Below, piece after piece: positions 1-64,000 of a stretch of DNA of 64,000 nucleotides. Position numbers and translations under genes: made by a program. This DNA comes from Streptomyces sp. LBL. Its GTDB lineage: Bacteria > Actinomycetota > Actinomycetes > Streptomycetales > Streptomycetaceae. The notes beneath the pieces were generated by a model, which saw only the letters and a list, made by a program, of their open reading frames with translations, did no database searches and had not been told where the DNA came from. The DNA is taken from the NCBI RefSeq assembly GCF_029893585.1, contig NZ_JARXYX010000001.1:62001-126000 (forward strand). Direction: 5' to 3'. Position 1 is the stretch's first letter. Each line of letters starts with the position of its first letter.

Positions 1-29
1 CGATCGGTTTCAAGCCTCTGGAGACTCCC

Positions 30-731
30 ATGACCACCATCGAAGGTTCCGTCGCCCTGGTCACCGGCGGCAGCCGCGGCATCGGCCGGGCGCTGGTCGC
101 CGCCCTGTACGAGCGCGGCGCGAAGAAGGTGTACGCCACCGCCCGGGACCCGAAGACTGTCCCGCACCCGGACGCGGTGCCGCTGGCCCTTGAGGTGAGC
201 GACCCCGCGTCCGTCGCGGCCGCCGCCGAGCAGGCACAGGACGTCACCCTGCTGATCAACAACGCCGGCAGGTCCGTGAAGGCCAACTTCCTGGACTCAC
301 CCGTCGAGGACGTGCGCCGCGAGTTCGAGACCAACTTCTACGGCCCCCTGCTCGTCACCCGCGCCTTCGTCCCCGTGATCGAGCGCAACGGCGGCGGTCA
401 CATCCTGAACGTCCACTCGGTGCTCTCCTGGCTGGGCCTCGCCGGCTCCTACAGCGCCTCCAAGGCCGCCCTGTGGTCGCAGACCAACTCCCTGCGCCTG
501 GACCTGAAGCCGCGCGGTATCGAGGTCACCGGCCTGCACGTCGGATACGTCGACACGGACATGACCGCGGAGGTCGACGCACCGAAGAGCACCCCGGAGA
601 GCGTTGCGGCCCAGGCCCTCGACGGCATCGAGGCCGACGCCTTCGAGGTACTGGCCGACGACCTGTCCCGGCAGGTGAAGGCGGGGCTGGCCGCCGATCT
701 CGCGGTGCTGTACCCGCAGTTGGCCGCATAG
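30..731 (+). CDS. SDR family NAD(P)-dependent oxidoreductase
   Basis: Classical short-chain dehydrogenase/reductase of 233 aa with a Rossmann fold and an unknown substrate. The cofactor motif TGGSRGIG is at about residues 12-19, NNAG at 77-80, and the catalytic set is S130, Y141 and K145 (YSASK). The start ATG follows a GGAG Shine-Dalgarno 8 nt upstream. The length is normal for a short classical SDR, and there is no signal peptide or fused domain. The gene converges on the ABC exporter operon, with a repeat/hairpin region between. Upstream context is cut by the window edge, so pathway assignment is not possible. Confidence 0.9.
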   Translation: MTTIEGSVALVTGGSRGIGRALVAALYERGAKKVYATARDPKTVPHPDAVPLALEVSDPASVAAAAEQAQDVTLLINNAGRSVKANFLDSPVEDVRREFETNFYGPLLVTRAFVPVIERNGGGHILNVHSVLSWLGLAGSYSASKAALWSQTNSLRLDLKPRGIEVTGLHVGYVDTDMTAEVDAPKSTPESVAAQALDGIEADAFEVLADDLSRQVKAGLAADLAVLYPQLAA

Positions 732-829
732 CCGAAGGCTGTTTCTCCCCGCCGTCCGACACCCTGGCCAGATCAGCAGCACGCGTCCCGCGCATCTGTC
801 ACGACGCGGCCGGGTGACGTAACCGCTAC

Positions 830-923
830 GTGCGGAAAGGGCGGTCGTCGACGTGCGGAAAGGGCGGTCGTCGACGTGCGGAAAGGGCGGTCGTCGACGT
901 GCGGAAAGGGCGGCCGTCGAACC
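830..923. repeat. 23-nt tandem repeat, four copies
   Basis: Four head-to-tail copies start at 830, 853, 876 and 899. Each begins GTGCGGAAAGGGCGG and ends in GTCGAC. The first three are identical and the fourth diverges at its end and runs into the hairpin at 907-931. It lies in the gap between two convergent genes. It has no spacers, so it is a slippage-type tandem repeat. Confidence 0.9.
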
Positions 924-931
924 GGCCGCCC
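907..931. terminator. Hairpin between convergent genes
   Basis: GGGCGGCCG and CGGCCGCCC form a perfect 9-bp stem (908-916 with 923-931) and a 6-nt loop. It sits in the convergent gap between the SDR gene and the ABC permease gene. There is no T-tract, which is common for Streptomyces terminators. It could serve both strands. Confidence 0.5.
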
Positions 932-945
932 TCCCTCCGGCGTGG

Positions 946-2277
946 TCACGCGGCCACCGACACCGCCTCCACAGCCGGCGTACGCAGCACTCGCCGGGCC
1001 GTGGCCAGGCTCGTCCCCAGCGTCGCCGCCGCCGCGATCGACGCCACCGCCAGCCAGATGCCCAGGCCCTGGTCGGGCAGGACCGAGTCGGTGCGGACGA
1101 CGGTGAACGGGATGATCCCGGCCAGCGCGGCCACCGTGCCGAAGAACAGCCCGATGACCGTCAGGGCCAGCGCCTCGGCGCCCACCGTGCCCAGTACCTG
1201 CCCGGGAGTCGCCCCCGCGAGGCGCTGTTGCCCGAACTCCCGGCCGCGGTACGTGGTCGCCGCGTACAGCGAGTTGACCAGCATCACGCAGACGAACACC
1301 ACGATGATCCCGACGACCGTCACATTCAGCGTCGCCAGGTTCTTGGCCTCGACCGACCTGGTCAGCCCCGAGGCCTCGACCGCGTCGCTCTCCACGGCCT
1401 GCATGTACAACGTGGCCGTGGCGACCGCCGTGAACAGGATCAGCGACATCAGGATCCCGGCGAGGTGGTCCGCCCGGCGGCGTAGATTGCGCACCGCCAG
1501 CCAGCCGCTCGCGCCGGTCAGCGGCAGCCGGTCCAGCACGCCCTTCAGCAGCCGCGGCGCGAGCAGGGCGCAGCCCACCGACAGCAGAATCGCCCCGTAC
1601 GCCGGTGTCGCCATCAGTGCCTCATCGGTCGCCGAGAAGGCGAAGGTGGAAAGGGCTCCCAGGGCGCCGGCCAGCAGTGCCGCGTACGCGAGGACCGACC
1701 GTGTCCTGCCCCGCCGCCGCTGCCCGCCCGATGCCGGCCGCTGCCCGCGTGTCGCCCGCCGTACGGCGAGGAACGCGGCGCCCGCCGCGGCGAGCAGCGT
1801 GACGTCGACCCCCGACACCAGCGCGACCGTACCGAAGGAGTGATCGACGGACCGCGCGACCTGACCGCTGTCCTGGAACATCTCCAACAGTGCCCGCCCG
1901 CCCAGCATCGCCGGGCCGATCGCCAGCACGGCGCCCACCAGGGCCACCGCCACCGCCTCACCCACCACCATCCGCCGGATCTGCCCCGGGGTCGCCCCCG
2001 AGCAGCGCAGCAGCTCCAACTCGGCCGCCCGCTGACGGACGTTGACCGTCAGGGTCGAGGCGACCGCGAAGAACACCAGCAGGGTGCCGTACCCGCCCAC
2101 CACGCTCGCCGACGTCGTCAGCGTGTCGGCGCTCACCGAGTCGACACCGCTCTGTCCGGCCGTGTCGTACAGGGAGTTGAACGTCATGATGATCGTCGCG
2201 CCCAGGAAGGCGGCCAGCAGGGTCGCGAGGAACCGTCCGGGCCGTCGCCGTATCGACCGCATGGCCAGCAGGAACAT
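946..2277 (-). CDS. FtsX-like ABC transporter permease
   Basis: Membrane subunit (443 aa) of a MacB/FtsX-type ABC exporter. Several hydrophobic segments fall in two FtsX-like blocks (about residues 55-180 and 290-440). Each block carries the ELxxLRxxGATPGQ-like coupling motif (LELLRCSGATPGQIRR and FGQQRLAGATPGQ). The N-terminus is the typical basic stretch followed by a transmembrane helix. The large extracytoplasmic MacB domain is not obvious. It starts 3 nt after the stop of the ATPase gene, so the two are cotranscribed. Systems of this type export peptides or lipids or act in antibiotic resistance; the substrate is not predictable here. Confidence 0.88.
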   Translation of the reverse strand: MFLLAMRSIRRRPGRFLATLLAAFLGATIIMTFNSLYDTAGQSGVDSVSADTLTTSASVVGGYGTLLVFFAVASTLTVNVRQRAAELELLRCSGATPGQIRRMVVGEAVAVALVGAVLAIGPAMLGGRALLEMFQDSGQVARSVDHSFGTVALVSGVDVTLLAAAGAAFLAVRRATRGQRPASGGQRRRGRTRSVLAYAALLAGALGALSTFAFSATDEALMATPAYGAILLSVGCALLAPRLLKGVLDRLPLTGASGWLAVRNLRRRADHLAGILMSLILFTAVATATLYMQAVESDAVEASGLTRSVEAKNLATLNVTVVGIIVVFVCVMLVNSLYAATTYRGREFGQQRLAGATPGQVLGTVGAEALALTVIGLFFGTVAALAGIIPFTVVRTDSVLPDQGLGIWLAVASIAAAATLGTSLATARRVLRTPAVEAVSVAA

Positions 2278-2280
2278 CGC

Positions 2281-3066
2281 TCACACCCCCGTCGTCATGT
2301 CGTCGCCCAGGTGCGCCAGCCGTTCGGCCACCGCGTCCGGCGTCGGGCCGTCCATCCGCCCCGCCAGCCGGCCGTCGGCGAGGAACAGCACGGCGTCGGC
2401 GAAGGAGGCGGCGAACGGGTCGTGCGTCACCATCACCACGGTCCGTCCGTGTACCTTCACCGCGTCCTGGAGCAACCGCAGCACACCGCGAGCGCTGCGC
2501 GTGTCCAGCGCACCGGTCGGCTCGTCCGCGAAGATCACCCGGGGCTCGGTGACCAGCGCCCGGGCGATCGCCACCCGCTGCCGTTGGCCGCCGGAGAGCT
2601 GGTCGGGCCGGTGGCCCAGCCGGTCTCCGAGCCCGACGGACGTCAGGACCTCCCGGGTCCGCCCGCGGTCCACGCGCTGCCCGGCGAGCTTGAGCGGCAG
2701 CACCGTGTTCTGCGCGACGGTCAGCGTGTCCAGCAGGTTGTACTGCTGGAACACGAACCCGATCCGCCCGCGTCGGAACCTCGTCAGCTCGGCCTCGCTG
2801 CCGCCGGTCAGCTCGGTGCCGTCCACCCGCACGATCCCGCTGTCGGGCCGGTCGAGCCCGGCCGCGCACTGCAGCAGCGTGGACTTGCCGGAGCCCGACG
2901 GCCCCATCACCGCGGTGAACGTGCCACGTCCGAGGGTGAGCGTGACACCGTCCAACGCGGTCACGGCACTGTCGTCCGTGCCGTAGATCCTGCTGACCTT
3001 GACCAGCCGCAGCGCCTCGGGGGCGGGGCCCGGGTCGGGCGTACGCCGTGAGCCTGTGCCAAACAT
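2281..3066 (-). CDS. ABC transporter ATP-binding protein (MacB/LolD type)
   Basis: ATPase subunit of the exporter, about 261 aa from the ATG at 3066. In-frame GTG codons at 3075 and 3072 are alternative starts. Walker A GPSGSGKST is at about 55-63, a Q-loop in FVFQQYN, signature LSGGQRQRVAIARAL at about 157-171, and Walker B VIFADEP with the following TGALD. The MTHD H-loop is present. It forms an operon with the downstream FtsX-like permease. The promoter region carries a 13-nt direct repeat at 3161-3191. Confidence 0.9.
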   Translation of the reverse strand: MFGTGSRRTPDPGPAPEALRLVKVSRIYGTDDSAVTALDGVTLTLGRGTFTAVMGPSGSGKSTLLQCAAGLDRPDSGIVRVDGTELTGGSEAELTRFRRGRIGFVFQQYNLLDTLTVAQNTVLPLKLAGQRVDRGRTREVLTSVGLGDRLGHRPDQLSGGQRQRVAIARALVTEPRVIFADEPTGALDTRSARGVLRLLQDAVKVHGRTVVMVTHDPFAASFADAVLFLADGRLAGRMDGPTPDAVAERLAHLGDDMTTGV

Positions 3067-3160
3067 CGTCACCACTCTCCGTCCGGCACGCCGTGTGCCT
3101 CACCGAAGAAGCTACGGAGACGACGGACGGGGCACATGGGGCGCAGAACCCGTATCCGGG

Positions 3161-3191
3161 GGTGTACTCAGCGACACCACTCAGCTACACC
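3161..3191 (-). promoter_or_regulatory. 13-nt direct repeat upstream of ABC exporter operon
   Basis: Read on the minus strand, GTGTAGCTGAGTG is followed directly by GTGTCGCTGAGTA (11 of 13 identical), about 90 nt upstream of the ATPase start. The outermost bases GGTGTA/TACACC are also inverted. Tandem half-sites of this spacing are typical of activator or response-regulator binding. No regulator gene is adjacent, so the role is inferred. Confidence 0.35.
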
Positions 3192-3200
3192 CAGCGCCCG

Positions 3201-3869
3201 TCAGGGGGTGACCTCCGCGCTCGTCGGGGAGCTCACCAGCACCACCTCCAGGGTGCGCGGCCCGTGCACGCCCTCCACCCGGTCCAGCTCGATGTCACTG
3301 GTGGCGGACGGGCCGGAGATCCAGGTCAGCGGGCGGGACGGAACCAGCCGTGGCATGGCCTGCGGCACCGACGACACCACCTGCTCGGGAACCCGTACGA
3401 CACAGATGTGGTGGTCGGGGACGAGCGTGATGCGGCGCCGGCCCTGGTCGGGGCCGCCGTCCAGGACGATCGTGCCGGTCTCGGCGATCGCCACCGCGCA
3501 CGCGGTCACCACGCTGTCGATCCGGTCCAGTTCGTACGGGGTGCTCGTTGCCCGGTCGGGGATCAGGTCGGCCTCCGCCTGCGCCAGCCACTCCGGATCC
3601 AGTCCGGTCGGCACGACCACGGTCTTCGAGCCCCTGGCGGCCAGCATCCCGGCGATCGTCGCCGCCAGGTCAGCGGCGGTGCAGCGGTGCACGATCGCCC
3701 GGTAGTCCGCCAGGTTCTCGGCCAGCAGATCCACCGTCCGCTCGACACCCAGGTCGCCGTGCTCACGCAGATAGTCCCGGGGAACCGCCTGCTCGTACGG
3801 CGTGTCGTCCTCGGGCACGTCCACGAGCGCGCGCCGCACCCGGCCCAGGATCCGTTCCCTGCTGCTCAC
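3201..3869 (-). CDS. lutC: L-lactate utilization protein LutC (LUD domain)
   Basis: Third subunit of the LutABC L-lactate oxidation complex, 222 aa from a GTG start. The sequence begins VSSRERILGRVRRAL, as LutC/YkgG proteins do. The C-terminal part shows the LUD-domain pattern (AETGTIVLDGG, RRITLVPDHHICVV). The GTG overlaps the lutB stop by 4 nt (GTGA), supporting translational coupling. It is last of three genes in the order lutA-lutB-lutC. Longer in-frame extension upstream is the shadow of lutB. Confidence 0.93.
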   Translation of the reverse strand: MSSRERILGRVRRALVDVPEDDTPYEQAVPRDYLREHGDLGVERTVDLLAENLADYRAIVHRCTAADLAATIAGMLAARGSKTVVVPTGLDPEWLAQAEADLIPDRATSTPYELDRIDSVVTACAVAIAETGTIVLDGGPDQGRRRITLVPDHHICVVRVPEQVVSSVPQAMPRLVPSRPLTWISGPSATSDIELDRVEGVHGPRTLEVVLVSSPTSAEVTP

Positions 3870-5353
3870 TTCGCGGTCCCCTTGTCGTCGTTGCCGCCCC
3901 GCGTCCGCTGCCACCAGTCGCGGAACGGCTCCGCCGGCACCGGCGGCAGATCCCGCGTGTCGCTCCACGCACCGCCCGGACCGGGCAGCGTGCGCGGATG
4001 GAAGCGGCGGGTGCGCGAGGCGAGCCGCTGGCCGGTCCGCAGCGCCCCCGGGCGGGAGAACGCCCAGCGGGCCGCACGCATCGCCGCCCGCTCGGCGGCA
4101 TGCCCCTTCGCGGGTTTCAGCACCACCTTGTTGCCGTCCCGTGTCACCGGGCCGCCCTCCACCACCCGCTCCCGCAGATGCACCAGCACCTCGGGGATGT
4201 CGATGGCGACCGGACACACCTCGTAGCAGGCCCCGCACAGCGACGAGGCGTACGGCAGGGACGCGTCGATCGCGCTGGCCGTGCCCCGGAGCTGGGGACT
4301 GAGGATGGCGCCGATCGGGCCAGGGTAGACCGAGCCGTACGCGTGCCCGCCCGCCCGCTCGTACACCGGGCAGACGTTGAGACACGCCGAGCAGCGGATG
4401 CAGCGCAGGGCCTGGCGGCCGACCTCGTCGGCGAGGGTGTCGGTGCGGCCGTTGTCGAGCAGGATCAGGTGGAAGGTCCGCGGCCCGTCCGCGTCGGTGG
4501 TGCCGGTCCACATCGACGTGTACGGGTTCATGCGCTCGGCCGTCGAGGAGCGGGGGAGGGTCTGCAGGAACACCTCCAGATCCCGCCAGGTCGGCACGAT
4601 CTTCTCGATGCCGACGACCGAGATCAGCGTCTCCGGCAGAGTCAGGCACATCCGCCCGTTGCCCTCGGACTCCACGACCACCATCGTGCCGGTCTCGGCG
4701 ACCATGAAGTTGGCGCCGGAGATGCCGACCTTGGCGCGCAGGAACTTCTCCCGCAGGTGCAGCCGGGCCGCGTCGGCGAGTTCGGCCGGGGTGTCGGTGA
4801 GGCCTTCGGGCGCCGGACGCCCCCACTCGCTCATCTCGTGCGTGAAGATGTCCCGGATCTCGCCCCGGTTGCGATGGATGGCGGGGACGAGAATGTGCGA
4901 GGGCCGGTCCTTGCCCAACTGCACGATCAGTTCGGCGAGATCGGTCTCGTAGGCGCGGATGCCCTCGGCCTCCAGGGCCTCGTTGAGCCCGATCTCCTGC
5001 GTGGCCATCGACTTGACCTTGACGACCTCCGGCTCGCCTGTCTCCTTGACGAGGTCGGCGACGATCCGGTTGGCCTCCTCGGCGTCGGCGGCCCAGTGGA
5101 CGATGCCGCCCGCGGCCGTGACCGACTCCTCCACCTGGACCAGATACCGGTCGAGGTGGCGGAGAGTGTGGTCCTTGATCTGCTTGCCGGCTTCCCGCAG
5201 CTGCGCCCAGTCGGACACCTCGGCCACGGCCTTCGCCCGCTTGGCGCGGATGGTGTGCGTGGCATGGCGCAGATTGCCGCGCAGGGTCTGGTTGTCGACC
5301 GCTTCGCGCGCGGCCTCCGGAAAGGCCGGCATCCCTACGAACGTCCCGCTCAT
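3866..5353 (-). CDS. lutB: Iron-sulfur L-lactate dehydrogenase subunit LutB
   Basis: 495 aa, starting at MSGTFVGMPAF; the ATG overlaps the lutA stop by 4 nt (ATGA). It has an N-terminal LUD domain (AETGTMVVVESEGNG) and two 4Fe-4S clusters of ferredoxin type (CIRCSACLNVCPVY and CGACYEVCPVAI). It is thought to pass electrons from lactate oxidation to the quinone pool together with LutA and LutC. The rhamnose genes lie immediately upstream on the same strand, which suggests it consumes the L-lactate they produce. Confidence 0.95.
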   Translation of the reverse strand: MSGTFVGMPAFPEAAREAVDNQTLRGNLRHATHTIRAKRAKAVAEVSDWAQLREAGKQIKDHTLRHLDRYLVQVEESVTAAGGIVHWAADAEEANRIVADLVKETGEPEVVKVKSMATQEIGLNEALEAEGIRAYETDLAELIVQLGKDRPSHILVPAIHRNRGEIRDIFTHEMSEWGRPAPEGLTDTPAELADAARLHLREKFLRAKVGISGANFMVAETGTMVVVESEGNGRMCLTLPETLISVVGIEKIVPTWRDLEVFLQTLPRSSTAERMNPYTSMWTGTTDADGPRTFHLILLDNGRTDTLADEVGRQALRCIRCSACLNVCPVYERAGGHAYGSVYPGPIGAILSPQLRGTASAIDASLPYASSLCGACYEVCPVAIDIPEVLVHLRERVVEGGPVTRDGNKVVLKPAKGHAAERAAMRAARWAFSRPGALRTGQRLASRTRRFHPRTLPGPGGAWSDTRDLPPVPAEPFRDWWQRTRGGNDDKGTAK

Positions 5354-6105
5354 ACCGCCGGTTCCTCCTCCGTGCTCGCCAGGATCTCCGCGATGTGCAC
5401 CGGCCGCATGCCGGACCTCAGCCGGGTCATGGTCCCCCCGATGTGCATCAGACAGGAGTTGTCGGCCGCGCACAGCACCTCCGCGCCGGTCGACTCGGCG
5501 TTGCGCACCTTGTCCGCGCCCATCGCCGCCGAGACATCGGAGTTCTTCAGCGCGAACGTGCCGCCGAAGCCGCAGCACTCGTCGGCGCCCGGCAACTCGG
5601 CCAGCTCCAGCCCCTTGACGGCCTGGAGCAGCCGGCGGGGCCGGTCGCCCAGCCCCAGACCGCGCAGCCCGTGGCAGGTCGGGTGGTAGGTCACCGTGTG
5701 CGGGTAGTACGCCCCGACGTCCGTCACCCCCAGCACGTCCACCAGGAACTCCGTGAGCTCGTACGTCTTCGGCACGACCGGCGCGAGGGTGGCCGCGAGG
5801 CTGTCCCCGCGGCCCTCGGCCCGGGCCCGCTCACCCATCCGCGGATACAGCTCCCGCACCATCGCCCCGCAGGACCCGGACGGGGTCACGATCGCCTCGT
5901 ACCCCCCGAATACATCGGAGAAATGCCGGGCCAGTGGCTCCGCCTCATGCCGGTACCCGGTGTTGTAGTGCGCCTGTCCGCAGCAGGTCTGGGCCATCGG
6001 GAAGTCGACCTCGACGCCCAGCCTGGTCAGCAGTTTCACCACGGCGCGCCCGGTGTCCGGATAGAGCGTGTCGTTGACACAGGTCAGGAACAGGGCGACA
6101 CGCAT
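5350..6105 (-). CDS. lutA: (Fe-S)-binding protein LutA
   Basis: 251 aa; first gene of lutABC. It carries two CCG domains: the CVNDTLYP...TCCGQAHYNTG block at the N-terminus and TYHPTCHG...DECCGFGGTF in the C-terminal half, the cysteine-rich repeats of LutA/GlpC-type subunits. The ATG at 6105 is preceded by AAGGAG at good spacing; an upstream in-frame extension has no homology-like content. It starts only 71 nt after the rhaB stop, so it may be read from the rhamnose promoter as well as from its own. Confidence 0.94.
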   Translation of the reverse strand: MRVALFLTCVNDTLYPDTGRAVVKLLTRLGVEVDFPMAQTCCGQAHYNTGYRHEAEPLARHFSDVFGGYEAIVTPSGSCGAMVRELYPRMGERARAEGRGDSLAATLAPVVPKTYELTEFLVDVLGVTDVGAYYPHTVTYHPTCHGLRGLGLGDRPRRLLQAVKGLELAELPGADECCGFGGTFALKNSDVSAAMGADKVRNAESTGAEVLCAADNSCLMHIGGTMTRLRSGMRPVHIAEILASTEEEPAV

Positions 6106-6124
6106 CGCGGCTCCTTGTGGTCGG

Positions 6125-6145
6125 TCATCGGATGAGTTGATCGTA
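6125..6145 (-). promoter_or_regulatory. Possible lutABC promoter and palindrome
   Basis: A perfect 11-nt palindrome TCATCGGATGA (6125-6135) lies about 20 nt upstream of lutA. On the minus strand a -10-like TACGAT (6140-6145) precedes it. A repressor bound here would block just after initiation. GntR-type LutR regulators act on lut genes in other bacteria, but none is encoded nearby. No convincing -35 is visible. Confidence 0.3.
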
Positions 6146-6176
6146 GACCCGGGCCCGCGGTCCGGGGGAGCCCCCC

Positions 6177-7625
6177 TCACCCCACGGCGAGCCGGGCCTG
6201 GGCCTCGCGCCATCGAGCCGGGTCGCCCTGCGGTTCGTACCGCGTCAGCGGCTGGGTACGCACGAGCAGCTCACGCATCCCCGCCAGGTCGCCCACCAGC
6301 CCGTGGGCCCGGGCCTGCACCAGGACGTTGCCCAGGGCAGCGGCCTCCGTCGGGCCCGCGACGACCGGCAGCCCGCAGGCGTCGGCGGTCAGCTGGCACA
6401 GCAGCGCGTTGCGGGTGCCGCCGCCGACGATGTGCACGACGTCCACCGGATGGTCGGCCAGCCGTTGCGCGTCCCGCACCGCCCGGCGGTGGGCCAGGGC
6501 GAGCGAGTCGAGGATGCAGCGCGTGATCTCGGCGGGCGACTCGGGCACCGGCTGTCCCGAGGCACGGCACGCCTCGGCGATCCGCTCGGGCATCCGGCCC
6601 GGCGCCAGGAACCCGGCGTCCCCCGCGTCCACCACCGACCGCAGCGCCGGCACCTTGGCCGCGTCGCGGAGCAGCGTGCCCAGATCGGGCTCGCCCCAGT
6701 CCCGTACGCACTCCTGGAGCAGCCACAGACCCATGATGTTGCGCAGATGGCGGACCGTGCCGTCGAGCCCCAACTCGTTGGTGAAGTTGGCCAGTCGGCT
6801 CTCCTCCGTGAGTACCGGAGCGTTCAGCTCCAGCCCCGCCAGCGACCAGGTGCCGGTGCAGATGTACGCGAACCGCTCGCCGCCCGCCGGAACGGCCGCC
6901 ACCGCCGAGGCGGTGTCGTGCGACCCGACCGCCGTCACCGGCACCGGGCCGGCCAGCCCGACCGCCTCCAGCACGTCCGGCCGCAGCACCCCGGCCGGAT
7001 CGCCGGGCTGCCGCAGCGGCGCGAACAGGCCCAGGTCGACACCCAGCCGGGACGCGAGGTCGGACGACCACGCCCGCGTCCGGGGATCGATCAGCTGGGT
7101 GGTCGACGCGTTGGTCAGCTCGGTGCCCTGCTCGCCCGTGAGCCAGTAGGCGAGCAGGTCGGGAATGAGCAACAGCCTTCTGGCGTGGGCCAGTTGGTCG
7201 GACGATCGGGCCGCGACCAGCTGATAGAGGGTGTTGAACGGTGCGTACTGCAACCCGGTCGCCGCGTACAGCTCGGGTGCCGGCACACTCGCCCAGACCT
7301 TCTCCGCGATCCCCTCGGTCCGCGCGTCCCGGTAGTGCACCGGGTTGCCGAGCAGGGCCCCGTCGGCGTCGAGCAGGCCGTAGTCCACGGCCCAGCTGTC
7401 GATGCCGACGGAGTCGACCTGGCCGGCCGCCCGCAGCCCGTCCAGGACACCCCCGTACAGCCCGAGGATGTCCCAGCGCAGCCCCTCCGGCACCCGGACC
7501 GGCCGGTTGGGGAAGCGGTGCGCCTCGGACAGCTCCAGGCTGTCGGGGCCGACGCGGCCGACCATGACACGTCCGCTGGACGCGCCGAGGTCGACCGCGG
7601 CGTACCTCTTCACGGTCCCGCTCAT
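6177..7625 (-). CDS. rhaB: Rhamnulokinase RhaB
   Basis: FGGY-family carbohydrate kinase, 482 aa, that phosphorylates L-rhamnulose at C1. Visible features are the N-terminal phosphate-binding AAVDLGASSGRVMVG, the IDSWAVDYGLLD catalytic-Asp region, GSHDTASAVAAVP, the RhaB-typical NIMGLWLLQECVRDW, and the C-terminal ATP motif VHIVGGGTRNALLCQLTADACG. Its ATG overlaps the stop of the upstream aldolase/dehydrogenase gene by 4 nt. It is in operon order rhaI, rhaEW, rhaB, lutABC. Confidence 0.95.
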   Translation of the reverse strand: MSGTVKRYAAVDLGASSGRVMVGRVGPDSLELSEAHRFPNRPVRVPEGLRWDILGLYGGVLDGLRAAGQVDSVGIDSWAVDYGLLDADGALLGNPVHYRDARTEGIAEKVWASVPAPELYAATGLQYAPFNTLYQLVAARSSDQLAHARRLLLIPDLLAYWLTGEQGTELTNASTTQLIDPRTRAWSSDLASRLGVDLGLFAPLRQPGDPAGVLRPDVLEAVGLAGPVPVTAVGSHDTASAVAAVPAGGERFAYICTGTWSLAGLELNAPVLTEESRLANFTNELGLDGTVRHLRNIMGLWLLQECVRDWGEPDLGTLLRDAAKVPALRSVVDAGDAGFLAPGRMPERIAEACRASGQPVPESPAEITRCILDSLALAHRRAVRDAQRLADHPVDVVHIVGGGTRNALLCQLTADACGLPVVAGPTEAAALGNVLVQARAHGLVGDLAGMRELLVRTQPLTRYEPQGDPARWREAQARLAVG

Positions 7626-9661
7626 CGCAGGAAGGCGGCCGCGACGCCGGCGTCGACCGGGACGTGCAGCCCGGTGGTGTGGCTCAGCTCCCCGCCGGTC
7701 AGGGCGAACACGGCGTTCGCCACGTGCTCCGGCAGCACCTCCCGCTTCAGGATGGTCCGCTGGGCGTAGAACTCGCCCAGCTTCTCCTCCGGCACCCCGT
7801 ACACGGCCGCCCGCTGCGCGCCCCAGCCGCCCGCGAAGATCCCGGAGCCGCGCACGACCCCGTCCGGGTTGACCCCGTTCACGCGGACGCCGTGCTCACC
7901 CAGCTCGGCCGCCAGCAGTCGCACCTGGTGGGCCTGGTCGGCCTTGGTGGCGGAGTAGGCGATGTTGTTGGGTCCGGCGAACACGGCGTTCTTCGAGGCG
8001 ATGTAGACGATGTCGCCGCCCAGTGCCTGCGCGATCATCACCCGGGCCGCCTCACGCGAGACCAGGAAGGAACCGCGGGCCATGATGTCGTGCTGGAGGT
8101 CCCAGTCCTTCGCCGACGTCTCCAGCAACGGCTTGGAGATGGAGATTCCGGCGTTGTTGACCACCAGGTCGACCCCGCCGAAGGCGAGCGCCGCCGCCTT
8201 GAACGCCTCGGCGATCTGCTCCTCGGACGTGACGTCGACGGTCACCGCGACCGCCTTGTCGGGCCCGCCCAGCTCCTCGGCGACGGCACCGGCGTTCTCC
8301 GCGTTGAGGTCCGCGATCACCACACACGCGCCCTCGGCGACCAGCCGCTGCGCGATCGCCTTCCCGATCCCGCTGCCGGCGCCGGTCACCAGCGCGACGC
8401 GGGTCGCCAGCGGCTTCGGCTTCGGCATCCGCTGGAGCTTGGCCTCCTCCAGCGCCCAGTACTCGATACGGAACTTCTCCGACTCCTCGATCGGCGCGTA
8501 CGTCGAGACCGCCTCGGCCCCGTGCATCACGTTGATCGCGTTGACGTAGAACTCGCCGGCCACCCGTGCGGTCTGCTTGTCCTTGCCGAAGCTGAACATG
8601 CCGACACCCGGGACCAGCACGATCGCCGGGTCGGCGCCGCGCATCGCGGGCGAGCCGGGCTCCGCGTGCCGCTGGTAGTAGGCCGCGTACTCCTCGCGGT
8701 ACTCGGCGTGCAGCTCCTTCAGCCGCGCGATCGTCTCGTCCAGCTCAGCCGTCGGCGGCAGGTTGAGGACCAGCGGCCGGACCTTCGTCCGCAGGAAGTG
8801 GTCCGGGCAGGAGGTGCCGAGCGCGGCGAGCCGCGGATGCTCGGCGCGGGCCAGGAACTCCAGCACGACCTCGGCGTCGGTGAAGTGCCCGACCTGCGGC
8901 TTGTCCTCACAGGCCACGGCCCGCACGTACGGCGCCAACGCCGCCGCCCGCTCCCGCCGCTCGGCCTCGGGCAGCGCCTCGTACCCCTCGATCACCGGAC
9001 CGAACGGCTCCGGCCTGCCCCGCTCGGCGAGGAACGCCTCCGCGGTCCGGATGATGTGCAGCGAGTTGCGCTCGCACTCCTCGGACGTGTCACCCCACGC
9101 CGTGATCCCGTGCCCGCCGAGAACGCAGCCGATCGCCTGCGGGTTTGCCTCCTTCACCGCCGCGATGTCCAGCCCGAGCTGGAAACCGGGCCGCCGCCAC
9201 GGCACCCACACCACAGTGTCGCCGAAACACTCGGCGGTCAGCTTCTCCCCGTCGGCCGCACACGCCAGCGCGATTCCCGAGTCCGGGTGCAGATGGTCGA
9301 CGTGCGCGGCCTCGACGAGCCCGTGCATCGCGGTGTCGATGGAGGGAGCGGCCCCGCCCTTGCCGTGCAGGCAGTAGTCGAAGGCGGCGACCATCTCGTC
9401 CTCGCGCTCCACCCCCGGATACACGTCGACGAGCGCCCGCATCCGGTCCAGCCGCAACGCGGCCAGCCCGCCCTCGGTCAGTGTCCCGAGGTCACCACCG
9501 GACCCTTTCACCCACATCAGCTCGACGTCGCCGCCGGTGACAGGATCGGTGTCGGTGCCCTTGGCCGACGTGTTGCCGCCGGCGTAGTTGGTGTTACGGG
9601 GATCGGAGCCGAGTCGATGGGAACGAGCGAGGAGGGCGGCGGCTTCGGGATGGGGTGCCAT
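7622..9661 (-). CDS. rhaEW: Bifunctional rhamnulose-1-phosphate aldolase / alcohol (lactaldehyde) dehydrogenase
   Basis: 679-aa two-domain enzyme. Residues 1 to about 410 form a class II aldolase-type domain with metal-binding histidines (HVDHLHPDSG). Residues about 425-679 form an SDR domain (ALVTGAGSGIGKAI, VVNNAG, AYSATK). The family splits L-rhamnulose-1-phosphate to DHAP and L-lactaldehyde and oxidises the aldehyde to L-lactate. The ATG at 9661 follows AAGGA. Its product feeds the lutABC complex encoded two genes downstream. Symbols vary between species (rhaEW, yuxG). Confidence 0.93.
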   Translation of the reverse strand: MAPHPEAAALLARSHRLGSDPRNTNYAGGNTSAKGTDTDPVTGGDVELMWVKGSGGDLGTLTEGGLAALRLDRMRALVDVYPGVEREDEMVAAFDYCLHGKGGAAPSIDTAMHGLVEAAHVDHLHPDSGIALACAADGEKLTAECFGDTVVWVPWRRPGFQLGLDIAAVKEANPQAIGCVLGGHGITAWGDTSEECERNSLHIIRTAEAFLAERGRPEPFGPVIEGYEALPEAERRERAAALAPYVRAVACEDKPQVGHFTDAEVVLEFLARAEHPRLAALGTSCPDHFLRTKVRPLVLNLPPTAELDETIARLKELHAEYREEYAAYYQRHAEPGSPAMRGADPAIVLVPGVGMFSFGKDKQTARVAGEFYVNAINVMHGAEAVSTYAPIEESEKFRIEYWALEEAKLQRMPKPKPLATRVALVTGAGSGIGKAIAQRLVAEGACVVIADLNAENAGAVAEELGGPDKAVAVTVDVTSEEQIAEAFKAAALAFGGVDLVVNNAGISISKPLLETSAKDWDLQHDIMARGSFLVSREAARVMIAQALGGDIVYIASKNAVFAGPNNIAYSATKADQAHQVRLLAAELGEHGVRVNGVNPDGVVRGSGIFAGGWGAQRAAVYGVPEEKLGEFYAQRTILKREVLPEHVANAVFALTGGELSHTTGLHVPVDAGVAAAFLR

Positions 9662-9715
9662 GTCTCTTCAGTCCTTTGGGAAACGGGGGTGGGGACAGTC
9701 GCCCCTTCTCAGGGG

Positions 9716-9900
9716 CATCGGGTCTCAGGTGCGTCGGGTCTCAGGTGCATCGGGCTGTATCAAGGTGTGGCTCCGCCGCGCGGGCGCGACCAGCCGGATA
9801 CGTCCCGCGGCGCGCGGAGAGCAGCCCGCGGACGGCAGAGCCGGACAGGCGGCAGGGCCGGACAGCCGGCAGAGCCGGACAGCCGGCAGAGCCGGAAAGA
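9716..9900. repeat. Two short tandem-repeat tracts in the rhaI-rhaEW gap
   Basis: The 243-nt gap between rhaI and rhaEW holds a 16-nt repeat (CATCGGGTCTCAGGTG, starting 9716, 9732 and partly 9748). It also holds a 17-nt repeat (CCGGACAGCCGGCAGAG type) starting near 9841, 9858, 9875 and 9892, with a partial copy from 9833. The CCGGC cores can form stem-loops in mRNA. Otherwise the gap shows no gene. Confidence 0.85.
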
Positions 9901-9904
9901 GGGG

Positions 9905-11074
9905 TTACGCCCCCCACCCCGCCTGCTGACCACCGACCCGCTCCGCCACGATCTTCTCGGCCCACCCGGAGCGGCGGTACGCGGCGATCGGGTCGGGATC
10001 GAGTCCCATCTCCTCGCGGAGCGACGCCAGCAGCGGACGCACATCCGTGTTGTACGCGTCCATGATCACCGCGTTGGCCTCCAGCACGTCCCCCGACCGC
10101 TGCGCCGCGTCCAGCGCCTCCGGGTCCACGAGCAGCGCCTTCGCCGTGGCCTCCTGGACGTTCATCACCGATCGGATGATCGCGGGGATCTTCGCCTCGA
10201 TGTTGTGGCACTGGTCGAGCATGAACGCGACCTCGGAGGAGAGCCCGCCGCCACGCACGACCTCGTACATGATCCGGAACAGCTGGAAGGGATCCGCGGA
10301 CCCGACCATGAGGTCGTCGTCCGCGTAGAACCGCGAGTTGAAGTCGAACGCGCCGAGCTTGCCCTCCCGCAGCAGCGTGGCGACGATGAACTCGATGTTG
10401 GTTCCCGGGGCATGGTGGCCGGTGTCGACCACGACCTGTGCCTTCGGCCCGAGCTTGAGGCAGTGGGCGTAGGCGGTGCCCCAGTCCGGCACATCGGTCA
10501 TGTAGAAGGCGGGCTCGAAGAACTTGTACTCCAGCAGCATCCGCTGGTCCTCGCCCAGCCGCTCGTACACCGTGGCCAGGCCCTCGGTGAGCCGGTCCTG
10601 GCGTTCGCGGATGTCGTCCTGCCCGGGGTAGTTCGTCCCGTCGGCGAACCACAGCTTGAGATCCCGCGACCCGGTGGCGTCCATGATGTCCACGCACTCC
10701 AGCAGGTGATCGACCGCCTTGCGCCGCACCGCCGCGTCCGCGTTGCAGATGCTGCCCAGCTTGTAGGCGTCGTCCTGGAACGTGTTCGAGTTGATCGCGC
10801 CCAGCTTCACGCCGCGGTCCTCGGCGTACTTCGCCAACTCTGCGTATCCGTCGGAGCCGTCGACCTTGTCCCAGGGAATGTGCAGCGCGACCGTCGGCGC
10901 CACGCCCGTGAACTCGTGGACTTTCGCCGCGTCCGCCAGCTTCTCCCAGGGGTCGCGCGGGACACCTGCTTGCGCGAACACCTTGAAGCGCGTCCCCGAG
11001 TTCCCGTACGCCCATGACGGCGTCTCGACTGCCTGGGTCTTGAGAGCGGCCTTCACCGCAGCGAACTCGGTCAC
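9905..11074 (-). CDS. rhaI: L-rhamnose isomerase RhaI
   Basis: 389-aa metal-dependent aldose-ketose isomerase of the RhaI (Gram-positive/Pseudomonas stutzeri) type rather than E. coli RhaA. It carries the TIM-barrel signatures [53 protein letters not shown] and [13 protein letters not shown], which supply the metal and substrate ligands. It converts L-rhamnose to L-rhamnulose. It is the first gene of the minus-strand catabolic operon, starting 29 nt from a LacI-like operator. Confidence 0.95.
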
Positions 11075-11102
11075 TTGGGGCTCCTCTGTCAGCCGTACTG
11101 TA

Positions 11103-11150
11103 TGAATCGATTCAAACGGCGAAACTATGGGTCTCCCGTAGGGGTGTCAA
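11103..11150 (-). promoter_or_regulatory. rhaI promoter with LacI-type operator
   Basis: On the minus strand a consensus -35 TTGACA (11150-11145) is followed after 17 nt by TAGTTT (11127-11122). The perfect palindrome TGAATCGATTCA (11103-11114) lies about 8-19 nt downstream of the -10, over the expected start site, where a bound repressor would block transcription. The LacI-type regulator at 17936 is the obvious candidate. Confidence 0.7.
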
Positions 11151-11224
11151 GGGCTACGGCATACCGTGCTTGCCGTTGTCTTACTGTGACCTTGGGGTAT
11201 CGAAAGGTTTTCGGGGCGGCCCCA

Positions 11225-11280
11225 TTGACGTGACATGGCTGACACGCCTAACGTCCCGGCAACCAAGTTGAAACCTTTCA
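11225..11280 (+). promoter_or_regulatory. Rhamnose importer promoter with LacI-type operator
   Basis: Plus strand: -35 TTGACG (11225-11230), 18-nt spacer, -10 TAACGT (11249-11254), then the near-palindrome TGAAACCTTTCA (11269-11280) about 8-20 nt past the expected start. Geometry mirrors the divergent rhaI promoter. A GAGGAG Shine-Dalgarno precedes the ATG at 11324. A related tract CGAAAGGTTTTCG lies at 11201-11213. Confidence 0.65.
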
Positions 11281-11323
11281 CGACGTTGCGACGGTCTCCG
11301 CCGGCGTCGTCGAGGAGCCCCTC

Positions 11324-12841
11324 ATGACCTACCCGTCCGAAGCGGGTCCGACCCCGGTGCTGTCGCTCAAGGACGTGTCCAAGTCCTTCGGAGCGGTACG
11401 TGCCCTGCGGGACGTGTCCCTGGAACTGTTCCCCGGTGAGGTGCACGCGCTCGCCGGTGAGAACGGCGCGGGCAAGTCGACCCTCATCAAGACGCTCGCC
11501 GGTGTGCACCGACCGGACGCCGGCCAGGTGCTGCTCGACGGCGAGCCCGTCCTCTTCCACGGCCCCGGCGACGCACGCGACGCCGGTATCGCCGTGATCT
11601 ACCAGGAGCCCACACTCTTCCCCGACCTGTCGATCGCCGAGAACATCTTCATGGGGCGACAGCCCCGTCGCACCCTGGGCCGGATCGACCACAAGGCCAC
11701 GCACACCGCGACGCTCGCTCTGATGCGGCGCCTGGGCGTGGAACTCGACCCCGACCGTCCCGCGCGCGGCCTGTCGATCGCCGACCAGCAGATCGTCGAG
11801 ATCGCCAAGGCCCTCTCCTTCGAGGCGCGCGTCCTGATCATGGACGAGCCGACCGCCGCCCTGACCGGCAGCGAGGTGGCACGCCTCTTCGGAGTCGTCC
11901 GTACCCTGCGTGAGCAGGGCGCCGCCGTGCTGTTCATCTCGCACCGGCTGGAGGAGATCTTCCAGATCTGCCAGCGGGTGACGACCCTGCGCGACGGCGC
12001 CTGGATCGCCAGCGAACCGATCGAGGACATGACCGAGGACGATCTCGTCCGCCGGATGGTCGGACGCGACCTCGACGAGCTGTACCCGAAGCAGGACGTC
12101 AGCCCGGGTGAAGTCGCCCTCAGCGTGCGGCGGTTGACCAGGGAGGGCGTCTTCACCGACGTCTCCTTCGAGGTGCGGCACGGCGAGATCGTCGGGCTCG
12201 CCGGTCTGGTGGGCGCGGGCCGTACGGAGGTGGCCCGGGCCGTCTTCGGTATCGACCGCTGGGACGCCGGGGAGGTCGAGGTACGGGGACGCAGGCTCAC
12301 CAACGGGGCTCCGTCCACCGCGATGGCCGCCGGGCTCGCCCTCGTGCCCGAGGACCGGCGTGCGCAGGGCCTGGTGATGGACATGTCCATCGAGCGCAAC
12401 ATCGGCCTCACGGGTCTGCGCACGAGCGTGAAGGCCGGTTTCGTCGACCGCGGTGCCGAGCGCAGCCGCTCCCTCGACTGGGCCGTCAAGCTCCAGGTCA
12501 AGTACGCCCGGATCGCCGACAGCGTCTCCACGCTGTCCGGCGGCAACCAGCAGAAGGTCGTCCTGGCCAAGTGGCTCGCCACCGGCCCCAAGGTACTGAT
12601 CGTCGACGAGCCCACCCGTGGCATCGATGTCGGCACCAAGGCCGAGGTGCACCGGCTGCTCAGCGAGTTGGCCGCCGACGGGGTCGCCGTACTGATGATC
12701 TCCTCCGACCTGCCCGAGATCCTCGGCATGGCCGACCGCGTGCTGGTGATGCACGAGGGACGCCTCGCCGCCGAGATCCCGCGCTCCGAAGCCACCGAGG
12801 AATCCGTGATGGCCGCTGCCACCGGGAGGGCCGCCGCATGA
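11324..12841 (+). CDS. rhaT: Rhamnose ABC importer, ATP-binding subunit
   Basis: 505-aa double ABC ATPase of the CUT2 sugar-importer class (RbsA/XylG-like). The first domain has Walker [10 protein letters not shown] and the switch sequence ending FISHRLEE. The second domain has the degenerate P-loop GLVGAGRTE, signature [15 protein letters not shown] and Walker [15 protein letters not shown]. It opens the plus-strand operon divergent from rhaI. The symbol follows rhizobial rhamnose importer naming; assignment to rhamnose rests on context. Confidence 0.9.
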
Positions 12842-12901
12842 CAGCCACGAAGAGGGCTGCCCTCTTGACCCCGCCCGCCACCGGGAGGGCCGCCGCATGA
12901 C
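12818..12901 (+). repeat. 25-nt direct duplication at a gene junction
   Basis: A 25-nt sequence containing GGGAGGGCCGCCGCATGAC occurs at 12818-12842 and again at 12877-12901, 59 nt apart. Each copy carries the Shine-Dalgarno-like GGGAGG, the last codons, the stop and the following ATG, so the translational-coupling signal itself is duplicated. Confidence 0.9.
12838..12900 (+). CDS. 20-codon ORF made by junction duplication
   Basis: The ATG overlapping the ATPase stop opens a 20-codon frame ([20 protein letters not shown]) that ends in its own ATGA overlap with the permease start. Its last residues copy the C-terminus of the ATPase (ATGRAAA). It is probably a translational bridge rather than a functional peptide. 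I know no family match. Confidence 0.3.
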
Positions 12902-13982
12902 GGTGCTCACCCCCAACGAGACGCCCGTCGTCGAGGTGCCCAAGTCCAGCGGCACCCGGCTGGTGGACCGTGTCTTCAAGATGCGCGAACTCGCCATCCT
13001 GCTCGTCTTCCTGGTGATGATCGCCGTCACCCAGGCCGGCAACAGCGAGTTCCTGTCCGAGCAGGGCATCAAGGACCTGTTGCTGAACGCGACCATCCTG
13101 GTGCTGGTCGCCACCGGCCAGTCGCTGGTCGTCATCACCCGCAACGTCGACCTGTCCGTCGGCTCCACCCTCGGCATCAGCGCCTTCGCCGCCGGTGTCT
13201 ACCTCCAGGGCGGCGGCAACCCGGTCGTCGCCGTGGCCCTGTCGGTCCTGCTCGGCATCGGCTTCGGCCTGCTGAACGGGCTCCTCGTCAGTCTCGGCCA
13301 GGTGCCCGCCCTGGTGGTCACCCTCGGCACGCTCTACATCATCCGCGGCATCGACTCCATCTGGGTCGGCTCCCGGCAGATCACGGCGGCCGACCTGCCG
13401 GGCGGATTCGTGGACTTCGGCTCCGGCGGCCTCTCCGCGGTGCCGTGGCTGGCGATGATCGCCCTGGTGGTGCTGGTGGCGACGGCGTACTACCTCAAGC
13501 AGTTCGGCAGCGGGCGGGAGCTGTACGCGCTCGGCTCCAACCCGGAGGCCGCCCGGCTGGCCGGCATCCCGGTCCGCAAGCGGATCCTCGCCGCGTACAC
13601 CTTCTGCGGGGGTCTCGCCGGACTCGCCGGAGCGATGTACCTGGCCCGGTTCGGCAACGTCGACTCCGGCACCGGCAACGGCTACGAACTGACCGTCGTC
13701 AGCGCCGTCGTGGTCGGCGGGGTGGTCTTCACCGGCGGCTCCGGCAGCGTCTACGGCGCCGCCCTCGGCGCGCTGCTGCTGACCTCCATCAACAGCGTGC
13801 TGCCCGCCCTCGGCGTCAGCTCGGTGTGGGTGCTCGCCATCAACGGCATCCTGCTCATCCTCGCCATCGCGGTCGACCGGATCGTCGCGCTGCGGGTGGC
13901 CGCGGCCCTCAAGAAGAAGACGGCCGCGGCCAGGACCACCACCGCGAAGGCCCCGAAGAAGGGAGACGCCGGCGATGCCTGA
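12897..13982 (+). CDS. rhaP: Rhamnose ABC importer, permease 1
   Basis: 361-aa CUT2-family inner-membrane permease (BPD_transp_2 type) with about 8-10 hydrophobic segments. The family loop reads GRELYALGSNPEAARLAGIPVRKRI, the EAA-like coupling region, followed by VVVGGVVFTGGSGSVYGAALGALLL. A soluble Lys/Thr-rich C-terminal tail of about 25 residues (KKKTAAARTTTAKAPKK) is unusual. It overlaps the next permease by 8 nt. Confidence 0.9.
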   Translation: MTVLTPNETPVVEVPKSSGTRLVDRVFKMRELAILLVFLVMIAVTQAGNSEFLSEQGIKDLLLNATILVLVATGQSLVVITRNVDLSVGSTLGISAFAAGVYLQGGGNPVVAVALSVLLGIGFGLLNGLLVSLGQVPALVVTLGTLYIIRGIDSIWVGSRQITAADLPGGFVDFGSGGLSAVPWLAMIALVVLVATAYYLKQFGSGRELYALGSNPEAARLAGIPVRKRILAAYTFCGGLAGLAGAMYLARFGNVDSGTGNGYELTVVSAVVVGGVVFTGGSGSVYGAALGALLLTSINSVLPALGVSSVWVLAINGILLILAIAVDRIVALRVAAALKKKTAAARTTTAKAPKKGDAGDA

Positions 13983-14982
13983 ATCGCTCACCCGCGCAGT
14001 CCGCTGGGATACCGTCGTCGGTGCCCTCCTGATCGTCCTGCTCCTGCTGTCCTTCTCCTCCGTGGACGGCTTCGGCAACGCCCTGAACCTGTCGTTCCTG
14101 ATCGGCAACACCCTGCCCATCGCGCTGATCGCCCTGCCGATGACGCTGCTCGTGGTCGCCGGCGAGATCGACCTGTCGGTCGCCTCCACCGCCGGTCTGT
14201 CCGGCGCGGTGATGGGTGCCCTGTGGAACGAGGGCATGACGATCGAGGTGATCATCCCGATCTGTCTGCTGCTCGGTGTGGTCTGCGGACTGATCAACGG
14301 CCTGCTGGTGACCCGCCTCGGGCTGCCGTCCCTGGCCGTCACCATCGGCACCCTCGCCGCCTACCGGGGCATCGCCCAGATCATCCTCGGCTCCGACGCC
14401 GTGACCGACTTCCCCACCCAGTACCTGGACTTCGCGGCCGGACGCATCGGGGACACCTTCGTCCCGCAGGCCCTCCTGCCCTTCCTGGTGCTGCTCGCGA
14501 TCGCCGTGGTCGCGCTGCACGCCACCCCGTTCGGGCGGGCGCTGTTCGCGATCGGCGCCAACGAGGAGGCCGCCCGCTTCTCCGGCATCCGGGTCAGGCG
14601 GCAGAAGCTCATCCTGTTCACGGTGACCGGTCTGATGGCCTCCCTCACCGGCATCTTCTGGGCGCTGCACTACGCCAGCGCCCGCTACGACAACGCCACC
14701 GGTCTCGAACTGTCCGTCGTGGCCGCCGTGTTGCTCGGCGGTATCGACTTCGACGGAGGCAAGGGCACGCTCGGCGGCGCCATCGCGGGAGTCTTCCTGC
14801 TCGGCGCGCTGCAGAACGTGATGAGCCTCCTGAACGTATCCGCCCAGTCGCAGATCGTCGTCACCGGCGTCCTGCTCGTCGTCTCCGTGCTCGGCCCCCG
14901 GGTCGCACGGCAGATATCCGTCGCGAGGGCGGGCCGCAGAGCCGCCTCGACCCCGACCTCGTCCCTCAGCTCACCCTCGTAA
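13975..14982 (+). CDS. rhaQ: Rhamnose ABC importer, permease 2
   Basis: 335-aa second CUT2 permease. It shares the layout of permease 1, with GRALFAIGANEEAARFSGIRVRRQKL and LLGGIDFDGGKGTLGGAIAGV. The NTLPIALIALPMTLLVVAGEIDLSVAS region is typical of the family. Start ATG lies inside the 3' end of the preceding gene, so the two are coupled and probably form a heterodimer. The symbol is by analogy with rhizobial rhaSTPQ. Confidence 0.9.
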   Translation: MPESLTRAVRWDTVVGALLIVLLLLSFSSVDGFGNALNLSFLIGNTLPIALIALPMTLLVVAGEIDLSVASTAGLSGAVMGALWNEGMTIEVIIPICLLLGVVCGLINGLLVTRLGLPSLAVTIGTLAAYRGIAQIILGSDAVTDFPTQYLDFAAGRIGDTFVPQALLPFLVLLAIAVVALHATPFGRALFAIGANEEAARFSGIRVRRQKLILFTVTGLMASLTGIFWALHYASARYDNATGLELSVVAAVLLGGIDFDGGKGTLGGAIAGVFLLGALQNVMSLLNVSAQSQIVVTGVLLVVSVLGPRVARQISVARAGRRAASTPTSSLSSPS

Positions 14983-14995
14983 AGGACTCACCGAC

Positions 14996-16081
14996 ATGCG
15001 CAAGTCGACCCTCCGCCGTACCTGTGCGGCCCTGGCCGCCGTCACCTCCCTCGCCCTGGCCGCCACCGCCTGCGGCGGCACCACCAAGGAGGACGTGAAG
15101 AGCGAGAGCACCGGCTCCGCCGCCTCCGGAGGAAAGGCCGACCCGAACGCGGCCCTCAAGAAGGGCCTGACCGTCGGATTCCTGCCCAAGGCGGTCAACA
15201 ACCCGTACTTCACCACCTCCGACAAGGGCGGCGAGGCCGCCGTGAAGGAACTCGGGTCCAGTTACAAGGAAGTCGGCCCGACCAGCGCCACCGACACCGC
15301 GGGCCAGGTGTCCTACGTCAACACCCTCACCCAGCAGCAGGTCAACGCGATAGCCGTGTCCGCGCAGGACCCGGGCGCCCTGTGCACCGCCCTCAAGCAG
15401 GCCATGAAGAACGACATCAAGGTCGTCACCTACGACTCCGACACCAACCCCGGCTGCCGCAACGCCTTCGTCTCGCAGGCCAGCGCCGAGGACCTGGGCC
15501 GGACCGAGGTGCAGCTGCTGGCGAAGCAGATCGGCTACAAGGGCGAGATCGCGATCCTGTCCGCCGCGCAGACCGCGACGAACCAGAACACCTGGATCGA
15601 CTTCATGAAGGACGAGCTCAAGGACCCGAAGTACAAGGACATCAAGCTCGTCAAGGTCGCCTACGGCAACGACGACGCCCAGCAGTCCTTCCAGCAGACC
15701 CAGGGTCTGCTCCAGCAGTACCCGAACCTGAAGGGGATCGTCTCCCCGACCACGGTCGGCATCAAGGCCGCCGCCCAGTACCTGTCGGGTTCCAAGTACA
15801 AGGGCAAGGTCAAGCTGAGCGGCCTCGGCACCCCGAACGACATGCGCAAGTACGTCAAGAACGGCACCGTCGACGCCTTCGAGCTGTGGAACCCGGCGAA
15901 GCTCGGCGAGCTGGCCGCCCGCACCGCCGTCGCGCTGGTGTCGGGTCAGATCACCGGCAAGGAGGGCGAGACCTTCAAGGCCGGCGACATGGGCGAGTAC
16001 ACCATCGGCAAGGACGGCGTGATCAGCCTCGGCAAGCCGACCGTGTTCGACGCGAAGAACATCGACCAGTTCAACTTCTAG
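14996..16081 (+). CDS. rhaS: Rhamnose-binding lipoprotein of the ABC importer
   Basis: 361-aa periplasmic-binding-protein-like solute receptor (type 1 fold). The signal peptide ends in the lipobox ATAC|G (Cys at about 23), so it is predicted to be a membrane-anchored lipoprotein. Mature sequence features include VGFLPKAVNNPYF, VSAQDPGALC, VVTYDSDTNPG and the C-terminal sugar-pocket region ELWNPAKLGELAA, as in rhamnose-binding proteins. It starts 13 nt after the second permease. Confidence 0.92.
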   Translation: MRKSTLRRTCAALAAVTSLALAATACGGTTKEDVKSESTGSAASGGKADPNAALKKGLTVGFLPKAVNNPYFTTSDKGGEAAVKELGSSYKEVGPTSATDTAGQVSYVNTLTQQQVNAIAVSAQDPGALCTALKQAMKNDIKVVTYDSDTNPGCRNAFVSQASAEDLGRTEVQLLAKQIGYKGEIAILSAAQTATNQNTWIDFMKDELKDPKYKDIKLVKVAYGNDDAQQSFQQTQGLLQQYPNLKGIVSPTTVGIKAAAQYLSGSKYKGKVKLSGLGTPNDMRKYVKNGTVDAFELWNPAKLGELAARTAVALVSGQITGKEGETFKAGDMGEYTIGKDGVISLGKPTVFDAKNIDQFNF

Positions 16082-16095
16082 TCCCGGGAGGGGCG

Positions 16096-16419
16096 TTGAC
16101 ACAGCGTGTGTGCTTCCTGCTGAAGGTCCGGGCGGACCGCCTCGACGAGTACCGCGAGCGGCACGCCGCCGTGTGGCCTCAGATGCTCGACGCGCTCTCG
16201 GCCACCGGCTGGCACAACTACTCGCTCTTCCTGCGCGAGGACGGACTGCTCGTCGGCTACCTGGAGACCGAGGACTTCGCCGCGGCCCAGGCCGGTATGG
16301 AGGCCACCGAGATCAACGCCCGCTGGCAGACGGAGATGGCGCCGTTCTTCGAATCGCTGGACGGCGCCCGACCCGACGAAGCGATGAAGCCCCTGACCGA
16401 GGTCTTCCACCTCGCCTGA
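16096..16419 (+). CDS. rhaM: L-rhamnose mutarotase RhaM
   Basis: About 107 aa from a TTG start, preceded by GGGAGG with 4-5 nt spacing. Dimeric ferredoxin-like alpha-beta-barrel mutarotase that interconverts the alpha and beta anomers of L-rhamnose. Family features are FLLKVRADRLDEYRERHAAVWPQML, GWHNYSLFLREDGLLVGYLE and the C-terminal ALTEVFHL-like end (LTEVFHLA). Family members are about 104 aa, which fixes the start far downstream of the long open frame. It follows rhaS by 14 nt. Confidence 0.93.
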   Translation: MTQRVCFLLKVRADRLDEYRERHAAVWPQMLDALSATGWHNYSLFLREDGLLVGYLETEDFAAAQAGMEATEINARWQTEMAPFFESLDGARPDEAMKPLTEVFHLA

Positions 16420-16443
16420 CGCCCCGCCCGAGTGGAGCCGCTC

Positions 16444-17856
16444 ATGAAGAGACGTACCGTCATCGCGACGGCCATAACGGCCACCGTGGCCTCGCAGGGC
16501 ATCGCACAGGCCGCCACCCCAGGCCCCTCCGTCAGCAGGAAGGGCACCACCCTGCTCGATGCCCGGGCGGTCTTCTTCGTCTCCTACGACGGCCTGGTCA
16601 ACAACAACTCGTTCCAGAAGAACGGCCTGCTGACCTACAAGGGCCACCAGTACGCGGCCTGGTACACCGCCACCCGTGACGCGGTCGTCGCCCGCCGGGC
16701 TCTCGGCGCCGCCACCTGGTCCACGATCACCCTTCCCCACCAGCTGAAGGCCGACGACTCCCACAACGTCATCTCCATGGGCGTGTCCGAGGCCGACGGC
16801 CGGCTCCATCTCGACATGGACTCCCACAGCGACGGCTTCTTCTACGTCAAGTCGGTGGCGGGTCTCCTCGACCACCCCGCCTCCACCGCCTGGACGGCGT
16901 CGGTCTTCGGCGCCGTACAGACGACCCTGGACGGCCTGGCACTCACCTCCCGGTTCACCTACCCCCAGTTCATCGCCACGCCCGAGGGCAGGCTCCAGCT
17001 CAGCTACCGCGTCGGCAGCTCCGGCGACGGCCGCAACGCGCTCGCCGAGTACGACGGCTCCCGATGGAGCGTGCTCGGGGAGTGGTCCGGCTCCACCGGC
17101 ACCTACACCAGCGAGCACGGCTCCAGCACGGCCCGTAGCATGTACCTGCACGGCATCGACTACGACGGCAACGGCCGGCTGCACGCCTTCTTCACCTGGC
17201 GTGAGCAGAACGCCGCCGTGATGTGCGACGCCGGCGGCATCACCAACCACGACACCGGTTACGTCCACTCCGACGACCGCGGGCGGACCTGGCGCACCAC
17301 CGCGGGTACGGTCGTCGCCACCACCGGTGGCTCCGACCGGGTGGCTGTCACCGACGCCGGACTCGTCGTCGACGCGCTGAACCCCGACCACTCCCTGATG
17401 AACCAGGAGAGCCAGGCCACCGACTCGGCCGGCCGGCCGCACGCGATCATCAGCTACGTCCCCGGCCGCTTCGGCCGATGCACCACGGACTACGTGGCCG
17501 ACCGCACCGCGAACGGCCGCGCCTTCCACCTCCGCCGCAGCGCTTCCGGAACCTGGCAGAAGACGGAGATCCCGGTCCCGCTGAACTCCAGCCAGCGCAC
17601 CAAGCTGGTCCTGGACAGGTACGACAACGCGTACGCGATCCTCCCGTTCGGCCGGATCGCCGCGGCGTCGGCGGCCTCCGGGCACACGGACTGGAAGCTC
17701 CTTCACGACGGCAGCGATCTCAACGCGTTCGGCGAGGTCGTCATCGACGAGACGAGAGTGAAGGCCGACAACGTCCTGTCGTTCATGTACCAGGAGAAGT
17801 CGAGCGGTACGACACCCTCGGCGCTCCGCGTCGTCGACTTCGCACTGCCCGCGTGA
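16444..17856 (+). CDS. Exported BNR-repeat beta-propeller protein in rhamnose operon
   Basis: 470 aa from ATG 16444 (GGAG Shine-Dalgarno; a GTG at 16432 is an alternative). Residues 1-23 form a signal peptide ending AQA-A. The remainder fits a BNR_4-type seven-bladed propeller, with an Asp-box-like SDDRGRTWRTT and recurring aromatic blades (YKGHQYAAWYTATRD, YDGNGRLHAFFTW). It sits between rhaM and the LacI regulator. Related propellers include lyases and hydrolases that release terminal L-rhamnose from glucuronate-containing glycans. A rhamnose-liberating extracellular enzyme is my inference from context. Confidence 0.7.
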   Translation: MKRRTVIATAITATVASQGIAQAATPGPSVSRKGTTLLDARAVFFVSYDGLVNNNSFQKNGLLTYKGHQYAAWYTATRDAVVARRALGAATWSTITLPHQLKADDSHNVISMGVSEADGRLHLDMDSHSDGFFYVKSVAGLLDHPASTAWTASVFGAVQTTLDGLALTSRFTYPQFIATPEGRLQLSYRVGSSGDGRNALAEYDGSRWSVLGEWSGSTGTYTSEHGSSTARSMYLHGIDYDGNGRLHAFFTWREQNAAVMCDAGGITNHDTGYVHSDDRGRTWRTTAGTVVATTGGSDRVAVTDAGLVVDALNPDHSLMNQESQATDSAGRPHAIISYVPGRFGRCTTDYVADRTANGRAFHLRRSASGTWQKTEIPVPLNSSQRTKLVLDRYDNAYAILPFGRIAAASAASGHTDWKLLHDGSDLNAFGEVVIDETRVKADNVLSFMYQEKSSGTTPSALRVVDFALPA

Positions 17857-17889
17857 CCGGGCCCGATGCGCGAGGTCAGGACGGTACTG

Positions 17890-17901
17890 TGAAGACTTTC
17901 C
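17890..17901 (+). promoter_or_regulatory. Possible autoregulatory LacI-type half-palindrome
   Basis: TGAAGACTTTCC resembles the operator TGAAACCTTTCA at 11269 and lies 35 nt upstream of the regulator start, in the only gap (79 nt) before it. It could autoregulate the regulator gene. The match is imperfect. Confidence 0.3.
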
Positions 17902-17935
17902 GGCCGCCCCTCGCCCTCCTGGAGGTCTCTGTCTG

Positions 17936-18961
17936 ATGGCCCAGTCGGTGGGTATCAAGGACGTCGCCCGTGCTGCCGGAGTCTCCGTCGGCACGGTGTC
18001 GAACGTCATCAACCGTCCGGACACGGTCGCCACCGAGACCCGGGCGCGCGTCCTGTCGGCGATAGACCGGCTCGGCTACGTCCGCAGCGAGTCCGCGCGC
18101 CAGCTGCGCGCGGGTCGCAGCCGGATCATGGGGCTGCTCGTCCTCGACATGGGCAACCCCTTCTTCGTCGACGTCGCGCGCGGTGCCGAACGGGCCGCGC
18201 GCGAGGCCGGACTCGGGGTGATGGTGTGCAACAGCGACCAGAACCCGGCCGAGGAGGCCGACTACCTCTCACTGTTCGCCGAGCAACGGGTGCGGGGCGT
18301 GCTGCTGACACCCGCCGACGCGACGGGCCGCAACATCGAGGCGTTCCGCCGCCACGGCATCCCGTTCGTCCTCGTCGACCGGGTCGCGGAGGGCACCACC
18401 GAGTGTTCGGTCTCCGTCGACGACGTGGCGGGCGGCGCCCTCGCGGTACGCCACCTCGTGGATGCCGGACACCGTTCCCTGGCGTACGTCAGCGGCCCGC
18501 CCGGACTCAACCAGGTCCACGACCGCCGTACGGGCGCCCTGAACGCGCTCGCCGAGGCCGGTCTCGCTCCCGACGCGTTGCGTGAGCTGCCCACCGAGCG
18601 GCTCGACGTGGCGGCCGGCCGGGACGCGGGAGCCCGCCTGCTGGGGCTCGCCGACCGGCCGACCGCCGTGTTCTGCGCCAACGACCTGCTCGCCCTCGGC
18701 GTCCTGCAGGCCATGTACGCGGCCGGCGTCGGCGTTCCCGACGATCTCGCGATCGTCGGCTACGACGACATCGAGTTCGCCGCCGCCGCGGCCGTCCCGC
18801 TCACCTCGGTCCGCCAGCCCGCCGTCACCATGGGCGCCCTGGCCGCCGAGCTCCTCCTGGAGGAGACCGAGGCGGAGAGCGCCCCGCGGGCGCACGAGCA
18901 CCGGCGGGTCGTCCTGCGGCCCGAACTGGTGGTACGACGCTCCAGCCTGTCGGCACGCTGA
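17936..18961 (+). CDS. rhaR: LacI-family transcriptional regulator of rhamnose genes
   Basis: 341 aa. An N-terminal LacI helix-turn-helix (IKDVARAAGVSVGTVSNVINRPDTV, about residues 6-30) is followed by the hinge and a periplasmic-binding-protein-like effector domain (GLLVLDMGNPFF, CANDLLALGVLQAM, VGYDDIEFA). Start ATG has a TGGAGGT Shine-Dalgarno. Its position at the end of the rhamnose plus-strand cluster, and LacI-type palindromes at the cluster's divergent promoters, support a role as the rhamnose-responsive repressor. The name is by context. Confidence 0.88.
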   Translation: MAQSVGIKDVARAAGVSVGTVSNVINRPDTVATETRARVLSAIDRLGYVRSESARQLRAGRSRIMGLLVLDMGNPFFVDVARGAERAAREAGLGVMVCNSDQNPAEEADYLSLFAEQRVRGVLLTPADATGRNIEAFRRHGIPFVLVDRVAEGTTECSVSVDDVAGGALAVRHLVDAGHRSLAYVSGPPGLNQVHDRRTGALNALAEAGLAPDALRELPTERLDVAAGRDAGARLLGLADRPTAVFCANDLLALGVLQAMYAAGVGVPDDLAIVGYDDIEFAAAAAVPLTSVRQPAVTMGALAAELLLEETEAESAPRAHEHRRVVLRPELVVRRSSLSAR

Positions 18962-18972
18962 ACCGGGGTTCA
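18959..18972. promoter_or_regulatory. Inverted repeat at the regulator stop codon
   Basis: TGAACCGGGGTTCA has 6-bp arms around GG and includes the stop codon of the LacI gene. It could be a LacI-type operator or a weak hairpin. It is followed by CATGATCCCGGGG, which has no clear terminator features. Confidence 0.25.
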
Positions 18973-19061
18973 GCACGATTTCATGATCCCGGGGTCGGTC
19001 GCCGAAGAAACATGTGCTGAACTGGGACGCGGCCCGCAATCCGTCCGTCCCGGGAGTCCTG

Positions 19062-20363
19062 TTGAGCCTCAGCTACCGTCAGCCCGGCGTCGTTCTCACC
19101 GACCGACGCTTCACCGTGCCTCTCGACCACGACGACCCGGCGGGGGAGAGCATCGAGCTGTTCGCCCGTGAGGCCGTCGCGAGCGACACGGCGCACCAGG
19201 ACCTGCCGTGGCTGGTCTACCTGCAGGGCGGCCCCGGCTTCGGCGCGAACCGGTTCGTCGGCAAACAGGCCTGGCTCGGCCGCGCGCTCAAGGAGTTCCG
19301 CGTTCTGCTCCTGGACCAGCGCGGCACCGGCCACTCCACCCCCGCCAACCGGCAGACACTCCCGCTGCGCGGCGGCCCCGCCGCACAGGCCGACCACCTC
19401 GCCCGCTTCCGCGCCGACGCGATCGTCCGCGACTGCGAGGCGATCCGCCCGTCCGTGACCGGCGGTGCCCCCTGGACCGTCCTCGGCCAGAGCTTCGGCG
19501 GCTTCTGCGCGGTGCACTACCTCTCCACCGCCCCCGAGGGCCTGCGCGCCGCAGTGATCACCGGCGGCCTGCCCTCCCTCGACGCCCACGCCGACGACAT
19601 CTACCGGGCGGCCTACCCTCGGATCGAGCGCAAGGTCACCGCGCACTACGCCCGCTACCCGCAGGACGTCGAACGCGCCCGGCAGATCGCCGAGTACGTC
19701 CTGCACCACGAGCCGGTCCTGCCGGGCGGCTACCGCCTCACCGCCGAAGCCTTCCAGTCCCTCGGCATCCTCCTCGGCGGCGGCGAGGGCAGCCACCGTC
19801 TGCACTACCTCCTGGAACACGCCTTCGTCCGCACCCCGCAGGGTACGGCCCTGTCCGACGCCTTCCAGGAAGAGGTCCAGGGCCTCCTGTCGTACGCGAG
19901 CCACCCGCTCTACGCCCTGGTCCACGAGGCGACCTACGGTCAGGACAAGCGCCCCACCGCCTGGGCGGCCGAACGGGTCCGTGCCGAGTTCCCGCAGTTC
20001 GACGCGGCCAAGACCCTCGCGGGCGACGGCCACCTGCTGTTCACCGGTGAATCCGTCCACCCCTGGATGTTCGACTGCGACCCGGCGCTGCGCCCGCTGC
20101 GCGAGACCGCCGACCTGCTCGCCGCCCGCACCGACTGGACGCCCCTGTACGATCCGGCCCGGCTCGCCGACAACGAGGTGCCCGTCGCGGCGGCCGTCTA
20201 CCACGACGACATGTACGTGGACACCGCCCACGCCCTGGCCACGGCCCGCGCGATCCGCGGTCTGCGCACCTGGGTCACCGACGAGTTCGAGCACGACGGC
20301 CTCCGGGCGAGCGGCCCCCGAGTCCTGGACCGACTGCTGGCGCTGACCCGCGACGAGGTGTGA
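19062..20363 (+). CDS. Alpha/beta hydrolase, proline iminopeptidase-like (S33)
   Basis: About 433 aa from a TTG start (LSLSYRQPGVVLTDRRFTVPLDHD) with GGGAG 5 nt upstream; a GTG at 19014 gives 16 more residues. The oxyanion region LVYLQGGPGFGANR, the nucleophile elbow GQSFGGFC and a C-terminal His in EFEHDGLR match S33 aminopeptidases of this size. No signal peptide is evident, so it is probably a cytoplasmic proline-type aminopeptidase. It stands alone between the rhamnose cluster and a repeat tract. Confidence 0.85.
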   Translation: MSLSYRQPGVVLTDRRFTVPLDHDDPAGESIELFAREAVASDTAHQDLPWLVYLQGGPGFGANRFVGKQAWLGRALKEFRVLLLDQRGTGHSTPANRQTLPLRGGPAAQADHLARFRADAIVRDCEAIRPSVTGGAPWTVLGQSFGGFCAVHYLSTAPEGLRAAVITGGLPSLDAHADDIYRAAYPRIERKVTAHYARYPQDVERARQIAEYVLHHEPVLPGGYRLTAEAFQSLGILLGGGEGSHRLHYLLEHAFVRTPQGTALSDAFQEEVQGLLSYASHPLYALVHEATYGQDKRPTAWAAERVRAEFPQFDAAKTLAGDGHLLFTGESVHPWMFDCDPALRPLRETADLLAARTDWTPLYDPARLADNEVPVAAAVYHDDMYVDTAHALATARAIRGLRTWVTDEFEHDGLRASGPRVLDRLLALTRDEV

Positions 20364-20373
20364 GGCCGGCCTC

Positions 20374-20409
20374 TGGGGCCTGGGGCCTGGGGCCTGGGGC
20401 CTGGGGCCT
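20374..20409. repeat. Heptanucleotide tandem repeat
   Basis: Five copies of TGGGGCC run from 20374, followed by decaying copies to about 20440. They lie just after the hydrolase stop and fill much of the 185-nt gap before the next gene. The G-runs could form a G-quadruplex on the plus strand. Confidence 0.85.
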
Positions 20410-20548
20410 TGGGACTGGGGTCCGGGGTCTGGCCTGGGGTGTGCGGTAGCTGTTCCGAGCGAGCGGCGGTACGGGGCCCGGACCCGTCCTTCCGGGCAGG
20501 CGGACGGGCGGTTCCGGGACCTGACCGGTGGGTAAGTACGCTGGCCGG

Positions 20549-21409
20549 ATGCGAGACCATACGACCGACCAGTCGGATCAGTCGGATCAGTCGGACCGGT
20601 CCGGCCTGCGCGGGGACTGTGAGCGGTGCTTCGGCCTGTGCTGCGTCGCCCTCCCCTTCGCCGCCTCGGCGGACTTCGCGATCGACAAGCAGGCCGGAAC
20701 GCCCTGCCCGAACCTTCGCGGGGACCACCGCTGCGGCATCCACGCCGAGTTGCGGCCCCGGGGCTTCACCGGCTGCACGGTCTACGACTGCTTCGGCGCC
20801 GGGCAGAAGGTCTCGCAGCTCACCTTCGGCGGTCAGGACTGGCGTACGGGGTCGCGCGAGCACGCCCGTCGGATGTTCGACGTCTTTCCGGTCGTCCGCC
20901 AGCTCCACGAACTGCTGTGGTATCTCACCGAGGCCCTCACCTTGCCGGCCGCCCGCCCGGTCCACGCCGACCTGCGCCGCACCCTGGAGAAGACCGAGGC
21001 GCTCACCCGTCGAACGCCGGAAGAACTCGGGGCGTTGGACGTCGGTGCGCACCGCCAGGAGGTCAATGTGCTCCTGCTGAGGACCAGCGAACTGGCGCGC
21101 GCGGCCACGGGCGGGAGCAAGAAGAAGAACCGCCGGGGCGCGGACCTGATGGGCGCCCGCCTTCAGGGAGCAGACCTCAGGGGCGCCAGCCTGCGCGGTG
21201 CCTACCTCATCGCCGCCGACCTCACCGGCGCCGATCTGCGCGACGCGGACCTGATAGGAGCCGACCTGCGCGACACCGACCTCACGGACGCGGACCTGAC
21301 CGGCGCGTTCTTCCTCACCCAGCCCCAGCTGAACGCGGCCAGGGGCGGCCCGGGCACGCGGCTGCCGGGGTCGGTCACCCGGCCGGCGCACTGGACGGCG
21401 CGGCTCTGA
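20549..21409 (+). CDS. Cys-cluster (YkgJ-like) / pentapeptide-repeat fusion protein
   Basis: About 286 aa from ATG 20549 (GTG 20528 is an alternative). A disordered N-terminus contains QSDQSDQSD, from a 9-nt DNA repeat. Next is a cysteine cluster, CERCFGLCC then CPN, CGI and CTVYDC, of the kind seen in YkgJ-type putative metal-binding proteins. A helical middle follows. Residues about 200-265 hold some 12 A(D/N)LxG pentapeptide units, the right-handed quadrilateral helix, followed by a short tail. Function unknown. The combination looks like a metal-binding domain joined to a protein-interaction solenoid. Confidence 0.85.
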   Translation: MRDHTTDQSDQSDQSDRSGLRGDCERCFGLCCVALPFAASADFAIDKQAGTPCPNLRGDHRCGIHAELRPRGFTGCTVYDCFGAGQKVSQLTFGGQDWRTGSREHARRMFDVFPVVRQLHELLWYLTEALTLPAARPVHADLRRTLEKTEALTRRTPEELGALDVGAHRQEVNVLLLRTSELARAATGGSKKKNRRGADLMGARLQGADLRGASLRGAYLIAADLTGADLRDADLIGADLRDTDLTDADLTGAFFLTQPQLNAARGGPGTRLPGSVTRPAHWTARL

Positions 21410-21420
21410 GGACCGGCGCG

Positions 21421-22635
21421 CTACAGCGGCAGCGTGCAGACGACGACGGGTGAGGCGAACGGCGTGCCCGCGAGCCGGAGTTCACCGCTGCCCACGTTCA
21501 CCCGGAACACGCTCACGGTCGAGGACTTCTGGTTCGCCGCGAACAGCAACGACCCGTCCGGCGAGAAGGCGATCTGCCGCGGGAAGTCACCCGACACCGG
21601 CACCGTGTCCAGCAGCCTGAGCCGGGCCCCCTCCGCCTCCACCGCATAGCGCGTGAGGCTGTTGTGGCCGCGGTTGGCGAGATAGGCGTACGCGCCGTTC
21701 GAGGTCACCAGGATCTGCGCCGGGTAGTTGGTGCCGGACCCCGTGCCCGTCGACTGGGCCTCGCCCACCGTGAGGCGGCCGGTGCCCGGATCGTACGCAC
21801 AGACCGCGACCGTGTTGTCCACCTCGTTCGCCAGGTAGGCGTACCTGCCCCCGGGATGGAAGGTGAGGTGCCGCGGTCCGGCGCCCGGACGGGTGTGGGC
21901 CTGTGCGACCTCGGTGAGCCGACCGGACTTCTCGTCCAGGCGGTACGTGTACACCGTGTCGTTGCCCAGGTCCACGGCGAGCACATGGCCGCCGTCGGGA
22001 CTCGTGATGACCTGGTGCGCGTGCGGGCCCTCCTGCCCCGGCCCGGGCGACGGACGGGAGTGCGTGACCAGCTCGGCGCGCTCACCGAGTGCGCCCGACG
22101 CGTCGATCGGATGCACGGCCACGCTGCCGGAGCCGTAGTTCGCGCTGAGCAGCCAGCGCCCGCCCGGATGCACCGACAGATGGCAGGGGCCCGCACCACC
22201 GGTGCTCCGGCTCCCCAGGACCTTGCGGTCGGTCAGGCGTACGGCGGTCACCGCGCCGTTCTCCCGCTCGTCCACCGCGTACAGCGTGCGGCCGCCCGGG
22301 TGCACCGCGAGATACGAAGGGTCGCCGACGCCGGTGATGGTCCCGGTCCCCGTGACGCGGCCGCTGTCGACGTCGTAGGTGGCGAGCCCGACGCCCTTGC
22401 CGCCGCCCTCGACCGAGGTGTAGGTGCCGAGGAAGAGAGGCCGGGGACCGGAGAGGCGGCCGGTCGCGCTCGGTGTTGCCACGGTGCCCGGGGAGCCCGC
22501 GGCGCTCGGGCTCGCCCCGGGGGCCGAGGCGGCGGCCGGCGGCCGATCGTCGCCGCATCCGGGCAGTGCGGCCCCGGCGGCCGTCCCCGCGAGGGCGCCG
22601 ACGAATCGGCGCCTGCTCCAGCCGCCCGTACTCAT
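21421..22635 (-). CDS. Lactonase-type seven-bladed propeller Tat lipoprotein
   Basis: 404 aa. The N-terminus SRRRFVGALAGTAAGAALPGCG has a twin-arginine motif and a lipobox (LPGC), predicting a Tat-exported lipoprotein, followed by an Ala/Pro/Ser linker. The rest matches the 6-phosphogluconolactonase/lactonase propeller family (PF10282 type): FLGTYTS, SYLAVHPGGRTLYAV, PGAGPRHLTFHPGGRYAYLANE and FPRQIAFSPDGSLLFAANQ. It converges on the pentapeptide gene with only an 11-nt gap. The substrate is unknown; surface members need not be true lactonases. Confidence 0.88.
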   Translation of the reverse strand: MSTGGWSRRRFVGALAGTAAGAALPGCGDDRPPAAASAPGASPSAAGSPGTVATPSATGRLSGPRPLFLGTYTSVEGGGKGVGLATYDVDSGRVTGTGTITGVGDPSYLAVHPGGRTLYAVDERENGAVTAVRLTDRKVLGSRSTGGAGPCHLSVHPGGRWLLSANYGSGSVAVHPIDASGALGERAELVTHSRPSPGPGQEGPHAHQVITSPDGGHVLAVDLGNDTVYTYRLDEKSGRLTEVAQAHTRPGAGPRHLTFHPGGRYAYLANEVDNTVAVCAYDPGTGRLTVGEAQSTGTGSGTNYPAQILVTSNGAYAYLANRGHNSLTRYAVEAEGARLRLLDTVPVSGDFPRQIAFSPDGSLLFAANQKSSTVSVFRVNVGSGELRLAGTPFASPVVVCTLPL

Positions 22636-22762
22636 GTCCCACCTCAGGTTCTCGCTCGTCGCGGTCGCGAACAGCCACCTTGACGTGGATCACCCGTCAG
22701 GTGCAACAGCAGCACCTTGCGCCGCGCAGGGCGCCGCCCCGGGGCGGCGCCGTTGAGCGACG

Positions 22763-24016
22763 TCACCTGGACTGGTGTTCGGACTCCTTGCCGTTGCGCC
22801 GCAGCGGGGTGGGCACGCGCAAGCTCTCCCGCAGCCGGGTGAGCCGTGGCATGCGTTCGCGCTGCTCGCGGGAGGTGCGGTCCAGTTCCTCCAGCAGCCT
22901 GTGCGAGCGGTGTTCGGTGTCCAGCTCGTCGAGGATGCGGTTCACCTCCGTCAGCACGGCACCCTGCAGCTGCCACTGGCTCGCGTCGCGCTGGACATCC
23001 GCCAGGAGCAGCTGGGCCAGCTTGTCGCGGGTGGCCGCGGCCTGCCTCAGCTCGGCGGTCAGCCGGGACTCCGCCGCGTCGGCGTTCTGGCTCAGGTCCG
23101 TGGTGACCAGTACCGAGAAGCTCACGACAGCGTCGGCGATCTCCGACAGCAGCTGCTCCACGGCGGCACCGGTCTGCGGTGCGAACAGCGAATCCGGGTC
23201 GCGTTCCTTCGCGAGGTCGGTGAAGGTGCGCGCGAGCACCCGCAGCACCACCGTGCAGATCTCCAGCGTGTCCAGTCCGGTACGCAGCACCACCCGGCGC
23301 AGCAGCCCCTCGCGCACCCGCGGATTGAGCCGCAGACTGTCCTCGGCCTGCAGCAGGGCCGCGTCCACCTCGACGATGTCGTGATCGAGTCGGCGTGCCT
23401 CATGCAGCCGCTCGGTCGCGTGCTCGACGGGCGTGAGGCCCGCGGCCTCCTCACCCATCCGCAGCATCAGCTGCCGCACCCGGCGGGCCAGCCCTTCGAT
23501 GGATTCCCCGGCCTCGCCCACCCACACCGGGGGAGCGAGCAGCAGATTGCAGCCGAGGCCGACGACCGCGCCGATCAGTGTCTCCAGTACCCGCGCCCAC
23601 GCCGTGTTCCCGACGGTCGTGACTCCGAGCACCAGCATCGCGCTGATCGCCACCTCGTTCACGAACTCGTGGACCCGTACCAGATGCCCGACGGCGAGCG
23701 CCGCCATGATCACCAGCGCCAGACTCCACCAGGTGAGCCCGACCAGCAGGCTGAAGGCGATGGCGACCAGAACCCCGGCCACCACGGAGTTCACCCGGCG
23801 GATACCGGTGGTGAGGGTGGAGTAGAGGGTGACCTGGACGACCAGCAGGGCGGTCAGGGGTGCGGTGAGCGGCGCAGCCTCGGGGCTGAGGTGCAGCGCG
23901 ACGACATAGGCGACCGTCGCTGCGGCGGCCGACCGCAGCGCCTGCACGACCGCGGGGTCCCGGTGCAGGCTCACGAACCGCATGAGGGGCGCCGTCACCT
24001 CACGTACATCTCGCAT
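22763..24016 (-). CDS. FUSC-family aromatic-acid-exporter-like membrane protein
   Basis: 417 aa from ATG 24016 (MRDVREVTAPLMRF). Residues about 20-180 hold six hydrophobic segments (TVAYVVALHLS, ALLVVQVTLYSTLTTGIRRVNSVVAGVLVAI, VGLGCNLLLAP) in the FUSC/ArAE layout. A long, charged, mostly helical cytoplasmic domain of about 230 residues follows. Family members are linked to efflux of aromatic acids, but the substrate here is unknown. The long in-frame upstream extension overlaps the pseudogene zone and was rejected. Confidence 0.85.
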   Translation of the reverse strand: MRDVREVTAPLMRFVSLHRDPAVVQALRSAAAATVAYVVALHLSPEAAPLTAPLTALLVVQVTLYSTLTTGIRRVNSVVAGVLVAIAFSLLVGLTWWSLALVIMAALAVGHLVRVHEFVNEVAISAMLVLGVTTVGNTAWARVLETLIGAVVGLGCNLLLAPPVWVGEAGESIEGLARRVRQLMLRMGEEAAGLTPVEHATERLHEARRLDHDIVEVDAALLQAEDSLRLNPRVREGLLRRVVLRTGLDTLEICTVVLRVLARTFTDLAKERDPDSLFAPQTGAAVEQLLSEIADAVVSFSVLVTTDLSQNADAAESRLTAELRQAAATRDKLAQLLLADVQRDASQWQLQGAVLTEVNRILDELDTEHRSHRLLEELDRTSREQRERMPRLTRLRESLRVPTPLRRNGKESEHQSR

Positions 24017-24193
24017 CCTCGGGCTGTCCCCTTCCTGATTGTGCTGAAGGTACGCATTGAGGACCGTAAGTGTCCGCAGGGAAGCGTAGGTTGTCGTTCC
24101 GACCTTCCGGTATGACAGTGTGCCGTAGATCGACGACAGGGCCGGGGCCCGGGTGCCGGTTCCGGAGTCCCTGGCTCCGGGCCCTGGATCTGG

Positions 24194-24322
24194 TGGTTCC
24201 GCGGCCCCGCCGGGGCGACGGCCCTGCGCCCCCTCGACCGGATGATCGGGGACGCGGAAGTGGTCGGCCTGGGCGAAGCCACCTACGGCTTCCACGAGGG
24301 GCTCGTCACCGGGCCTCTCACG
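24194..24322 (+). pseudogene. Erythromycin-esterase-like N-terminal remnant
   Basis: In one plus-strand frame the sequence reads ALRPLDRMIGDAEVVGLGEATYGFHEGLVT, closely matching the conserved N-terminal block of erythromycin-esterase family proteins (VVGLGE-(A/S)-T-G-HE). The frame has no convincing start and the homology stops after about 40 residues near 24320. The rest of the enzyme (normally about 400 aa) is absent, so this is a truncated relic. Confidence 0.7.
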
Positions 24323-24349
24323 CGGGCTGGCACAGCGCGGCGCCGCCGG

Positions 24350-24679
24350 TCAGGGTGAGGGAGGGGTCGTGGGACAGGATGGCTGCTCCACGCTGCGCAG
24401 CGAGGGGGAGGGCAGCACACCGATCTCCTCGGAAAGGCGCTGCCACATGCGCCGGTAGGTGTCCAGAGCGTCGGCCTGACGGCCGGAGCGGTACAGGGCG
24501 ATCATGAGCTGCTCGCAGAACCGCTCGCGCAAGGGGTTGCTGATGTGGGCGTCGTAGAGCTCGGCGAGGACCTTCGCGTGGTGCCCGGCACTGAGCTCGG
24601 CGTCGAACAGCAGCTCTCTGGCGCGCAGGCGGTGTTCTTCGTACAGGGCGCTGGTCAGCAGTGCCCACGGCCTCGACCG
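24350..24679 (-). pseudogene. SARP regulator remnant (BTAD domain only)
   Basis: Minus-strand frame: ARELLFDAELSAGHHAKVLAELYDAHISNPLRERFCEQLMIALYRSGRQADALDTYRRM, split here as ARELLFDAELSAGHHAK, then HISNPLRERFCEQLMIAL, then YRSGRQADALDTYRRM. This is the bacterial transcriptional activation domain of AfsR/SARP regulators, complete to EEIGVLPSPSLRSVEQ. An in-frame stop at 24680 precedes it and no winged-helix DNA-binding domain is present, so the 5' half is lost. SARP genes usually control secondary-metabolite clusters. Confidence 0.75.
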
Positions 24680-24788
24680 CTACCGTCGCCCTGGTCGGGG
24701 TGGGCTTGATCGCTCTCCAATCACATCGTCCAGCAGGAGTGACCCGGGCAGTTACTCGAACGCGCGCCTCCGTCGGTGGCCGCGCGGG

Positions 24789-25427
24789 TCAGGGCTGGAG
24801 GCGTTCGGAGTCCCAGCCGCCGGCCGTCCTTGTGTAGATGAGCCTGCGGTGCAGTCGGCTGGCCTTGCCCTGCCAGAACTGGATCTCGTCCGGGATAAGT
24901 AGGTAGCCTCCCCAGCCGACTGGCCGAGGGAGAGGGACGCCCGCGTCGATCAGCTCGTTCGCCCGGGCGTGCAGTTCGTCTTCGTCGGACAGCGGCGTGC
25001 TCTGTGTGGAGACGGCGGTGGTGGCCTGGGCTGCGACCGGGCGCTCGGCGAACAACTCGTCGGAGCGCTCGGTGGAGAGAGAGATGACCCGGCCTGCTGC
25101 GGTGATCTGCTGGAGCGTCTCGCGCCAGTAGAAGTTGACCGAGGCGAAAGGGTTGGCCTTGAGGTCACGACCCTTACGGCTGCCGGTGTGGCTGGTGAAG
25201 ACGAAGCCCTCGGCGGTAAGTTCCTTGATCAGCACAACGCGCGTCGTCGGCCGGCTGGCCGCGTCCGCGGTGGCGAGGGAGACTGCGAGGGGTTCACGCA
25301 CGCCACGAGCCTTGGCTGAGGCGATCCACTCGTGCGCCAGGGCGACGGGGTCGGCGGGGGGAGCGTCGAACTCGGGCAGGACGATGCTCTCGTCCCCGCT
25401 CAGGGTGTTGGACTTCGTCTGCGGCAT
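24789..25427 (-). CDS. Pyridoxamine 5'-phosphate oxidase family protein
   Basis: 212-aa FMN-binding split-barrel protein. VSLATADAASRPTTRVVLIKEL, GFVFTSHTGSRKGRDLKANPFASVNFYW and the C-terminal EIQFWQGKASRLHRRLIYTR closely follow PdxH and its relative PhzG. The C-terminal RLHRR segment carries the substrate Arg/His residues of true pyridoxine/pyridoxamine oxidases. Because it sits in a zone of secondary-metabolism remnants, a PhzG-like role on another substrate is possible. It is divergent from the truncated aminotransferase at 25781. Confidence 0.88.
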   Translation of the reverse strand: MPQTKSNTLSGDESIVLPEFDAPPADPVALAHEWIASAKARGVREPLAVSLATADAASRPTTRVVLIKELTAEGFVFTSHTGSRKGRDLKANPFASVNFYWRETLQQITAAGRVISLSTERSDELFAERPVAAQATTAVSTQSTPLSDEDELHARANELIDAGVPLPRPVGWGGYLLIPDEIQFWQGKASRLHRRLIYTRTAGGWDSERLQP

Positions 25428-25780
25428 CGGGTTCCTCTAGTCGTCTGTCGGTCAGGCTGTCAGGCTGTCAGGCTGGCTGCGCTCGCGCAGGGAGCGCGGG
25501 CGCAGGTCGGTCCAGTTCCGCTCGACCTCCTCCAGGCAACTCGCCCGGCTCGCGGCGGAACCTATGTGCTCGTTTCTTGTAATTCCCGGTAGTCCTTTAT
25601 CGGGTATTTTAGAAATTAATCTCCGGCCATCGCGCCCATGTTTTGCGCTGACAGTGTGGCCAGAATTTGACCGAAATACCGCTTCGCCCCGTTGGATTCG
25701 CGGCGGAGGCCGTCGCGCCCACTGCGCCGGCCGGCCTGCGCGGCTTCGGTGACCCGGGGACCGACGAGATGAGGATGCCT
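25428..25780. other. Divergent intergenic region with 8-nt repeat and AT-rich patch
   Basis: This 353-nt gap separates the oxidase (minus) from the aminotransferase remnant (plus). GTCAGGCT is repeated three times from 25451. The stretch about 25568-25630 is strikingly AT-rich for this genome (TTTTAGAAATTAATC) and is the likely promoter zone or a junction of foreign DNA. I see no gene in it. Confidence 0.5.
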
Positions 25781-26506
25781 ATGACCGCGTCTTCGCACGG
25801 CTCGTTAGGGCGGATCACCCCGCCACAGCCCTCGATCCTGCTCAATCCGGGGCCGGTCAACGTCCATGACCGCGTCCGGGCGGCGCTGGCGTACCCCGAC
25901 GTGTGCCACCGCGAGCCCGAGCCCATTGACCTGATGACTACGGCCAGGGCCAAGGTCACGGCGGTCGCAGGCGGGGACGACTCCTACACCAGTGTGCTGC
26001 TCGCGGGCTCCGGTACCGCTGCGCTCGAGGCCGCCCTGTCCTCTGTGGTCCCCCAGCACGGCAAGATCCTGATCCTGGACAACGGGAACTACGGCGAACG
26101 GATGTACAGGATCGTCTCGGTGCACGGCATCGCGCACACCCGCCTGGAGTTCGGCTGGTGCAACTTGATGGACCCGGCAGAGGTCGACGCGGCGCTCGCG
26201 GCCGACCCCTCGATCACCCACGTCGGCATGGTCCACCACGAGACCAGCACCGGCATGATGAACCCGCTGCGTGCCATAGGCGAGGTCGTCTCCCGCCGTG
26301 GCGCGTCCCTGGTGGTTGACTCGATCAGCAGTCTGGGTGCCGAAGAGTTCCACATGCGCGCCGACCACGACTGGAGGCCGACGGCGGGCTGGCAACGTGA
26401 TGTTCATGAGCAGCAGGAACGGTCACCGCTGATCAACCTCTGCGGCGGCCGCAGCGACTCCCTTAATCGGTGGTGCCGTGCTGTGCAGAGAAGTGTCACC
26501 TGCTGA
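25781..26506 (+). pseudogene. Truncated class V aminotransferase (2-aminoethylphosphonate transaminase-like)
   Basis: From ATG 25781 (ATGs at 25769 and 25775 also possible) the protein reads LLNPGPVNVHDRVRAAL, CHREPEPIDLM, LLAGSGTAALEAALSSV, ILDNGNYGERM and HHETSTGMMNPL. These match phosphonate/alanine-glyoxylate type class V transaminases of about 360 aa. It reaches the cofactor Asp region SLVVDSISSLGAEEFHMRADH and then, near 26370, switches to unrelated sequence. The PLP lysine segment (normally T-A-N-K-C-L) and C-terminal domain are missing. A rare TTA codon lies at 25805-25807. Expected to be inactive. Confidence 0.8.
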
Positions 26507-26628
26507 CCACCGGGTGACCGCTGTCGGCTCGGCGATTTATCGGAGTCCAGGGAATGCTTGGAGAGCGTCACCGCGAGCGATCAGCCGCCAACACGCCGCG
26601 CCAACCGCACACGAAGGAATCTCACGCC

Positions 26629-28065
26629 ATGACCGCGACCGCGCCCAAGGCTCCCACCGCACCAGGGGTGCGGTCCTGGTGGGGAATCCCGTACGCCACC
26701 GCCGAGCGGTACCGCCGCCCCGTGGTCGCGGACTTCGATCCGGAGCGCCCCTACGACCGCAAGGGCGTCGTCTCTGTCCAGCCCGATGCCGGCGACTGGC
26801 TCGAAGCGGACAGCGGGATGGGCGAGGACTGCCTGAACCTGAACGTGTGGGCTCCCGAGCAGCCGGCCGGGAAGGCGCTTCCGGTGGCCGTGTACATCCA
26901 TGGCGGCGGATTCGAGTACGGCGCGAGCACGCAGATCACCTCGAACGCCGCCGGTCTCGCCGCGTCGGGGCGCGTGGTGGGTGTGTCGCTCAACTACCGG
27001 CTCGGCGCACTGGGCGCGCTCTCCCTGTCGCAGTACGGCGGGCGGCTCGCCGAGGCGAGCAACCTGGGTCTGCAGGACGTCATCGCCGCGCTCACCTGGG
27101 TCGGGCAGAACATCGCCTCCTTCGGTGGCGACCCGGATGAGGTCACGGTCTTCGGCCACAGCGCCGGCGCCTACTCCGCTCTCGGGCTGCTCGGGGCCTC
27201 CTCCGCGGACGGCCTGTACCGGCGGCTGGCCGGGTTCTCCGGCGCGCCCTCGCGTATCATCTCGGCGCGTTGGGCCGAGGAGCTCGCGGAGCGGTTCGTC
27301 ACCGAACTCGGTGTCGCGGACAACCCCGACAAGCTGATCGATCTCGACGCGGCCTCCCTGGTGGCCGCCCTGCGCAAGGTCTGTCCGACGGACCTGGGAG
27401 TCCGTGGCGGGATGGACAACCAGAGCCTCGGCGTCGTCCTGGACGCCGAACAGCCCGGCGGGGTGCTGCACGACCACCCCCTGGACGTCCTGGCCTCGGG
27501 CTCGCACCGGAACATCGACGTACTGCTGAGCACGGCCAGCGACGAGATCGGCTGGTGGGTGGCGAACGACCTCGACCGGTTCGACCCGCACACCGTCGAT
27601 CGCGTCACCGACGAGTTCGCGGGGTGGCGCATTCCCCGCTCCCGCGCCAAGAAGATCGTCGACATCTACGACCAGGGCGGCCGCACCCCTGCCGAGGTCC
27701 GCGCCGCGTCCCTGACGGACTACATCTTCACGCTCCCCGCGGCCCGTGGCGCGCTGGCCCACGCCGCCGCGGGCGGCAACGCCCATCTCCTCGCGATCGG
27801 GCCCGCCGAGGGCGCGCCCGCCGTGCACGGCACCGAGATGTACGCCCTGGTCGGCCAGGAACGGCCGGGACGCAGCCCCGAACAGGCCGACCGTGACACG
27901 CGTATCCGCGACATCGTGCTCGACTTCGTCACCGGTGAACGAACCCGCCTGTGGCCCGCCGTCACGGACCGGCCCACCTCGGGAAGTGTCGGCAACCTTC
28001 CCTACGAGCCCAGCGCCCACTACCAGGAGGTCCTCGACCTGTTCGAGAACATCGCCCGCCCCTGA
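26629..28065 (+). CDS. Type B carboxylesterase
   Basis: 478 aa from ATG 26629 (AAGGA Shine-Dalgarno; an upstream in-frame start lies in the remnant zone). Carboxylesterase/para-nitrobenzyl esterase family: N-terminal IPYATAERYRRP, EDCLNLNVW, oxyanion HGGGF and nucleophile FGHSAGAYSALG. No signal peptide, so cytoplasmic. It is followed after 58 nt by an MDR reductase on the same strand; the two may act together on an ester and an enone or quinone. Confidence 0.9.
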   Translation: MTATAPKAPTAPGVRSWWGIPYATAERYRRPVVADFDPERPYDRKGVVSVQPDAGDWLEADSGMGEDCLNLNVWAPEQPAGKALPVAVYIHGGGFEYGASTQITSNAAGLAASGRVVGVSLNYRLGALGALSLSQYGGRLAEASNLGLQDVIAALTWVGQNIASFGGDPDEVTVFGHSAGAYSALGLLGASSADGLYRRLAGFSGAPSRIISARWAEELAERFVTELGVADNPDKLIDLDAASLVAALRKVCPTDLGVRGGMDNQSLGVVLDAEQPGGVLHDHPLDVLASGSHRNIDVLLSTASDEIGWWVANDLDRFDPHTVDRVTDEFAGWRIPRSRAKKIVDIYDQGGRTPAEVRAASLTDYIFTLPAARGALAHAAAGGNAHLLAIGPAEGAPAVHGTEMYALVGQERPGRSPEQADRDTRIRDIVLDFVTGERTRLWPAVTDRPTSGSVGNLPYEPSAHYQEVLDLFENIARP

Positions 28066-28123
28066 CGGTGACCGGGCGACCCGGAACAGTGCACCAGGGG
28101 GCGAACAGAGTAAGGAGCTCGAC

Positions 28124-29146
28124 ATGAGCCATCCGACAGCAGCTGGCGACGCCGCACCGGGGACGATGCGAGCGGTCGTCGTCACGCGGCCCGGCGGCCT
28201 GGACGCACTGGAGATCAAGGATGTGCCGGTGCCCGTGCGCAAGCCCGGCTGGGTGCGGATCAGGGTGAAGGCGTTCGGCGTCAACGAGTCCGAGGTCACC
28301 ACCCGCAAGGGAGAGTCGGACGCGGAGGTCACCTACCCGCGTGTGCCCGGCATCGAGGGCGTCGGCGTGGTCGATGAGGCCGACGAGGACAGCGGGCTGC
28401 GGCCGGGACAGCAGGTGGCCACGATGATGGGCGGCATGGGCCGCTCGTACGACGGCGCGTACGCCCCGTACGTGAGTGTTCCCGCGGCGCAGGTCATCCC
28501 GTTTGAGTCCGGCCTGCCGTGGGAGGTCGTCGGTGCGCTGCCGGAGATGTTCCAGACCGCCTACGGATCGCTGACCACCGGCCTGGATCTCAAGGCCGGG
28601 CAGACGCTGCTGATCCGCGGCGGCACCTCCACGGTCGGGCTGAGCGCGGCCACGATCGCGAAGGACCTCGGAGCCACCGTGCTGTCCACCACCCGCAGCC
28701 CGGAACGGGCCGGGGACCTGCGGGCCGCGGGCGTCGACCACCCCCTCCTCGACAGCGGCACGATCGCCGACCAGGTGCGCGAGCTGATGCCGGAGGGTGT
28801 CGACGCCGTACTGGAGCTGGTGGGCTGCTCGGTCCTTGCCGACACCCTCCGCACCGTCCGTCGGCACGGCACGGTCTGCTTCACCGGAGCCCTGGCGGGC
28901 GAGTGGACGATCCCCGATTTCACCCCGTTCATGATCCCGGGCGGGGTGCGGCTGACGTCCTACGGCGGTCGGGCCACCGACCTCCCGGCCGATGTCTTCG
29001 CCCGCCAACTCCAGGCCATCGCCGCGGGGAGTCTCGAAGTCCCGGTCGCGAAGGTCTACCACGGCCTGGAACAGGTCCGTGACGCCCAGGCCGACATCGA
29101 GTCCGGTACCACGCCGGGCAAGCACGTCGTCGTCCTGGACTACTGA
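28124..29146 (+). CDS. MDR-family quinone oxidoreductase / zinc-free alcohol dehydrogenase
   Basis: 340-aa medium-chain reductase. GroES-like N-terminal domain (MRAVVVTRPGGLDALEIKDVPVP, VNESEVTTRKG) and a Rossmann domain with LLIRGGTSTVGLSAATIAKDLGATV. The structural and catalytic zinc cysteines are absent, as in NADPH:quinone reductases. ATG preceded by AAGGAG. It is downstream of the esterase and convergent with the TetR gene at 29232. Confidence 0.88.
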   Translation: MSHPTAAGDAAPGTMRAVVVTRPGGLDALEIKDVPVPVRKPGWVRIRVKAFGVNESEVTTRKGESDAEVTYPRVPGIEGVGVVDEADEDSGLRPGQQVATMMGGMGRSYDGAYAPYVSVPAAQVIPFESGLPWEVVGALPEMFQTAYGSLTTGLDLKAGQTLLIRGGTSTVGLSAATIAKDLGATVLSTTRSPERAGDLRAAGVDHPLLDSGTIADQVRELMPEGVDAVLELVGCSVLADTLRTVRRHGTVCFTGALAGEWTIPDFTPFMIPGGVRLTSYGGRATDLPADVFARQLQAIAAGSLEVPVAKVYHGLEQVRDAQADIESGTTPGKHVVVLDY

Positions 29147-29231
29147 GCCCGGATCCCTCGACTTGAGCGGCAAGGGCGGTCGGCGCCGTTTGGGGAATGT
29201 TCGAGGAGGGTGGCCGCCGGTCCGGGGGACG

Positions 29232-29861
29232 TCAGTGCGCTCGGGGGAAAAGCCGTTCGACAGCGGTCACCACCGCGGCGCGGCGGGCGGCGGTGGTGGG
29301 GTCCACGGCGTGTGCGGCGGCGGCCTCGCTGAGTTCGGGTTGCGACGCCCAGGTCATGGCGATCTGGTTGACCAGGGCGAGGACATCGGCCGGGTCCCAG
29401 GCGAGGTCGAGTCGTCCAGCCTGCTGCACCCGGCGGAGCTGGTCGATTTTGCGGGCGATCACTGCCTGGTCGGGATCGTCGGCAACGGCTCTGGTGCCCG
29501 GCAGTTCGAGGCGGCCCCAGGTGATCAGGCGGTGGTGGTCCGGACGGGCGACGAAGTAGTCGAACAGGCGGCCCGCGTAGCCAGGCAGGTCGGACGGGTC
29601 CATCTGGGTGGCCTCGGCGATGACGACGTACTCCCGTGCAGCGACAGCCGAATAGAGCGCGTCTTTGCCGCGGAAGTAGGCATAGACGCGTTCTTTGCTG
29701 GTCCTGGCGAGCTTGGCGATGCGGTCCACACGGGCCCCGGCGATGCCGTGGCGGGCGAACTCCTCCATGGCAGCGGTGAGGATGCGCTCGCGCGTGGTGT
29801 CACCGCCCGCGGCGGCTCCTGCGGGCGCTGCGGTCTGGCCGGAATCGCGGGACTGGGACAT
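29232..29861 (-). CDS. TetR/AcrR-family repressor
   Basis: 209 aa from ATG 29861 (MSQSRDSG). The N-terminal HTH is TRERILTAAMEEFARHGIAGARVDRIAKLARTSKERVYAYFRGKDAL, here cited as TRERILTAAMEEFARHG plus TSKERVYAYFRGKDALY. The C-terminal ligand domain resembles TetR members that control reductases. It is divergent from an aldo/keto reductase gene, with a strong palindrome between them, so it probably represses both. Confidence 0.9.
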   Translation of the reverse strand: MSQSRDSGQTAAPAGAAAGGDTTRERILTAAMEEFARHGIAGARVDRIAKLARTSKERVYAYFRGKDALYSAVAAREYVVIAEATQMDPSDLPGYAGRLFDYFVARPDHHRLITWGRLELPGTRAVADDPDQAVIARKIDQLRRVQQAGRLDLAWDPADVLALVNQIAMTWASQPELSEAAAAHAVDPTTAARRAAVVTAVERLFPRAH

Positions 29862-29881
29862 AGCCCCAGGATAGAGCACCG

Positions 29882-29944
29882 AACCGTTTGGTTTGGCATC
29901 CGGGCGGTCGGCGCGTAGGGTCAAACGGAACAGTTCGGTTTGAC
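29882..29944. promoter_or_regulatory. TetR operator and aldo/keto reductase promoter
   Basis: GTCAAACGGAAC and GTTCGGTTTGAC flank a central A at 29920-29944, inverted at 11 of 12 positions. A plus-strand promoter TTTGGC (29892) - 18 nt - TAGGGT (29916) places this site on the expected start. A related half-site, CCGTTTGGTTTGG, lies at 29884-29896 over the -35. This is the classic layout of a TetR-controlled divergent promoter. Confidence 0.7.
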
Positions 29945-29985
29945 CTCTGCGGGTGAAGCCGACGAACCACTGAGGGAGTGAACTC

Positions 29986-30978
29986 ATGCAGCACCGCAAT
30001 CTGGGCTCTCAGGGTCTGCGCGTCTCGGCGCTCGGCCTGGGAATCATGGGCATGTCCATGGCCTACGGCGCCTCGAACGACGACGAGGGCCTCGCGACCA
30101 TCCGCCGCGCCCACGAACTCGGGATCGACTTCTTCGACACCGCCGAGCTGTACGGCGCCGGCACCGGCAGCAACGAGATCCTCCTGGGCAAGGCAGTCAA
30201 GAACTTCCGCGACGAGGTGGTCCTCGCCACCAAGTTCGGCTTCGACATGACCGCCCCGGCGATCAGCCCCGCCTTCAACAGCCGCCCGGAAAACATCCGC
30301 AAGGTCGCCGAGAACAGCCTGCGCTACCTGCAGAGCGACCACATCGACCTCTTCTACCAGCACATCTCCGACCCCGACATTCCGGTCGAGGAGGTCGCCG
30401 GCGTGGTCGGCGAACTGATCACCGAAGGCAAGGTGAAGTACTTCGGCCTGAGCAACGTCGGCCCCCAGTACATCCGCCGCGCCCACGCCGTCACCCCGGT
30501 CTCCGTGCTCCAGTACGAGTACTCGCTCTTCGAGCGGGAGGTCGAGGAGAAGATCCTTCCCGTCCTGCGGGAACTCGGCATCGGCCTGGTGCCCTACTCC
30601 CCGCTCGGCCGGGGCTTCCTCACCGGCCAGGTCAAGCCCGCCAGCGAGTACCCCGCGGACGACATGCGCAGCTGGGACGAGCGTTGGCAGGGCGAGAACT
30701 ACACGTACAACGTGCACGCCATCGAACAGCTCAAGAACCTGGCCGACACCAAGGGCATCACCACCGCCCAGCTCGCGCTGGCCTGGCTGCTCGCCCAGGG
30801 TGAGGACGTCGCGCCCATTCCCGGCACCCGCAGCACCAAGCGGCTTGAGGAGAACGCCGGCGCCGTCGACGTCCAGCTCTCGGCCGCCGATCTGGCCCGC
30901 ATCGCCGAGATCCTTCCCCACGGCTCGGCAGGCAGCCGCCTCCCGGCCGCGGTACTGTCCAGCTTCACCACAGACTGA
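29986..30978 (+). CDS. Aldo/keto reductase
   Basis: 330-aa NADPH-dependent TIM-barrel reductase of the AKR13/YajO-like group. N-terminal LGSQGLRVSALGLGIMGMS, catalytic tetrad in DTAELYG, LATKFGF and DLFYQH, and the cofactor-binding end PIPGTRSTKRLEENAGAVDVQL. Divergent from and probably repressed by the TetR protein at 29232. Its last 206 nt recur at 33743-33947. Confidence 0.92.
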   Translation: MQHRNLGSQGLRVSALGLGIMGMSMAYGASNDDEGLATIRRAHELGIDFFDTAELYGAGTGSNEILLGKAVKNFRDEVVLATKFGFDMTAPAISPAFNSRPENIRKVAENSLRYLQSDHIDLFYQHISDPDIPVEEVAGVVGELITEGKVKYFGLSNVGPQYIRRAHAVTPVSVLQYEYSLFEREVEEKILPVLRELGIGLVPYSPLGRGFLTGQVKPASEYPADDMRSWDERWQGENYTYNVHAIEQLKNLADTKGITTAQLALAWLLAQGEDVAPIPGTRSTKRLEENAGAVDVQLSAADLARIAEILPHGSAGSRLPAAVLSSFTTD

Positions 30979-31032
30979 CCGCGCCGGGAGCCATCTCCTC
31001 CTGACGGGCAAGGGGCCTGCGCCGCGTTTCCG

Positions 31033-31968
31033 TCACGCGTCGGTCCTGGCTGCGCGGGCCGCGAAGGCGGCCGGGGTGAGGCCGGTGCGGTCGCGGAAGA
31101 AGCGGCCGAAGTTCGCGGGGTCGGTGAAGCCGAGGTGGACGGCCACGGCCCGGGCGTCCCACCGGGCTGCTCCCAGCAGGCGCCGGGCTTCCAGGAGTCG
31201 CCGCTCGTCGATGAGTTCACGTACTCCCTTGCCGGCGGCATCCTGGGCGGCACGGCTGATGGTGCGGACCGAGCAGCCGAGCAACTCGGCGTAGTCCGCG
31301 GCTTGGTGCAGCTCGCGAAAGTGCAGCTCCAAGGCGTCCAGGAAGCGTCGGTATCTGTCGGCGCGGCCCGCGCCGGCCGTGGCCGTCCCGGTGGGGGCGA
31401 TGCCCGGGGAGTTGGCCAGGCGCAGCAGCAGTGATTCGAGCAGGCTGCGCCGCAGGGCGTGGTGGATGTCGAGGGGTCGGCGTCCGAGTGCGCGGTGTTC
31501 GTCCAGGAGTTGGAGTGCCGTCTGCTGGAGCCAGGCGGTGTCGTCGGGGTGCGGGCTGAGCACGGCAGGTGCCCCGTGCGCGGTGAGCGGGGCCAGGAGA
31601 CGGGCGAGGTCGGGCCGCAGTACGTCCGGTTCGAACAGGATGAACGGGCCGCGGGCCGCGCCGGGCGGATGCCAGCACTGTGCGTGTCCGGGACGCACCC
31701 ACAGCCACTGGCCGGGGGTGACGGTCCGCGTGACGTGGTCGACGTCGTGCCGCAGCTCACCCTCGGTGACGGCGATGAGGTAGTGGAAGGTGGCGCGGCC
31801 CGGACGGGGCGGGTTCCACGGCCAGTCGTCGTGGTGGGCGAAGAAGTCCTCGACGGTGCTCACCTCGAGGCCGTACGGGGTACCGACCGGGGGCTGGAAA
31901 CCGAACAGCGGAACCGCAGCCGGACCGGCCGCGCTTCCACTCGGATCGGGGTGTCGCATGTCGACCAT
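31033..31968 (-). CDS. AraC-family transcriptional regulator
   Basis: 311 aa from ATG 31968 (31959 possible). An AraC-type cupin sensor domain (GELRHDVDHVTRTVTPGQWLWVRPGHAQCW) is followed by the C-terminal two-HTH AraC domain (YAELLGCSVRTISRAAQDAAGKGVRELI and the signature LGFTDPANFGRFFRDRTGLTPAAF). It faces the aldo/keto reductase 3' end and is divergent from the MmcQ pair. The effector is unknown. Longer upstream in-frame reading is the shadow of the MmcQ genes. Confidence 0.9.
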   Translation of the reverse strand: MVDMRHPDPSGSAAGPAAVPLFGFQPPVGTPYGLEVSTVEDFFAHHDDWPWNPPRPGRATFHYLIAVTEGELRHDVDHVTRTVTPGQWLWVRPGHAQCWHPPGAARGPFILFEPDVLRPDLARLLAPLTAHGAPAVLSPHPDDTAWLQQTALQLLDEHRALGRRPLDIHHALRRSLLESLLLRLANSPGIAPTGTATAGAGRADRYRRFLDALELHFRELHQAADYAELLGCSVRTISRAAQDAAGKGVRELIDERRLLEARRLLGAARWDARAVAVHLGFTDPANFGRFFRDRTGLTPAAFAARAARTDA

Positions 31969-32100
31969 CACGTGTCCGCAGCCTACCGCCCTTCTGGGCG
32001 GCTGCGGCGGAAGGATGGGACGAGCCACCGCGCCCGCGCGGCGCGCCCTCCACATTCCTCGATGCCACAGTCCGTCACCACCTGAGGAAGGTAACGCCCC

Positions 32101-32496
32101 ATGAACGGATCGGCCCTGCACCAGACCGCCGCCGACTGCGCGGAGGAACTCCCCGGAGCCCACCTGGAGCACCCCTTCGGCCCCGACTGGGAGGTCTACA
32201 AGGTGCGCGGCAAGGTGTTCATGCTGATGACGGAAGTCCCGGGGCGGCCCGTCGTGATCCTCAAGGCGGACCCCGGAGAGGCCCACGCCCTGCGGGAGCA
32301 GTACAGCCACATCACCCCCGGCTATCACATGAACAAGAAGCACTGGATCACCGTGGAGGGCGGAGAAGGCGTCGACAAGGAGCTCGTCCGGGAGCTCGTC
32401 ACCGACTCCTACCGGCTCGTCGTCGCCCAGCTGCCCAAGGCCGAGCGGCCCGTCGACCCGCACACCTACGGCACCGGCACGCGGGTGGCCCGGTGA
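32101..32496 (+). CDS. MmcQ/YjbR family protein, copy 1
   Basis: 131 aa. CyaY-like fold family, named for a putative DNA-binding role. LPGAHLEHPFGPDWEVYKVRGKVFMLM, ITPGYHMNKKHWITV and a C-terminal DSYRLVVAQLPK match the family. It is followed with a 4-nt overlap by a diverged paralogue, so the pair arose by tandem duplication. ATG preceded by a GAGGAAGG Shine-Dalgarno. Confidence 0.88.
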   Translation: MNGSALHQTAADCAEELPGAHLEHPFGPDWEVYKVRGKVFMLMTEVPGRPVVILKADPGEAHALREQYSHITPGYHMNKKHWITVEGGEGVDKELVRELVTDSYRLVVAQLPKAERPVDPHTYGTGTRVAR

Positions 32497-32861
32497 GCGC
32501 GGCCGGTGACCGGCTTCAGGACACCGCCCGCCAGGCGGCCCTGGCCCTCCCGGGCGTCAGCCACGGCTACCCCTTCACACCCGGACTCGACGTGTACAAG
32601 GTCGCGGGCAAGGTGTTCCTGATCGTCACGGACGACCCGGACGACCAGATCATCACGGTCAAGTGCGAGCCCGAGCACGCGCGGGCACTGGAGCGCGGCC
32701 ATGCCTCGATCACGCCGGGCCGCTATCTCGACAAGCGCCACTGGATCTCACTGGGGCCGGGACCCGGCATCACCGAGCGGCTGATCGCCGACGCGGTCGA
32801 GGATTCCTACGACCTGGCCGCCGAGCAGTTGCCGAGAGGTGACCGCCCCAGAGCGCGATGA
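32493..32861 (+). CDS. MmcQ/YjbR family protein, copy 2
   Basis: 122 aa from a GTG that overlaps the previous stop (GTGA). Same fold as copy 1: LPGVSHGYPFTPGLDVYKVAGKVFLIV, ITPGRYLDKRHWISL and DSYDLAAEQLP. The two share the block order but differ at most non-core positions, indicating an old duplication. An SDR relic begins about 25 nt downstream. Confidence 0.88.
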   Translation: MSAAGDRLQDTARQAALALPGVSHGYPFTPGLDVYKVAGKVFLIVTDDPDDQIITVKCEPEHARALERGHASITPGRYLDKRHWISLGPGPGITERLIADAVEDSYDLAAEQLPRGDRPRAR

Positions 32862-32885
32862 GCGTCGCGAGATTCATGCGGGGCC

Positions 32886-32957
32886 CTGGCCTCCGACGCC
32901 TCCGCCTTCGCGGTGGGCCAGGACCTTATCCTGGACGGCGGCCAGACCGTCCTCTGA
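32886..32957 (+). pseudogene. 3' remnant of a short-chain dehydrogenase gene
   Basis: The frame reads LASDASAFAVGQDLILDGGQTVL then stop, the standard C-terminal end of classical SDRs (LASDxASFVTGQ...VDGG). Upstream sequence has no SDR content, so only about 24 codons survive. It is wedged between the MmcQ pair and a TetR gene. Confidence 0.75.
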
Positions 32958-32996
32958 CAGCGAGGACGCGGCCGGGAGTCGGCGAGAGGCGTGGGT

Positions 32997-33707
32997 ATGT
33001 CGGTGGCGGACCGAGCGAAGACCGGTGGCGATACGTGCCAGGCCACGGATCACGCGCCGGCCGGAGCCGGGTATCACGCGCAGATCAAGGCGGAGAACCG
33101 TGCGCGCATCATCCGCGCCGCCCGCGACCTCTTCCTCGCCCGGGGATACGACAAGACCTCCCTGGCCCAGATCGCCAAGGAGGCCCGCGTCTCCACCGGC
33201 ACCCTCTTCAAGCGGTACCCCACCAAGGCCGCGCTCTTCGCTGCCGTCACCTCCGAACAGTGGCAGCTGGACGTGGAGTACGCCGAACCGCCCCCGCCCG
33301 GTGACCCCCGGTACGGTCTGGACCACATCGGCCGTGACTACGCCTGCCTGGTCGCGCGGCCCGGCACCGCGGCGCTGTGCCGCCTCATCATCACCGAACT
33401 GCCCCAGATGCCGGAGCTCGCCGACATCGTCGGCACCGGCTTCGCCATCGACCGGGGCCCCTTCTTCGACCGGCTCCGCGACTACCTGGACGCCGAGGCA
33501 CAGGCCGGCACGCTCGACTTCCGTTCAGCCGACGGACGACCGCAGTCGGCATCCGCGGTGGCCGAACAGTTCCTCGGGATGATCTGCAGCCAGTTCCTGT
33601 GGCCCCAACTCGTACGGACCGACTTCGTCCCGCCCAACCCCACCGACGCCGCGATCGTGGACGAAGCCGTCGCCCTCATGCTCAGCCGCTACAGCACCGG
33701 ATCCTGA
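32997..33707 (+). CDS. TetR/AcrR-family regulator
   Basis: 236 aa from ATG 32997 (GAGAGG upstream; GTG 32991 possible). HTH at about residues 35-75: ARIIRAARDLFLARGYDKTS then ARVSTGTLFKRYPTKAALFA. The C-terminal domain (FIVGxxFxIDRGPFFDRLRDYL-like) is typical of TetR_C members. The SDR relic immediately upstream and aldo/keto reductase relic immediately downstream suggest its former targets were oxidoreductases that have been deleted. Confidence 0.9.
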   Translation: MSVADRAKTGGDTCQATDHAPAGAGYHAQIKAENRARIIRAARDLFLARGYDKTSLAQIAKEARVSTGTLFKRYPTKAALFAAVTSEQWQLDVEYAEPPPPGDPRYGLDHIGRDYACLVARPGTAALCRLIITELPQMPELADIVGTGFAIDRGPFFDRLRDYLDAEAQAGTLDFRSADGRPQSASAVAEQFLGMICSQFLWPQLVRTDFVPPNPTDAAIVDEAVALMLSRYSTGS

Positions 33708-33742
33708 ACCCCGGACCACCCGTTCACGCTGCCACAACGCCC

Positions 33743-33947
33743 GCTGGCCTGGTGCTCGCCCAGGGCGAGGACGTCGCGCCCATTCCCGGCACCCGCAGCA
33801 CCAAGCGCCTCGAGGAGAACGTCGACGCCGCCGACGTCCAGCTCTCCGCCGCCGATCTGGCCCGCATCACCGAGATCCTCCCCCACGGCTCGGCAGGCAG
33901 CCGCTACCCCGCTGCGCTGCTGTCCAGCTTCACCACAGACTGACCGC
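33743..33947 (+). pseudogene. Duplicated 3' end of the aldo/keto reductase gene
   Basis: Almost identical to 30777-30982, the end of the intact reductase: I count about 16 differences over some 205 nt, including a 1-nt deletion near the left end that breaks the frame. It encodes AQGEDVAPIPGTRSTKRLEE and ends LLSSFTTD. No 5' part remains. Both copies extend a few bases past the stop codon. Confidence 0.85.
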
Positions 33948-34154
33948 ACCGGCACACCCGCATGCGAGGCCGGACCCGTCGGCCAAAGGCGGCACACCGG
34001 CCAGTGCCGATGGCAGGGGGTATCGGGCGGGGGGAGGCCCAAGCCTTTACGAGGCGGGAGCTCGAGTGGTACGCGCCGACATCGCACGAGGTGCAGTCGG
34101 CGCGGCTGTGGGACCAGTAGCCGGAGCGGGCGCCGGAGCGGGTGGGGTGGCGGG

Positions 34155-34649
34155 TCAGGTGTACAGCTTGTCGAGGAAGGCGGCCAGGTTGCCCGTCGTG
34201 CGGGCGATCTGCTCCTCCAGGGTGAGACTCTCCTCGAAGCGGGCCCCGGACTCGGGGATCTTCCTGCCGCGGACGTAGAGCGAGCAGGCGAGGTCGGTGC
34301 ACATGTACAGGCCGACCGAGTTGCCCTCGCGGCCCGCCGGACCCGCCTTGCGGCCCGTCATGAGAGAGACGCCGCCTCCCGGATGGGTGGTCAGGCACAG
34401 CGAACACATGCTGCGGTGCAGGAATCCGCGCTGCGAGGAGGGGGAACGCAGTGTCACGCCGACGAGCTGCCCGGCCCGTTCGGTGACCAGATAGCTGCGG
34501 TCGGGTGCGCCGGGATCCCGCCAGCCCAGGAAGTCGAGGTGGTCCCAGGGGAGTTGGTCGAGGTCCCGCGGTATGGCCAGCCTTTTGGCCTCCCCCTTCG
34601 AGCAGTTGACAAATGAGTTGCGGATGTCCTGATCGGTGAGTGATCTCAT
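34155..34649 (-). CDS. FBP-domain zinc protein (FusB-like C-terminal type)
   Basis: 164 aa. The C-terminal treble-clef zinc domain is marked by MCSLC (Cys about 81-84) and CTDLAC (about 117-122), with GFLHRSMCSLCLTTHPGGGVSLMTGRKAG between, as in the FBP_C family related to FusB/FusC, EF-G-binding proteins that rescue fusidic-acid-stalled ribosomes. N-terminal helices RNSFVNCSKGEAKRLAIP are also typical. A ribosome or EF-G role is family inference. Confidence 0.82.
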   Translation of the reverse strand: MRSLTDQDIRNSFVNCSKGEAKRLAIPRDLDQLPWDHLDFLGWRDPGAPDRSYLVTERAGQLVGVTLRSPSSQRGFLHRSMCSLCLTTHPGGGVSLMTGRKAGPAGREGNSVGLYMCTDLACSLYVRGRKIPESGARFEESLTLEEQIARTTGNLAAFLDKLYT

Positions 34650-34664
34650 GGGGAGCCTCCTGGG

Positions 34665-34694
34665 GATGGTCGCCTAACCTAGGGTGGCTAGGTT
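34665..34694 (-). promoter_or_regulatory. Iron-box-like / palindromic element before FBP gene
   Basis: The minus strand reads CTAGGTTAGGCGACC just upstream of the Shine-Dalgarno; its left part TAGGTTAGGC matches one half of the DmdR/IdeR iron box. AACCTAG and CTAGGTT also form a perfect inverted repeat with a 5-nt spacer (34676-34694). It is 26-45 nt upstream of the start. Regulator identity is uncertain. Confidence 0.35.
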
Positions 34695-35006
34695 TGCGGC
34701 TAGGGTACGCAGGAATGAAGGGGGGAGGTCAATGGATTTCGAGTGTGTCTGATCACCGTGGGCATGGGCCGTACTGCGGTGCCCGGGGGAGGCCGGGGGT
34801 CAGAGGGTCCGGGGATATGCCGGTGTGAGGGTTCGTGGTGGGCGCCGGGTGGGCGGCGCCCGTTCCGTACTCTCTGTCGGGAGCGTATGCCGGACGCCGA
34901 CGGGTCGGCAGCCGGGTGATGGCTCGACGGGCCGGCGGGGGAGGCCCTCACATGGAGAGCGCGAACGCGGTCGGCTGACCGGAGGCAGGAGAGGGGACGG
35001 GCGCAG
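34695..35006. other. Non-coding gap
   Basis: About 310 nt between the FBP gene's promoter and the phosphotransferase relic. Only shadow frames are present. I see no RNA gene, no clear terminator, and no motif beyond a G-rich stretch near 34785-34800. Confidence 0.4.
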
Positions 35007-35681
35007 GTGCCGGATTCCGTGGACTCGACGGACTCGACGGACTTGGTGAGGGCGGATCCCGGGAGTTCGACGCGTACGTCGGGCCCCGGGGAAGCGGCCG
35101 GCGCGGCCGAAAGCCGGCAACGGGCGCGGCGCGTGCTGGAAGCCGCCCGGCTCGCCCCCGACTGGCGCACCGCCTTCACGGCCCTGACCGAGGCCGTTCT
35201 CGCCGACGTCCGCCGCTACCGCCCCCGACTGCCCCGCCCCGTCGACGAGACGGCCCGAACGCTCCGGTCCGCCCACCCCGCACTGGACGAGGTCACCGTC
35301 CCCCGTCTCGTCCACTTCGACCTGTGGCCGGGGAACATCCTGGTGGACCGTCCGGCAGGGCAGCGCCCCCGGATCGGCGGACTGATCGACGGGGAGCGCA
35401 TGTTCTGGGGCGACCCGCTGGCTGATTTCGTCTCCCTGGCGTTGCTGGGGAACATCGAGCGGGACGACGCGTTCCTCGCGGGCTACCGGGAGGCGGGCGG
35501 ATGGGCGGAGTTCGATGGTCCGGCTCGGCTCCGCCTCGCTCTCTACCGTGCCTACCTGTACCTGATCATGCTCACGGAGACGGTTCCGCGGGCGCTGGGC
35601 GTCGACCATGATCGATGGTTGCAGCAGACGGTCGCTCCGGAACTCGTCGCGGCCCTGGAGGAGATCCGCACGCTTGCGTGA
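35007..35681 (+). pseudogene. N-terminally truncated APH-family phosphotransferase
   Basis: The frame (224 codons from a GTG) contains the kinase catalytic loop VHFDLWPGNILVD (HxDxxxxN) and the metal-binding IDGERMFWGDPLADF, then a normal C-terminal helical region. The usual N-lobe with the ATP-binding lysine is missing. Homology starts around LAPDWRTAFTALTEAVLADV (about 35157), preceded by low-complexity VDSTDSTD from a 9-nt repeat. Without the N-lobe it should be inactive, although the frame is open. Confidence 0.72.
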
Positions 35682-35766
35682 ATCAAGTACCGCGCCCGCC
35701 TGGCGCACGGCGCTGCGGGAGCGGGCGCCGCACTGACGTTTCGCTGGTCAGTGTGGAGGTACTCGC

Positions 35767-36153
35767 ATGGCCCCCGAACCCCACGTAAGGAGGGCCGCCG
35801 TGGACGACCACCGCGACGAAGGACCCGGCGAGAACGGAGCGCCCATCCCGCGGGACCTGCCGGACCAGCAGGCCCACGACGGCGAGGACCCCTGGGAGAT
35901 CGGATCCGACAGTGCGCAGGGCGACACCGTCGACACCACCGGGGGTGCTCAGGCGCCCGAATCCGGTGAGCCGACGGAGACAACGAAGACAACGAAGACA
36001 ACGAAGACAACGAAGACAACGAAGACAACGAAGACAGACGATTCCGCCGCCGACGTCCCCGACACGGACGAGTCCGGGACGGGTCGGCGCGGCACTCCCC
36101 ACTCGGGCGCCGTACACCCCGAGCACCCGGTCCCGGACGAACCCTCCGCGTGA
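35767..36153 (+). CDS. Acidic low-complexity protein with TTK repeats
   Basis: 128 aa from ATG 35767 (GGAGGT, 6-nt spacing); GTG 35800 with AAGGAGGG gives 117 aa and is equally plausible. It is hydrophilic, acidic at the N-terminus (DDHRDEGPGENGAPIPRDLP, EDPWEIG) and probably disordered, with six TTK tripeptides from a 9-nt DNA repeat. I recognise no domain. Two well-placed Shine-Dalgarno sequences argue that it is expressed. Confidence 0.55.
   Translation: MAPEPHVRRAAVDDHRDEGPGENGAPIPRDLPDQQAHDGEDPWEIGSDSAQGDTVDTTGGAQAPESGEPTETTKTTKTTKTTKTTKTTKTDDSAADVPDTDESGTGRRGTPHSGAVHPEHPVPDEPSA
35980..36033 (+). repeat. 9-nt tandem repeat inside a coding region
   Basis: Six perfect copies of ACAACGAAG, encoding (TTK)6. 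Because the unit is a multiple of three, copy-number change alters protein length without frameshift. It is A-rich against a G/C-rich background. Confidence 0.92.
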
Positions 36154-36193
36154 CGGGTACACCCCGAGCACCGAGCCTCGGACGAACCTCCGC
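36112..36193 (+). repeat. Imperfect direct duplication spanning a stop codon
   Basis: GTACACCCCGAGCACC followed by a CGGACGAACC-type block occurs at 36112-36149 and 36157-36193 (45-nt period). The first copy encodes the C-terminus VHPEHPVPDEPSA and the second lies past the stop. Confidence 0.75.
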
Positions 36194-36512
36194 ACGGAGG
36201 CGACCTCCGGATCGTCGGAGAGAAGGCGCACCACGCTGGTGCCCCACATTCCGGGTGGCGCCCGTGGCGACGATCCTGCTGCCCGTTGAAGTGGCTACCT
36301 TCGACTCCTTACGGCAGGTGGGTCGAGAGGGGGAGTGTCCCGGCAGGGCGAGTGCCCCGAGTGCCCGGCCGAAAGCGATACACGCGGTTTCCGGCCCTGC
36401 GCTCGGCCGGAGAACAGGGGAAAGCCCCGACCGGACGGGGGAATCACGGTCGGGGCGGCTCAGGTGTGGGCGCGGATGGCGGTCGCCTCTCGGCGAAAGG
36501 CTCCACAGGGCT
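36194..36512. other. Non-coding gap
   Basis: About 320 nt before a doubtful minus-strand ORF. No conserved frame is visible on either strand. It contains the inverted elements CCCCGACCGGACGG / GGTCGGGGCGG near 36425-36460, which could be a terminator for the TTK-repeat gene. Confidence 0.4.
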
Positions 36513-36938
36513 TCAGCCGAACGATCGTCCCTGTGGGCAAAAGGTGAGGCCCGGGGACACTGTCCCATCCACACCCACGGCTTGTTCAACAGACAACCAC
36601 CCTGGGGTGTTCCTCGGTCCGTCGCGTTCGGGAGTGATCCGCGTCACTGCTCCCGGGTGCTCGGAACGGTCTCGGTCCTTATGTTCTCCGCCTGCAATGG
36701 TGCCCAGAACGGTCGTCGGAACGGCCCCGTGGGAGGCGTGCTCGCGTAGTTCCCCCTGCAACCGCTCGTGCAGGTCCTCCATCGCGTCCTCGACGCCGCC
36801 GTCCGGACGGGTGTCCACGCGGGGTTCCAGGAGCCGGCGGCTCTTCCCGTGGCAGGCGTCCCCGATGAGCTCCAGGAGGCGGGCGTACGAGCGCAGCGCC
36901 GTGCCGTCGGGCGGGGCCGGTGTGCGGCCGAGTACCAC
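36513..36938 (-). CDS. Hypothetical protein downstream of PHP gene
   Basis: Up to 141 aa from a GTG that lies 1 nt after the stop of the PHP-domain gene, suggesting coupling. The first 70 residues (SYARLLELIGDACHGKSRRL, DAMEDLHERLQGELREH) look like a helical protein with natural composition. The C-terminal half is less convincing, so the true end or reality of the gene is unsure. I recognise no family. Confidence 0.35.
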   Translation of the reverse strand: MVLGRTPAPPDGTALRSYARLLELIGDACHGKSRRLLEPRVDTRPDGGVEDAMEDLHERLQGELREHASHGAVPTTVLGTIAGGEHKDRDRSEHPGAVTRITPERDGPRNTPGWLSVEQAVGVDGTVSPGLTFCPQGRSFG

Positions 36939-36939
36939 G

Positions 36940-37977
36940 TCAGCCGCTCGTCACGCGGTCCGGAGTGCGGCCTTCCCGGGCCCAGGCCAGCAACTCCTCC
37001 AGTGACCAGGTGGTGACCACGCGCTCCGGGGGCACCCCGCACTCCTCCGCCCGCGCGCACCCGTGGATCTGCCAGTCCAGCTGGCCGGGCGCGTGCGCGT
37101 CGGTGTCGACCGAGAACAGCACGCCCGCCTCCAGCGCCGTGCGCAGCAGCCGCCGGGGCGGATCGAGCCGCTCGGGCCGGCTGTTGATCTCGACGGCCGT
37201 GCCGGACTCGGCGCACGCGGCGAACACCTCGTCCGCGTCGAACTGCGACTCGGGCCGCTCTCGCCCCGTCACCAGCCGTCCGGTGCAGTGCCCGAGCACG
37301 TCCGCGTGCGGATCGCGTACGGCGGCCACCATGCGCCGGGTCATCGAGCGGGCGTCCATCCGCAGCTTGGAGTGCACGGACACCACCACGACGTCCAGCT
37401 CGTCGAGCAGCTCGGGCTCCTGGTCGAGGGAGCCGTTGTCGAGGATGTCGCACTCGATGCCGGTCAGTAGCCGGAACGGTGCCCATGTCTCGTTCAGCTC
37501 CGCCACCACCTCCAGCTGGCGGCGCAGTCGCTCCGGCGACAGGCCGCGCGCCACGGTCAGCCGGGGCGAGTGGTCGGTCAGCGCGGCCCACTCATGGCCG
37601 AGGCCCACAGCCGCCCGGCCCATCTCCTCGATCGGGCTGCCACCGTCCGACCAGTCCGAGTGCAGATGGCAGTCCCCGCGCAGCAGGGCTCGCAACCGCT
37701 CCCCGCCCGGGGCCGGCACATCCCCGGCCTCGCCCTCCAGCTTCTCCAGATAGCCGGGGATCCGGCCCTCCAGGGCCTCGCGCACCACCTGCGCGGTCTT
37801 CGGGCCGACGCCCTTGAGTGTCTCCAGGGTCCCGGCGTCCGCCCGCTCGCGCACCTCCCCGTCGGGCAGTGCGGACAGCACCCGGGACGCCGTACGGAAG
37901 GCACGCACGCGGTAGGTGGGTTCACTGGACCGTTCCAGCAGGAACGCGATCCGGTCCAGGGCCTCGACGGGATCCAT
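36940..37977 (-). CDS. PHP-domain phosphoesterase with helix-hairpin-helix (PolX-like)
   Basis: 345 aa from ATG 37977 (GGAGGTGACC Shine-Dalgarno). N-terminal helix-hairpin-helix region (LETLKGVGPKTAQVVREAL, about 55-75) and a C-terminal PHP domain with metal ligands in GDCHLHSDWSDG, ALTDHS, GIECDI, SVHS, GHCTG and SVDTDAHAPGQ. This equals the C-terminal part of bacterial PolX without the polymerase domain; related stand-alone proteins are phosphoesterases or nucleases. Confidence 0.9.
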   Translation of the reverse strand: MDPVEALDRIAFLLERSSEPTYRVRAFRTASRVLSALPDGEVRERADAGTLETLKGVGPKTAQVVREALEGRIPGYLEKLEGEAGDVPAPGGERLRALLRGDCHLHSDWSDGGSPIEEMGRAAVGLGHEWAALTDHSPRLTVARGLSPERLRRQLEVVAELNETWAPFRLLTGIECDILDNGSLDQEPELLDELDVVVVSVHSKLRMDARSMTRRMVAAVRDPHADVLGHCTGRLVTGRERPESQFDADEVFAACAESGTAVEINSRPERLDPPRRLLRTALEAGVLFSVDTDAHAPGQLDWQIHGCARAEECGVPPERVVTTWSLEELLAWAREGRTPDRVTSG

Positions 37978-38022
37978 GGTCACCTCCACCTCCAGAGTTC
38001 CCCAGCTCCCCGGGGACCGCAC

Positions 38023-38318
38023 GACGGGCGGGACGCCGGTTTCCGCGGGCCGTGCGGCGCGGGGCGGTTCGTCCGGTCGAGGCCGAAGGCGGCGACCTCA
38101 CGATCGATGGCGGTGACCCTGGGCCCCCTCCGTTCGGCGCGACCTGGACAGCGGCGACCTGATCGAGTTGCCTGCCGCCCTGGCCGGCCGGGGCCCCGCG
38201 CGCCCGCTGGGGACCCGGACGTGCGGCCACCCAGGCGCGGTCGAGGCGGCGGCGCTGGGTCCGCCGGGTGGGTGAGGCACGCCTCTCCATCCCGCGCTTC
38301 GCGTTCTAGGCTCTATGC
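38023..38318. other. Divergent intergenic region
   Basis: 296 nt between the PHP gene (minus) and the 78-aa gene (plus). The GC-rich inverted elements GGCCGGGGCCCC near 38187-38198 are the only structure. A -10-like TAGGCT lies at 38308-38313, 5 nt before the next ATG region, fitting leaderless or near-leaderless transcription. Confidence 0.4.
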
Positions 38319-38555
38319 ATGACCGAAAGCGCGAGCCCGTACATGGCCCACCCGCGGATCCTGGTGCTCGGGGTACAGCCTGGCACGCCGCCGTTCCGGA
38401 TCGTGGAGATCGACGGCGAGGTCGTCGGTGAGGCGAAGACCGTCATCGACGTCCTGGCAGCCGCGGCGGCGTTCGGCATCAAGGTCCACGACCTGGACGA
38501 TCCGGAGGTGGTCCGCTGGGTGGGCGGGGACAAGTTCACCTGGCACCGGCACTGA
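38319..38555 (+). CDS. Small conserved-looking hypothetical protein
   Basis: 78 aa: compact alternating pattern (RILVLGVQPGTPPFRIVEID, EAKTVIDVLAAAAAFGIKVHDLDDPEVVRWVGG). No signal peptide or membrane segment. No Shine-Dalgarno is visible and a TAGGCT -10-like box lies just upstream, so it may be leaderless. The stop codon falls inside the 25-nt repeat array. I recognise no named domain. Confidence 0.65.
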   Translation: MTESASPYMAHPRILVLGVQPGTPPFRIVEIDGEVVGEAKTVIDVLAAAAAFGIKVHDLDDPEVVRWVGGDKFTWHRH

Positions 38556-38650
38556 CCGATCGGGTCAGCCGGCCCGCTGACCGATCGGGTCAGCCGGCCC
38601 GCTGACTGACCGGGTCAGCCGGCCCGCTGACTGACCGGGTCAGCCGACCG
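38552..38650. repeat. 25-nt tandem repeat forming hairpins at a convergent junction
   Basis: Four copies start at 38552, 38577, 38602 and 38627. Copies 1-2 contain CTGACC-GATCG-GGTCAG and copies 3-4 a variant, so each folds into a stem. The array fills the gap between two convergent genes, and the stop codons of both (38553-38555 plus; 38640-38642 minus) lie within it. It probably works as a multi-hairpin bidirectional terminator. Confidence 0.9.
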
Positions 38651-39869
38651 TCCACTTCTGGTTGGCCCCGCCCGTGCAGGTCCAGATCTGCAGCCGGGTT
38701 TCGTTGGCCGAGCTGTTGCCCGTCGCGTCGAGGCACTTGTCGGCCGGCGGATTGACGATGTCCCGTGCCGCGTTGACGGTCCACTTCTGGTGGGGGCCGC
38801 CGGTGCAGTCCCACAGCTGGACGGCCGATCCGTCCGCCGTGCCGTCACCGCTCACATCCAGGCACTTGCCGAGCGCGCGGAGTGTGCCGTCGGAACCGAC
38901 GGTCCACTGCTGGGCGGCGGTGCCGTTGCAGTCGTAGAGCTGGACGGGGGTGCCGTTGGCGGAGTTCGCCCCCGCCACGTCCACGCACCTGCCGGCCGGC
39001 CCGCGGATCGCCCCGCCGGTGGCCGTGTCGCCGGTCGTCACTGACACGTGGTCCACCACCAGTTGCTGCGGGAAGACGGTGGAGGCGTCCGGGTCGCCGG
39101 GCCAGTAGCCGCCCACCGCCAGGTTCAGGATCAGGAAGAACGGCTTGTTGAACACCCACGTCCGGCCGCCCAGGTCGGCTGGTGTGCGCCGCTGGTAGAC
39201 GTTTCCGTCCACGGACCAGGTGATCGAGTCCGGCGCCCAGTCCACGGCGAACGTGTGGAAGGCGTCCGCGAAGGCCTGGCCGTTCGGGAGGGAGTACGCG
39301 GCGCCGATGCCGCCCGATCCGGAGTAGCCGGGGCCGTGGATGGTGCCGTGCACAGTGGACGGTTCGAAGCCGACGTTCTCCATGACGTCGATCTCGCCCG
39401 AGTCCGGCCAGTTGACGGGCGTGCCCAGCATCCAGAAAGCGGGCCACATGCCCTGCCCGCGCGGGATCTTCATCCGCGCCTCGACGTGCCCGTACTGCGC
39501 CGTGAACTTCCCGGCGGTGTTGAGCCGGGCCGAGGTGTACTGACACGTCCCGTACCAGCACTGGTAGTTGGCCGGGTTCTCCTTGCGGGCCGTGATCACC
39601 AGGTGGCCCTGGCCGTCCAGCGTCGCGTTCCGGTTGCCGGACGTGTAGTACTGCCGCTCGTGGTTGTTGACGTTGTCGCCGGTCTCGACCTGCCACTTCG
39701 AGGCGTCGACGGCGGCTCCGGCGGGCCCGTCGAAGGAGTCGGAGAACGTCACCGCGGCGGCGGCCACGTCCGGCGGATCCGCCTGCGCCGTGCTGGTCGC
39801 GGCGGACGAGACCAGCACGGCGGACAGAGCGGCGAAGAGGCAACTGCGGAGCAGGCGTGGACGGGCCAC
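38640..39869 (-). CDS. Secreted GH16 endo-beta-1,3-glucanase with ricin-type CBM13
   Basis: 409 aa from GTG 39869 (AAGGGAG upstream). Signal peptide about 1-30 (ending STAQA-D). GH16 catalytic domain about 35-280 with GEIDVMENVG: nucleophile E159, D161, acid/base E164. HGTIHGPGYSG and WAPDSITWSVDG are typical of laminarinases. Residues about 285-409 form a beta-trefoil CBM13 with three QxW repeats (QQWTV, QKWTV, QKWTV). It degrades beta-1,3-glucans such as laminarin or fungal wall glucan. Confidence 0.94.
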   Translation of the reverse strand: MARPRLLRSCLFAALSAVLVSSAATSTAQADPPDVAAAAVTFSDSFDGPAGAAVDASKWQVETGDNVNNHERQYYTSGNRNATLDGQGHLVITARKENPANYQCWYGTCQYTSARLNTAGKFTAQYGHVEARMKIPRGQGMWPAFWMLGTPVNWPDSGEIDVMENVGFEPSTVHGTIHGPGYSGSGGIGAAYSLPNGQAFADAFHTFAVDWAPDSITWSVDGNVYQRRTPADLGGRTWVFNKPFFLILNLAVGGYWPGDPDASTVFPQQLVVDHVSVTTGDTATGGAIRGPAGRCVDVAGANSANGTPVQLYDCNGTAAQQWTVGSDGTLRALGKCLDVSGDGTADGSAVQLWDCTGGPHQKWTVNAARDIVNPPADKCLDATGNSSANETRLQIWTCTGGANQKWTVG

Positions 39870-39936
39870 GGCTCTCCCTTCCGTACGGCGGACACGGGTG
39901 CGCCGACTGAGGTGGGGGGTGAGTGCGTCGCCTCTT

Positions 39937-39985
39937 GATTTAAGGAGTGAGGTGAGGGACCGTCAATACTTTGGTACAGACCAGT
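39937..39985 (-). promoter_or_regulatory. Glucanase promoter with DasR-like (dre) site
   Basis: Minus strand: -35 TTGACG (39966-39961), 18-nt spacer, -10 TAAATC (39942-39937). Directly upstream is ACTGGTCTGTACCAAA (39985-39970), matching 12 of 16 positions of the DasR responsive element ACTGGTCTAGACCAGT. DasR links N-acetylglucosamine signalling to polysaccharide-degrading enzymes in Streptomyces. Confidence 0.65.
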
Positions 39986-40042
39986 AGTTCACGATTTCTG
40001 TCACAGGTGCCTGCAAAGATGCCTGCACAGATGCCTTCCCGA

Positions 40043-40597
40043 TCACGCCGTCTTCTTCGGCTTGCGTGCGTGCACCGCCCGGCTCAGCCGCCGCCCCAGC
40101 AGGAGGTAGCCGATCAGCGCCCCGGTGGTGTTGAGGATGACGTCGTCGACGTCGAAGGCGCGTCCGGTGATCAGCGCGCCCTGCGCGAACTCCACCATGA
40201 GCATCACGACCGCGGTCAGCAGCAGGATGCGCAGGATCCCCCGCGTGCCCGGGGCGACCACCGGCACGAGGACGCCGAACGGGACGCCCAGCAGCAGGTT
40301 GCCACCGATCTGCTTGACGGCGTCCCGCAGTTCGGGCTGGTCCAGATAGGCCCGCAGGGAGCGGCCCGGATGCATGTTGGTGTGCGTCAGGTCCACCGAC
40401 GCGGGGGAGGGCTCCAGCGTCAGTCGCGCCAGGACGACGGCGAACGCCACCATGAACGCGAACGCGCACGCCATCGCCAGCAGGCGCAGGGGCCAGGGGA
40501 GGGGGCGCCGTTCACGGCTCGGCTTCCGCGGGGGGCTCTCGGGCTTGGCGGTGCGAGTACGCAGTACTGTTCGCGCACGTGAGGCTGCCCAGGCCAT
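40043..40597 (-). CDS. VanZ-family membrane protein
   Basis: 184 aa from ATG 40597 (GGAGG, 6 nt). VanZ-like domain with about four transmembrane segments: LAMACAFAFMVAFAVVLARLTL, GGNLLLGVPFGVLVPVV, ILRILLLTAVVMLMVEFAQ and the hallmark GRAFDVDDVILNTTGALIGYLL. The basic, Pro-rich N-terminus is cytoplasmic. VanZ gives low-level teicoplanin resistance in enterococci, but most family members have no known role. Confidence 0.9.
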   Translation of the reverse strand: MAWAASRARTVLRTRTAKPESPPRKPSRERRPLPWPLRLLAMACAFAFMVAFAVVLARLTLEPSPASVDLTHTNMHPGRSLRAYLDQPELRDAVKQIGGNLLLGVPFGVLVPVVAPGTRGILRILLLTAVVMLMVEFAQGALITGRAFDVDDVILNTTGALIGYLLLGRRLSRAVHARKPKKTA

Positions 40598-40800
40598 ACC
40601 GTCCTCCAATGGTCAACGTGCCTGCTTCGTAGGGCGGTTACCCGCGAACCGTTCGACGATGTCACCTCCCCCCGCCACCCGTGCCCGCCCCCGCGATTTT
40701 CCTCCCCGCAGTCGGGCCAGGTCGGCGACCACCTGGCCCGACTGCGGCCGGCGCGCCACCCTGGGCGCCCTCGCGCCGACGGGGATCCCCCGGCTTCCGG

Positions 40801-41463
40801 TCAGGTGCCGTAGCTGACCTCCACCTCCTTGAAGCCGAGGGAACCCAGCAGGCCCTTCAGCATGGTGGTGGTGTTGGACTCGGCCCGCCTGGTCAGCTCG
40901 CTCTCCTTCGCGGCCTCGGTGATGTGCCGCACCGCGAGCTTCTGCACGGCCTGCTCGCTGTTGGGGTTGTCCGAGAAGAGATCGCCGAGGCGGTCGAGGA
41001 GACCCCGCTGCTTGGAGACCGCGTAGGAGCGGTCGGCGTCGAGGGTCGCCTTGCCGAGCTGGGCGTGCGGCAGCCGCAGGGTGGCCGACGTACGGGCGTC
41101 ATTGACCGTCACGTCGTTCTTGTCGACCTTGCCGAGATCGACGTAGGCGTCGGCGGAGCCCGCCCCGACGTACAGGGTGCGGGAACCTCGGATCGCGTCG
41201 GGCAGGAACTTGGTGTCCTTCTCCAGGTCCACGACGACCTGGAAGTTGCCGGAGGCGGCGTCGTAACGGCTGATGTCCTGGATGGACTGGAGCAGTGCGG
41301 GACCGGAACGGTCGTGGGTCCGGGTGCCGAACAGGTCCTTGAGGCCCGGCAGCACACTCAGCCGGATGCCCGCGAAGAACACGACGAGCACCAGTACCAC
41401 GGCACTCACCGCCTTCGCCCAGCCGGGCGTGCGACGGGACACGCGTCTGATGGGAGTCGTCAT
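40801..41463 (-). CDS. DUF4230 domain protein
   Basis: 220 aa from ATG 41463 (AAGGAGGG). One N-terminal transmembrane helix (AVSAVVLVLVVFFAGIRLSV), then a DUF4230-like extracytoplasmic domain (LLQSIQDISRYDAASGNFQVVVDLEKD, LYVGAGSADAYVDL). The orientation suggests a membrane-anchored extracytoplasmic protein. Function unknown in the family. Confidence 0.82.
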   Translation of the reverse strand: MTTPIRRVSRRTPGWAKAVSAVVLVLVVFFAGIRLSVLPGLKDLFGTRTHDRSGPALLQSIQDISRYDAASGNFQVVVDLEKDTKFLPDAIRGSRTLYVGAGSADAYVDLGKVDKNDVTVNDARTSATLRLPHAQLGKATLDADRSYAVSKQRGLLDRLGDLFSDNPNSEQAVQKLAVRHITEAAKESELTRRAESNTTTMLKGLLGSLGFKEVEVSYGT

Positions 41464-41839
41464 GGAGACGGCCCTCCTTCCTACTGTTCGCATTCCCCCC
41501 AAAGCCTTTGGCAGACCGGCTCGTTGGCCGATCGGTACCGCCGGCGGGGGCACAGGGCGCACGGGCGTGGAGAAACCTTCCCCACCGGCGCGTCCGGAGA
41601 ACCGGATGGCCGCGGACAGCACATCCCGGACCCTTCCGTTCCGCTCAGCGAGGGCAGGACGCTGCCCGGACCGATCCCCCGGGCCACCCAGGACGCCGAG
41701 GTCGGCGGCGGGACCATTTCGGTGGGCGGGCGTGGTCGCCGTCCGGACAAAGGTGCCGCCTGCCCGGTCCGCAACCGGTTTCCGCGGGGGCCCGTAGCAT
41801 GAGCGCAGGCAGCTGGAATGATCATGCGAGGAGCAGAGC
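41464..41839. other. Divergent intergenic region before PRPP synthetase gene
   Basis: 376 nt between DUF4230 (minus) and the PRPP synthetase gene (plus). A -10-like TAGCAT at 41796-41801 and GAGGAG at 41829-41834 serve the plus gene; a -35 is not clear. AAGGAGGG serves the minus gene. No other gene or RNA is evident. Confidence 0.4.
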
Positions 41840-42793
41840 GTGCGAGACATCGCCGTGTTCAGCGGGAGCGCCCATCCCGAACTGGCCCAGGAGGTCTGCG
41901 CGCATCTCGGTGTGCCTCTGAGCCCCACCCGGGTCAGCCGGTTCGCCAACGACTGTCTGGAGGTACAGCTTCAGGCCAACTGCCGGGAACGGGATGTCTT
42001 CCTCATCCAGCCGCTGGTCAGGCCGGTTCAGGAGAACCTGGTGGAGCTGCTGCTGATGTGTGACGCGGCCCGCGGGGCCTCGGCCGGACGCATCAGCGTG
42101 GTCATGCCGCACTATTCGTATGCCCGCTCCGACAAGAAGGACGCGCCCCGCATCTCGCTGGGCGGGCGGCTGGTCGCCGATCTGATGGTGGCCGCGGGCG
42201 CCAGCCGGGTGCTGGCCATGACGCTGCACTCGCCGCAGGTCCACGGCTTCTTCTCGGTCCCGGTCGATCACCTGCACGCCTTGCGCGAGCTCGCCGCGCA
42301 CTTCCGGCAGTACGACCTGACCCGGACCACCGTCGTCTCGCCGGACCTCGGCAACGCCAAGGAGGCCGCCGCGTTCGCCCGGATGCTCGGCGCCCAGGTG
42401 GCCGCGGGCGCCAAGCAGCGGTTCGCGGACGACCGGGTCAGCATCAACTCCGTCATCGGCGAGGTCGCCGGCCGGGATGTCATCGTGCTGGACGACGAGA
42501 TCGCCAAGGGGAGTACGGTCCTGGAGCTCCTCGATCGGCTGCGGGAGCTGGGACCGCGCTCGATCCGGGTCGCCTGCACGCACGGCCTGTTCGCGGACAG
42601 GGCGCTGAAGCGGATCGGGGAGCAGCCCGACGTCCTGGAGATCGTGTGCACCAACACGGTGCCGGTCCCGATGGAGGAGCGCACCGACAAGCTGCGCATC
42701 CTGACCGTCGCCCCGGCGCTCGCCGAGGCGGTACGCCGTATCCATAACGGTGAGTCCGTCAGTTCTCTGTTCGACGCGCCGCGCACCGAATAG
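41840..42793 (+). CDS. Divergent ribose-phosphate diphosphokinase
   Basis: 317 aa from GTG 41840. Phosphoribosyl-transferase double fold of PRPP synthetases: MPHYSYARSDKKDAPRISLGGRLVADL (ATP/Mg region), VVSPDLGNAKEAAAFARMLG, and the PRPP loop VIVLDDEIAKGST. Compared with the housekeeping enzyme the ATP-loop RQD(R/K)K is changed to YARSDKK and the catalytic-loop GGVxRA to LGNAKEA. This is therefore probably a secondary paralogue, perhaps for a special nucleotide supply. Confidence 0.85.
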   Translation: MRDIAVFSGSAHPELAQEVCAHLGVPLSPTRVSRFANDCLEVQLQANCRERDVFLIQPLVRPVQENLVELLLMCDAARGASAGRISVVMPHYSYARSDKKDAPRISLGGRLVADLMVAAGASRVLAMTLHSPQVHGFFSVPVDHLHALRELAAHFRQYDLTRTTVVSPDLGNAKEAAAFARMLGAQVAAGAKQRFADDRVSINSVIGEVAGRDVIVLDDEIAKGSTVLELLDRLRELGPRSIRVACTHGLFADRALKRIGEQPDVLEIVCTNTVPVPMEERTDKLRILTVAPALAEAVRRIHNGESVSSLFDAPRTE

Positions 42794-42803
42794 ACCGGGG
42801 CGT

Positions 42804-42887
42804 CACCGCGAGTCCCTTCAGGCAGGGGTGCCACCGAGAGTTCCTTCGGACCGGGACACCCCCGCGAGCCCCTTGAGGCTCGGGGCC
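42804..42887. repeat. Three imperfect 28-nt repeats ending in a hairpin
   Basis: CACCGCGAGTCCCTT, CACCGAGAGTTCCTT and CCCCGCGAGCCCCTT recur every 28 nt. The last folds as CGAGCC / GGCTCG with a 6-nt loop (42865-42882), likely the terminator of the PRPP synthetase gene. The array lies between it and a convergent STAS gene. Confidence 0.65.
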
Positions 42888-42979
42888 GCCCCAAGGCCCC
42901 GAAGCCGCGGGCGGTGGGCGGCGGGGGCGGCCGCCGTGACGCCGGGGGCGGCGCGGTCGGCGACCGGAAGCGGCCGGGG

Positions 42980-43423
42980 TCACACCGAGCCGGACGTGGC
43001 CCCGGGCTGCTCCAGCGCCGCGTCCAGCGTCGGCATCGGCGGCAGCGTCCGGGACAACCCGGTCACCCGCAGGACCCGCAGGGTGAGCGGGTGCGTGCAG
43101 ACCAGGAGCAGGTGCCCGCCGTTCCCGAGTATCCGGCTGCGGGCGCGGTGGAGCAGGCGCAGCCCGGAGCAGTCGAAGAACTCCACACCGCTGAGGTCGA
43201 TCACCAGACGGACGCCGGGACGCCCGGTCACCCGGTCCAGGTACGGGATGATCTCCATGGCCGCGACGATGTCGATCTCCCCGCGGAACTCCAGCACCGT
43301 GTGGCCCCGGTCCTGGTGGACGCGCAGATGCCGGGTGAACGGTACAGGTTCCTGCTGCACGACGACCTCGCCTCCCACCGGTTCCGCAGCGGCGCGGAGT
43401 GCGCTCAATTCCGTTCCCCGCAC
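42980..43423 (-). CDS. STAS-domain anti-sigma factor antagonist
   Basis: 147 aa from GTG 43423. STAS fold at about residues 35-135: LEFRGEIDIVAAMEIIPYL, VRLVIDLSGVEFFDCSGLRLL. The serine in DCSG is the usual phosphorylation site of anti-anti-sigma factors. The partner kinase is not adjacent. A SpoIIE phosphatase with a kinase-like domain lies 16 kb away at 59945, a possible but unproven partner. Confidence 0.88.
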   Translation of the reverse strand: MRGTELSALRAAAEPVGGEVVVQQEPVPFTRHLRVHQDRGHTVLEFRGEIDIVAAMEIIPYLDRVTGRPGVRLVIDLSGVEFFDCSGLRLLHRARSRILGNGGHLLLVCTHPLTLRVLRVTGLSRTLPPMPTLDAALEQPGATSGSV

Positions 43424-43495
43424 TGCAAGTTACCCTCGATGGAGTGAATTTGAGCATGTTCGATTGACATATGTCTTCGAATTGTGAGGGCTGTC

Positions 43496-43933
43496 CTACG
43501 ACAGGGCGTGCCAGGCCTTGGAAAGTGCCTGGCGGAACTGCTGGGTCTGGTGCGGTGTGAGGTCCCGCACCATCCGCTCCTCCAGTTCCCGTACGAGCTC
43601 CTCGTGTCGGGCGAGCAGCTCGCGGCCGGCGTCGGTCAGCAGGATCAGCAGCTCGCGGCGGTTTCGGGGGTTGCGTTCGCGGCGCACCAGCCCGCGGTTC
43701 TCCAGTGACCGTACGAGATCGGCGATCGACTGGGCGGTGACGAACGAGTCACGGGCCAGCTGGGCGGCGGACAGTCCGTCGTGCCGCTCCAGGACGGTGA
43801 GCGCGGTGTACTGCAGTGAGGTGATCCCGGACGGCCTGACCAGCTCGTCCAGGTGGGATCGCACGACGAGCTCCACTTGTTTCACCATGTAGAGAAGCGA
43901 CGGGGACGCCTTGGCTGCCTGGGTGTCGAGCAT
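43496..43933 (-). CDS. MarR-family transcriptional regulator
   Basis: 145 aa. Winged-helix domain: LQYTALTVLERHDGLSAAQLA, FVTAQSIADLVRSLENRGLV and the wing RRERNPRNRRELLILLT. It is divergent from an aldehyde dehydrogenase/alcohol dehydrogenase operon, with two palindromes in the 115-nt gap, so it most likely represses that operon and itself and responds to an aromatic alcohol, aldehyde or acid. Confidence 0.92.
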   Translation of the reverse strand: MLDTQAAKASPSLLYMVKQVELVVRSHLDELVRPSGITSLQYTALTVLERHDGLSAAQLARDSFVTAQSIADLVRSLENRGLVRRERNPRNRRELLILLTDAGRELLARHEELVRELEERMVRDLTPHQTQQFRQALSKAWHALS

Positions 43934-43950
43934 GATTTCACCCTAGAGCA

Positions 43951-44017
43951 TTGACAGGAAACCTGTCTGTAAAGAGACTGCGGACAAGGCTGCGAACCAA
44001 CAGGAATCCTGTTGGTT
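43951..44017. promoter_or_regulatory. Two MarR operators in the divergent promoter
   Basis: Site 1, GACAGGAAACCTGTC (43953-43967), overlaps a plus-strand -35 TTGACA (43951-43956). Site 2 is a perfect 23-nt palindrome with arms AACCAACAGGA / TCCTGTTGGTT around A (43995-44017). Both contain the core ACAGGA-A-(A/T)CCTGT and their centres are 46 bp apart. Confidence 0.8.
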
Positions 44018-44048
44018 GAAATCTTGGCAATGAAGTTGAGGAGTGGTG

Positions 44049-45503
44049 ATGACCACCTTCGAGATCGAACCCGGCCGGCTGTTCATCGCAGGTCAGTGGC
44101 GCGAGGCCGCCGACGGAACGCGCACCGAGGTGGTCGACCCGTCCCGGGGTGCGGTCGTCACCACCGTCGCGGAAGCGGGCGCCGCCGACGTGGACGCCGC
44201 GGTGCGGGCCGCCCGGGAGGCCTTCGGCGCGGGCGCCTGGTCCGCACTGAGCGGCCGCGAACGCGGCCGGATCCTGCACCGGGTCGCCGAGCTGATCCGG
44301 GAGAACGCCGACGACCTCGCCCGCCTGGAGAGCCTTGACGTGGGCAAGCCGATCACGCTGTGCCACGCGGTCGACGTGACGAACGCGGCCAACGACTACG
44401 AGCACTTCGCCGCCCTCGCCCACACCCTGCACGGCTCGAACCGCGACACACCCATGAACGCCCTCGCCTACACCCGACGCGAGCCGCTCGGCGTGGTCGC
44501 GGCGATCACCCCCTTCAACTTCCCGCTGATCCTGGCCGGGTCCAAGATCGCCCCGGCGCTGGCGGCCGGCAACACCGTCGTGCACAAGCCGGCCGACGAG
44601 ACGCCGCTCAGTGCCCTCTACATGGCCCGCCTGTTCCAGGAGGCGGGCGTCCCGGACGGCGTGGTCAACGTGGTCACGGGATCGGGTCCGGTGGCCGGGG
44701 AGGCTCTGCTGCGGCACAGCGGCGTCGACAAGATCGCCTTCACCGGCTCGACCGCCGTCGGCCGGCACGCCGCGAGCGTCGCCGGTGAGTCCCTCAAGCC
44801 CGTCACCATGGAGCTCGGTGGCAACGCGGCGCACGTGGTCTTCGAGGACGCCGACCTGGAGAAGGCGGTCGGCGCGGTCATCAAGGGCTTCGTCTTCAAC
44901 ACCGGCCAGTTCTGCATGGGCGGCCCCCGGCTGCTGGTGGCCCGGTCGGTGTACAGCACCCTGCTCGGCATCCTCGCCGACGCGGTGCCCGGCGTCCCGG
45001 TCGGCGACCCCCGGCAGCCCGAGACGGTCGTTGGGCCGATGGCGGGGGAGAAGCACCTGAAGAAGGTCGAGGAGTACGTCGCCCTGGCCCGCAAGGAGGG
45101 CGGCCGCGTCGTCTGCGGCGGTGAGCGTCTCGACCTGGACGGCGGCTACTACTACCGGCCGACCGTGATCGCCGACCTGCCCAACGACTCCCGGGTCGTC
45201 CAGGAGGAGATCTTCGGCCCGGTCCTCACCGTGCAGCCCTTCGACTCCGAGGACGAGGCGGTCGCCCTCGCCAACTCCACGCCGTACGGGCTGGCTTCGG
45301 GCGTCCAGACCACGGACCTGGCCCGCGCCCACCGGGTCGCCGAGCGGCTCCAGGCCGGCATCGTCTGGATCAACGACTGGGCGATGCTCGACCCCGCGGT
45401 GCCCTTCGGCGGGGTCAAGGACTCCGGCTTCGGCCGCGAGTACGGGCCCGAGGCGTTGGCCGCCTACACCAAGGTCAAATCCGTCGTCGTCTCGCTCGAC
45501 TGA
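44049..45503 (+). CDS. NAD-dependent aldehyde dehydrogenase
   Basis: 484 aa from ATG 44049 (GAGGAG, 5-nt spacing; GTG 44043 is also possible). ALDH superfamily: AAITPFNFPLILAGSKIAPALAAGN, glutamate in MELGGNA, catalytic cysteine in NTGQFCMGG, and EEIFGPVLTV. It is closest to betaine-aldehyde/benzaldehyde dehydrogenase types. It is first gene of a two-gene operon with a zinc alcohol dehydrogenase, consistent with sequential oxidation of an alcohol to an acid. Confidence 0.93.
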   Translation: MTTFEIEPGRLFIAGQWREAADGTRTEVVDPSRGAVVTTVAEAGAADVDAAVRAAREAFGAGAWSALSGRERGRILHRVAELIRENADDLARLESLDVGKPITLCHAVDVTNAANDYEHFAALAHTLHGSNRDTPMNALAYTRREPLGVVAAITPFNFPLILAGSKIAPALAAGNTVVHKPADETPLSALYMARLFQEAGVPDGVVNVVTGSGPVAGEALLRHSGVDKIAFTGSTAVGRHAASVAGESLKPVTMELGGNAAHVVFEDADLEKAVGAVIKGFVFNTGQFCMGGPRLLVARSVYSTLLGILADAVPGVPVGDPRQPETVVGPMAGEKHLKKVEEYVALARKEGGRVVCGGERLDLDGGYYYRPTVIADLPNDSRVVQEEIFGPVLTVQPFDSEDEAVALANSTPYGLASGVQTTDLARAHRVAERLQAGIVWINDWAMLDPAVPFGGVKDSGFGREYGPEALAAYTKVKSVVVSLD

Positions 45504-45536
45504 GCGCGCTCTGCAAGGAACAAAGGAGTACCTGCG

Positions 45537-46643
45537 ATGTCCCTCACCACCCGCGCCGCCGTCGTCGAGTCCGGCGGGGCACCCTTCACTCTCAGCGACG
45601 TCGAACTCGACGAGCCGGGCCCGCAGGAGGCGGTCGTCCGTATGGCCGCCACCGGCCTGTGTCACACCGACCTCGGTGTGGCGAGCGGCGGACTGCCCTT
45701 CCCTCTCCCCGGAGTCCTCGGGCACGAGGGCGCGGGTGTCGTCGAGGCCGTCGGATCCGCCGTCACCGGCGTCGCCCCCGGCGACCATGTCGTGCTGTCC
45801 TTCACCTCGTGCGGCGGCTGCCGCAACTGCCGGGGCGGCCACCCCGCGTACTGCGCGACCTGGCTGCCGCTGAACCTCATCGGCGGTCGCCGCGCCGACG
45901 GCAGCAGCACCATCAGCCGTGAGGGCGAGCCGCTCGGCGGCCACTTCTTCGGCCAGTCCTCGTTCGCCGAACGCGCGCTGGTCGACGAGCGCAGCCTCGT
46001 CAAGGTCGACCCGGACGTACCGCTGGCGTCGATCGCCCCGCTGGGCTGCGGCGTCCAGACCGGTGTCGGCGCCGTGTGGAACGTGCTGAAGCCGGTCACC
46101 GGCAGCACGATCGTCGTCCTCGGCGCCGGAGCCGTCGGCCTGTCGGCGGTCATGGCCGCCGCCCTCACCCCGGCCACCACCATCGTCGCCGTGGACCGGG
46201 TCGGCGAACGGCTGTCGCTGGCCAAGGAGTTGGGCGCCACCCACACCGTCCACGCCGGCGAGGCCGACCTCGGTGAGGCCCTCGCGGAGATCACCGGCGG
46301 TCAGGGCGCGGACGGCATCGTGGAGACCACGGGCAGCGCCGCCGTCCTGCGCCAGGGCGTGGACGCGCTCGCCGCCCGCGGCACCCTCGTCATCGTCGGA
46401 GCCCCGGCGTTCGGCACCGAGGTCGCCCTGGACGTCAACGGGATGCTGGGCGGCAAGCAGGTCGTCGGCCTCACCCTCGGCGACGCCGAGACGCAGACCT
46501 TCATCCCCGCCCTGGTCCGCCTGGTGAAGGAGGGCCGGCTCCCGCTGCACCGCCTGATCAGCAGCTATCCGTTCGCGGACATCGATCAGGCGGTACGGGA
46601 CATGGTCGCGGGCAAGGCGATCAAGCCGGTGCTCGTCTTCTGA
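45537..46643 (+). CDS. Zinc-dependent alcohol dehydrogenase (aryl-alcohol type)
   Basis: 368 aa. Catalytic zinc site in GLCHTDLGV and GHEGAGVVEAVG; structural zinc cysteines CGGCRNCRGGHPAYC; NAD motif VLGAGAVGLSAVMAA. Length and the GCGVQTGVGAVWNVLKP segment match class III-like aryl-alcohol or geraniol dehydrogenases. It sits 33 nt downstream of the aldehyde dehydrogenase under the same MarR-controlled promoter. Confidence 0.92.
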   Translation: MSLTTRAAVVESGGAPFTLSDVELDEPGPQEAVVRMAATGLCHTDLGVASGGLPFPLPGVLGHEGAGVVEAVGSAVTGVAPGDHVVLSFTSCGGCRNCRGGHPAYCATWLPLNLIGGRRADGSSTISREGEPLGGHFFGQSSFAERALVDERSLVKVDPDVPLASIAPLGCGVQTGVGAVWNVLKPVTGSTIVVLGAGAVGLSAVMAAALTPATTIVAVDRVGERLSLAKELGATHTVHAGEADLGEALAEITGGQGADGIVETTGSAAVLRQGVDALAARGTLVIVGAPAFGTEVALDVNGMLGGKQVVGLTLGDAETQTFIPALVRLVKEGRLPLHRLISSYPFADIDQAVRDMVAGKAIKPVLVF

Positions 46644-46675
46644 CCCGTCGACGCCCGCGAACCGGATACCGGTAC

Positions 46676-46703
46676 GGCGACTGGCGACTGGCGACTGGCG
46701 GCT
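46676..46703. repeat. Heptanucleotide repeat at convergent junction
   Basis: GGCGACT occurs three times followed by GGCGGCT, just after the alcohol dehydrogenase stop and before the convergent TetR gene. A second imperfect pair GCTGTGGCTGA follows to about 46729. No T-tract terminator is visible. Confidence 0.8.
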
Positions 46704-46818
46704 GTGGCTGAGGCCGGGGCTGTGGCTGACCGTACCGGGACGGCGTACGTCCGCACCCCTGACGACGTGGAGAAGTGGCCCGACCGCGGGGAACAAGGGC
46801 CTGGGCCGCGAAGAGCGC

Positions 46819-47385
46819 TCACCTGCTGGCGTGCAGGGCGACCAGCAGCTGCCAGACCTCGTCGGCGATGCCGGCGGCGTCGGCTTCGAGGAGCCCGTGC
46901 AGCCAGTCGGCCAGCACCCCGGCGAAGGTGGCGGCGACGGCCGAGGCGATCAGGGGCGCGTCCGCCGCGCCGGCGAGTTCGCGCTCACGCAGGCTGTGGG
47001 CCCGCAGGTCCCGGTGCAGAACCCGCCCGAGCGGGCCGCCACCGCCCGGAGCCAGCAGGGCCCGGTACAGGGCGGCATGCGGAGCCAGCGACGCGAAGAA
47101 CACCGCCAGCGCGGGCGGCGCGTGCACCGGGTCGGGCCGCCCGCGCCAGGCGTGCAGCGCCTCCACGGCCTCCCGTACGACATCCGCGCAGGCATCGACC
47201 GCCAGCGCCTCCAGGTCGGCGTAGTGCACATAGAACGTGGCCCGTCCGACCCCCGCCCGCCGCACCAGCGCGGCCACGCCGACCTCCGCCAGGGGACGCT
47301 CGGCGCACTCGTCGAGGAGGGCCCGGCGCAGGCGCTCCCGGGTACGCGCGGCCCGCGGGTCCTCGGGCCCGGCACGGCTCACCAC
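46819..47385 (-). CDS. TetR/AcrR-family regulator
   Basis: 188 aa from GTG 47385. N-terminal HTH TRERLRRALLDECAERPLAE then RRAGVGRATFYVHYADLEAL, with a C-terminal domain of the TetR_C type. It starts 4 nt after the stop of the DUF1304 gene, so the two are cotranscribed, and paired operators lie upstream of that operon. It probably autoregulates together with its membrane partner. Confidence 0.9.
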   Translation of the reverse strand: MVSRAGPEDPRAARTRERLRRALLDECAERPLAEVGVAALVRRAGVGRATFYVHYADLEALAVDACADVVREAVEALHAWRGRPDPVHAPPALAVFFASLAPHAALYRALLAPGGGGPLGRVLHRDLRAHSLRERELAGAADAPLIASAVAATFAGVLADWLHGLLEADAAGIADEVWQLLVALHASR

Positions 47386-47389
47386 CGGC

Positions 47390-47752
47390 TCACCGCGCGA
47401 TCAGGACGGCGCCCAGGGCGAGCACGCCCGGCAGGGCCTGCGCGAACAGGATCCGACGGTTCGCCGTGACGGCCCCGAACACGCCGGCGACCACGACACA
47501 GCACAGGAAGAACACCTGGGCGCGGAAGCCGGTCGGATCCGCGGCGATCAGGCCCCAGACCAGACCGGCCGCGAGGAAGCCGTTGTAGAGCCCCTGATTG
47601 GCGGCCATGGGAGCGGTCGCCCGAGCCATCTCACGGTCGAAGCCGTGCAGTGCCCGGCCGGGCTTCTTCTGCCACAGGAACATCTCCATCACCAGGATGT
47701 AGGCGTGCAGGACGGCCACCAGGCCGACCAGCACCTTCGCGAAAACCTCCAC
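47390..47752 (-). CDS. DUF1304 membrane protein
   Basis: 120 aa from GTG 47752 (AAGGAG). Four predicted transmembrane segments: VLVGLVAVLHAYILVMEMFLW, GLYNGFLAAGLVWGLIA, VFFLCCVVVAGVFGAV and LFAQALPGVLALGAVLI. The family signature HAYILVMEMFLWxKP...MAANQGLYNGFLAAGL is clear. Its role is unknown; being first in an operon with a TetR regulator suggests a stress- or drug-inducible membrane function. Confidence 0.9.
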   Translation of the reverse strand: MEVFAKVLVGLVAVLHAYILVMEMFLWQKKPGRALHGFDREMARATAPMAANQGLYNGFLAAGLVWGLIAADPTGFRAQVFFLCCVVVAGVFGAVTANRRILFAQALPGVLALGAVLIAR

Positions 47753-47790
47753 GTGCGGAGCGCTCCTTCATGTCGAGCAGGCGATTACAT

Positions 47791-47823
47791 GGACAGGTGT
47801 CCAGCATACATGAACAGATGTCC
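47791..47823 (-). promoter_or_regulatory. Paired TetR-type operators before DUF1304-tetR operon
   Basis: GGACAGGTGTCC (47791-47802) and GAACAGATGTCC (47812-47823) share the pattern GRACA-NN-TGTCC inside a 21-nt direct repeat (ACATG...CCAGC). Centres are 21 bp apart, two helical turns, so two dimers would bind the same face. A minus-strand -10-like TGTAAT overlaps the proximal site. Confidence 0.7.
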
Positions 47824-48005
47824 AGCTTCCGTGGGCGCCTGCCCAAGAACTGACGTCTGGGCCGGAACGAGGCGTTCGGCGGGAAAGAGCCCCCGTCGGC
47901 TCGGGAAGTCACCGGTCACCGACTGAATCGGGCGGCTCGGGATATCCGCAACGTACCGGGCAGCGGGACACGAACGTCCCGCGCCCCGAAACCTTCGGAG
48001 GAGAC

Positions 48006-48398
48006 ATGGCCTTGGTGAAAGCGGGTGTCGTCGTGCTCGACTGTGCCGAGCCGGAGAAGCTCGCGGTGTTCTACAAGGAGCTGCTGGAGGCCGAGCAGAC
48101 GCACGAAAGCGCCAACCGGGTGGAGATCAGGGGCGGCGACGGGCTGCGGCTGGCGTTCCGCCGAGACGTGAACGCGACACCGCCGAGCTGGCCCCGTCCC
48201 GAGAACGCCCTCCAGGCCCACCTCGACTTCGTGGTGGAGGACCTGGACGCGGCGGAACGCCGGGTCATCGGACTCGGCGGGCGCCCACTGGAGACGAAGG
48301 ACGTGACCGGCCCCTACGAGGAACGCGGTTTCGCCGACCCGGCCGGCCACTCCTTCACCCTCCGCCTCATCCCGTCGACAGCACCCAAGCAGGGCTGA
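48006..48398 (+). CDS. VOC-family (glyoxalase/bleomycin-resistance) protein
   Basis: 130 aa. One vicinal-oxygen-chelate module pair: VVLDCAEPEKLAVFYKELLEAE, AHLDFVVEDLDAAERRVIGLG and FADPAGHSFTLRLI. This glyoxalase-like subtype often lacks a known substrate. ATG preceded by GGAGGAG. Stands alone; the 27-nt repeat tract follows its stop. Confidence 0.88.
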   Translation: MALVKAGVVVLDCAEPEKLAVFYKELLEAEQTHESANRVEIRGGDGLRLAFRRDVNATPPSWPRPENALQAHLDFVVEDLDAAERRVIGLGGRPLETKDVTGPYEERGFADPAGHSFTLRLIPSTAPKQG

Positions 48399-48474
48399 GC
48401 ACCCGCCGAGGCGTCCAGGGTCGGCCAGGGTGGTCCCGGGCGTCGCCGGGACCACCCGGGGCCCTCGGAGCGGG

Positions 48475-48697
48475 CCGGCAGGCGTCCGCCGGCACCGCGG
48501 GCCGGCAGGCGTCCGCCGGCACCGCGGGACGCCAGGCGTCCGTCGGCACCGCGGGCCACAGGGCCGGCAGGCGTCCGGCGTCGGCCGGGGGTGACGCATC
48601 CGAGCCGTACGGGGTGTACGGCGGCTACAGCCGGACCGCGCCGCACGCGGTGTACGACGACTACGCCCGGACCGAGCAGCGCGGCCCGCGGTCCTGA
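48475..48697 (+). repeat. 27-nt tandem repeat and orphan C-terminal-like tail
   Basis: Three copies of a 27-nt unit (CCGGCAGGCGTCCGCCGGCA...) start at 48475, 48502 and 48529, with a partial fourth. One plus-strand frame reads (AGRQASAGT)n and continues into EPYGVYGGYSRTAPHAVYDDYARTEQ and a stop at 48695-48697, like the tail of a Tyr/Gly-rich protein. No start codon exists in that frame. It is probably a relic or chance frame; the whole 368-nt gap holds no intact gene. Confidence 0.6.
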
Positions 48698-48766
48698 GCG
48701 ACCCGGAAGGACCAGCCCGGGTCCGGATGCTGCTGTGGGTGCATCCGGACCCGGTCGGGGCCCGCG

Positions 48767-49063
48767 TCAGTCGCGGCCGCCCTTTTCACCGGCCGGCCAG
48801 ACGCCGGTGGAGCGTTCGATGGCCTTGGCGCCCGCGCGGTCCACCGCGCTGCGGACCACGGCGAAGAGGGCGCCCTGGACCGCGGCGGCCAGCAGGATCT
48901 CTCCCCAGCGGCGGTCCCGGTCCAGGGCGTCGGGCGCGTCGTCCTCGTGCCGGATCGCCTTCCAGGTCTTCTGGAACGCCAGTCCCGCCAGCGTTCCGCT
49001 CGTCCAGCCCAGTACGAAGCCGAGGGGCTTGTAGGCGAGGGGCAGCTTCTTCTTCTTCGTCAC
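48767..49063 (-). CDS. DUF4235 small membrane protein
   Basis: 98 aa. Lys-rich start MTKKKKLPLAYKPLGFVLGWTSGTLAGLAFQKTWK, then a second hydrophobic segment EILLAAAVQGALFAVVRSAVDRAGA. This matches DUF4235, a small actinobacterial membrane protein of unknown role. It is 14 nt downstream of the hydroquinone-reductase-type gene on the same strand and is probably cotranscribed. Confidence 0.88.
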   Translation of the reverse strand: MTKKKKLPLAYKPLGFVLGWTSGTLAGLAFQKTWKAIRHEDDAPDALDRDRRWGEILLAAAVQGALFAVVRSAVDRAGAKAIERSTGVWPAGEKGGRD

Positions 49064-49077
49064 GTGAGTCTCCTTGG

Positions 49078-50103
49078 TCAGCGGGTGGCTCGGTGGTGGG
49101 CCGGGACCGTCTCGGCCGCCGGCACCGGACCCGGGGGTGTCCCGTCGCCGAACGGCCGGCCGCCCAGCTGCTCCCGGCGATGGGGCGTCAGCCAGCCCGA
49201 CAGATCCGGTCCGAGAGGCACGATGCCGGTCGGATTGACGCCGGTGTGTACCTGGTAGTAGTGCCGCTTGATGTGGTCGAAGTCGACGGTGTCGCCGAAG
49301 CCCGGCGTCTGGTAGAGGTCACGGGCGTACGCCCACAGCACCGCGTTCTCCGCCAGCTTCCACCGGTTGCACTTGAAGTGACCGTGATAGACGGGGTCGA
49401 AACGGACCAGTGTGGTGAACAGCCGGATGTCCGCCTCGGTGATCGTGTCGCCGACCAGATAGCGCTGCCGGCCCAGCCGTGGTGTCAGCAGCTCCAGGCG
49501 GCGGAACACACCGGCGCACGCGGCCTCGTACTCCTCCTGGTCGGTGGCGAAGCCCGCACGGTAGACGCCGTTGTTGACGTCCTCGTAGACCTCCGCCATC
49601 ACCGAGTCGATCTCGTCGCGCAGAGCCCGCGGATACAGGTCGGGCGCCCCTTCCCGGTGCAGGGCCGTCCACTCGGTGGCGAGGTCCAGGGTGAGCTGCT
49701 GGTAGTCGTTGGTGACCAGCTGCCCGCTCGGCACATCCACGATCGCCGGCACGCTCACCCCGCCCGGGTAGTCGGTCTCCCGCCGGTCGTAGGCCTCGCC
49801 GAGGTAGCGGATGCCGAGGACCGGGTCGCGGCCGTCCGGGTCCAGGGTGAAGCGCCAGCTGCGGTCGTCCTGGATCGGATCGGTGATCGCGAGGGAGAGG
49901 GCGCCCTCCAGCCCGAGGAGTCGCCGGGAGACCACCGCCCGGCTCGCCCACGGGCAGGCGCGGCTGACCACGAGACGGTAGCGGCCCGCATCCACCGGCC
50001 AGCCGTCCCTGCCGTCGGCGGTGATCCGGTCCGCGAAGTGGCTCCTGGACCGTTTGAACGCCTTCCTGCCGTATGCGCTGTTGCCGTCCTCGCCGGCACC
50101 CAT
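49078..50103 (-). CDS. Glutathionyl-hydroquinone reductase-type protein (Xi-class GST)
   Basis: 341 aa from ATG 50103 (AAGGAGGAG). N-terminal thioredoxin fold with catalytic CPWA (SRACPWASR), then LVTNDYQQLTLDLATEW, VNNGVYRAGFATDQEEYE and RFDPVYHGHFKCN, all marks of EcpS/YqjG-type enzymes that reduce S-conjugated hydroquinones. Because actinobacteria use mycothiol instead of glutathione, the natural thiol partner may differ (inference). Confidence 0.92.
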   Translation of the reverse strand: MGAGEDGNSAYGRKAFKRSRSHFADRITADGRDGWPVDAGRYRLVVSRACPWASRAVVSRRLLGLEGALSLAITDPIQDDRSWRFTLDPDGRDPVLGIRYLGEAYDRRETDYPGGVSVPAIVDVPSGQLVTNDYQQLTLDLATEWTALHREGAPDLYPRALRDEIDSVMAEVYEDVNNGVYRAGFATDQEEYEAACAGVFRRLELLTPRLGRQRYLVGDTITEADIRLFTTLVRFDPVYHGHFKCNRWKLAENAVLWAYARDLYQTPGFGDTVDFDHIKRHYYQVHTGVNPTGIVPLGPDLSGWLTPHRREQLGGRPFGDGTPPGPVPAAETVPAHHRATR

Positions 50104-50247
50104 GTCTCCTCCTTGCCGTGCTCCGCGGTGCGCCCGCCGCTGTGCGCTGCATTGCGCGCGGCGCCGTGCGCCCGCTCTGGTGAACGCGTTCCCCGTTTTC
50201 CGCCGACGGCACGGTATGAGTCGTACCGGTCGGGGCAGTCGGCGGAG

Positions 50248-51249
50248 GTGACAGGGACATCCTCAAGCCAGAAGGCCGACCGTAAGACGCGCGTCACCGT
50301 ACTGGTGGCGCTCGCGGCGAACCTGGTGATAGCCGTCGCCAAGGCAGTGGGCGGTCTGCTCACCGCATCACCCGCACTGCTGTCGGAGGCCGCGCACTCC
50401 GTGGCCGACAGCCTCAACGAGGTCTTCCTCCTGGCCGCGCTGCGCCGCAGCCGCCGCCCGGCCGACCGGCGCCATCCCTTCGGCTACGGCAAGGAGCGGT
50501 TCTTCTGGTCGCTGCTGGCGGCCGTCGGGATCTTCGTGATGGGCGGCTGCTTCTCCTTCTTCCAGGGCGTCGAGGCCCTGCGCAACGGTGCCGAGGAGAC
50601 GTTCAGCGGGTACGTGGCGGGCCTGATCGTGCTGGGTGTCGCCCTCCTCGCCGAGGGGACCTCGCTGTTCCGGGCCCTGTACCAGGTGCGCCGGCAGGGC
50701 GGGAGCGGTGCGGGTCTGCGCGACCCGGCGCTGCGCACGGTCGTCGCCGAGGACGGCACCGCGGTGCTCGGCGTCACCCTCGCGATGATCGGCATGGCGC
50801 TGCACATGGTCACCGGGAACGTCGTGTGGGAGGCGTCCGCGTCTCTGGCGATCGGCGCGCTGCTCGTGTGCGTCGCCTACGGGTTGGGGCGCGACGCACG
50901 CGCCCAGCTGATCGGCGAGGCCGCCGACCCGGAGTCCAGCGGCCGCATCCGGGCACTGCTGGAGGCCCAGCCCGAGATCGACAGTGTGGAGGCGCTGTTC
51001 ACGATGAAGATGGGCCTGGACTCGGTCCTGGTGGCCGCTCGCGTCGACCTGATGCCCGGCCTGGACAGCGAACGGGTCGAGGAGGTCGCCGTACGGATCA
51101 AGCGGTCGATCGCGAGCATCGTCTCCGAGACGGACCAGATCTTCCTCGACGTGACCGACCGGCCCGCGGCGGAGGCAGGAGAAAGCCCCGCCGCGACGGC
51201 GGAGGCACGAGAAAGCCCCGCCGCGACGGGGGAGCGCGGCGGGGCCTGA
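50248..51249 (+). CDS. Cation diffusion facilitator family transporter
   Basis: 333 aa from GTG 50248. Six-helix CDF exporter for divalent metals (Zn, Fe, Co or Mn): N-terminal VTVLVALAANLVIAVAKAVGG, SEAAHSVADSLNEVFLL and the VVAEDGTAVLGVTLAMIG metal-site helix, then a cytoplasmic ferredoxin-like domain (EIDSVEALFTMKMGLDSVLVAARVDL). The final 30 residues (AGESPAATAEARESPAATGE) come from a 30-nt duplication that contains terminator arms. The Shine-Dalgarno is weak. Confidence 0.88.
   Translation: MTGTSSSQKADRKTRVTVLVALAANLVIAVAKAVGGLLTASPALLSEAAHSVADSLNEVFLLAALRRSRRPADRRHPFGYGKERFFWSLLAAVGIFVMGGCFSFFQGVEALRNGAEETFSGYVAGLIVLGVALLAEGTSLFRALYQVRRQGGSGAGLRDPALRTVVAEDGTAVLGVTLAMIGMALHMVTGNVVWEASASLAIGALLVCVAYGLGRDARAQLIGEAADPESSGRIRALLEAQPEIDSVEALFTMKMGLDSVLVAARVDLMPGLDSERVEEVAVRIKRSIASIVSETDQIFLDVTDRPAAEAGESPAATAEARESPAATGERGGA
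51181..51245 (+). terminator. Hairpin inside the 3' end of the CDF gene, left arm duplicated
   Basis: GCCCCGCCGCG (51215-51225) pairs perfectly with CGCGGCGGGGC (51235-51245), 9-nt loop, ending 4 nt before the last base of the stop codon. The left arm with GAAA before it is also present at 51185-51195 as part of a 30-nt direct repeat. The stem therefore encodes the protein C-terminus. Confidence 0.75.
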
Positions 51250-51258
51250 CGGTCAGGT

Positions 51259-51302
51259 GCCCGGGGGACGCGGGTCCATGCGTCCCCCGGGCAGGATTTT
51301 TT
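51259..51302. terminator. Rho-independent terminator
   Basis: GCCCGGGGGACGC (51259-51271) and GCGTCCCCCGGGC (51280-51292) form a perfect 13-bp stem with an 8-nt loop, followed by AGGA and TTTTTT. It lies between the CDF gene and the convergent Ddn-type gene and can serve both. It is the clearest terminator in the window. Confidence 0.93.
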
Positions 51303-51310
51303 CCGGCGGT

Positions 51311-51760
51311 TCAGTTCCCCTCGACGGTCTCCAGCACGAAGACCGGGATCTCCCGGTCCGTCTTCGTCTGGTAGTCGGCATACGGCGGGAAGGCCGCGAC
51401 CGCACGCTCCCACCACTCGGCCTTCTCCGCCCCGGTGACCTCACGGGCCGTCATGTCCCACTTCGCCGGGCCGTCCTGCAGCTCCACCTGCGGGTCGGCA
51501 TTGACGTTGTAGTACCAGACCGGGTGCTCGGGCGCCCCGCCCTTGGAGGCGACGACGGCGTAGCGGCCCTCGTGCTCGACGCGCATCAGCGGCGTCTTGC
51601 GGAGCTTGCCGCTCTTCGCGCCCCGGGTGGTCAGCAGGATGACGGGCATCCCGGTGTCCATCAGCGTCGTCCCCTTGGTGCCGCCGGAGCTCTCATACAG
51701 CTCCACCTGGTCGCGCACCCACTGCTCCGGGCTCGCTTGGTACTCGCCCTTGAGAGGCAT
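51311..51760 (-). CDS. Deazaflavin (F420)-dependent nitroreductase-family protein
   Basis: 149 aa. Ddn-like split barrel: [44 protein letters not shown] and [10 protein letters not shown]. Family members bind F420, a cofactor made by actinobacteria. The substrate is unknown. Start ATG 51760; the gap upstream to 51974 holds the divergent promoter for the NTF2-like gene. Confidence 0.9.
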
Positions 51761-51974
51761 GGCATCCGTCCCATCGTCGTCGTCGATACGGCTTGCTCGC
51801 CACGCGGTTCAACATCGAACCGTGCGGAATTCATCCTTACCGGGTTCCCCTACGACCCCAAACGGCACCCCGCCATTACTTCGGGGGTCATCGCGCCGGC
51901 GGATCACGTACGGCACAGTCGAGAACCATCCGGCGCGACAGCCGTCGGACGGAACCGAACGAGAGGGGAGCGTC

Positions 51975-52457
51975 ATGACGATGACCACCGGCACGACGAC
52001 CCGCGCTGTGGTCGAGGGCCTGCTGCTGCGGATCGGCGAGGGCGACCCGGAGCGGATCGCCGAACTGTACGCCGAGCGGGTCGACTGGGAGCTGAACTGG
52101 CCCGAGGACGCGCACGGCGGCGTCGCGACCCCTTGGATCCGGCACCGTGCCACCCGCGCCGACGCCGCCGCCCACTTCCGGGCACTGGCCGCCCACCACG
52201 TCCCCGGGCAGGCGGCGACGCAGATCGAGCGCATCCTCGTGGACGGCGCCGACGCCGTGGTGCTCGGCGAGATCCGGCAGACCGCCGCGGCGACCGGGCG
52301 CCCCTATCGCGCCAGGTTCGCCCTGCACCTCACCGTCGAGGACGGGCTGATCCTGCGCCACCACGTGTACGAGGACAGCCTCGCGGTGGCCCGCGCCTTC
52401 GCGGCCCCCGTCCCTCTCACGACGGGGCGACCAGCATCCGCACCGCCAGCACCGTGA
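51975..52457 (+). CDS. NTF2/SnoaL-like domain protein
   Basis: 160 aa from ATG 51975 (GGGGAG upstream). Cone-shaped SnoaL-like fold pattern: LLLRIGEGDPERIAELYAERVDWEL, HFRALAAHHVPG, ARFALHLTVEDGLILRHHVYEDSLAVARAF. This is a small-molecule-binding or isomerase fold with unknown substrate. Its last 41 nt overlap the 3' end of the convergent LysE-type gene. Confidence 0.85.
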   Translation: MTMTTGTTTRAVVEGLLLRIGEGDPERIAELYAERVDWELNWPEDAHGGVATPWIRHRATRADAAAHFRALAAHHVPGQAATQIERILVDGADAVVLGEIRQTAAATGRPYRARFALHLTVEDGLILRHHVYEDSLAVARAFAAPVPLTTGRPASAPPAP

Positions 52458-53049
52458 TCACCCCGCTCGACAGCAGCGCCGTCACCAGCCGCCCCCGGTG
52501 CCCGGTCAGCGCCCGCCCCAGCAGGGCGCCGCCCCCGGCGAGCAGCAACTGCCAGCTCGCCGACGCGGCGAAGGCTGCCAGCACGAACACCCCTTGTTCC
52601 AGGGGCAGTACCGCGTCCTCGGCGTGCGTGCCGAGCACCAGGGCCGCGAAATAGATCACAGTGACCGGGTTGAGCAGGGTGATGCCGAGGAGCCCCAGAC
52701 AAGCCCGAACGGGGCCGGGCGGAGACGGATCGGGACGGGTGGCGAGCCGGTGGCCGCGGTACTGGCGTACGGCCGTGACCGCGCCCAGGACCGCCAGCGT
52801 GAGCAGCACCAGCGCGGAGGACAGGCGCAGCGGCCCGAGCACCGGCCGCAGCGCGTCGGCGAGGGCGGCCCCGCCGAGGGTGGCCACCAGCGCGTACAGC
52901 CCGTCGGCGGTGGCGATGCCGAGGGCGGCGCAGACACCGGTCCGCAGGGACGTACGAGCGGTGAGAGAAACCAGATAGCTGCCGACCGCGCCGACGGGAA
53001 CGGCGATGCCGTACCCCGCGAGCAGCCCCGCGACGAGGGCGGCGGTCAT
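52417..53049 (-). CDS. LysE-family amino-acid exporter-like protein
   Basis: 210 aa from ATG 53049. Five or six transmembrane segments: ALVAGLLAGYGIAVPVGAVGSYLV, AALGIATADGLYALVATLGG, LSSALVLLTLAVLGAVTAV, CLGLLGITLLNPVTVIYFAALV and a final VTALLSSGVITVLAVRMLV. The GIxxADGLY and LLNPxTxIYF motifs are typical of LysE/RhtB exporters. Substrate unknown. Confidence 0.86.
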   Translation of the reverse strand: MTAALVAGLLAGYGIAVPVGAVGSYLVSLTARTSLRTGVCAALGIATADGLYALVATLGGAALADALRPVLGPLRLSSALVLLTLAVLGAVTAVRQYRGHRLATRPDPSPPGPVRACLGLLGITLLNPVTVIYFAALVLGTHAEDAVLPLEQGVFVLAAFAASASWQLLLAGGGALLGRALTGHRGRLVTALLSSGVITVLAVRMLVAPS

Positions 53050-53377
53050 GAGCGCGGAAGCGTGGGCCTCCACGGTCGGCCGGGCTGCTGCCGGCAGCGC
53101 ACCGGACAGCAAACGGCGGTCAGCGGTGCGAAGGCAGGGGTCGTAGGCATGGCCAGATCGTGGGGGTGCCGGCCGCGTGGCGGCAACCCGTTTTCCGAGG
53201 TGCGGTCGGGGGAGCGCCGCGCGCGGTGAATCTCGCCCTCCGATTTCCGTCCGTGGAGGGAACGTCCCCGGCCAGATTGCACACACCACCGATCTGGCCG
53301 AACTTGTCGTCGCCCTTTGGATGCCCGGGGCATCTAATAAAGATCTGCACGACGTCCGCACCGTCTGCGAGGTCTTC
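53050..53377. promoter_or_regulatory. P450 upstream region with perfect inverted repeat
   Basis: 328-nt gap. GATGCC-CGG-GGCATC at 53320-53334 is a perfect inverted repeat, 43 nt upstream of the P450 start, immediately followed by a -10-like TAATAA (53336-53341). The repeat would overlap the spacer of that promoter and is a candidate operator. No gene is evident in the gap. Confidence 0.45.
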
Positions 53378-54577
53378 ATGCCGGAAACGGAAACCGTCGC
53401 CTTCCCCCAGGACCGCACCTGCCCCTACCACCCGCCCACCGCCTACGACCCGCTGCGCGACGCCCGGCCGCTGACCCGGATCGCCCTCTTCGACGGCCGC
53501 CCCGCCTGGCTGGTCAGCGGACACGCCGCCGCCCGCGCTCTGCTGGCCGACCGGCGCTTGTCCACCGACCGCACCCACCCGGACTTCCCCGCACCCACGG
53601 CCCGCTTCGCCGCGGCACGCAACCGGAAGACCGCGCTGCTCGGCGTCGACGACCCGGAGCACCAGACCCAACGGCGGATGACGATCCCCGCCTTCACCCT
53701 CAAACGAGCCACCGAGCTGCGCCCGCGCATCCAGCAGGTCGTGGACCAACGCCTCGACGCGATGATCGCGCAGGGACCGCCCGCCGAGCTGGTGAGCGCC
53801 TTCGCGCTGCCCGTCCCCTCGACGGTGATCTGCGCGCTGCTCGGCGTGCCCTACGCCGACCACGACTTCTTCGAAGGGCAGTCCCGGCGGCTGCTGCGCG
53901 GCCCGACGGCCGAGGACACCATGGACGCCCGCGACCAACTCGAGGCGTACATCGGCGAGTTGATCGACCGCAAAGAGAAGCAGCCCGAGCCGGGGGACGG
54001 CGTGCTGGACGAACTCGTCCACCAGCGGCTGCGCAAGGGCGAACTGGGCCGGGACGAGGTGATGTCCCTGGCGATCATCCTGCTGGTCGCGGGACACGAG
54101 ACCACCGCCAACATGATCTCGCTGGGCACCTACACGCTCCTCCAGCACCCGGACCGGCTGGCCGAGTTGCGGGCCGACCCCGCCCTGCTGCCCACCGCGG
54201 TCGAGGAACTCATGCGGATGCTGTCGATCGCCGACGGTCTGCTGCGGCTGGCCACCGACGACATCGAGGTGGCGGGGACGACGATCCGCGCGGGCGACGG
54301 CGTGGTCTTCGCGACCTCGGTCATCAACCGTGACGAGGACGTCTACGCCGACCCCGACACCCTGGACTGGCACCGATCGGCCCGCCACCACGTCGGTTTC
54401 GGCTTCGGCGTCCACCAGTGCCTGGGCCAGAACCTGGCCCGCGCCGAACTGGAGATCGCCCTGCAGACGCTCTTCGACCGTCTCCCCACGCTCCGCCTCG
54501 CCGCCCCCGCGGACGAGATCCCCTTCAAACCCGGCGACACCGTCCAGGGGATGCTGGAACTCCCCGTGACCTGGTAA
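53378..54577 (+). CDS. Cytochrome P450 (CYP105-like)
   Basis: 399 aa from ATG 53378 (GAGG upstream). I-helix AGHETT at 238-243, ExxR E277-R280, heme-binding FGFGVHQC with axial Cys348. Sequence style (DPEHQTQRRMTIPAFTLKRA, VPYADHDFFEGQSRRLL) resembles Streptomyces CYP105 enzymes, which hydroxylate varied xenobiotics and natural products. A ferredoxin gene follows after 12 nt as electron donor. Confidence 0.94.
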   Translation: MPETETVAFPQDRTCPYHPPTAYDPLRDARPLTRIALFDGRPAWLVSGHAAARALLADRRLSTDRTHPDFPAPTARFAAARNRKTALLGVDDPEHQTQRRMTIPAFTLKRATELRPRIQQVVDQRLDAMIAQGPPAELVSAFALPVPSTVICALLGVPYADHDFFEGQSRRLLRGPTAEDTMDARDQLEAYIGELIDRKEKQPEPGDGVLDELVHQRLRKGELGRDEVMSLAIILLVAGHETTANMISLGTYTLLQHPDRLAELRADPALLPTAVEELMRMLSIADGLLRLATDDIEVAGTTIRAGDGVVFATSVINRDEDVYADPDTLDWHRSARHHVGFGFGVHQCLGQNLARAELEIALQTLFDRLPTLRLAAPADEIPFKPGDTVQGMLELPVTW

Positions 54578-54589
54578 GAGGCTCCGGTC

Positions 54590-54790
54590 ATGCACATCGA
54601 CATCGACAAGGACGTCTGCATCGGCGCGGGCCAGTGCGCCCTGGCCGCCCCGGGCGTCTTCACCCAGGACGACGACGGTCTCAGCACCCTCCTGCCGGGC
54701 CGGGAGGACGGCGGCGGCGATCCCATGGTCCGGGAGGCGGCCCGGGCCTGTCCGGTCTCCGCCATCACGGTGTCCGAGACCGTGAGCTGA
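54590..54790 (+). CDS. [3Fe-4S] ferredoxin
   Basis: 66 aa. Cysteines C10, C16 and C54 (VCIGAGQC ... ACPVSAI) match the three-cysteine [3Fe-4S] type used with bacterial P450s; the second cysteine of the 4Fe motif is replaced by Ala/Gly. It sits 12 nt after the P450 gene, so the two form an operon. No ferredoxin reductase is present in the window. Confidence 0.95.
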   Translation: MHIDIDKDVCIGAGQCALAAPGVFTQDDDGLSTLLPGREDGGGDPMVREAARACPVSAITVSETVS

Positions 54791-55376
54791 TCCGGGCAGG
54801 TCGAGGACGCCCGGGCCGAGCCGGATCGGCCTGGGCTCCGTCGTCCGCGGCGGAGGCGCGCCTGCCTCGTCAGTGCGGTCCGTGCGGGGCGAACTCCATG
54901 CCGCACGGCCCCGCGTCCTCGCTCTCCGGCGGTGGCACCCGCCTGGTGGGACGTGATCCGCGTAGACCGGCGGGACACACGCTGTAGTGCAACGTTCAAC
55001 GGTTTGGGCTGTTGTGTCACACGGCCGATCGAATGTCATTTCCGCATACGGTGTCGACACCCGGCAATCCCTAATCGTCCGGAACTTGACGATCCGTCAA
55101 AATGCCGTGCAGGGCGGGCGATGCGTAAAACCATGAGGTGGCTTGTTGTAACTAGCTGGCCTGTGTAAAAGTATGTCTTGTCGGCGCATGGACAATGACT
55201 TTCCCCCCGTGCGCACGAGGCAGCTCCCGCCCGTTCCTTCGCGCTCCAAAAGAGCTGCCCCGGAGCGGATGTTCGAGATGCCGAACCTTGCGCGGACGGA
55301 TCCCGTCGCTTTGCCGATAACGCCCCATACCCCTTGGTATGGACTTTGTGTAATACGCCCTCGGAGGAAAGCCGCC
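54791..55376. promoter_or_regulatory. Long intergenic region with two palindromes
   Basis: 586 nt, notably less GC-rich than its surroundings after 54980. TTGACG-ATC-CGTCAA (55086-55100) and CCATACC-CCTT-GGTATGG (55325-55342) are perfect inverted repeats. The second lies 34 nt before the GTG of the sigma-like fusion gene and is followed by TAATAC (55351-55356), a -10-like box, then GGAGGAAA. It is a likely operator for that gene. No gene is visible in the gap. Confidence 0.5.
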
Positions 55377-57377
55377 GTGAATGACGCAGGCCTGTCGAAT
55401 TCCCCGGCTCCCGCGCGTCCGTCCGACGCCACGGACGCACAACTGAGCGCCGAGCTCAAGAAGTGGAGCGGGGCGACACCGGCGCTGCAACCCGTCGGTG
55501 AACTCCTCGACCGGCACTGGGAAGCGGCCTTCGCCTACGCCCGGCTGTGCACCGACGGCCCGCGCCCCGCGGGAATGCTCACCACCGCGGCATTCACCCG
55601 CCTCTTCGGTGAATCCCTGCGCCAGACCGGGCCGAGTTCCGCCTGGCGGCCCCATCTTCTGGTCACCGTGCGCCGGATCGCCGCGGAGTGGGACACCGAC
55701 AGCAGACGCGAACTGCTGCACCCGCGGTTGAGAACCGGGGGCAGTGGCGGGGACCGGGCCGCGGACCGCCTGCTGTCGCCCACGAACCGCCGGCTGCTGT
55801 CCGGGGCGTTCCAGCGGCTGCCCCAGGCGGCCCGCTGTCTGCTGTGGCACACCGAGGTCGAGGCCGAACCGATCGGCGTACCGGCGGCACTGCTGGGCCT
55901 CGACGAGGAGGGCGCCGACGTCGAACTGCGGCGGGCCCGCGAGCGGCTGCGCGAGGAGTGCCTCCAGGTCCACGGCGAACTCGCCCCCGAGCAGGAGTGC
56001 CGGTACTACGAGCGGCTGCTGGACGTGACCTACCGGCGCGGCGGTGTCGACCTCGACGCCGACCTGCGCGGCCACCTGGAGCGGTGCGGGCACTGCCGGC
56101 ACACCGCGGACCAGCTCCAGCAGTTCAACGAGGGCCTCGGCAGCGCCCTCGCCGAAGCGGTGCTCGGCTGGGGCGCGCACGCCTACCAGGAGACCCGCGG
56201 ACGTTCCCACGCCGCTCCGCAAGAGCCGGAGGAGACTCGGACGCTCCCCGCGGCGCTCGCGGGCGAGCCCTTCTTCCCGGCGCCGCGGGCGGTGGATCCC
56301 TCGATCATGGGCGAGAACTTCGCGCCCGCGACGACCGCTCCGACGTCCATCGCCCCGGCCACCACCCCGGCCACCGGCTCCCGCACCGCCTCCCGGCCAG
56401 GCTCCCGCACCGTCTCCCGCAGATCGGCCCACAGGGCTGCCCGCCGTACCGCCCGCCGCAATCTCGCCGTGGCCGTCCTCACCGTCAGCGGACTGATCGT
56501 CCTGCCGCTGGTCCTGTGGTCCTCCCTCGGCGCCGCGGAGGGAGAGGCGCAGAGCGACGACTCCCGGCCCTCCGAGGCGCCCGGCGCAGGCGCGGGCACC
56601 TCGACCTCCGACCCGTCCTGGGCCGGCTCCGGAAACACGGAGCAGGGCACCGTGCGCGGTCGGCTGCACAACGTCGGATCCGGGCTGTGCGTCGGCGTCG
56701 TCGGCAAGAAGGCCGTCGAGGGCGCCGAGACCGAACTCGCCGCCTGTTCCTCTGACCAGGACCAGCAGTGGTCGTACGAGACGAGCGGCCTGCTGCGCAG
56801 CGTGGAGTCCCCCGGTCTCTGCATGGACTCCCGCCTCGGCTACTCCGTGCGCCTCGCTCCCTGCACCGGCACCCGCACCGGCACGGCGGAGGCCGACGCC
56901 AAGAACATGCGCTACGACTTCACCCTCCAGGGCGCCCTCGTACCGCGCTGGGACCAGGATCTGGCGCTCACCCCCGCAGCCACCGACGCGGCGGGCGCCT
57001 TGGTCGTCAAGACCCGCGACGACGGCTCCGCCCAGCGCTGGGTCGTCGACACCTCCAAGTCCGACCTCCAGATGCAGGTGGTCAACTGGGGCGTAGAGGA
57101 CACTCCGTCGACCCCGTCCGAGGCCAAGCCCACGCTCAAGGCGGCGAAGAGCCCGACGCCCACACCCACCCCGAAGCCGTCCGCGACCCCGTCGACCCCC
57201 AAGACCGCACCGACACCGACATCGCCCCCGATACCGACGCCCCCGCCTTTCGCGGCCGGGCCCTGCCCCTCCTGTTCGTCGGGCGGCCCGTACGGCGGGG
57301 GCGGATACGACGGATACGGCGGATACGGCGGATACGGCGGATACGGCGGGGGCTTCGGCAGCGCCGGACGCCCCTGA
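55377..57377 (+). CDS. Transmembrane sigma-like / anti-sigma-like / ricin-lectin fusion protein
   Basis: 666 aa from GTG 55377 (GGAGGAAA). Residues about 45-200 look like degenerate sigma-70 regions 2 and 4 (FTRLFGESLRQTG, LSGAFQRLPQAARCLLW, VELRRARERLREECL). H233-x3-C237-x2-C240 (HLERCGHC) is the zinc motif of ZAS anti-sigma factors. A single transmembrane helix is at about 362-382 (LAVAVLTVSGLIVLPLVLW). Outside are a ricin-type beta-trefoil (about 424-560, with QQW and QRW), a Pro/Thr linker and a YGG-repeat tail. It could sense a surface glycan; function is inferred. Confidence 0.8.
   Translation: MNDAGLSNSPAPARPSDATDAQLSAELKKWSGATPALQPVGELLDRHWEAAFAYARLCTDGPRPAGMLTTAAFTRLFGESLRQTGPSSAWRPHLLVTVRRIAAEWDTDSRRELLHPRLRTGGSGGDRAADRLLSPTNRRLLSGAFQRLPQAARCLLWHTEVEAEPIGVPAALLGLDEEGADVELRRARERLREECLQVHGELAPEQECRYYERLLDVTYRRGGVDLDADLRGHLERCGHCRHTADQLQQFNEGLGSALAEAVLGWGAHAYQETRGRSHAAPQEPEETRTLPAALAGEPFFPAPRAVDPSIMGENFAPATTAPTSIAPATTPATGSRTASRPGSRTVSRRSAHRAARRTARRNLAVAVLTVSGLIVLPLVLWSSLGAAEGEAQSDDSRPSEAPGAGAGTSTSDPSWAGSGNTEQGTVRGRLHNVGSGLCVGVVGKKAVEGAETELAACSSDQDQQWSYETSGLLRSVESPGLCMDSRLGYSVRLAPCTGTRTGTAEADAKNMRYDFTLQGALVPRWDQDLALTPAATDAAGALVVKTRDDGSAQRWVVDTSKSDLQMQVVNWGVEDTPSTPSEAKPTLKAAKSPTPTPTPKPSATPSTPKTAPTPTSPPIPTPPPFAAGPCPSCSSGGPYGGGGYDGYGGYGGYGGYGGGFGSAGRP
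57300..57356 (+). repeat. GGATACGGC tandem repeat in coding region
   Basis: About five copies of the 9-nt unit GGATACGGC, encoding the GYG-rich tail of the fusion protein (residues about 641-660). Unit length keeps the frame if copies are gained or lost. Confidence 0.88.
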
Positions 57378-57402
57378 CGGGCCCCTCGACCCTGTCGGTG
57401 GT

Positions 57403-58659
57403 TCAGCCCCCGACCACCTGGAGCGAGGCCCACAGCGCCGCCACGGCGGACCCGAGCGCGGCCGGGACGGTGAGCAGGCCGAGCCGGGTGAACTCACCCA
57501 GTTCGACCTCGTGCTCGTGCCGGTGCGCGATGCGCCGCCACAGCAGTGTGGCCAGTGATCCGGCGTACGTGAGGTTCGGGCCGATGTTCACGCCGAGCAG
57601 CACCGCGAGGACGGCGCCGGGGCCGGCCGAAGCGGTCGGCGGCAGCAGGACCAGTACCGCGGGCAGGTTGTTGATCAGGTTGGCCAGTACGGCGGCCAGC
57701 ACGGCGATGCCGAGCAGCGCGGCGAGACCCGTCCCGCTCGGCAGCACGTGCCGCAACGCGTCGGCGAGGCCGTTGTCGACGACCGCGCGTACGACGATGC
57801 CGAGCGCGAGGACGAACGCCAGGAACGTCGGCGACGCCGCCCGCACCACGGTGAGAGGTGTGGCCTGCCGCCGGACCAGTGCCCGGCCGGCCAGCACGAG
57901 CGCTCCTGCCAGCGCGGCCCAGGCCGGCTCGATGCCGAGGGCGGAGGTCATGACGAACCCCGCCAGGGTGCACGCGACGGTCACCAGCGCGAACACCGGC
58001 AGCCCGGGTGTGTCGGCCGGGTCGGGGGAGGGGGCGGTCCGGGTCAGCTCGCGGTCGAAGAAGCGCCGGAAGACCACGTACTCGGCGCTGATCGCGACCA
58101 GCCACGGCAGCGCCATCAGCGACGCGAACCGGGTGAAGCTCAGACCGCTCGCCGCGAACGCCAGCAGGTTCGTGAGGTTGGAGACGGGCAGCAGCAGCGA
58201 GGCCGTGTTCGACAGATGCGCGCTCGCGTAGATGTGCGGCTTGGCGGCGACACCCATCCGGGAGGCGGTGGCGAACACCACCGGCGTCAACAGCACCACG
58301 GTGGCGTCCAGACTGAGAACGGCCGTGATCGCCGAGGCCAGCACGAACACCGCCGTCAGCAGCCTTCCCGGCGATCCCGCCGCCCGGCGGGCCATCCAGG
58401 CCCCGCACGCCCTGAAGAGTCCCTCCACGTCGCAGAAGTGGGCGAGCACCAGTACCGCGGCGAGGAACCCGACCACCGGCCCCAGCCGCTCGGCCTCCTG
58501 CCGCGCGTGGTCCAGCGAGAGCGCCCCGGTCGCGATCGCCACCCCCGCCGCCGGGACCGCGACCACCGCCTCCGGTCGGCCGAAGGGGCGCAGAACGGCC
58601 CAGGCGAGGACGGCGACGAGCAGGACGACGGACAGAGACTCGGCGAGCGGGGTGTTCAG
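57403..58659 (-). CDS. ArsB/NhaD-superfamily permease, probable CTG start
   Basis: About 418 aa if started at CTG 58659 (LNTPLAESLSVVLLVAVLAWAVLRPFG), which has AAGGA 8 nt upstream and restores the first transmembrane helix; an in-frame stop lies 24 nt further up and the first ATG/GTG in frame is at 58566 (387 aa). Ion-transporter fold with 10-12 segments and the paired motifs SNLTNLLAF and NLINNLPAVLVLLP, GVNIGPNLTYAGSLATLLW. Family members export arsenite or exchange Na+/H+; the ion is unknown. Confidence 0.82.
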   Translation of the reverse strand: MNTPLAESLSVVLLVAVLAWAVLRPFGRPEAVVAVPAAGVAIATGALSLDHARQEAERLGPVVGFLAAVLVLAHFCDVEGLFRACGAWMARRAAGSPGRLLTAVFVLASAITAVLSLDATVVLLTPVVFATASRMGVAAKPHIYASAHLSNTASLLLPVSNLTNLLAFAASGLSFTRFASLMALPWLVAISAEYVVFRRFFDRELTRTAPSPDPADTPGLPVFALVTVACTLAGFVMTSALGIEPAWAALAGALVLAGRALVRRQATPLTVVRAASPTFLAFVLALGIVVRAVVDNGLADALRHVLPSGTGLAALLGIAVLAAVLANLINNLPAVLVLLPPTASAGPGAVLAVLLGVNIGPNLTYAGSLATLLWRRIAHRHEHEVELGEFTRLGLLTVPAALGSAVAALWASLQVVGG

Positions 58660-58782
58660 GGCGGGATCCTTCGAACGTGATCAGGTGGAGCCCGCCATCG
58701 AACCAGAACCCGGTAAGAGCTCTGCCAAGCGCCCGAGGCCCGTCGCCCACAGGGGGCGAGGGCTGCGGGGAAGGGCCGTCGG

Positions 58783-59469
58783 TCAGGAGCCGGTACCGGG
58801 ACTGAACGGGATCAGCTTCACCGCCGACTCGTTGCCGGACACCGGCACTTCCCCGCCCTTCCACGTCACCTTCAGTGGGTCCCGCTCGTCCGGCGGGGTC
58901 ACCAGCAGCGACGCCGGACTGGCCGCGTGCGCCCCGCTGACCTCGGGGTTGGCGAAGGACAGCCCGGCCCAAGCGCTCCTGCCCGGTGCCAGCCGCACGG
59001 TCACGGGCGGACCGGAGGACCGCTGCGGATCCGGCCCCAGCTGCTTGCCGGACGCGTCGAGGAAGGCGGCGCCCGGGTATCCGCGCACGGTGCAGGTACG
59101 GCCGGACCTGTTGGTCAGGACGATCGGGAAGTTCTCCTGTCCGGCGCCCGGGTTGTTGCGGCCGACGGACGCGCTCAGCTCGGAGGTGTGACAGCGGCTG
59201 CCGGAGACGACCGGCGCGTCGGTGGTCTCGGGGGAGGCCGGTGTCGCCGAGTCGCTGGGTCGCGCGCTGGGTGTCGCGGTGCCCGCAGTGGTGCCGGTGC
59301 CGGAGGGGGAGGGGGAGGGAGAAGCCGAGGCGGTCGTGGCCGTGCCGGACACCGTCCGGGGACCGCCCGCCGTGTCGTCGCCGCTGCCGCACGCGGTCAG
59401 CAGAGCGAGCACCGCGACCGCGCCCGCGAGCGGGGCCGCCCGCCCTGCGCCCTGAGATGTCTTCGCCAT
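58783..59469 (-). CDS. DUF4232 lipoprotein
   Basis: 228 aa from ATG 59469. Signal peptide with lipobox LTAC|G at about residue 27, then a long Ser/Thr/Pro/Ala linker (about 40-90), then the DUF4232 domain (CHTSELSASVGRNNPGAGQENFPIVLTNRSGRTCTVRGYPG) with the conserved paired cysteines. Extracellular, membrane-tethered and common in Streptomyces; role unknown. Confidence 0.9.
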   Translation of the reverse strand: MAKTSQGAGRAAPLAGAVAVLALLTACGSGDDTAGGPRTVSGTATTASASPSPSPSGTGTTAGTATPSARPSDSATPASPETTDAPVVSGSRCHTSELSASVGRNNPGAGQENFPIVLTNRSGRTCTVRGYPGAAFLDASGKQLGPDPQRSSGPPVTVRLAPGRSAWAGLSFANPEVSGAHAASPASLLVTPPDERDPLKVTWKGGEVPVSGNESAVKLIPFSPGTGS

Positions 59470-59607
59470 GTCTGTCCACACTCCTGGAGATACCTCGAAC
59501 CCGGGGCCACGGATGACCCGCGTGTGTACGGCGCCCTCTGCCCCGTCACAGAGGTGCGATGCGGGACGGGCGCGGAGAAGTTCGCGCGCCGCCCCAGGGA
59601 AATGGTG

Positions 59608-59928
59608 TCAGTTTCCGACGTGCACGGCCTCCAGGACGCGGTCGGTCGACGGGGCGCCGCCGTGCCGCCGTATCGGTACGTACACCTGGGGCTGCCCGCC
59701 GCCGTCCGCCGAGGTGAGAGCCGTCTCCGTGACGGGCCCGCCGTCGCCCGGACAGTGGCTCCAGCCGCGGATCCTGCCGTGCCAGGAGAGGCCGGCGCAG
59801 TCACGGGCGCCGTCGTAGCGGCAACCCGGATGGGTGACGGCGTTCACCCGGGCGGTGACGTCGCCGTGCCCCGCCGACAACCGGCCGCCCCTGGACGCGC
59901 TACTCCAGAAGATCCCGGCTCCGGCCAC
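59608..59928 (-). pseudogene. Possible C-terminal relic of a serine hydrolase
   Basis: Up to 106 codons. The stretch GGPVTETALTSADGGGQPQVY followed by PSTDRVLEAVHVGN resembles the last strands and helix of beta-lactamase-like D-Ala-D-Ala carboxypeptidases (ALTSADGxRQVxV...RVLEAAL). Catalytic motifs SxxK and YxN are absent, and no signal peptide exists. It may be a relic or a chance frame. Confidence 0.3.
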
Positions 59929-59944
59929 TCCCCATTACTTCCCG

Positions 59945-62323
59945 TCACTCCTCGTCGACGAGTGAGATCTCCGACCAGATCGTCTTGCCCTCGGCCGTGT
60001 GCCGGCTGCCCCAGCGCTGGGTGAGCTGGGCGACCAGCAGCAGACCGCGGCCTCCCTCGTCCCAGGTCTTGGCCCGGCGCAGATGCGGGGCCGTGTGGCT
60101 GGTGTCGGACACCTCGCAGATCAGCGTGGCCGCGTCGTGGATCAGCCGCAGCCGGATGGGGTGCGAGCCGTACCGGATGGCGTTGGTGACCAGCTCGCTC
60201 ACCACCAGCTCGGCGGTGAACGCGGCCTCGCTCAGCTCCCATCGGCCGAGCTGGGCGACGACCTGCCTGCGGATCGGCGAGACGAGCGCCGGGTCCACCG
60301 GGATGTCCCAGGTGGCGACCTGCGAGGCCGGCAGTCCCCGGGTGCGCGCCAGCAGCAGGGCCGCGTCGTCGAGCGCGCCGCCCGGCGGGAGCAACTGTTG
60401 CAGGACGCGGTCGCAGGTCTCCTCCAGCGACTCGGGAGACACGGCCAGGGCCTCGCACAGCAGGGCGTGGCTGTCCACGTCCCGCTCCCGGGTCTCGACG
60501 AGCCCGTCGGTGTACAGGGACAACAGGGTGCCCTCGGGCAGCTCGAGCTCGACGCACTCGAACGGCTGCCCGCCCAGCCCCAGCGCCGGCCCCGGCGGCA
60601 GGTCGACCTCCTGGGGCACCCCGCCCGGCAGGAGCATCACGGGCGCGGGATGTCCGGCCCGGGCCAGCGAGCAGCATCGCGACACCGGGTCGTACACCGC
60701 GTACAGACAGGTGGCGCCGACCTCGCCGGTGCCGCCCTCGCTCCCGGCCTCCGCGGACAGCCGTACGACGAGGTCGTCCAGGTGGGTCAGCAGCTCGTCG
60801 GGGGCCAGGTCGATGTCGGCGAGGGTGCGCACCGCGGTCCGCAGCCGGCCCATGGTCGCCGACGCCTGGATGCCGTGGCCGACGACGTCCCCGACGACCA
60901 TCGCGACCCGCATCCCGGACAGCGGGATCACGTCGAACCAGTCGCCGCCCACCCCCGCCCGGGCCGCCGGGAGGTAGCGGGAGGCCGCCTCCACGGCGGC
61001 GGTGCGCGGCAACGAGCGGGGGAGGAGACTGCGCTGGAGCGCGAGGGCGGTCTCCCGCTCGCGGGAGTAGCGGCGGGCGTTGTCGATGCAGATGGCCGCC
61101 CGGGCGGTGATCTCCTCGGCGAGCAGCACGTCGTCCGGCGTGAACCCGTCCGACCGCCGGAACCGGGTGAGGACGGCGACGCCGAGGGTCAGACCACGGG
61201 CCTGGATCGGCACCGACATCGTGGAGTGGATACCGTACTGCCGGATCCGTTCGAGCCGTACCTTGTCCCAGGAGAGCCACTCGGCGAGGCCGCCGTTCTC
61301 CGTCGACGCGATGATGGTGTGGCCCACCGCCAGGGAGTCGCCCTGTGGCGAGTGGGCCGGGTAGACGTCCACCTGGCCCGGCTTGGCCACGGCCTCCGGG
61401 TCGCCCGGGTTGATCGAGCGGTGGGCGGCCCGGCGCAGGCTGACCGGCGCGGTCAGCCGCTCGGTGAAAGCCTCCCCACCGGCCTCGGGAGGGTCCAGCA
61501 GGTCGACGCTGACGAAGTCGCCGAGAGCCGGCACACAGACGTCCGCGAGTTCCTGGGCGGTCCGGGTGACGTCGAGGGTGGTGCCGACGCGGACGCTGGC
61601 CTCGTTGACCAGTTGCAGCCGCTCCTGGGCGAGGTACAGGTCGGTGAAGTCGTGGACGGCCACGCACACCCCCCGCACCCGGCCCTTGTCGTCGGTGATC
61701 GGGGCGATCCGGGCCAGACAGGCGTGCGCCGGGCCGTCACCGCCCACCGGCAGATAGGACCGCACGTCGTGGCCGCGCCCGGTGGCCAGCACGCGGTGCA
61801 GATGCCTCTCGAGATCGTCGCCATACGGTCTGCCGCTCATCTCCGGCACCCGCAGCCCCCGCACCCGCTCCTCGGGCAGCCCCAGCACCTCCGTCATGGC
61901 CGAGTTCATACGGTGCAGCCGCAGCCGCTCGTCGTAGATCGCCACGGCGCAGGGAGACTGGAGGAGCTGGGCCCGCTCCAGAGGGTCGTCGTACGGGAGC
62001 GGTCCGTCGCCCGCCACCGGGGTGACCACGAGCCAGCCGCCCGAGCTTCCGTCCCCGTCCTGTCTGCGGTGGACGAGCAGCCACACCGGCAGCATCGTAC
62101 CGTCGCGGTGACGCAGTGTGAGCATGCCGTCCCAGCGGACCTCCCGCGGACGGAACGGCGCCGAGCCGTCGGCCAGCAACTCGGCGGCGGGGCGGCCCAC
62201 CATCTCGGCGGCTGTGTGGCCCAGCAGTCGGTGGGCGCCCTCGTTCCACTCGACGAGCCGGCCCGTGGCGTCGATGACCGCCCGCGCGGTGGCGGACTCG
62301 TCGAACGGATACACGGTACTCAT
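59945..62323 (-). CDS. PAS-PAS-GAF-SpoIIE phosphatase with HATPase domain
   Basis: 792 aa from ATG 62323 (GGAG upstream). Two PAS domains (about 10-110 and 125-245), a GAF domain (about 260-410), a PP2C/SpoIIE phosphatase (about 425-640: GGDWFDVIPL, VVGDVVGHG, LYTDGLVE, DDAALLLAR) and a C-terminal RsbW-like kinase domain (VVSELVTNAIRYG N-box; DEGGRGLLLV). Such proteins sense a ligand or redox state and switch anti-sigma/anti-anti-sigma partners. No transmembrane segments, so cytoplasmic. No partner gene adjoins. Confidence 0.93.
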   Translation of the reverse strand: MSTVYPFDESATARAVIDATGRLVEWNEGAHRLLGHTAAEMVGRPAAELLADGSAPFRPREVRWDGMLTLRHRDGTMLPVWLLVHRRQDGDGSSGGWLVVTPVAGDGPLPYDDPLERAQLLQSPCAVAIYDERLRLHRMNSAMTEVLGLPEERVRGLRVPEMSGRPYGDDLERHLHRVLATGRGHDVRSYLPVGGDGPAHACLARIAPITDDKGRVRGVCVAVHDFTDLYLAQERLQLVNEASVRVGTTLDVTRTAQELADVCVPALGDFVSVDLLDPPEAGGEAFTERLTAPVSLRRAAHRSINPGDPEAVAKPGQVDVYPAHSPQGDSLAVGHTIIASTENGGLAEWLSWDKVRLERIRQYGIHSTMSVPIQARGLTLGVAVLTRFRRSDGFTPDDVLLAEEITARAAICIDNARRYSRERETALALQRSLLPRSLPRTAAVEAASRYLPAARAGVGGDWFDVIPLSGMRVAMVVGDVVGHGIQASATMGRLRTAVRTLADIDLAPDELLTHLDDLVVRLSAEAGSEGGTGEVGATCLYAVYDPVSRCCSLARAGHPAPVMLLPGGVPQEVDLPPGPALGLGGQPFECVELELPEGTLLSLYTDGLVETRERDVDSHALLCEALAVSPESLEETCDRVLQQLLPPGGALDDAALLLARTRGLPASQVATWDIPVDPALVSPIRRQVVAQLGRWELSEAAFTAELVVSELVTNAIRYGSHPIRLRLIHDAATLICEVSDTSHTAPHLRRAKTWDEGGRGLLLVAQLTQRWGSRHTAEGKTIWSEISLVDEE

Positions 62324-62504
62324 CGGCGCCACTCCATCGCGCACGCTCACGGCGAACAGGTGCTTTTACCTGGGCACCAGCGTAATGCCTCAGACCTGCC
62401 CACGGACGGGCACCCGCAATGCGGACGGACAGGTGAGCGGGCCCCGGTCAAGGGCGAGATTCGGCCGTTGTGACGCCCGGGACAGAAGCCTGCGCCCGCA
62501 CCCC

Positions 62505-62545
62505 TTGACGGGTCGGTGTGGCACCCCGTCAGAATCTGTTTGTTA
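62505..62545 (+). promoter_or_regulatory. Probable promoter of GH2 gene
   Basis: TTGACG (62505-62510) with a poor -10 (CAGAAT) 18-19 nt on, followed by TTTGTTAACGATCAG (62539-62553), an AT-rich tract with a GTTAAC palindrome that could bind a sugar regulator. Lies 40-85 nt before the ATG at 62592. Confidence 0.4.
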
Positions 62546-62591
62546 ACGATCAGTTGTGAGTACTTCTGGGCCCTGATGAGGGAGAGCCGCC

Positions 62592-64000
62592 ATGCAGGTC
62601 ACTCGCAGATCAGTTCTGCTCGCTTCCGCCGCCGCACCGGCTGCCGGAGCGTTGCTGGGCACTCGGGCGGCACAGGCCGCCGAGGTCACGGGAAGCACAT
62701 CCGGTCGCAGTACGGTCGCGCTGCGCGACGGCTGGCGCTTCGCGCTGGTCGATCCGGGCGGCATCACCGACCCGACCGGCGGGTACGCCGACGCCGCGGC
62801 ACCCGGCTACGACGACTCCGGGTGGCGCGAGGTCGCGGTGCCGCACGACTGGAGCATCGAGCTGGCGCCGACCACGCAGAACGGCACCACCAGTGGCACC
62901 GGGTTCTTCCCCGGCGGCCTCGGCTGGTACCGCCTCGCCTTCACGCTGCCGCCCGCTCTGGCCGGACAGCGGATCGCGGTGGAGTTCGACGGCGTCTACA
63001 TGGACTCGTACGTGTACTGCAACGGCACGGAGATCGGCCGGCACCCCTACGGCTACACCGGCTTCGCCTTCGACCTCACCGACGTGCTGCACACCGACGG
63101 GACCACGGAGAACGTGATCGCGGTCAAGGTGCAGAACCGGCTGCCCAGCAGCCGCTGGTACTCGGGCAGTGGCATCTACCGCGAGGCCCGCCTCGTGGTC
63201 ACCGACCCGGTGCACGTGGCCCGCTGGGGCACCCAGGTCACCACGCCCGAGATCACCTTGGACCGGGCCACGGTGCGGGTGCGGACCGCCGTGGTGAACC
63301 AGAGCGGTACCGCGAGCCCGGTCGAGATCCGGTCCCGGGTCAAGGACCCGCGGGGCCGCACGGTGGCCCGCACGGCCACCACGGTCACGGTCGACAAGCA
63401 GGCCACGGAAACCCATGAACTCGCTGTTCCCAGCCCTCAGTCGTGGGACCTCGAAACCCCCCGCCGCTACACCCTGGAGACCGAACTGCGCGTCGGCGGC
63501 AAGGTCGTCGACACCTACCGCACCCCTTTCGGCTTCCGCACCTTCGACTTCGACCCGGACGAGGGCTTCCACCTCAACGGCACCCACCACAAGATCAAGG
63601 GCGTCGACCTGCACCACGACCTGGGCGCGCTCGGCGCCGCGGTCAGCAAGGACGCGATCCGCAGACAGCTGACCATCATGAAGTCGATGGGCGTCAACGC
63701 CTTCCGCACCTCCCACAACCCGCCCTCGCCGGAGATGATCGAGGTCTGTGAGGAACTGGGCATCGTGATGCTGGTGGAGGCCTTCGACTGCTGGCGGACC
63801 GGTAAGACGCGGTACGACTACGGCCGCTTCTTCGACGAGTGGTCCGAGCGGGATGCCACCGAGATGGTGCTCGCCGCCCGCAACTCGCCCGCCGTCCTGA
63901 TGTGGTCGATCGGCAACGAGATCCCCGACTCCACCTCCACCGCCGGACTCGCCATGGCCGACCGGATCATCGACGCCATCAGGGCCGTCGACGACACCCG
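62592..64000 (+). CDS. Glycoside hydrolase family 2 (beta-galactosidase-like), partial
   Basis: Runs off the right edge; 469 codons are visible. ATG 62592 follows GAGGGAGAG. The N-terminus MQVTRRSVLLASAAAPAAGA has an RR motif, suggesting Tat export. GH2 jelly-roll sugar-binding domain (about 45-210: GWRFALVDPGG, VPHDWSIELAP, GLGWYRLAFTLP, YMDSYVYCNG), Ig-like domain (about 215-320), then the TIM barrel (FRTFDFDPDEGFHLNG, GVNAFRTSHNPPS) with acid/base E443 in WSIGNEIPD. The nucleophile lies beyond the edge. A beta-galactosidase or beta-glucuronidase/mannosidase cannot be told apart. Confidence 0.93.
   Translation, partial: MQVTRRSVLLASAAAPAAGALLGTRAAQAAEVTGSTSGRSTVALRDGWRFALVDPGGITDPTGGYADAAAPGYDDSGWREVAVPHDWSIELAPTTQNGTTSGTGFFPGGLGWYRLAFTLPPALAGQRIAVEFDGVYMDSYVYCNGTEIGRHPYGYTGFAFDLTDVLHTDGTTENVIAVKVQNRLPSSRWYSGSGIYREARLVVTDPVHVARWGTQVTTPEITLDRATVRVRTAVVNQSGTASPVEIRSRVKDPRGRTVARTATTVTVDKQATETHELAVPSPQSWDLETPRRYTLETELRVGGKVVDTYRTPFGFRTFDFDPDEGFHLNGTHHKIKGVDLHHDLGALGAAVSKDAIRRQLTIMKSMGVNAFRTSHNPPSPEMIEVCEELGIVMLVEAFDCWRTGKTRYDYGRFFDEWSERDATEMVLAARNSPAVLMWSIGNEIPDSTSTAGLAMADRIIDAIRAVDDT

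What the first reader, a model, noticed from the sequence alone, without database searches (positions are those of the whole stretch)
55325..57377. Sigma-like, anti-sigma-like and lectin modules joined in one membrane protein
A cytoplasmic region resembling sigma regions 2 and 4, followed by an HxxxCxxC zinc motif, one membrane helix, an extracellular ricin trefoil and a YGG tail, reads as a self-contained glycan-sensing regulator. Sigma factor and anti-sigma factor are normally separate proteins. A perfect inverted repeat (CCATACC/GGTATGG) sits at its promoter, possibly for autocontrol. This is my best candidate for an undescribed signalling system in the window.
Basis: partly seen in the sequence, partly recalled or inferred. 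Interest (0 to 1): 0.72.

Follow-up and report, generated by a model that had tools for sequence, protein, structure and literature searches.

The report
Lectin receptor with altered sigma-factor domain
A membrane protein of Streptomyces joins a sugar-binding domain outside the cell to a transcription-starting (sigma) domain and its own brake inside; this layout is already known in a sister family, but here the contact that sigma factors use to hold RNA polymerase has been replaced and the replacement is strictly preserved.

Summary
Window 55377-57377 (+) encodes a 666-aa protein: sigma2- and sigma4-like domains, a C/H/C/C zinc anti-sigma (ZAS) signature, one membrane helix, a ricin-type lectin, a Gly/Tyr-rich tail. 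Single-sequence sigma scores are sub-threshold, but profile comparison (95.7%, E 8.5e-9) and structure prediction support sigma domains. It forms a separate Streptomyces clade; sensor domains vary among relatives (ricin, CBM2, NPCBM, F5/8C). The new feature is that the core-polymerase box of sigma2.2 (DxxDxxQE) is gone: none of 76 homologues has an acidic residue at 64-73, and 69 of 76 read AGMLTTAAF at 65-73, while sigma2 stays under strong purifying selection (dN/dS 0.05-0.29). The upstream palindrome is real and conserved (at least 10 of 12 positions in 69 of 79 upstream regions) but looks like the operator of a dimeric regulator, not sigma autocontrol. Verdict: new variant of a known kind; whether the sigma part still recruits RNA polymerase is the open question.

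The parts
55325..55342 (.). Palindrome CCATACC-CCTT-GGTATGG, probable operator; conserved footprint across orthologues CATACC-N4-GGTATGGAC(T)
   Evidence: At least 10 of 12 core positions in 69 of 79 upstream regions, 57 perfect; CATACC begins 50-53 bases before the start codon in 66 of those 69; same score in the 220 bases further upstream: 0 of 79
55363..55368 (+). Probable ribosome-binding site GGAGGA
   Evidence: Sequence; GGA-rich sequence at this place in orthologues
55377..57377 (+). Coding sequence, 666 aa, GTG start
   Evidence: conserved start in orthologues
55494..55706 (+). Sigma2-like domain, residues 40-110
   Evidence: hhalign to ECF sigma factors; AlphaFold2 helices 35-58, 62-80, 90-105; Foldseek and VIA matches; dN/dS 0.045-0.289 against 9 orthologues
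55566..55589 (+). Replaced core-polymerase box (DxxDxxQE position), residues 64-71, PAGMLTTA
   Evidence: No D/E at 65-73 in 76 of 76, nor at 64; A65, G66, L68, T69, T70, F73 in 76 of 76; ADDLTAEVF in 6 of 6 SCO4117-type proteins examined
55776..55982 (+). Sigma4-like domain, residues 134-202
   Evidence: Foldseek match to the SigL sigma4 domain 3hug, prob 1.00, TMt 0.72-0.78, rmsd 1.2-1.8; Sigma70_r4_2 in 29 of 76 members at E up to 1, best 8.3e-8
55983..56216 (+). Zinc anti-sigma (ZAS)-like domain, residues 203-280; ligand pattern C208, H233, C237, C240
   Evidence: All four in 76 of 76; hhalign of the segment to own-genome zf-HC2 proteins 57.6%, E 1e-4 over 30 columns, 20 shuffled controls at most 1.8%; zf-HC2 above cut-off at the aligned place in relatives L203 and L206
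56463..56519 (+). Membrane helix, residues 363-381
   Evidence: Kyte-Doolittle mean 2.5; net charge +9 before, -4 after
56658..57041 (+). Ricin-type beta-trefoil lectin, residues 428-555
   Evidence: Pfam PF00652 E 3.8e-15; PDB xylanase chains E 2e-6 for residues 417-476
57300..57374 (+). Gly/Tyr-rich C-terminal tail after a Pro/Thr-rich linker
   Evidence: At least 50% G+Y in the last 30 residues of 57 of 68 complete orthologues

Best explanation
A single-polypeptide transmembrane regulator, of the same stock as ECF52 sigma factors. The lectin outside binds a glycan (ligand unknown). The signal crosses one membrane helix and loosens or cuts the juxtamembrane/ZAS part, freeing the sigma2-sigma4 module to act on transcription. 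Because the usual acidic contact to the beta-prime clamp has been replaced, that action is probably conditional: it may need a partner, a modification of the invariant Thr69/Thr70, or a different binding mode. A DNA-binding dimer (perhaps TetR-type) sets the amount of protein through the conserved upstream palindrome. Shown: anatomy, kinship, conservation, loss of the box, conserved palindrome. Inferred: glycan ligand, proteolysis or release, transcriptional output, identity of the palindrome's regulator.
For: Sigma fold: with controls; AlphaFold2 best model pLDDT 80, pTM 0.74; Foldseek rows 1-12 are all sigma-factor or transcription-initiation chains, several from anti-sigma complexes. ZAS ligands in 76 of 76. 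Membrane helix and N-in charge pattern (positive-inside rule recalled). Lectin. Homology to six SCO4117-type proteins at E about 1e-36 to 6e-39; the two scanned carry Sigma70_r2 and NPCBM above cut-off and zf-HC2 just below it. Fused proteins split from 14 stand-alone ECFs with support 100/99. A relative with ricin and above-cut-off sigma domains exists (L210 5855-7597; its zf-HC2 is below cut-off). Purifying selection on sigma2. Palindrome. Release by proteolysis is the published proposal for ECF52 (PMC5826349 Discussion; PMC8999054 passage).
Against: The sigma2.2 core-binding box is absent, so ordinary holoenzyme formation is doubtful. No Foldseek match reaches E 0.001 (best 0.012), whole-domain superpositions have rmsd of 10 A and more because the two domains sit differently, and VIA Z is below 8; only two of the five AlphaFold2 models exceed pLDDT 70. 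ZAS: only 1 of 76 members hits zf-HC2, at E 0.023; whole A1 against the zf-HC2 set gives only 25.4%; the match does not reach C208; the segment folded alone gave no anti-sigma match; ZAS dN/dS is not low (0.24-1.08). No sugar-utilisation gene among the five neighbours scanned. The lectin's first repeat lacks a Cys-x-Asp (GLCVGV); the second has it (that this Asp matters is recalled).
Confidence: 0.5

Rival explanations
1. Pseudo-sigma: the domain no longer binds RNA polymerase and works as a sigma mimic or membrane-tethered decoy, for example by binding another protein's anti-sigma domain (working like PhyR but without a receiver domain) or by binding DNA through sigma4 alone.
For: All four DxxDxxQE positions are changed: P/A/S/H/G/F at 64, M/I at 67, T at 70, A (75) or Q (1) at 71, over 76 homologues, while sigma2 stays under strong purifying selection. 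PhyR sigma-like domains are among the fold matches.
Against: Sigma4 is kept. The protein still carries its own ZAS signature. An acidic residue remains at 60-63, just before the box, in 64 of 76. No receiver domain was seen. Other polymerase contacts were not tested.
Confidence: 0.3
2. Phospho-gated sigma: as in ECF43 factors (EcfP, EcfK), a Ser/Thr kinase restores negative charge in sigma2.2, here on Thr69 or Thr70.
For: T69 and T70 are in 76 of 76 homologues. ECF43 factors lack DAED and are activated by Thr phosphorylation (passages of PMC8999054; PMC8103513; PMC13147305). SCO4117 itself is phosphorylated at Ser15 and Thr231 (PMC5826349 Discussion).
Against: The residue at the ECF43 phospho position is Gly66. 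T69 is also present in SCO4117-type proteins that keep acidic residues in the box. No kinase catalytic-loop motif in the window; one in only 10 of 79 loci. In EcfK the Thr-to-Ala variant of that site still works (PMC13147305 passage).
Confidence: 0.12
3. Surface lectin or adhesin in which the cytoplasmic part is only a relic anchor.
For: The lectin and, in most orthologues, the Gly/Tyr tail are conserved; no regulon is visible among the neighbours scanned.
Against: Sigma2 is more constrained than the lectin in 9 of 9 comparisons; zinc ligands are invariant.
Confidence: 0.05

Closest known systems
ECF52 sigma factors (SCO4117 of Streptomyces coelicolor)
   Same: Order sigma2-sigma4-ZAS-membrane helix-Pro-rich stretch-carbohydrate-binding domain in one protein; homologous to SCO4117-type proteins through sigma and ZAS. 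SCO4117 itself was not at hand; the six proteins are assigned by NPCBM (two scanned), layout and, in L195, an upstream TetR gene
   Different: Lectin is ricin-type, not NPCBM; acidic box of sigma2.2 lost; own clade; sigma scores far below family cut-offs. In the published case the Pro-rich stretch lies before the carbohydrate module; here it follows the lectin
ECF53 and ECF48 fused sigma factors
   Same: Fused ZAS and membrane helix; ECF52/53 reported with predicted glycan-related domains (passages of PMC8999054 and PMC10766802)
   Different: Reference sequences not compared here
ECF43 phospho-activated sigma factors (EcfP, EcfK)
   Same: Acidic DAED box replaced by uncharged residues, Thr nearby
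   Different: ECF43 has its phospho-Thr inside the box; here Gly66, with Thr one helical turn later; no kinase motif in the window; fused to ZAS and lectin
PhyR sigma-like domain
   Same: A sigma fold used for something other than polymerase recruitment (possible analogy; PMC8999054 passage)
   Different: No receiver domain; membrane-bound; own ZAS signature

Membership tests
ECF52 | Sigma2 and sigma4 domains | tested here: met
   hhalign 95.7%, E 8.5e-9 with shuffled controls; fold matches, middling scores
ECF52 | Sigma domain recognised by TIGR02937 / Sigma70_r2 above cut-off | tested here: not met
   TIGR02937 12.6 bits and 16 bits against cut-off 42.9; no Sigma70_r2
ECF52 | Fused zinc anti-sigma signature and membrane helix | tested here: met
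   ZAS fold itself inconclusive, see below
ECF52 | C-terminal carbohydrate-binding domain of NPCBM type, as in SCO4117 | tested here: not met
   Ricin type instead
ECF52 | Falls inside the published ECF52 group model | not tested
   Group models and SCO4117 itself not held; the classification paper I looked up is not held. In the tree here it is in a clade beside SCO4117-type proteins (fork 96/78, not starred)
Ordinary sigma-70 family factor | Acidic DxxDxxQE core-binding box in sigma2.2 | tested here: not met
   No D/E at 64, 67, 70 or 71 in 76 of 76
Class I zinc anti-sigma domain (ZAS) | HxxxCxxC plus an upstream Cys about 25 residues before | tested here: met
   C208, H233, C237, C240 in 76 of 76; the RsrA-like L127 shows the same pattern with one residue more
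Class I zinc anti-sigma domain (ZAS) | Anti-sigma helical fold | tested here: inconclusive
   Isolated model pLDDT 74, no anti-sigma match; profile match modest
ECF43 (phospho-activated) | Thr at the third position of the DAED box and a linked Ser/Thr kinase | tested here: not met
   Gly66 in 76 of 76; no kinase motif in the window, 10 of 79 loci
Ricin-type beta-trefoil lectin | PF00652 above cut-off | tested here: met
   56.6 bits against 29
Ricin-type beta-trefoil lectin | Binds sugar | not testable with these tools
   No assay

The most novel reading that the evidence does not exclude
Within the sigma-anti-sigma-lectin receptors of Streptomyces, one lineage has turned its sigma domain into a pseudo- or conditional sigma. 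On the tree made here the acidic polymerase-clamp contact was lost before the ricin and CBM2 branches split, and the new helix was then fixed by selection, so that a glycan receptor now signals through a sigma fold that cannot join RNA polymerase in the usual way.
Probability: 0.4. Interest if true: 0.72.

Novelty: new variant of a known kind. Interest (0 to 1): 0.45.

Why it matters
It gives a set of homologous membrane receptors with exchangeable carbohydrate-binding domains (ricin, CBM2, NPCBM, F5/8C) on one sigma-ZAS scaffold, and a natural comparison between members with and without the acidic polymerase box. That makes it testable whether a sigma fold can be kept by selection for something other than ordinary polymerase recruitment. 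If the sigma part is active, it would be a one-protein glycan sensor.

Tried and rejected
Palindrome as sigma autocontrol: rejected as the leading reading, because it is symmetric with a 4-base spacer. In 121 genomes of the genus the exact 19-base pattern occurs in 20 (reversed-pattern control: 0 of 121). In 16 of the 19 other genomes a family gene lies in the same 2.3-3 kb locus on the same strand; the window's own is the 17th. The three exceptions are G424, G057 and G495. In L211 (G424) and L226 (G495) the site lies just before the likely start of a molybdopterin-oxidoreductase-like gene (named by eye) with a TetR gene upstream (Pfam run on the L211 TetR only). In the window's genome only the window site has fewer than two mismatches; 15 further rows have two (one is the same site read on the other strand), against 3 for the reversed control. 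Ten of 79 upstream regions do not reach 10 of 12 positions.

Operon or polysaccharide locus: not seen among the five neighbours scanned: P450 and ferredoxin upstream; on the other strand downstream an ArsB/CitMHS transporter, a DUF4232 protein and a PAS-GAF-SpoIIE-HATPase protein. Targets elsewhere were not sought.

PDB sequence search with profile A1 found nothing useful. The ZAS segment folded alone gave no anti-sigma match. The NPCBM search of the own genome found three proteins, none SCO4117-like by eye. C5, C7, C17, C19, C31 and C52 frames were looked at as possible ECF52 genes; only C17 looks like sigma-like/zinc motif/membrane helix, with a BACON domain, its sigma and zinc scores below cut-off.

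Kinase linkage: 10 of 79 loci hold the catalytic-loop pattern, eight of them with one identical string, so not independent; taken as no evidence.

Rows dropped: A1 leaves out L045, L055, L066, L078 (75 of 79 loci plus the window); A3 leaves out L055, L066, L083 (76 of 79 plus the window). For tail and membrane-helix counts 11 of 79 loci (cut by a contig end, or frame-broken) were left out; the ricin alignment holds 66 of 69 proteins. A2 uses 14 of 30 sigma loci held; A4 uses nine of 14 zf-HC2 hits. The tree has 49 rows, two truncated relatives left out, and 13 named orthologues only. dN/dS was run on 9 close orthologues.
Full report
What is there. The gene runs from GTG 55377 to the stop at 57377 on the + strand, in a genome of 9.3 Mb held as 95 contigs; its relatives in the named collection are Streptomyces (79 loci shown of 96 confirmed). 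Residues 428-555 are a ricin-type lectin (PF00652, E 3.8e-15). Residues 363-381 form one membrane helix with strongly positive N-terminal and acidic C-terminal flanks, so the N-terminal half should be cytoplasmic (positive-inside rule, recalled). Residues 233-240 are HLERCGHC.

Is the N-terminal half really sigma-like? The single sequence scores below every cut-off. An alignment of 76 homologues (A1) compared with 14 sigma factors of the same genome (A2) aligns residues 40-194 with 3-160 at 95.7%, E 8.5e-9; twenty column-shuffled versions of A2 give at most 1.4%. Sigma70_r4_2 is found in 29 of 76 members at E up to 1 (best 8.3e-8). AlphaFold2 gives a best model with mean pLDDT 80 and pTM 0.74; the five models range from 62.8 to 80.1. 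Foldseek's rows 1-12 are sigma-factor chains or transcription-initiation complexes (SigH, RpoE, SigW, SigL, AlgU; best E 0.012, none at 0.001), and isolated sigma4 structures match with TMt 0.68-0.78 at rmsd 1.2-2.2. Two-domain superpositions have large rmsd. VIA-align Z is 7.7 at most. These are middling structural scores; their consistency and the profile result carry the claim.

Anti-sigma part. C208, H233, C237 and C240 are identical in 76 of 76 sequences. The RsrA-like protein of the same genome shows the same C...H-x3-C-x2-C pattern with one residue more between C and H (L127; calling it RsrA-like rests on its sequence and recall). The profile comparison of this segment with nine own-genome zf-HC2 proteins is modest: 57.6%, E 1e-4, over 30 columns that do not include C208 (shuffled controls at most 1.8%); with the whole A1 it is 25.4%, and only 1 of 76 members hits zf-HC2, at E 0.023. 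Relatives at the same aligned place are above the zf-HC2 cut-off (L203 1.6e-8, L206 6.8e-8). Folded alone, the segment matched no anti-sigma structure, so the fold is not shown. ZAS dN/dS is 0.24-1.08.

Kinship. The genome holds three paralogues: C3:339193 and C1:135201 with ricin-like domains and C12:36020 with a CBM2 (Pfam on the C1 copy and the C12 copy; the C3 copy by its tblastn match to the window lectin). A class-wide profile search found matches in 123 of 394 genomes and 27 of 137 genera (at most six candidates per genome were scored, so counts per genome are lower bounds). Close orthologues (E below 1e-110) are in 14 of the 40 same-genus genomes listed there, the window's own included, and in no other genus listed. 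Many of these genomes also carry a copy matching residues 42-275 at about 1e-30 to 1e-38. I examined six (L195-L200): each has a zinc motif, a membrane helix and a C-terminal domain. The two scanned carry Sigma70_r2 and NPCBM above cut-off and zf-HC2 below it, and in L195 the gene upstream is TetR-type. This fits the published description of SCO4117, the ECF52 prototype beside atrA (PMC5826349: abstract, first of two parts of Results, Discussion). I could not compare SCO4117 itself. In a tree of 49 sequences all fused proteins split from the stand-alone ECFs (100/99). The window clade (99/94) groups with the other ricin paralogues (97/92), then the CBM2 paralogue (100/100), then a divergent pair L210 with ricin or F5/8C domains (98/96), and beside these the SCO4117-type clade (96/78). 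The program flagged long branches, the CBM2 row and the stand-alone ECFs among them, so these joins are not certain.

The unexpected feature. Sigma factors hold the polymerase clamp through acidic residues in sigma2.2, DAED or DxxDxxQE (passages of PMC8103513, PMC8999054, PMC13147305). In the alignment made here SCO4117-type proteins read ADDLTAEVF (6 of 6), the L210 pair AEELTAEAF and AEDLAAESF, and 14 of 14 stand-alone ECFs keep at least one acidic residue at the two DAED positions 66-67. The window clade reads AGMLTTAAF (69 of 76) with no acidic residue at 64-73 in any of 76. An acidic residue does remain at 60-63 in 64 of 76. The five ricin B/C rows have no acidic residue in the box; the single CBM2 row has one Glu. 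A65, G66, L68, T69, T70 and F73 are invariant. This is not decay: against nine orthologues the dN/dS of sigma2 is 0.045-0.289, lower than that of sigma4, ZAS, the juxtamembrane linker and the lectin in nine of nine comparisons; the 26-codon membrane segment is lower still in four of nine (L010, L067, L013, L015). So the altered helix is being kept.

The palindrome. CATACC-N4-GGTATG is matched at 10 or more of 12 positions in 69 of 79 upstream regions (57 perfect) and begins 50-53 bases before the start codon in 66 of those 69; the footprint extends to GGTATGGAC(T). The 220 bases further upstream never reach that score (0 of 79). One orthologue has ten-base arms (L044). The exact extended pattern is in 20 of 121 genomes; 17, the window's own included, have it with a family gene. 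Its symmetry suggests a dimeric regulator; a TetR-type one is a guess from two other loci.

How it probably works. A glycan outside is bound by the lectin; the ZAS inside restrains the sigma module; release follows by proteolysis or conformational change, as proposed for ECF52 (PMC5826349 Discussion; PMC8999054 passage). The step after release is unclear because of the missing box. I prefer a conditional sigma, with a pseudo-sigma as a serious rival and an ECF43-like phospho-switch as a lesser one; the ECF43 phospho position is Gly here.

Novelty. The fusion principle is published. Searches of the held library for ricin or lectin with sigma/ECF terms (listings of 3 and of 10 out of 39 papers) and for the DAED-loss literature (7 papers listed) showed no title or abstract start about a ricin-type member or about loss of the box in fused factors. 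The classification paper I looked up is not held, so this is a limited statement.

Noticed in passing
Outside the window: G000:C1:135213-135992 (L003, L123): A second ricin-type paralogue about 18 kb downstream (start to start); by the positions listed, 12 of 14 genomes with a close orthologue have another family member 10-20 kb away (its sensor domain not checked in each).
   Followed up: partly
59945-62323 (-): PAS-GAF-SpoIIE-HATPase protein, found near the orthologue in 55 of 79 loci; a phosphatase/anti-sigma-type regulator that might be functionally linked.
   Followed up: no
57403-58566 (-): ArsB/CitMHS-type transporter, tail to tail with this gene, found in 61 of 79 loci.
   Followed up: no
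L210 765-3236 (-) and 5855-7597 (+), genome G317: Divergent pair of sigma/zinc-motif/membrane proteins with F5/8C and ricin sensor domains and Sigma70_r2 above cut-off: they keep acidic residues in the sigma2.2 box.
   Followed up: partly
L141 3691-5490 (own genome C17): Another sigma-like/zinc-motif/membrane protein with a BACON domain, beside a radA-like gene (named by eye); sigma and zinc scores below cut-off.
   Followed up: no
L142 about 2429-3205 (own genome C5): Short sigma-like protein with what looks like a membrane helix and no lectin.
   Followed up: no
Own genome: No NPCBM-type SCO4117 relative was found, although many Streptomyces sampled have a similar copy; absence or assembly gap not resolved.
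   Followed up: partly
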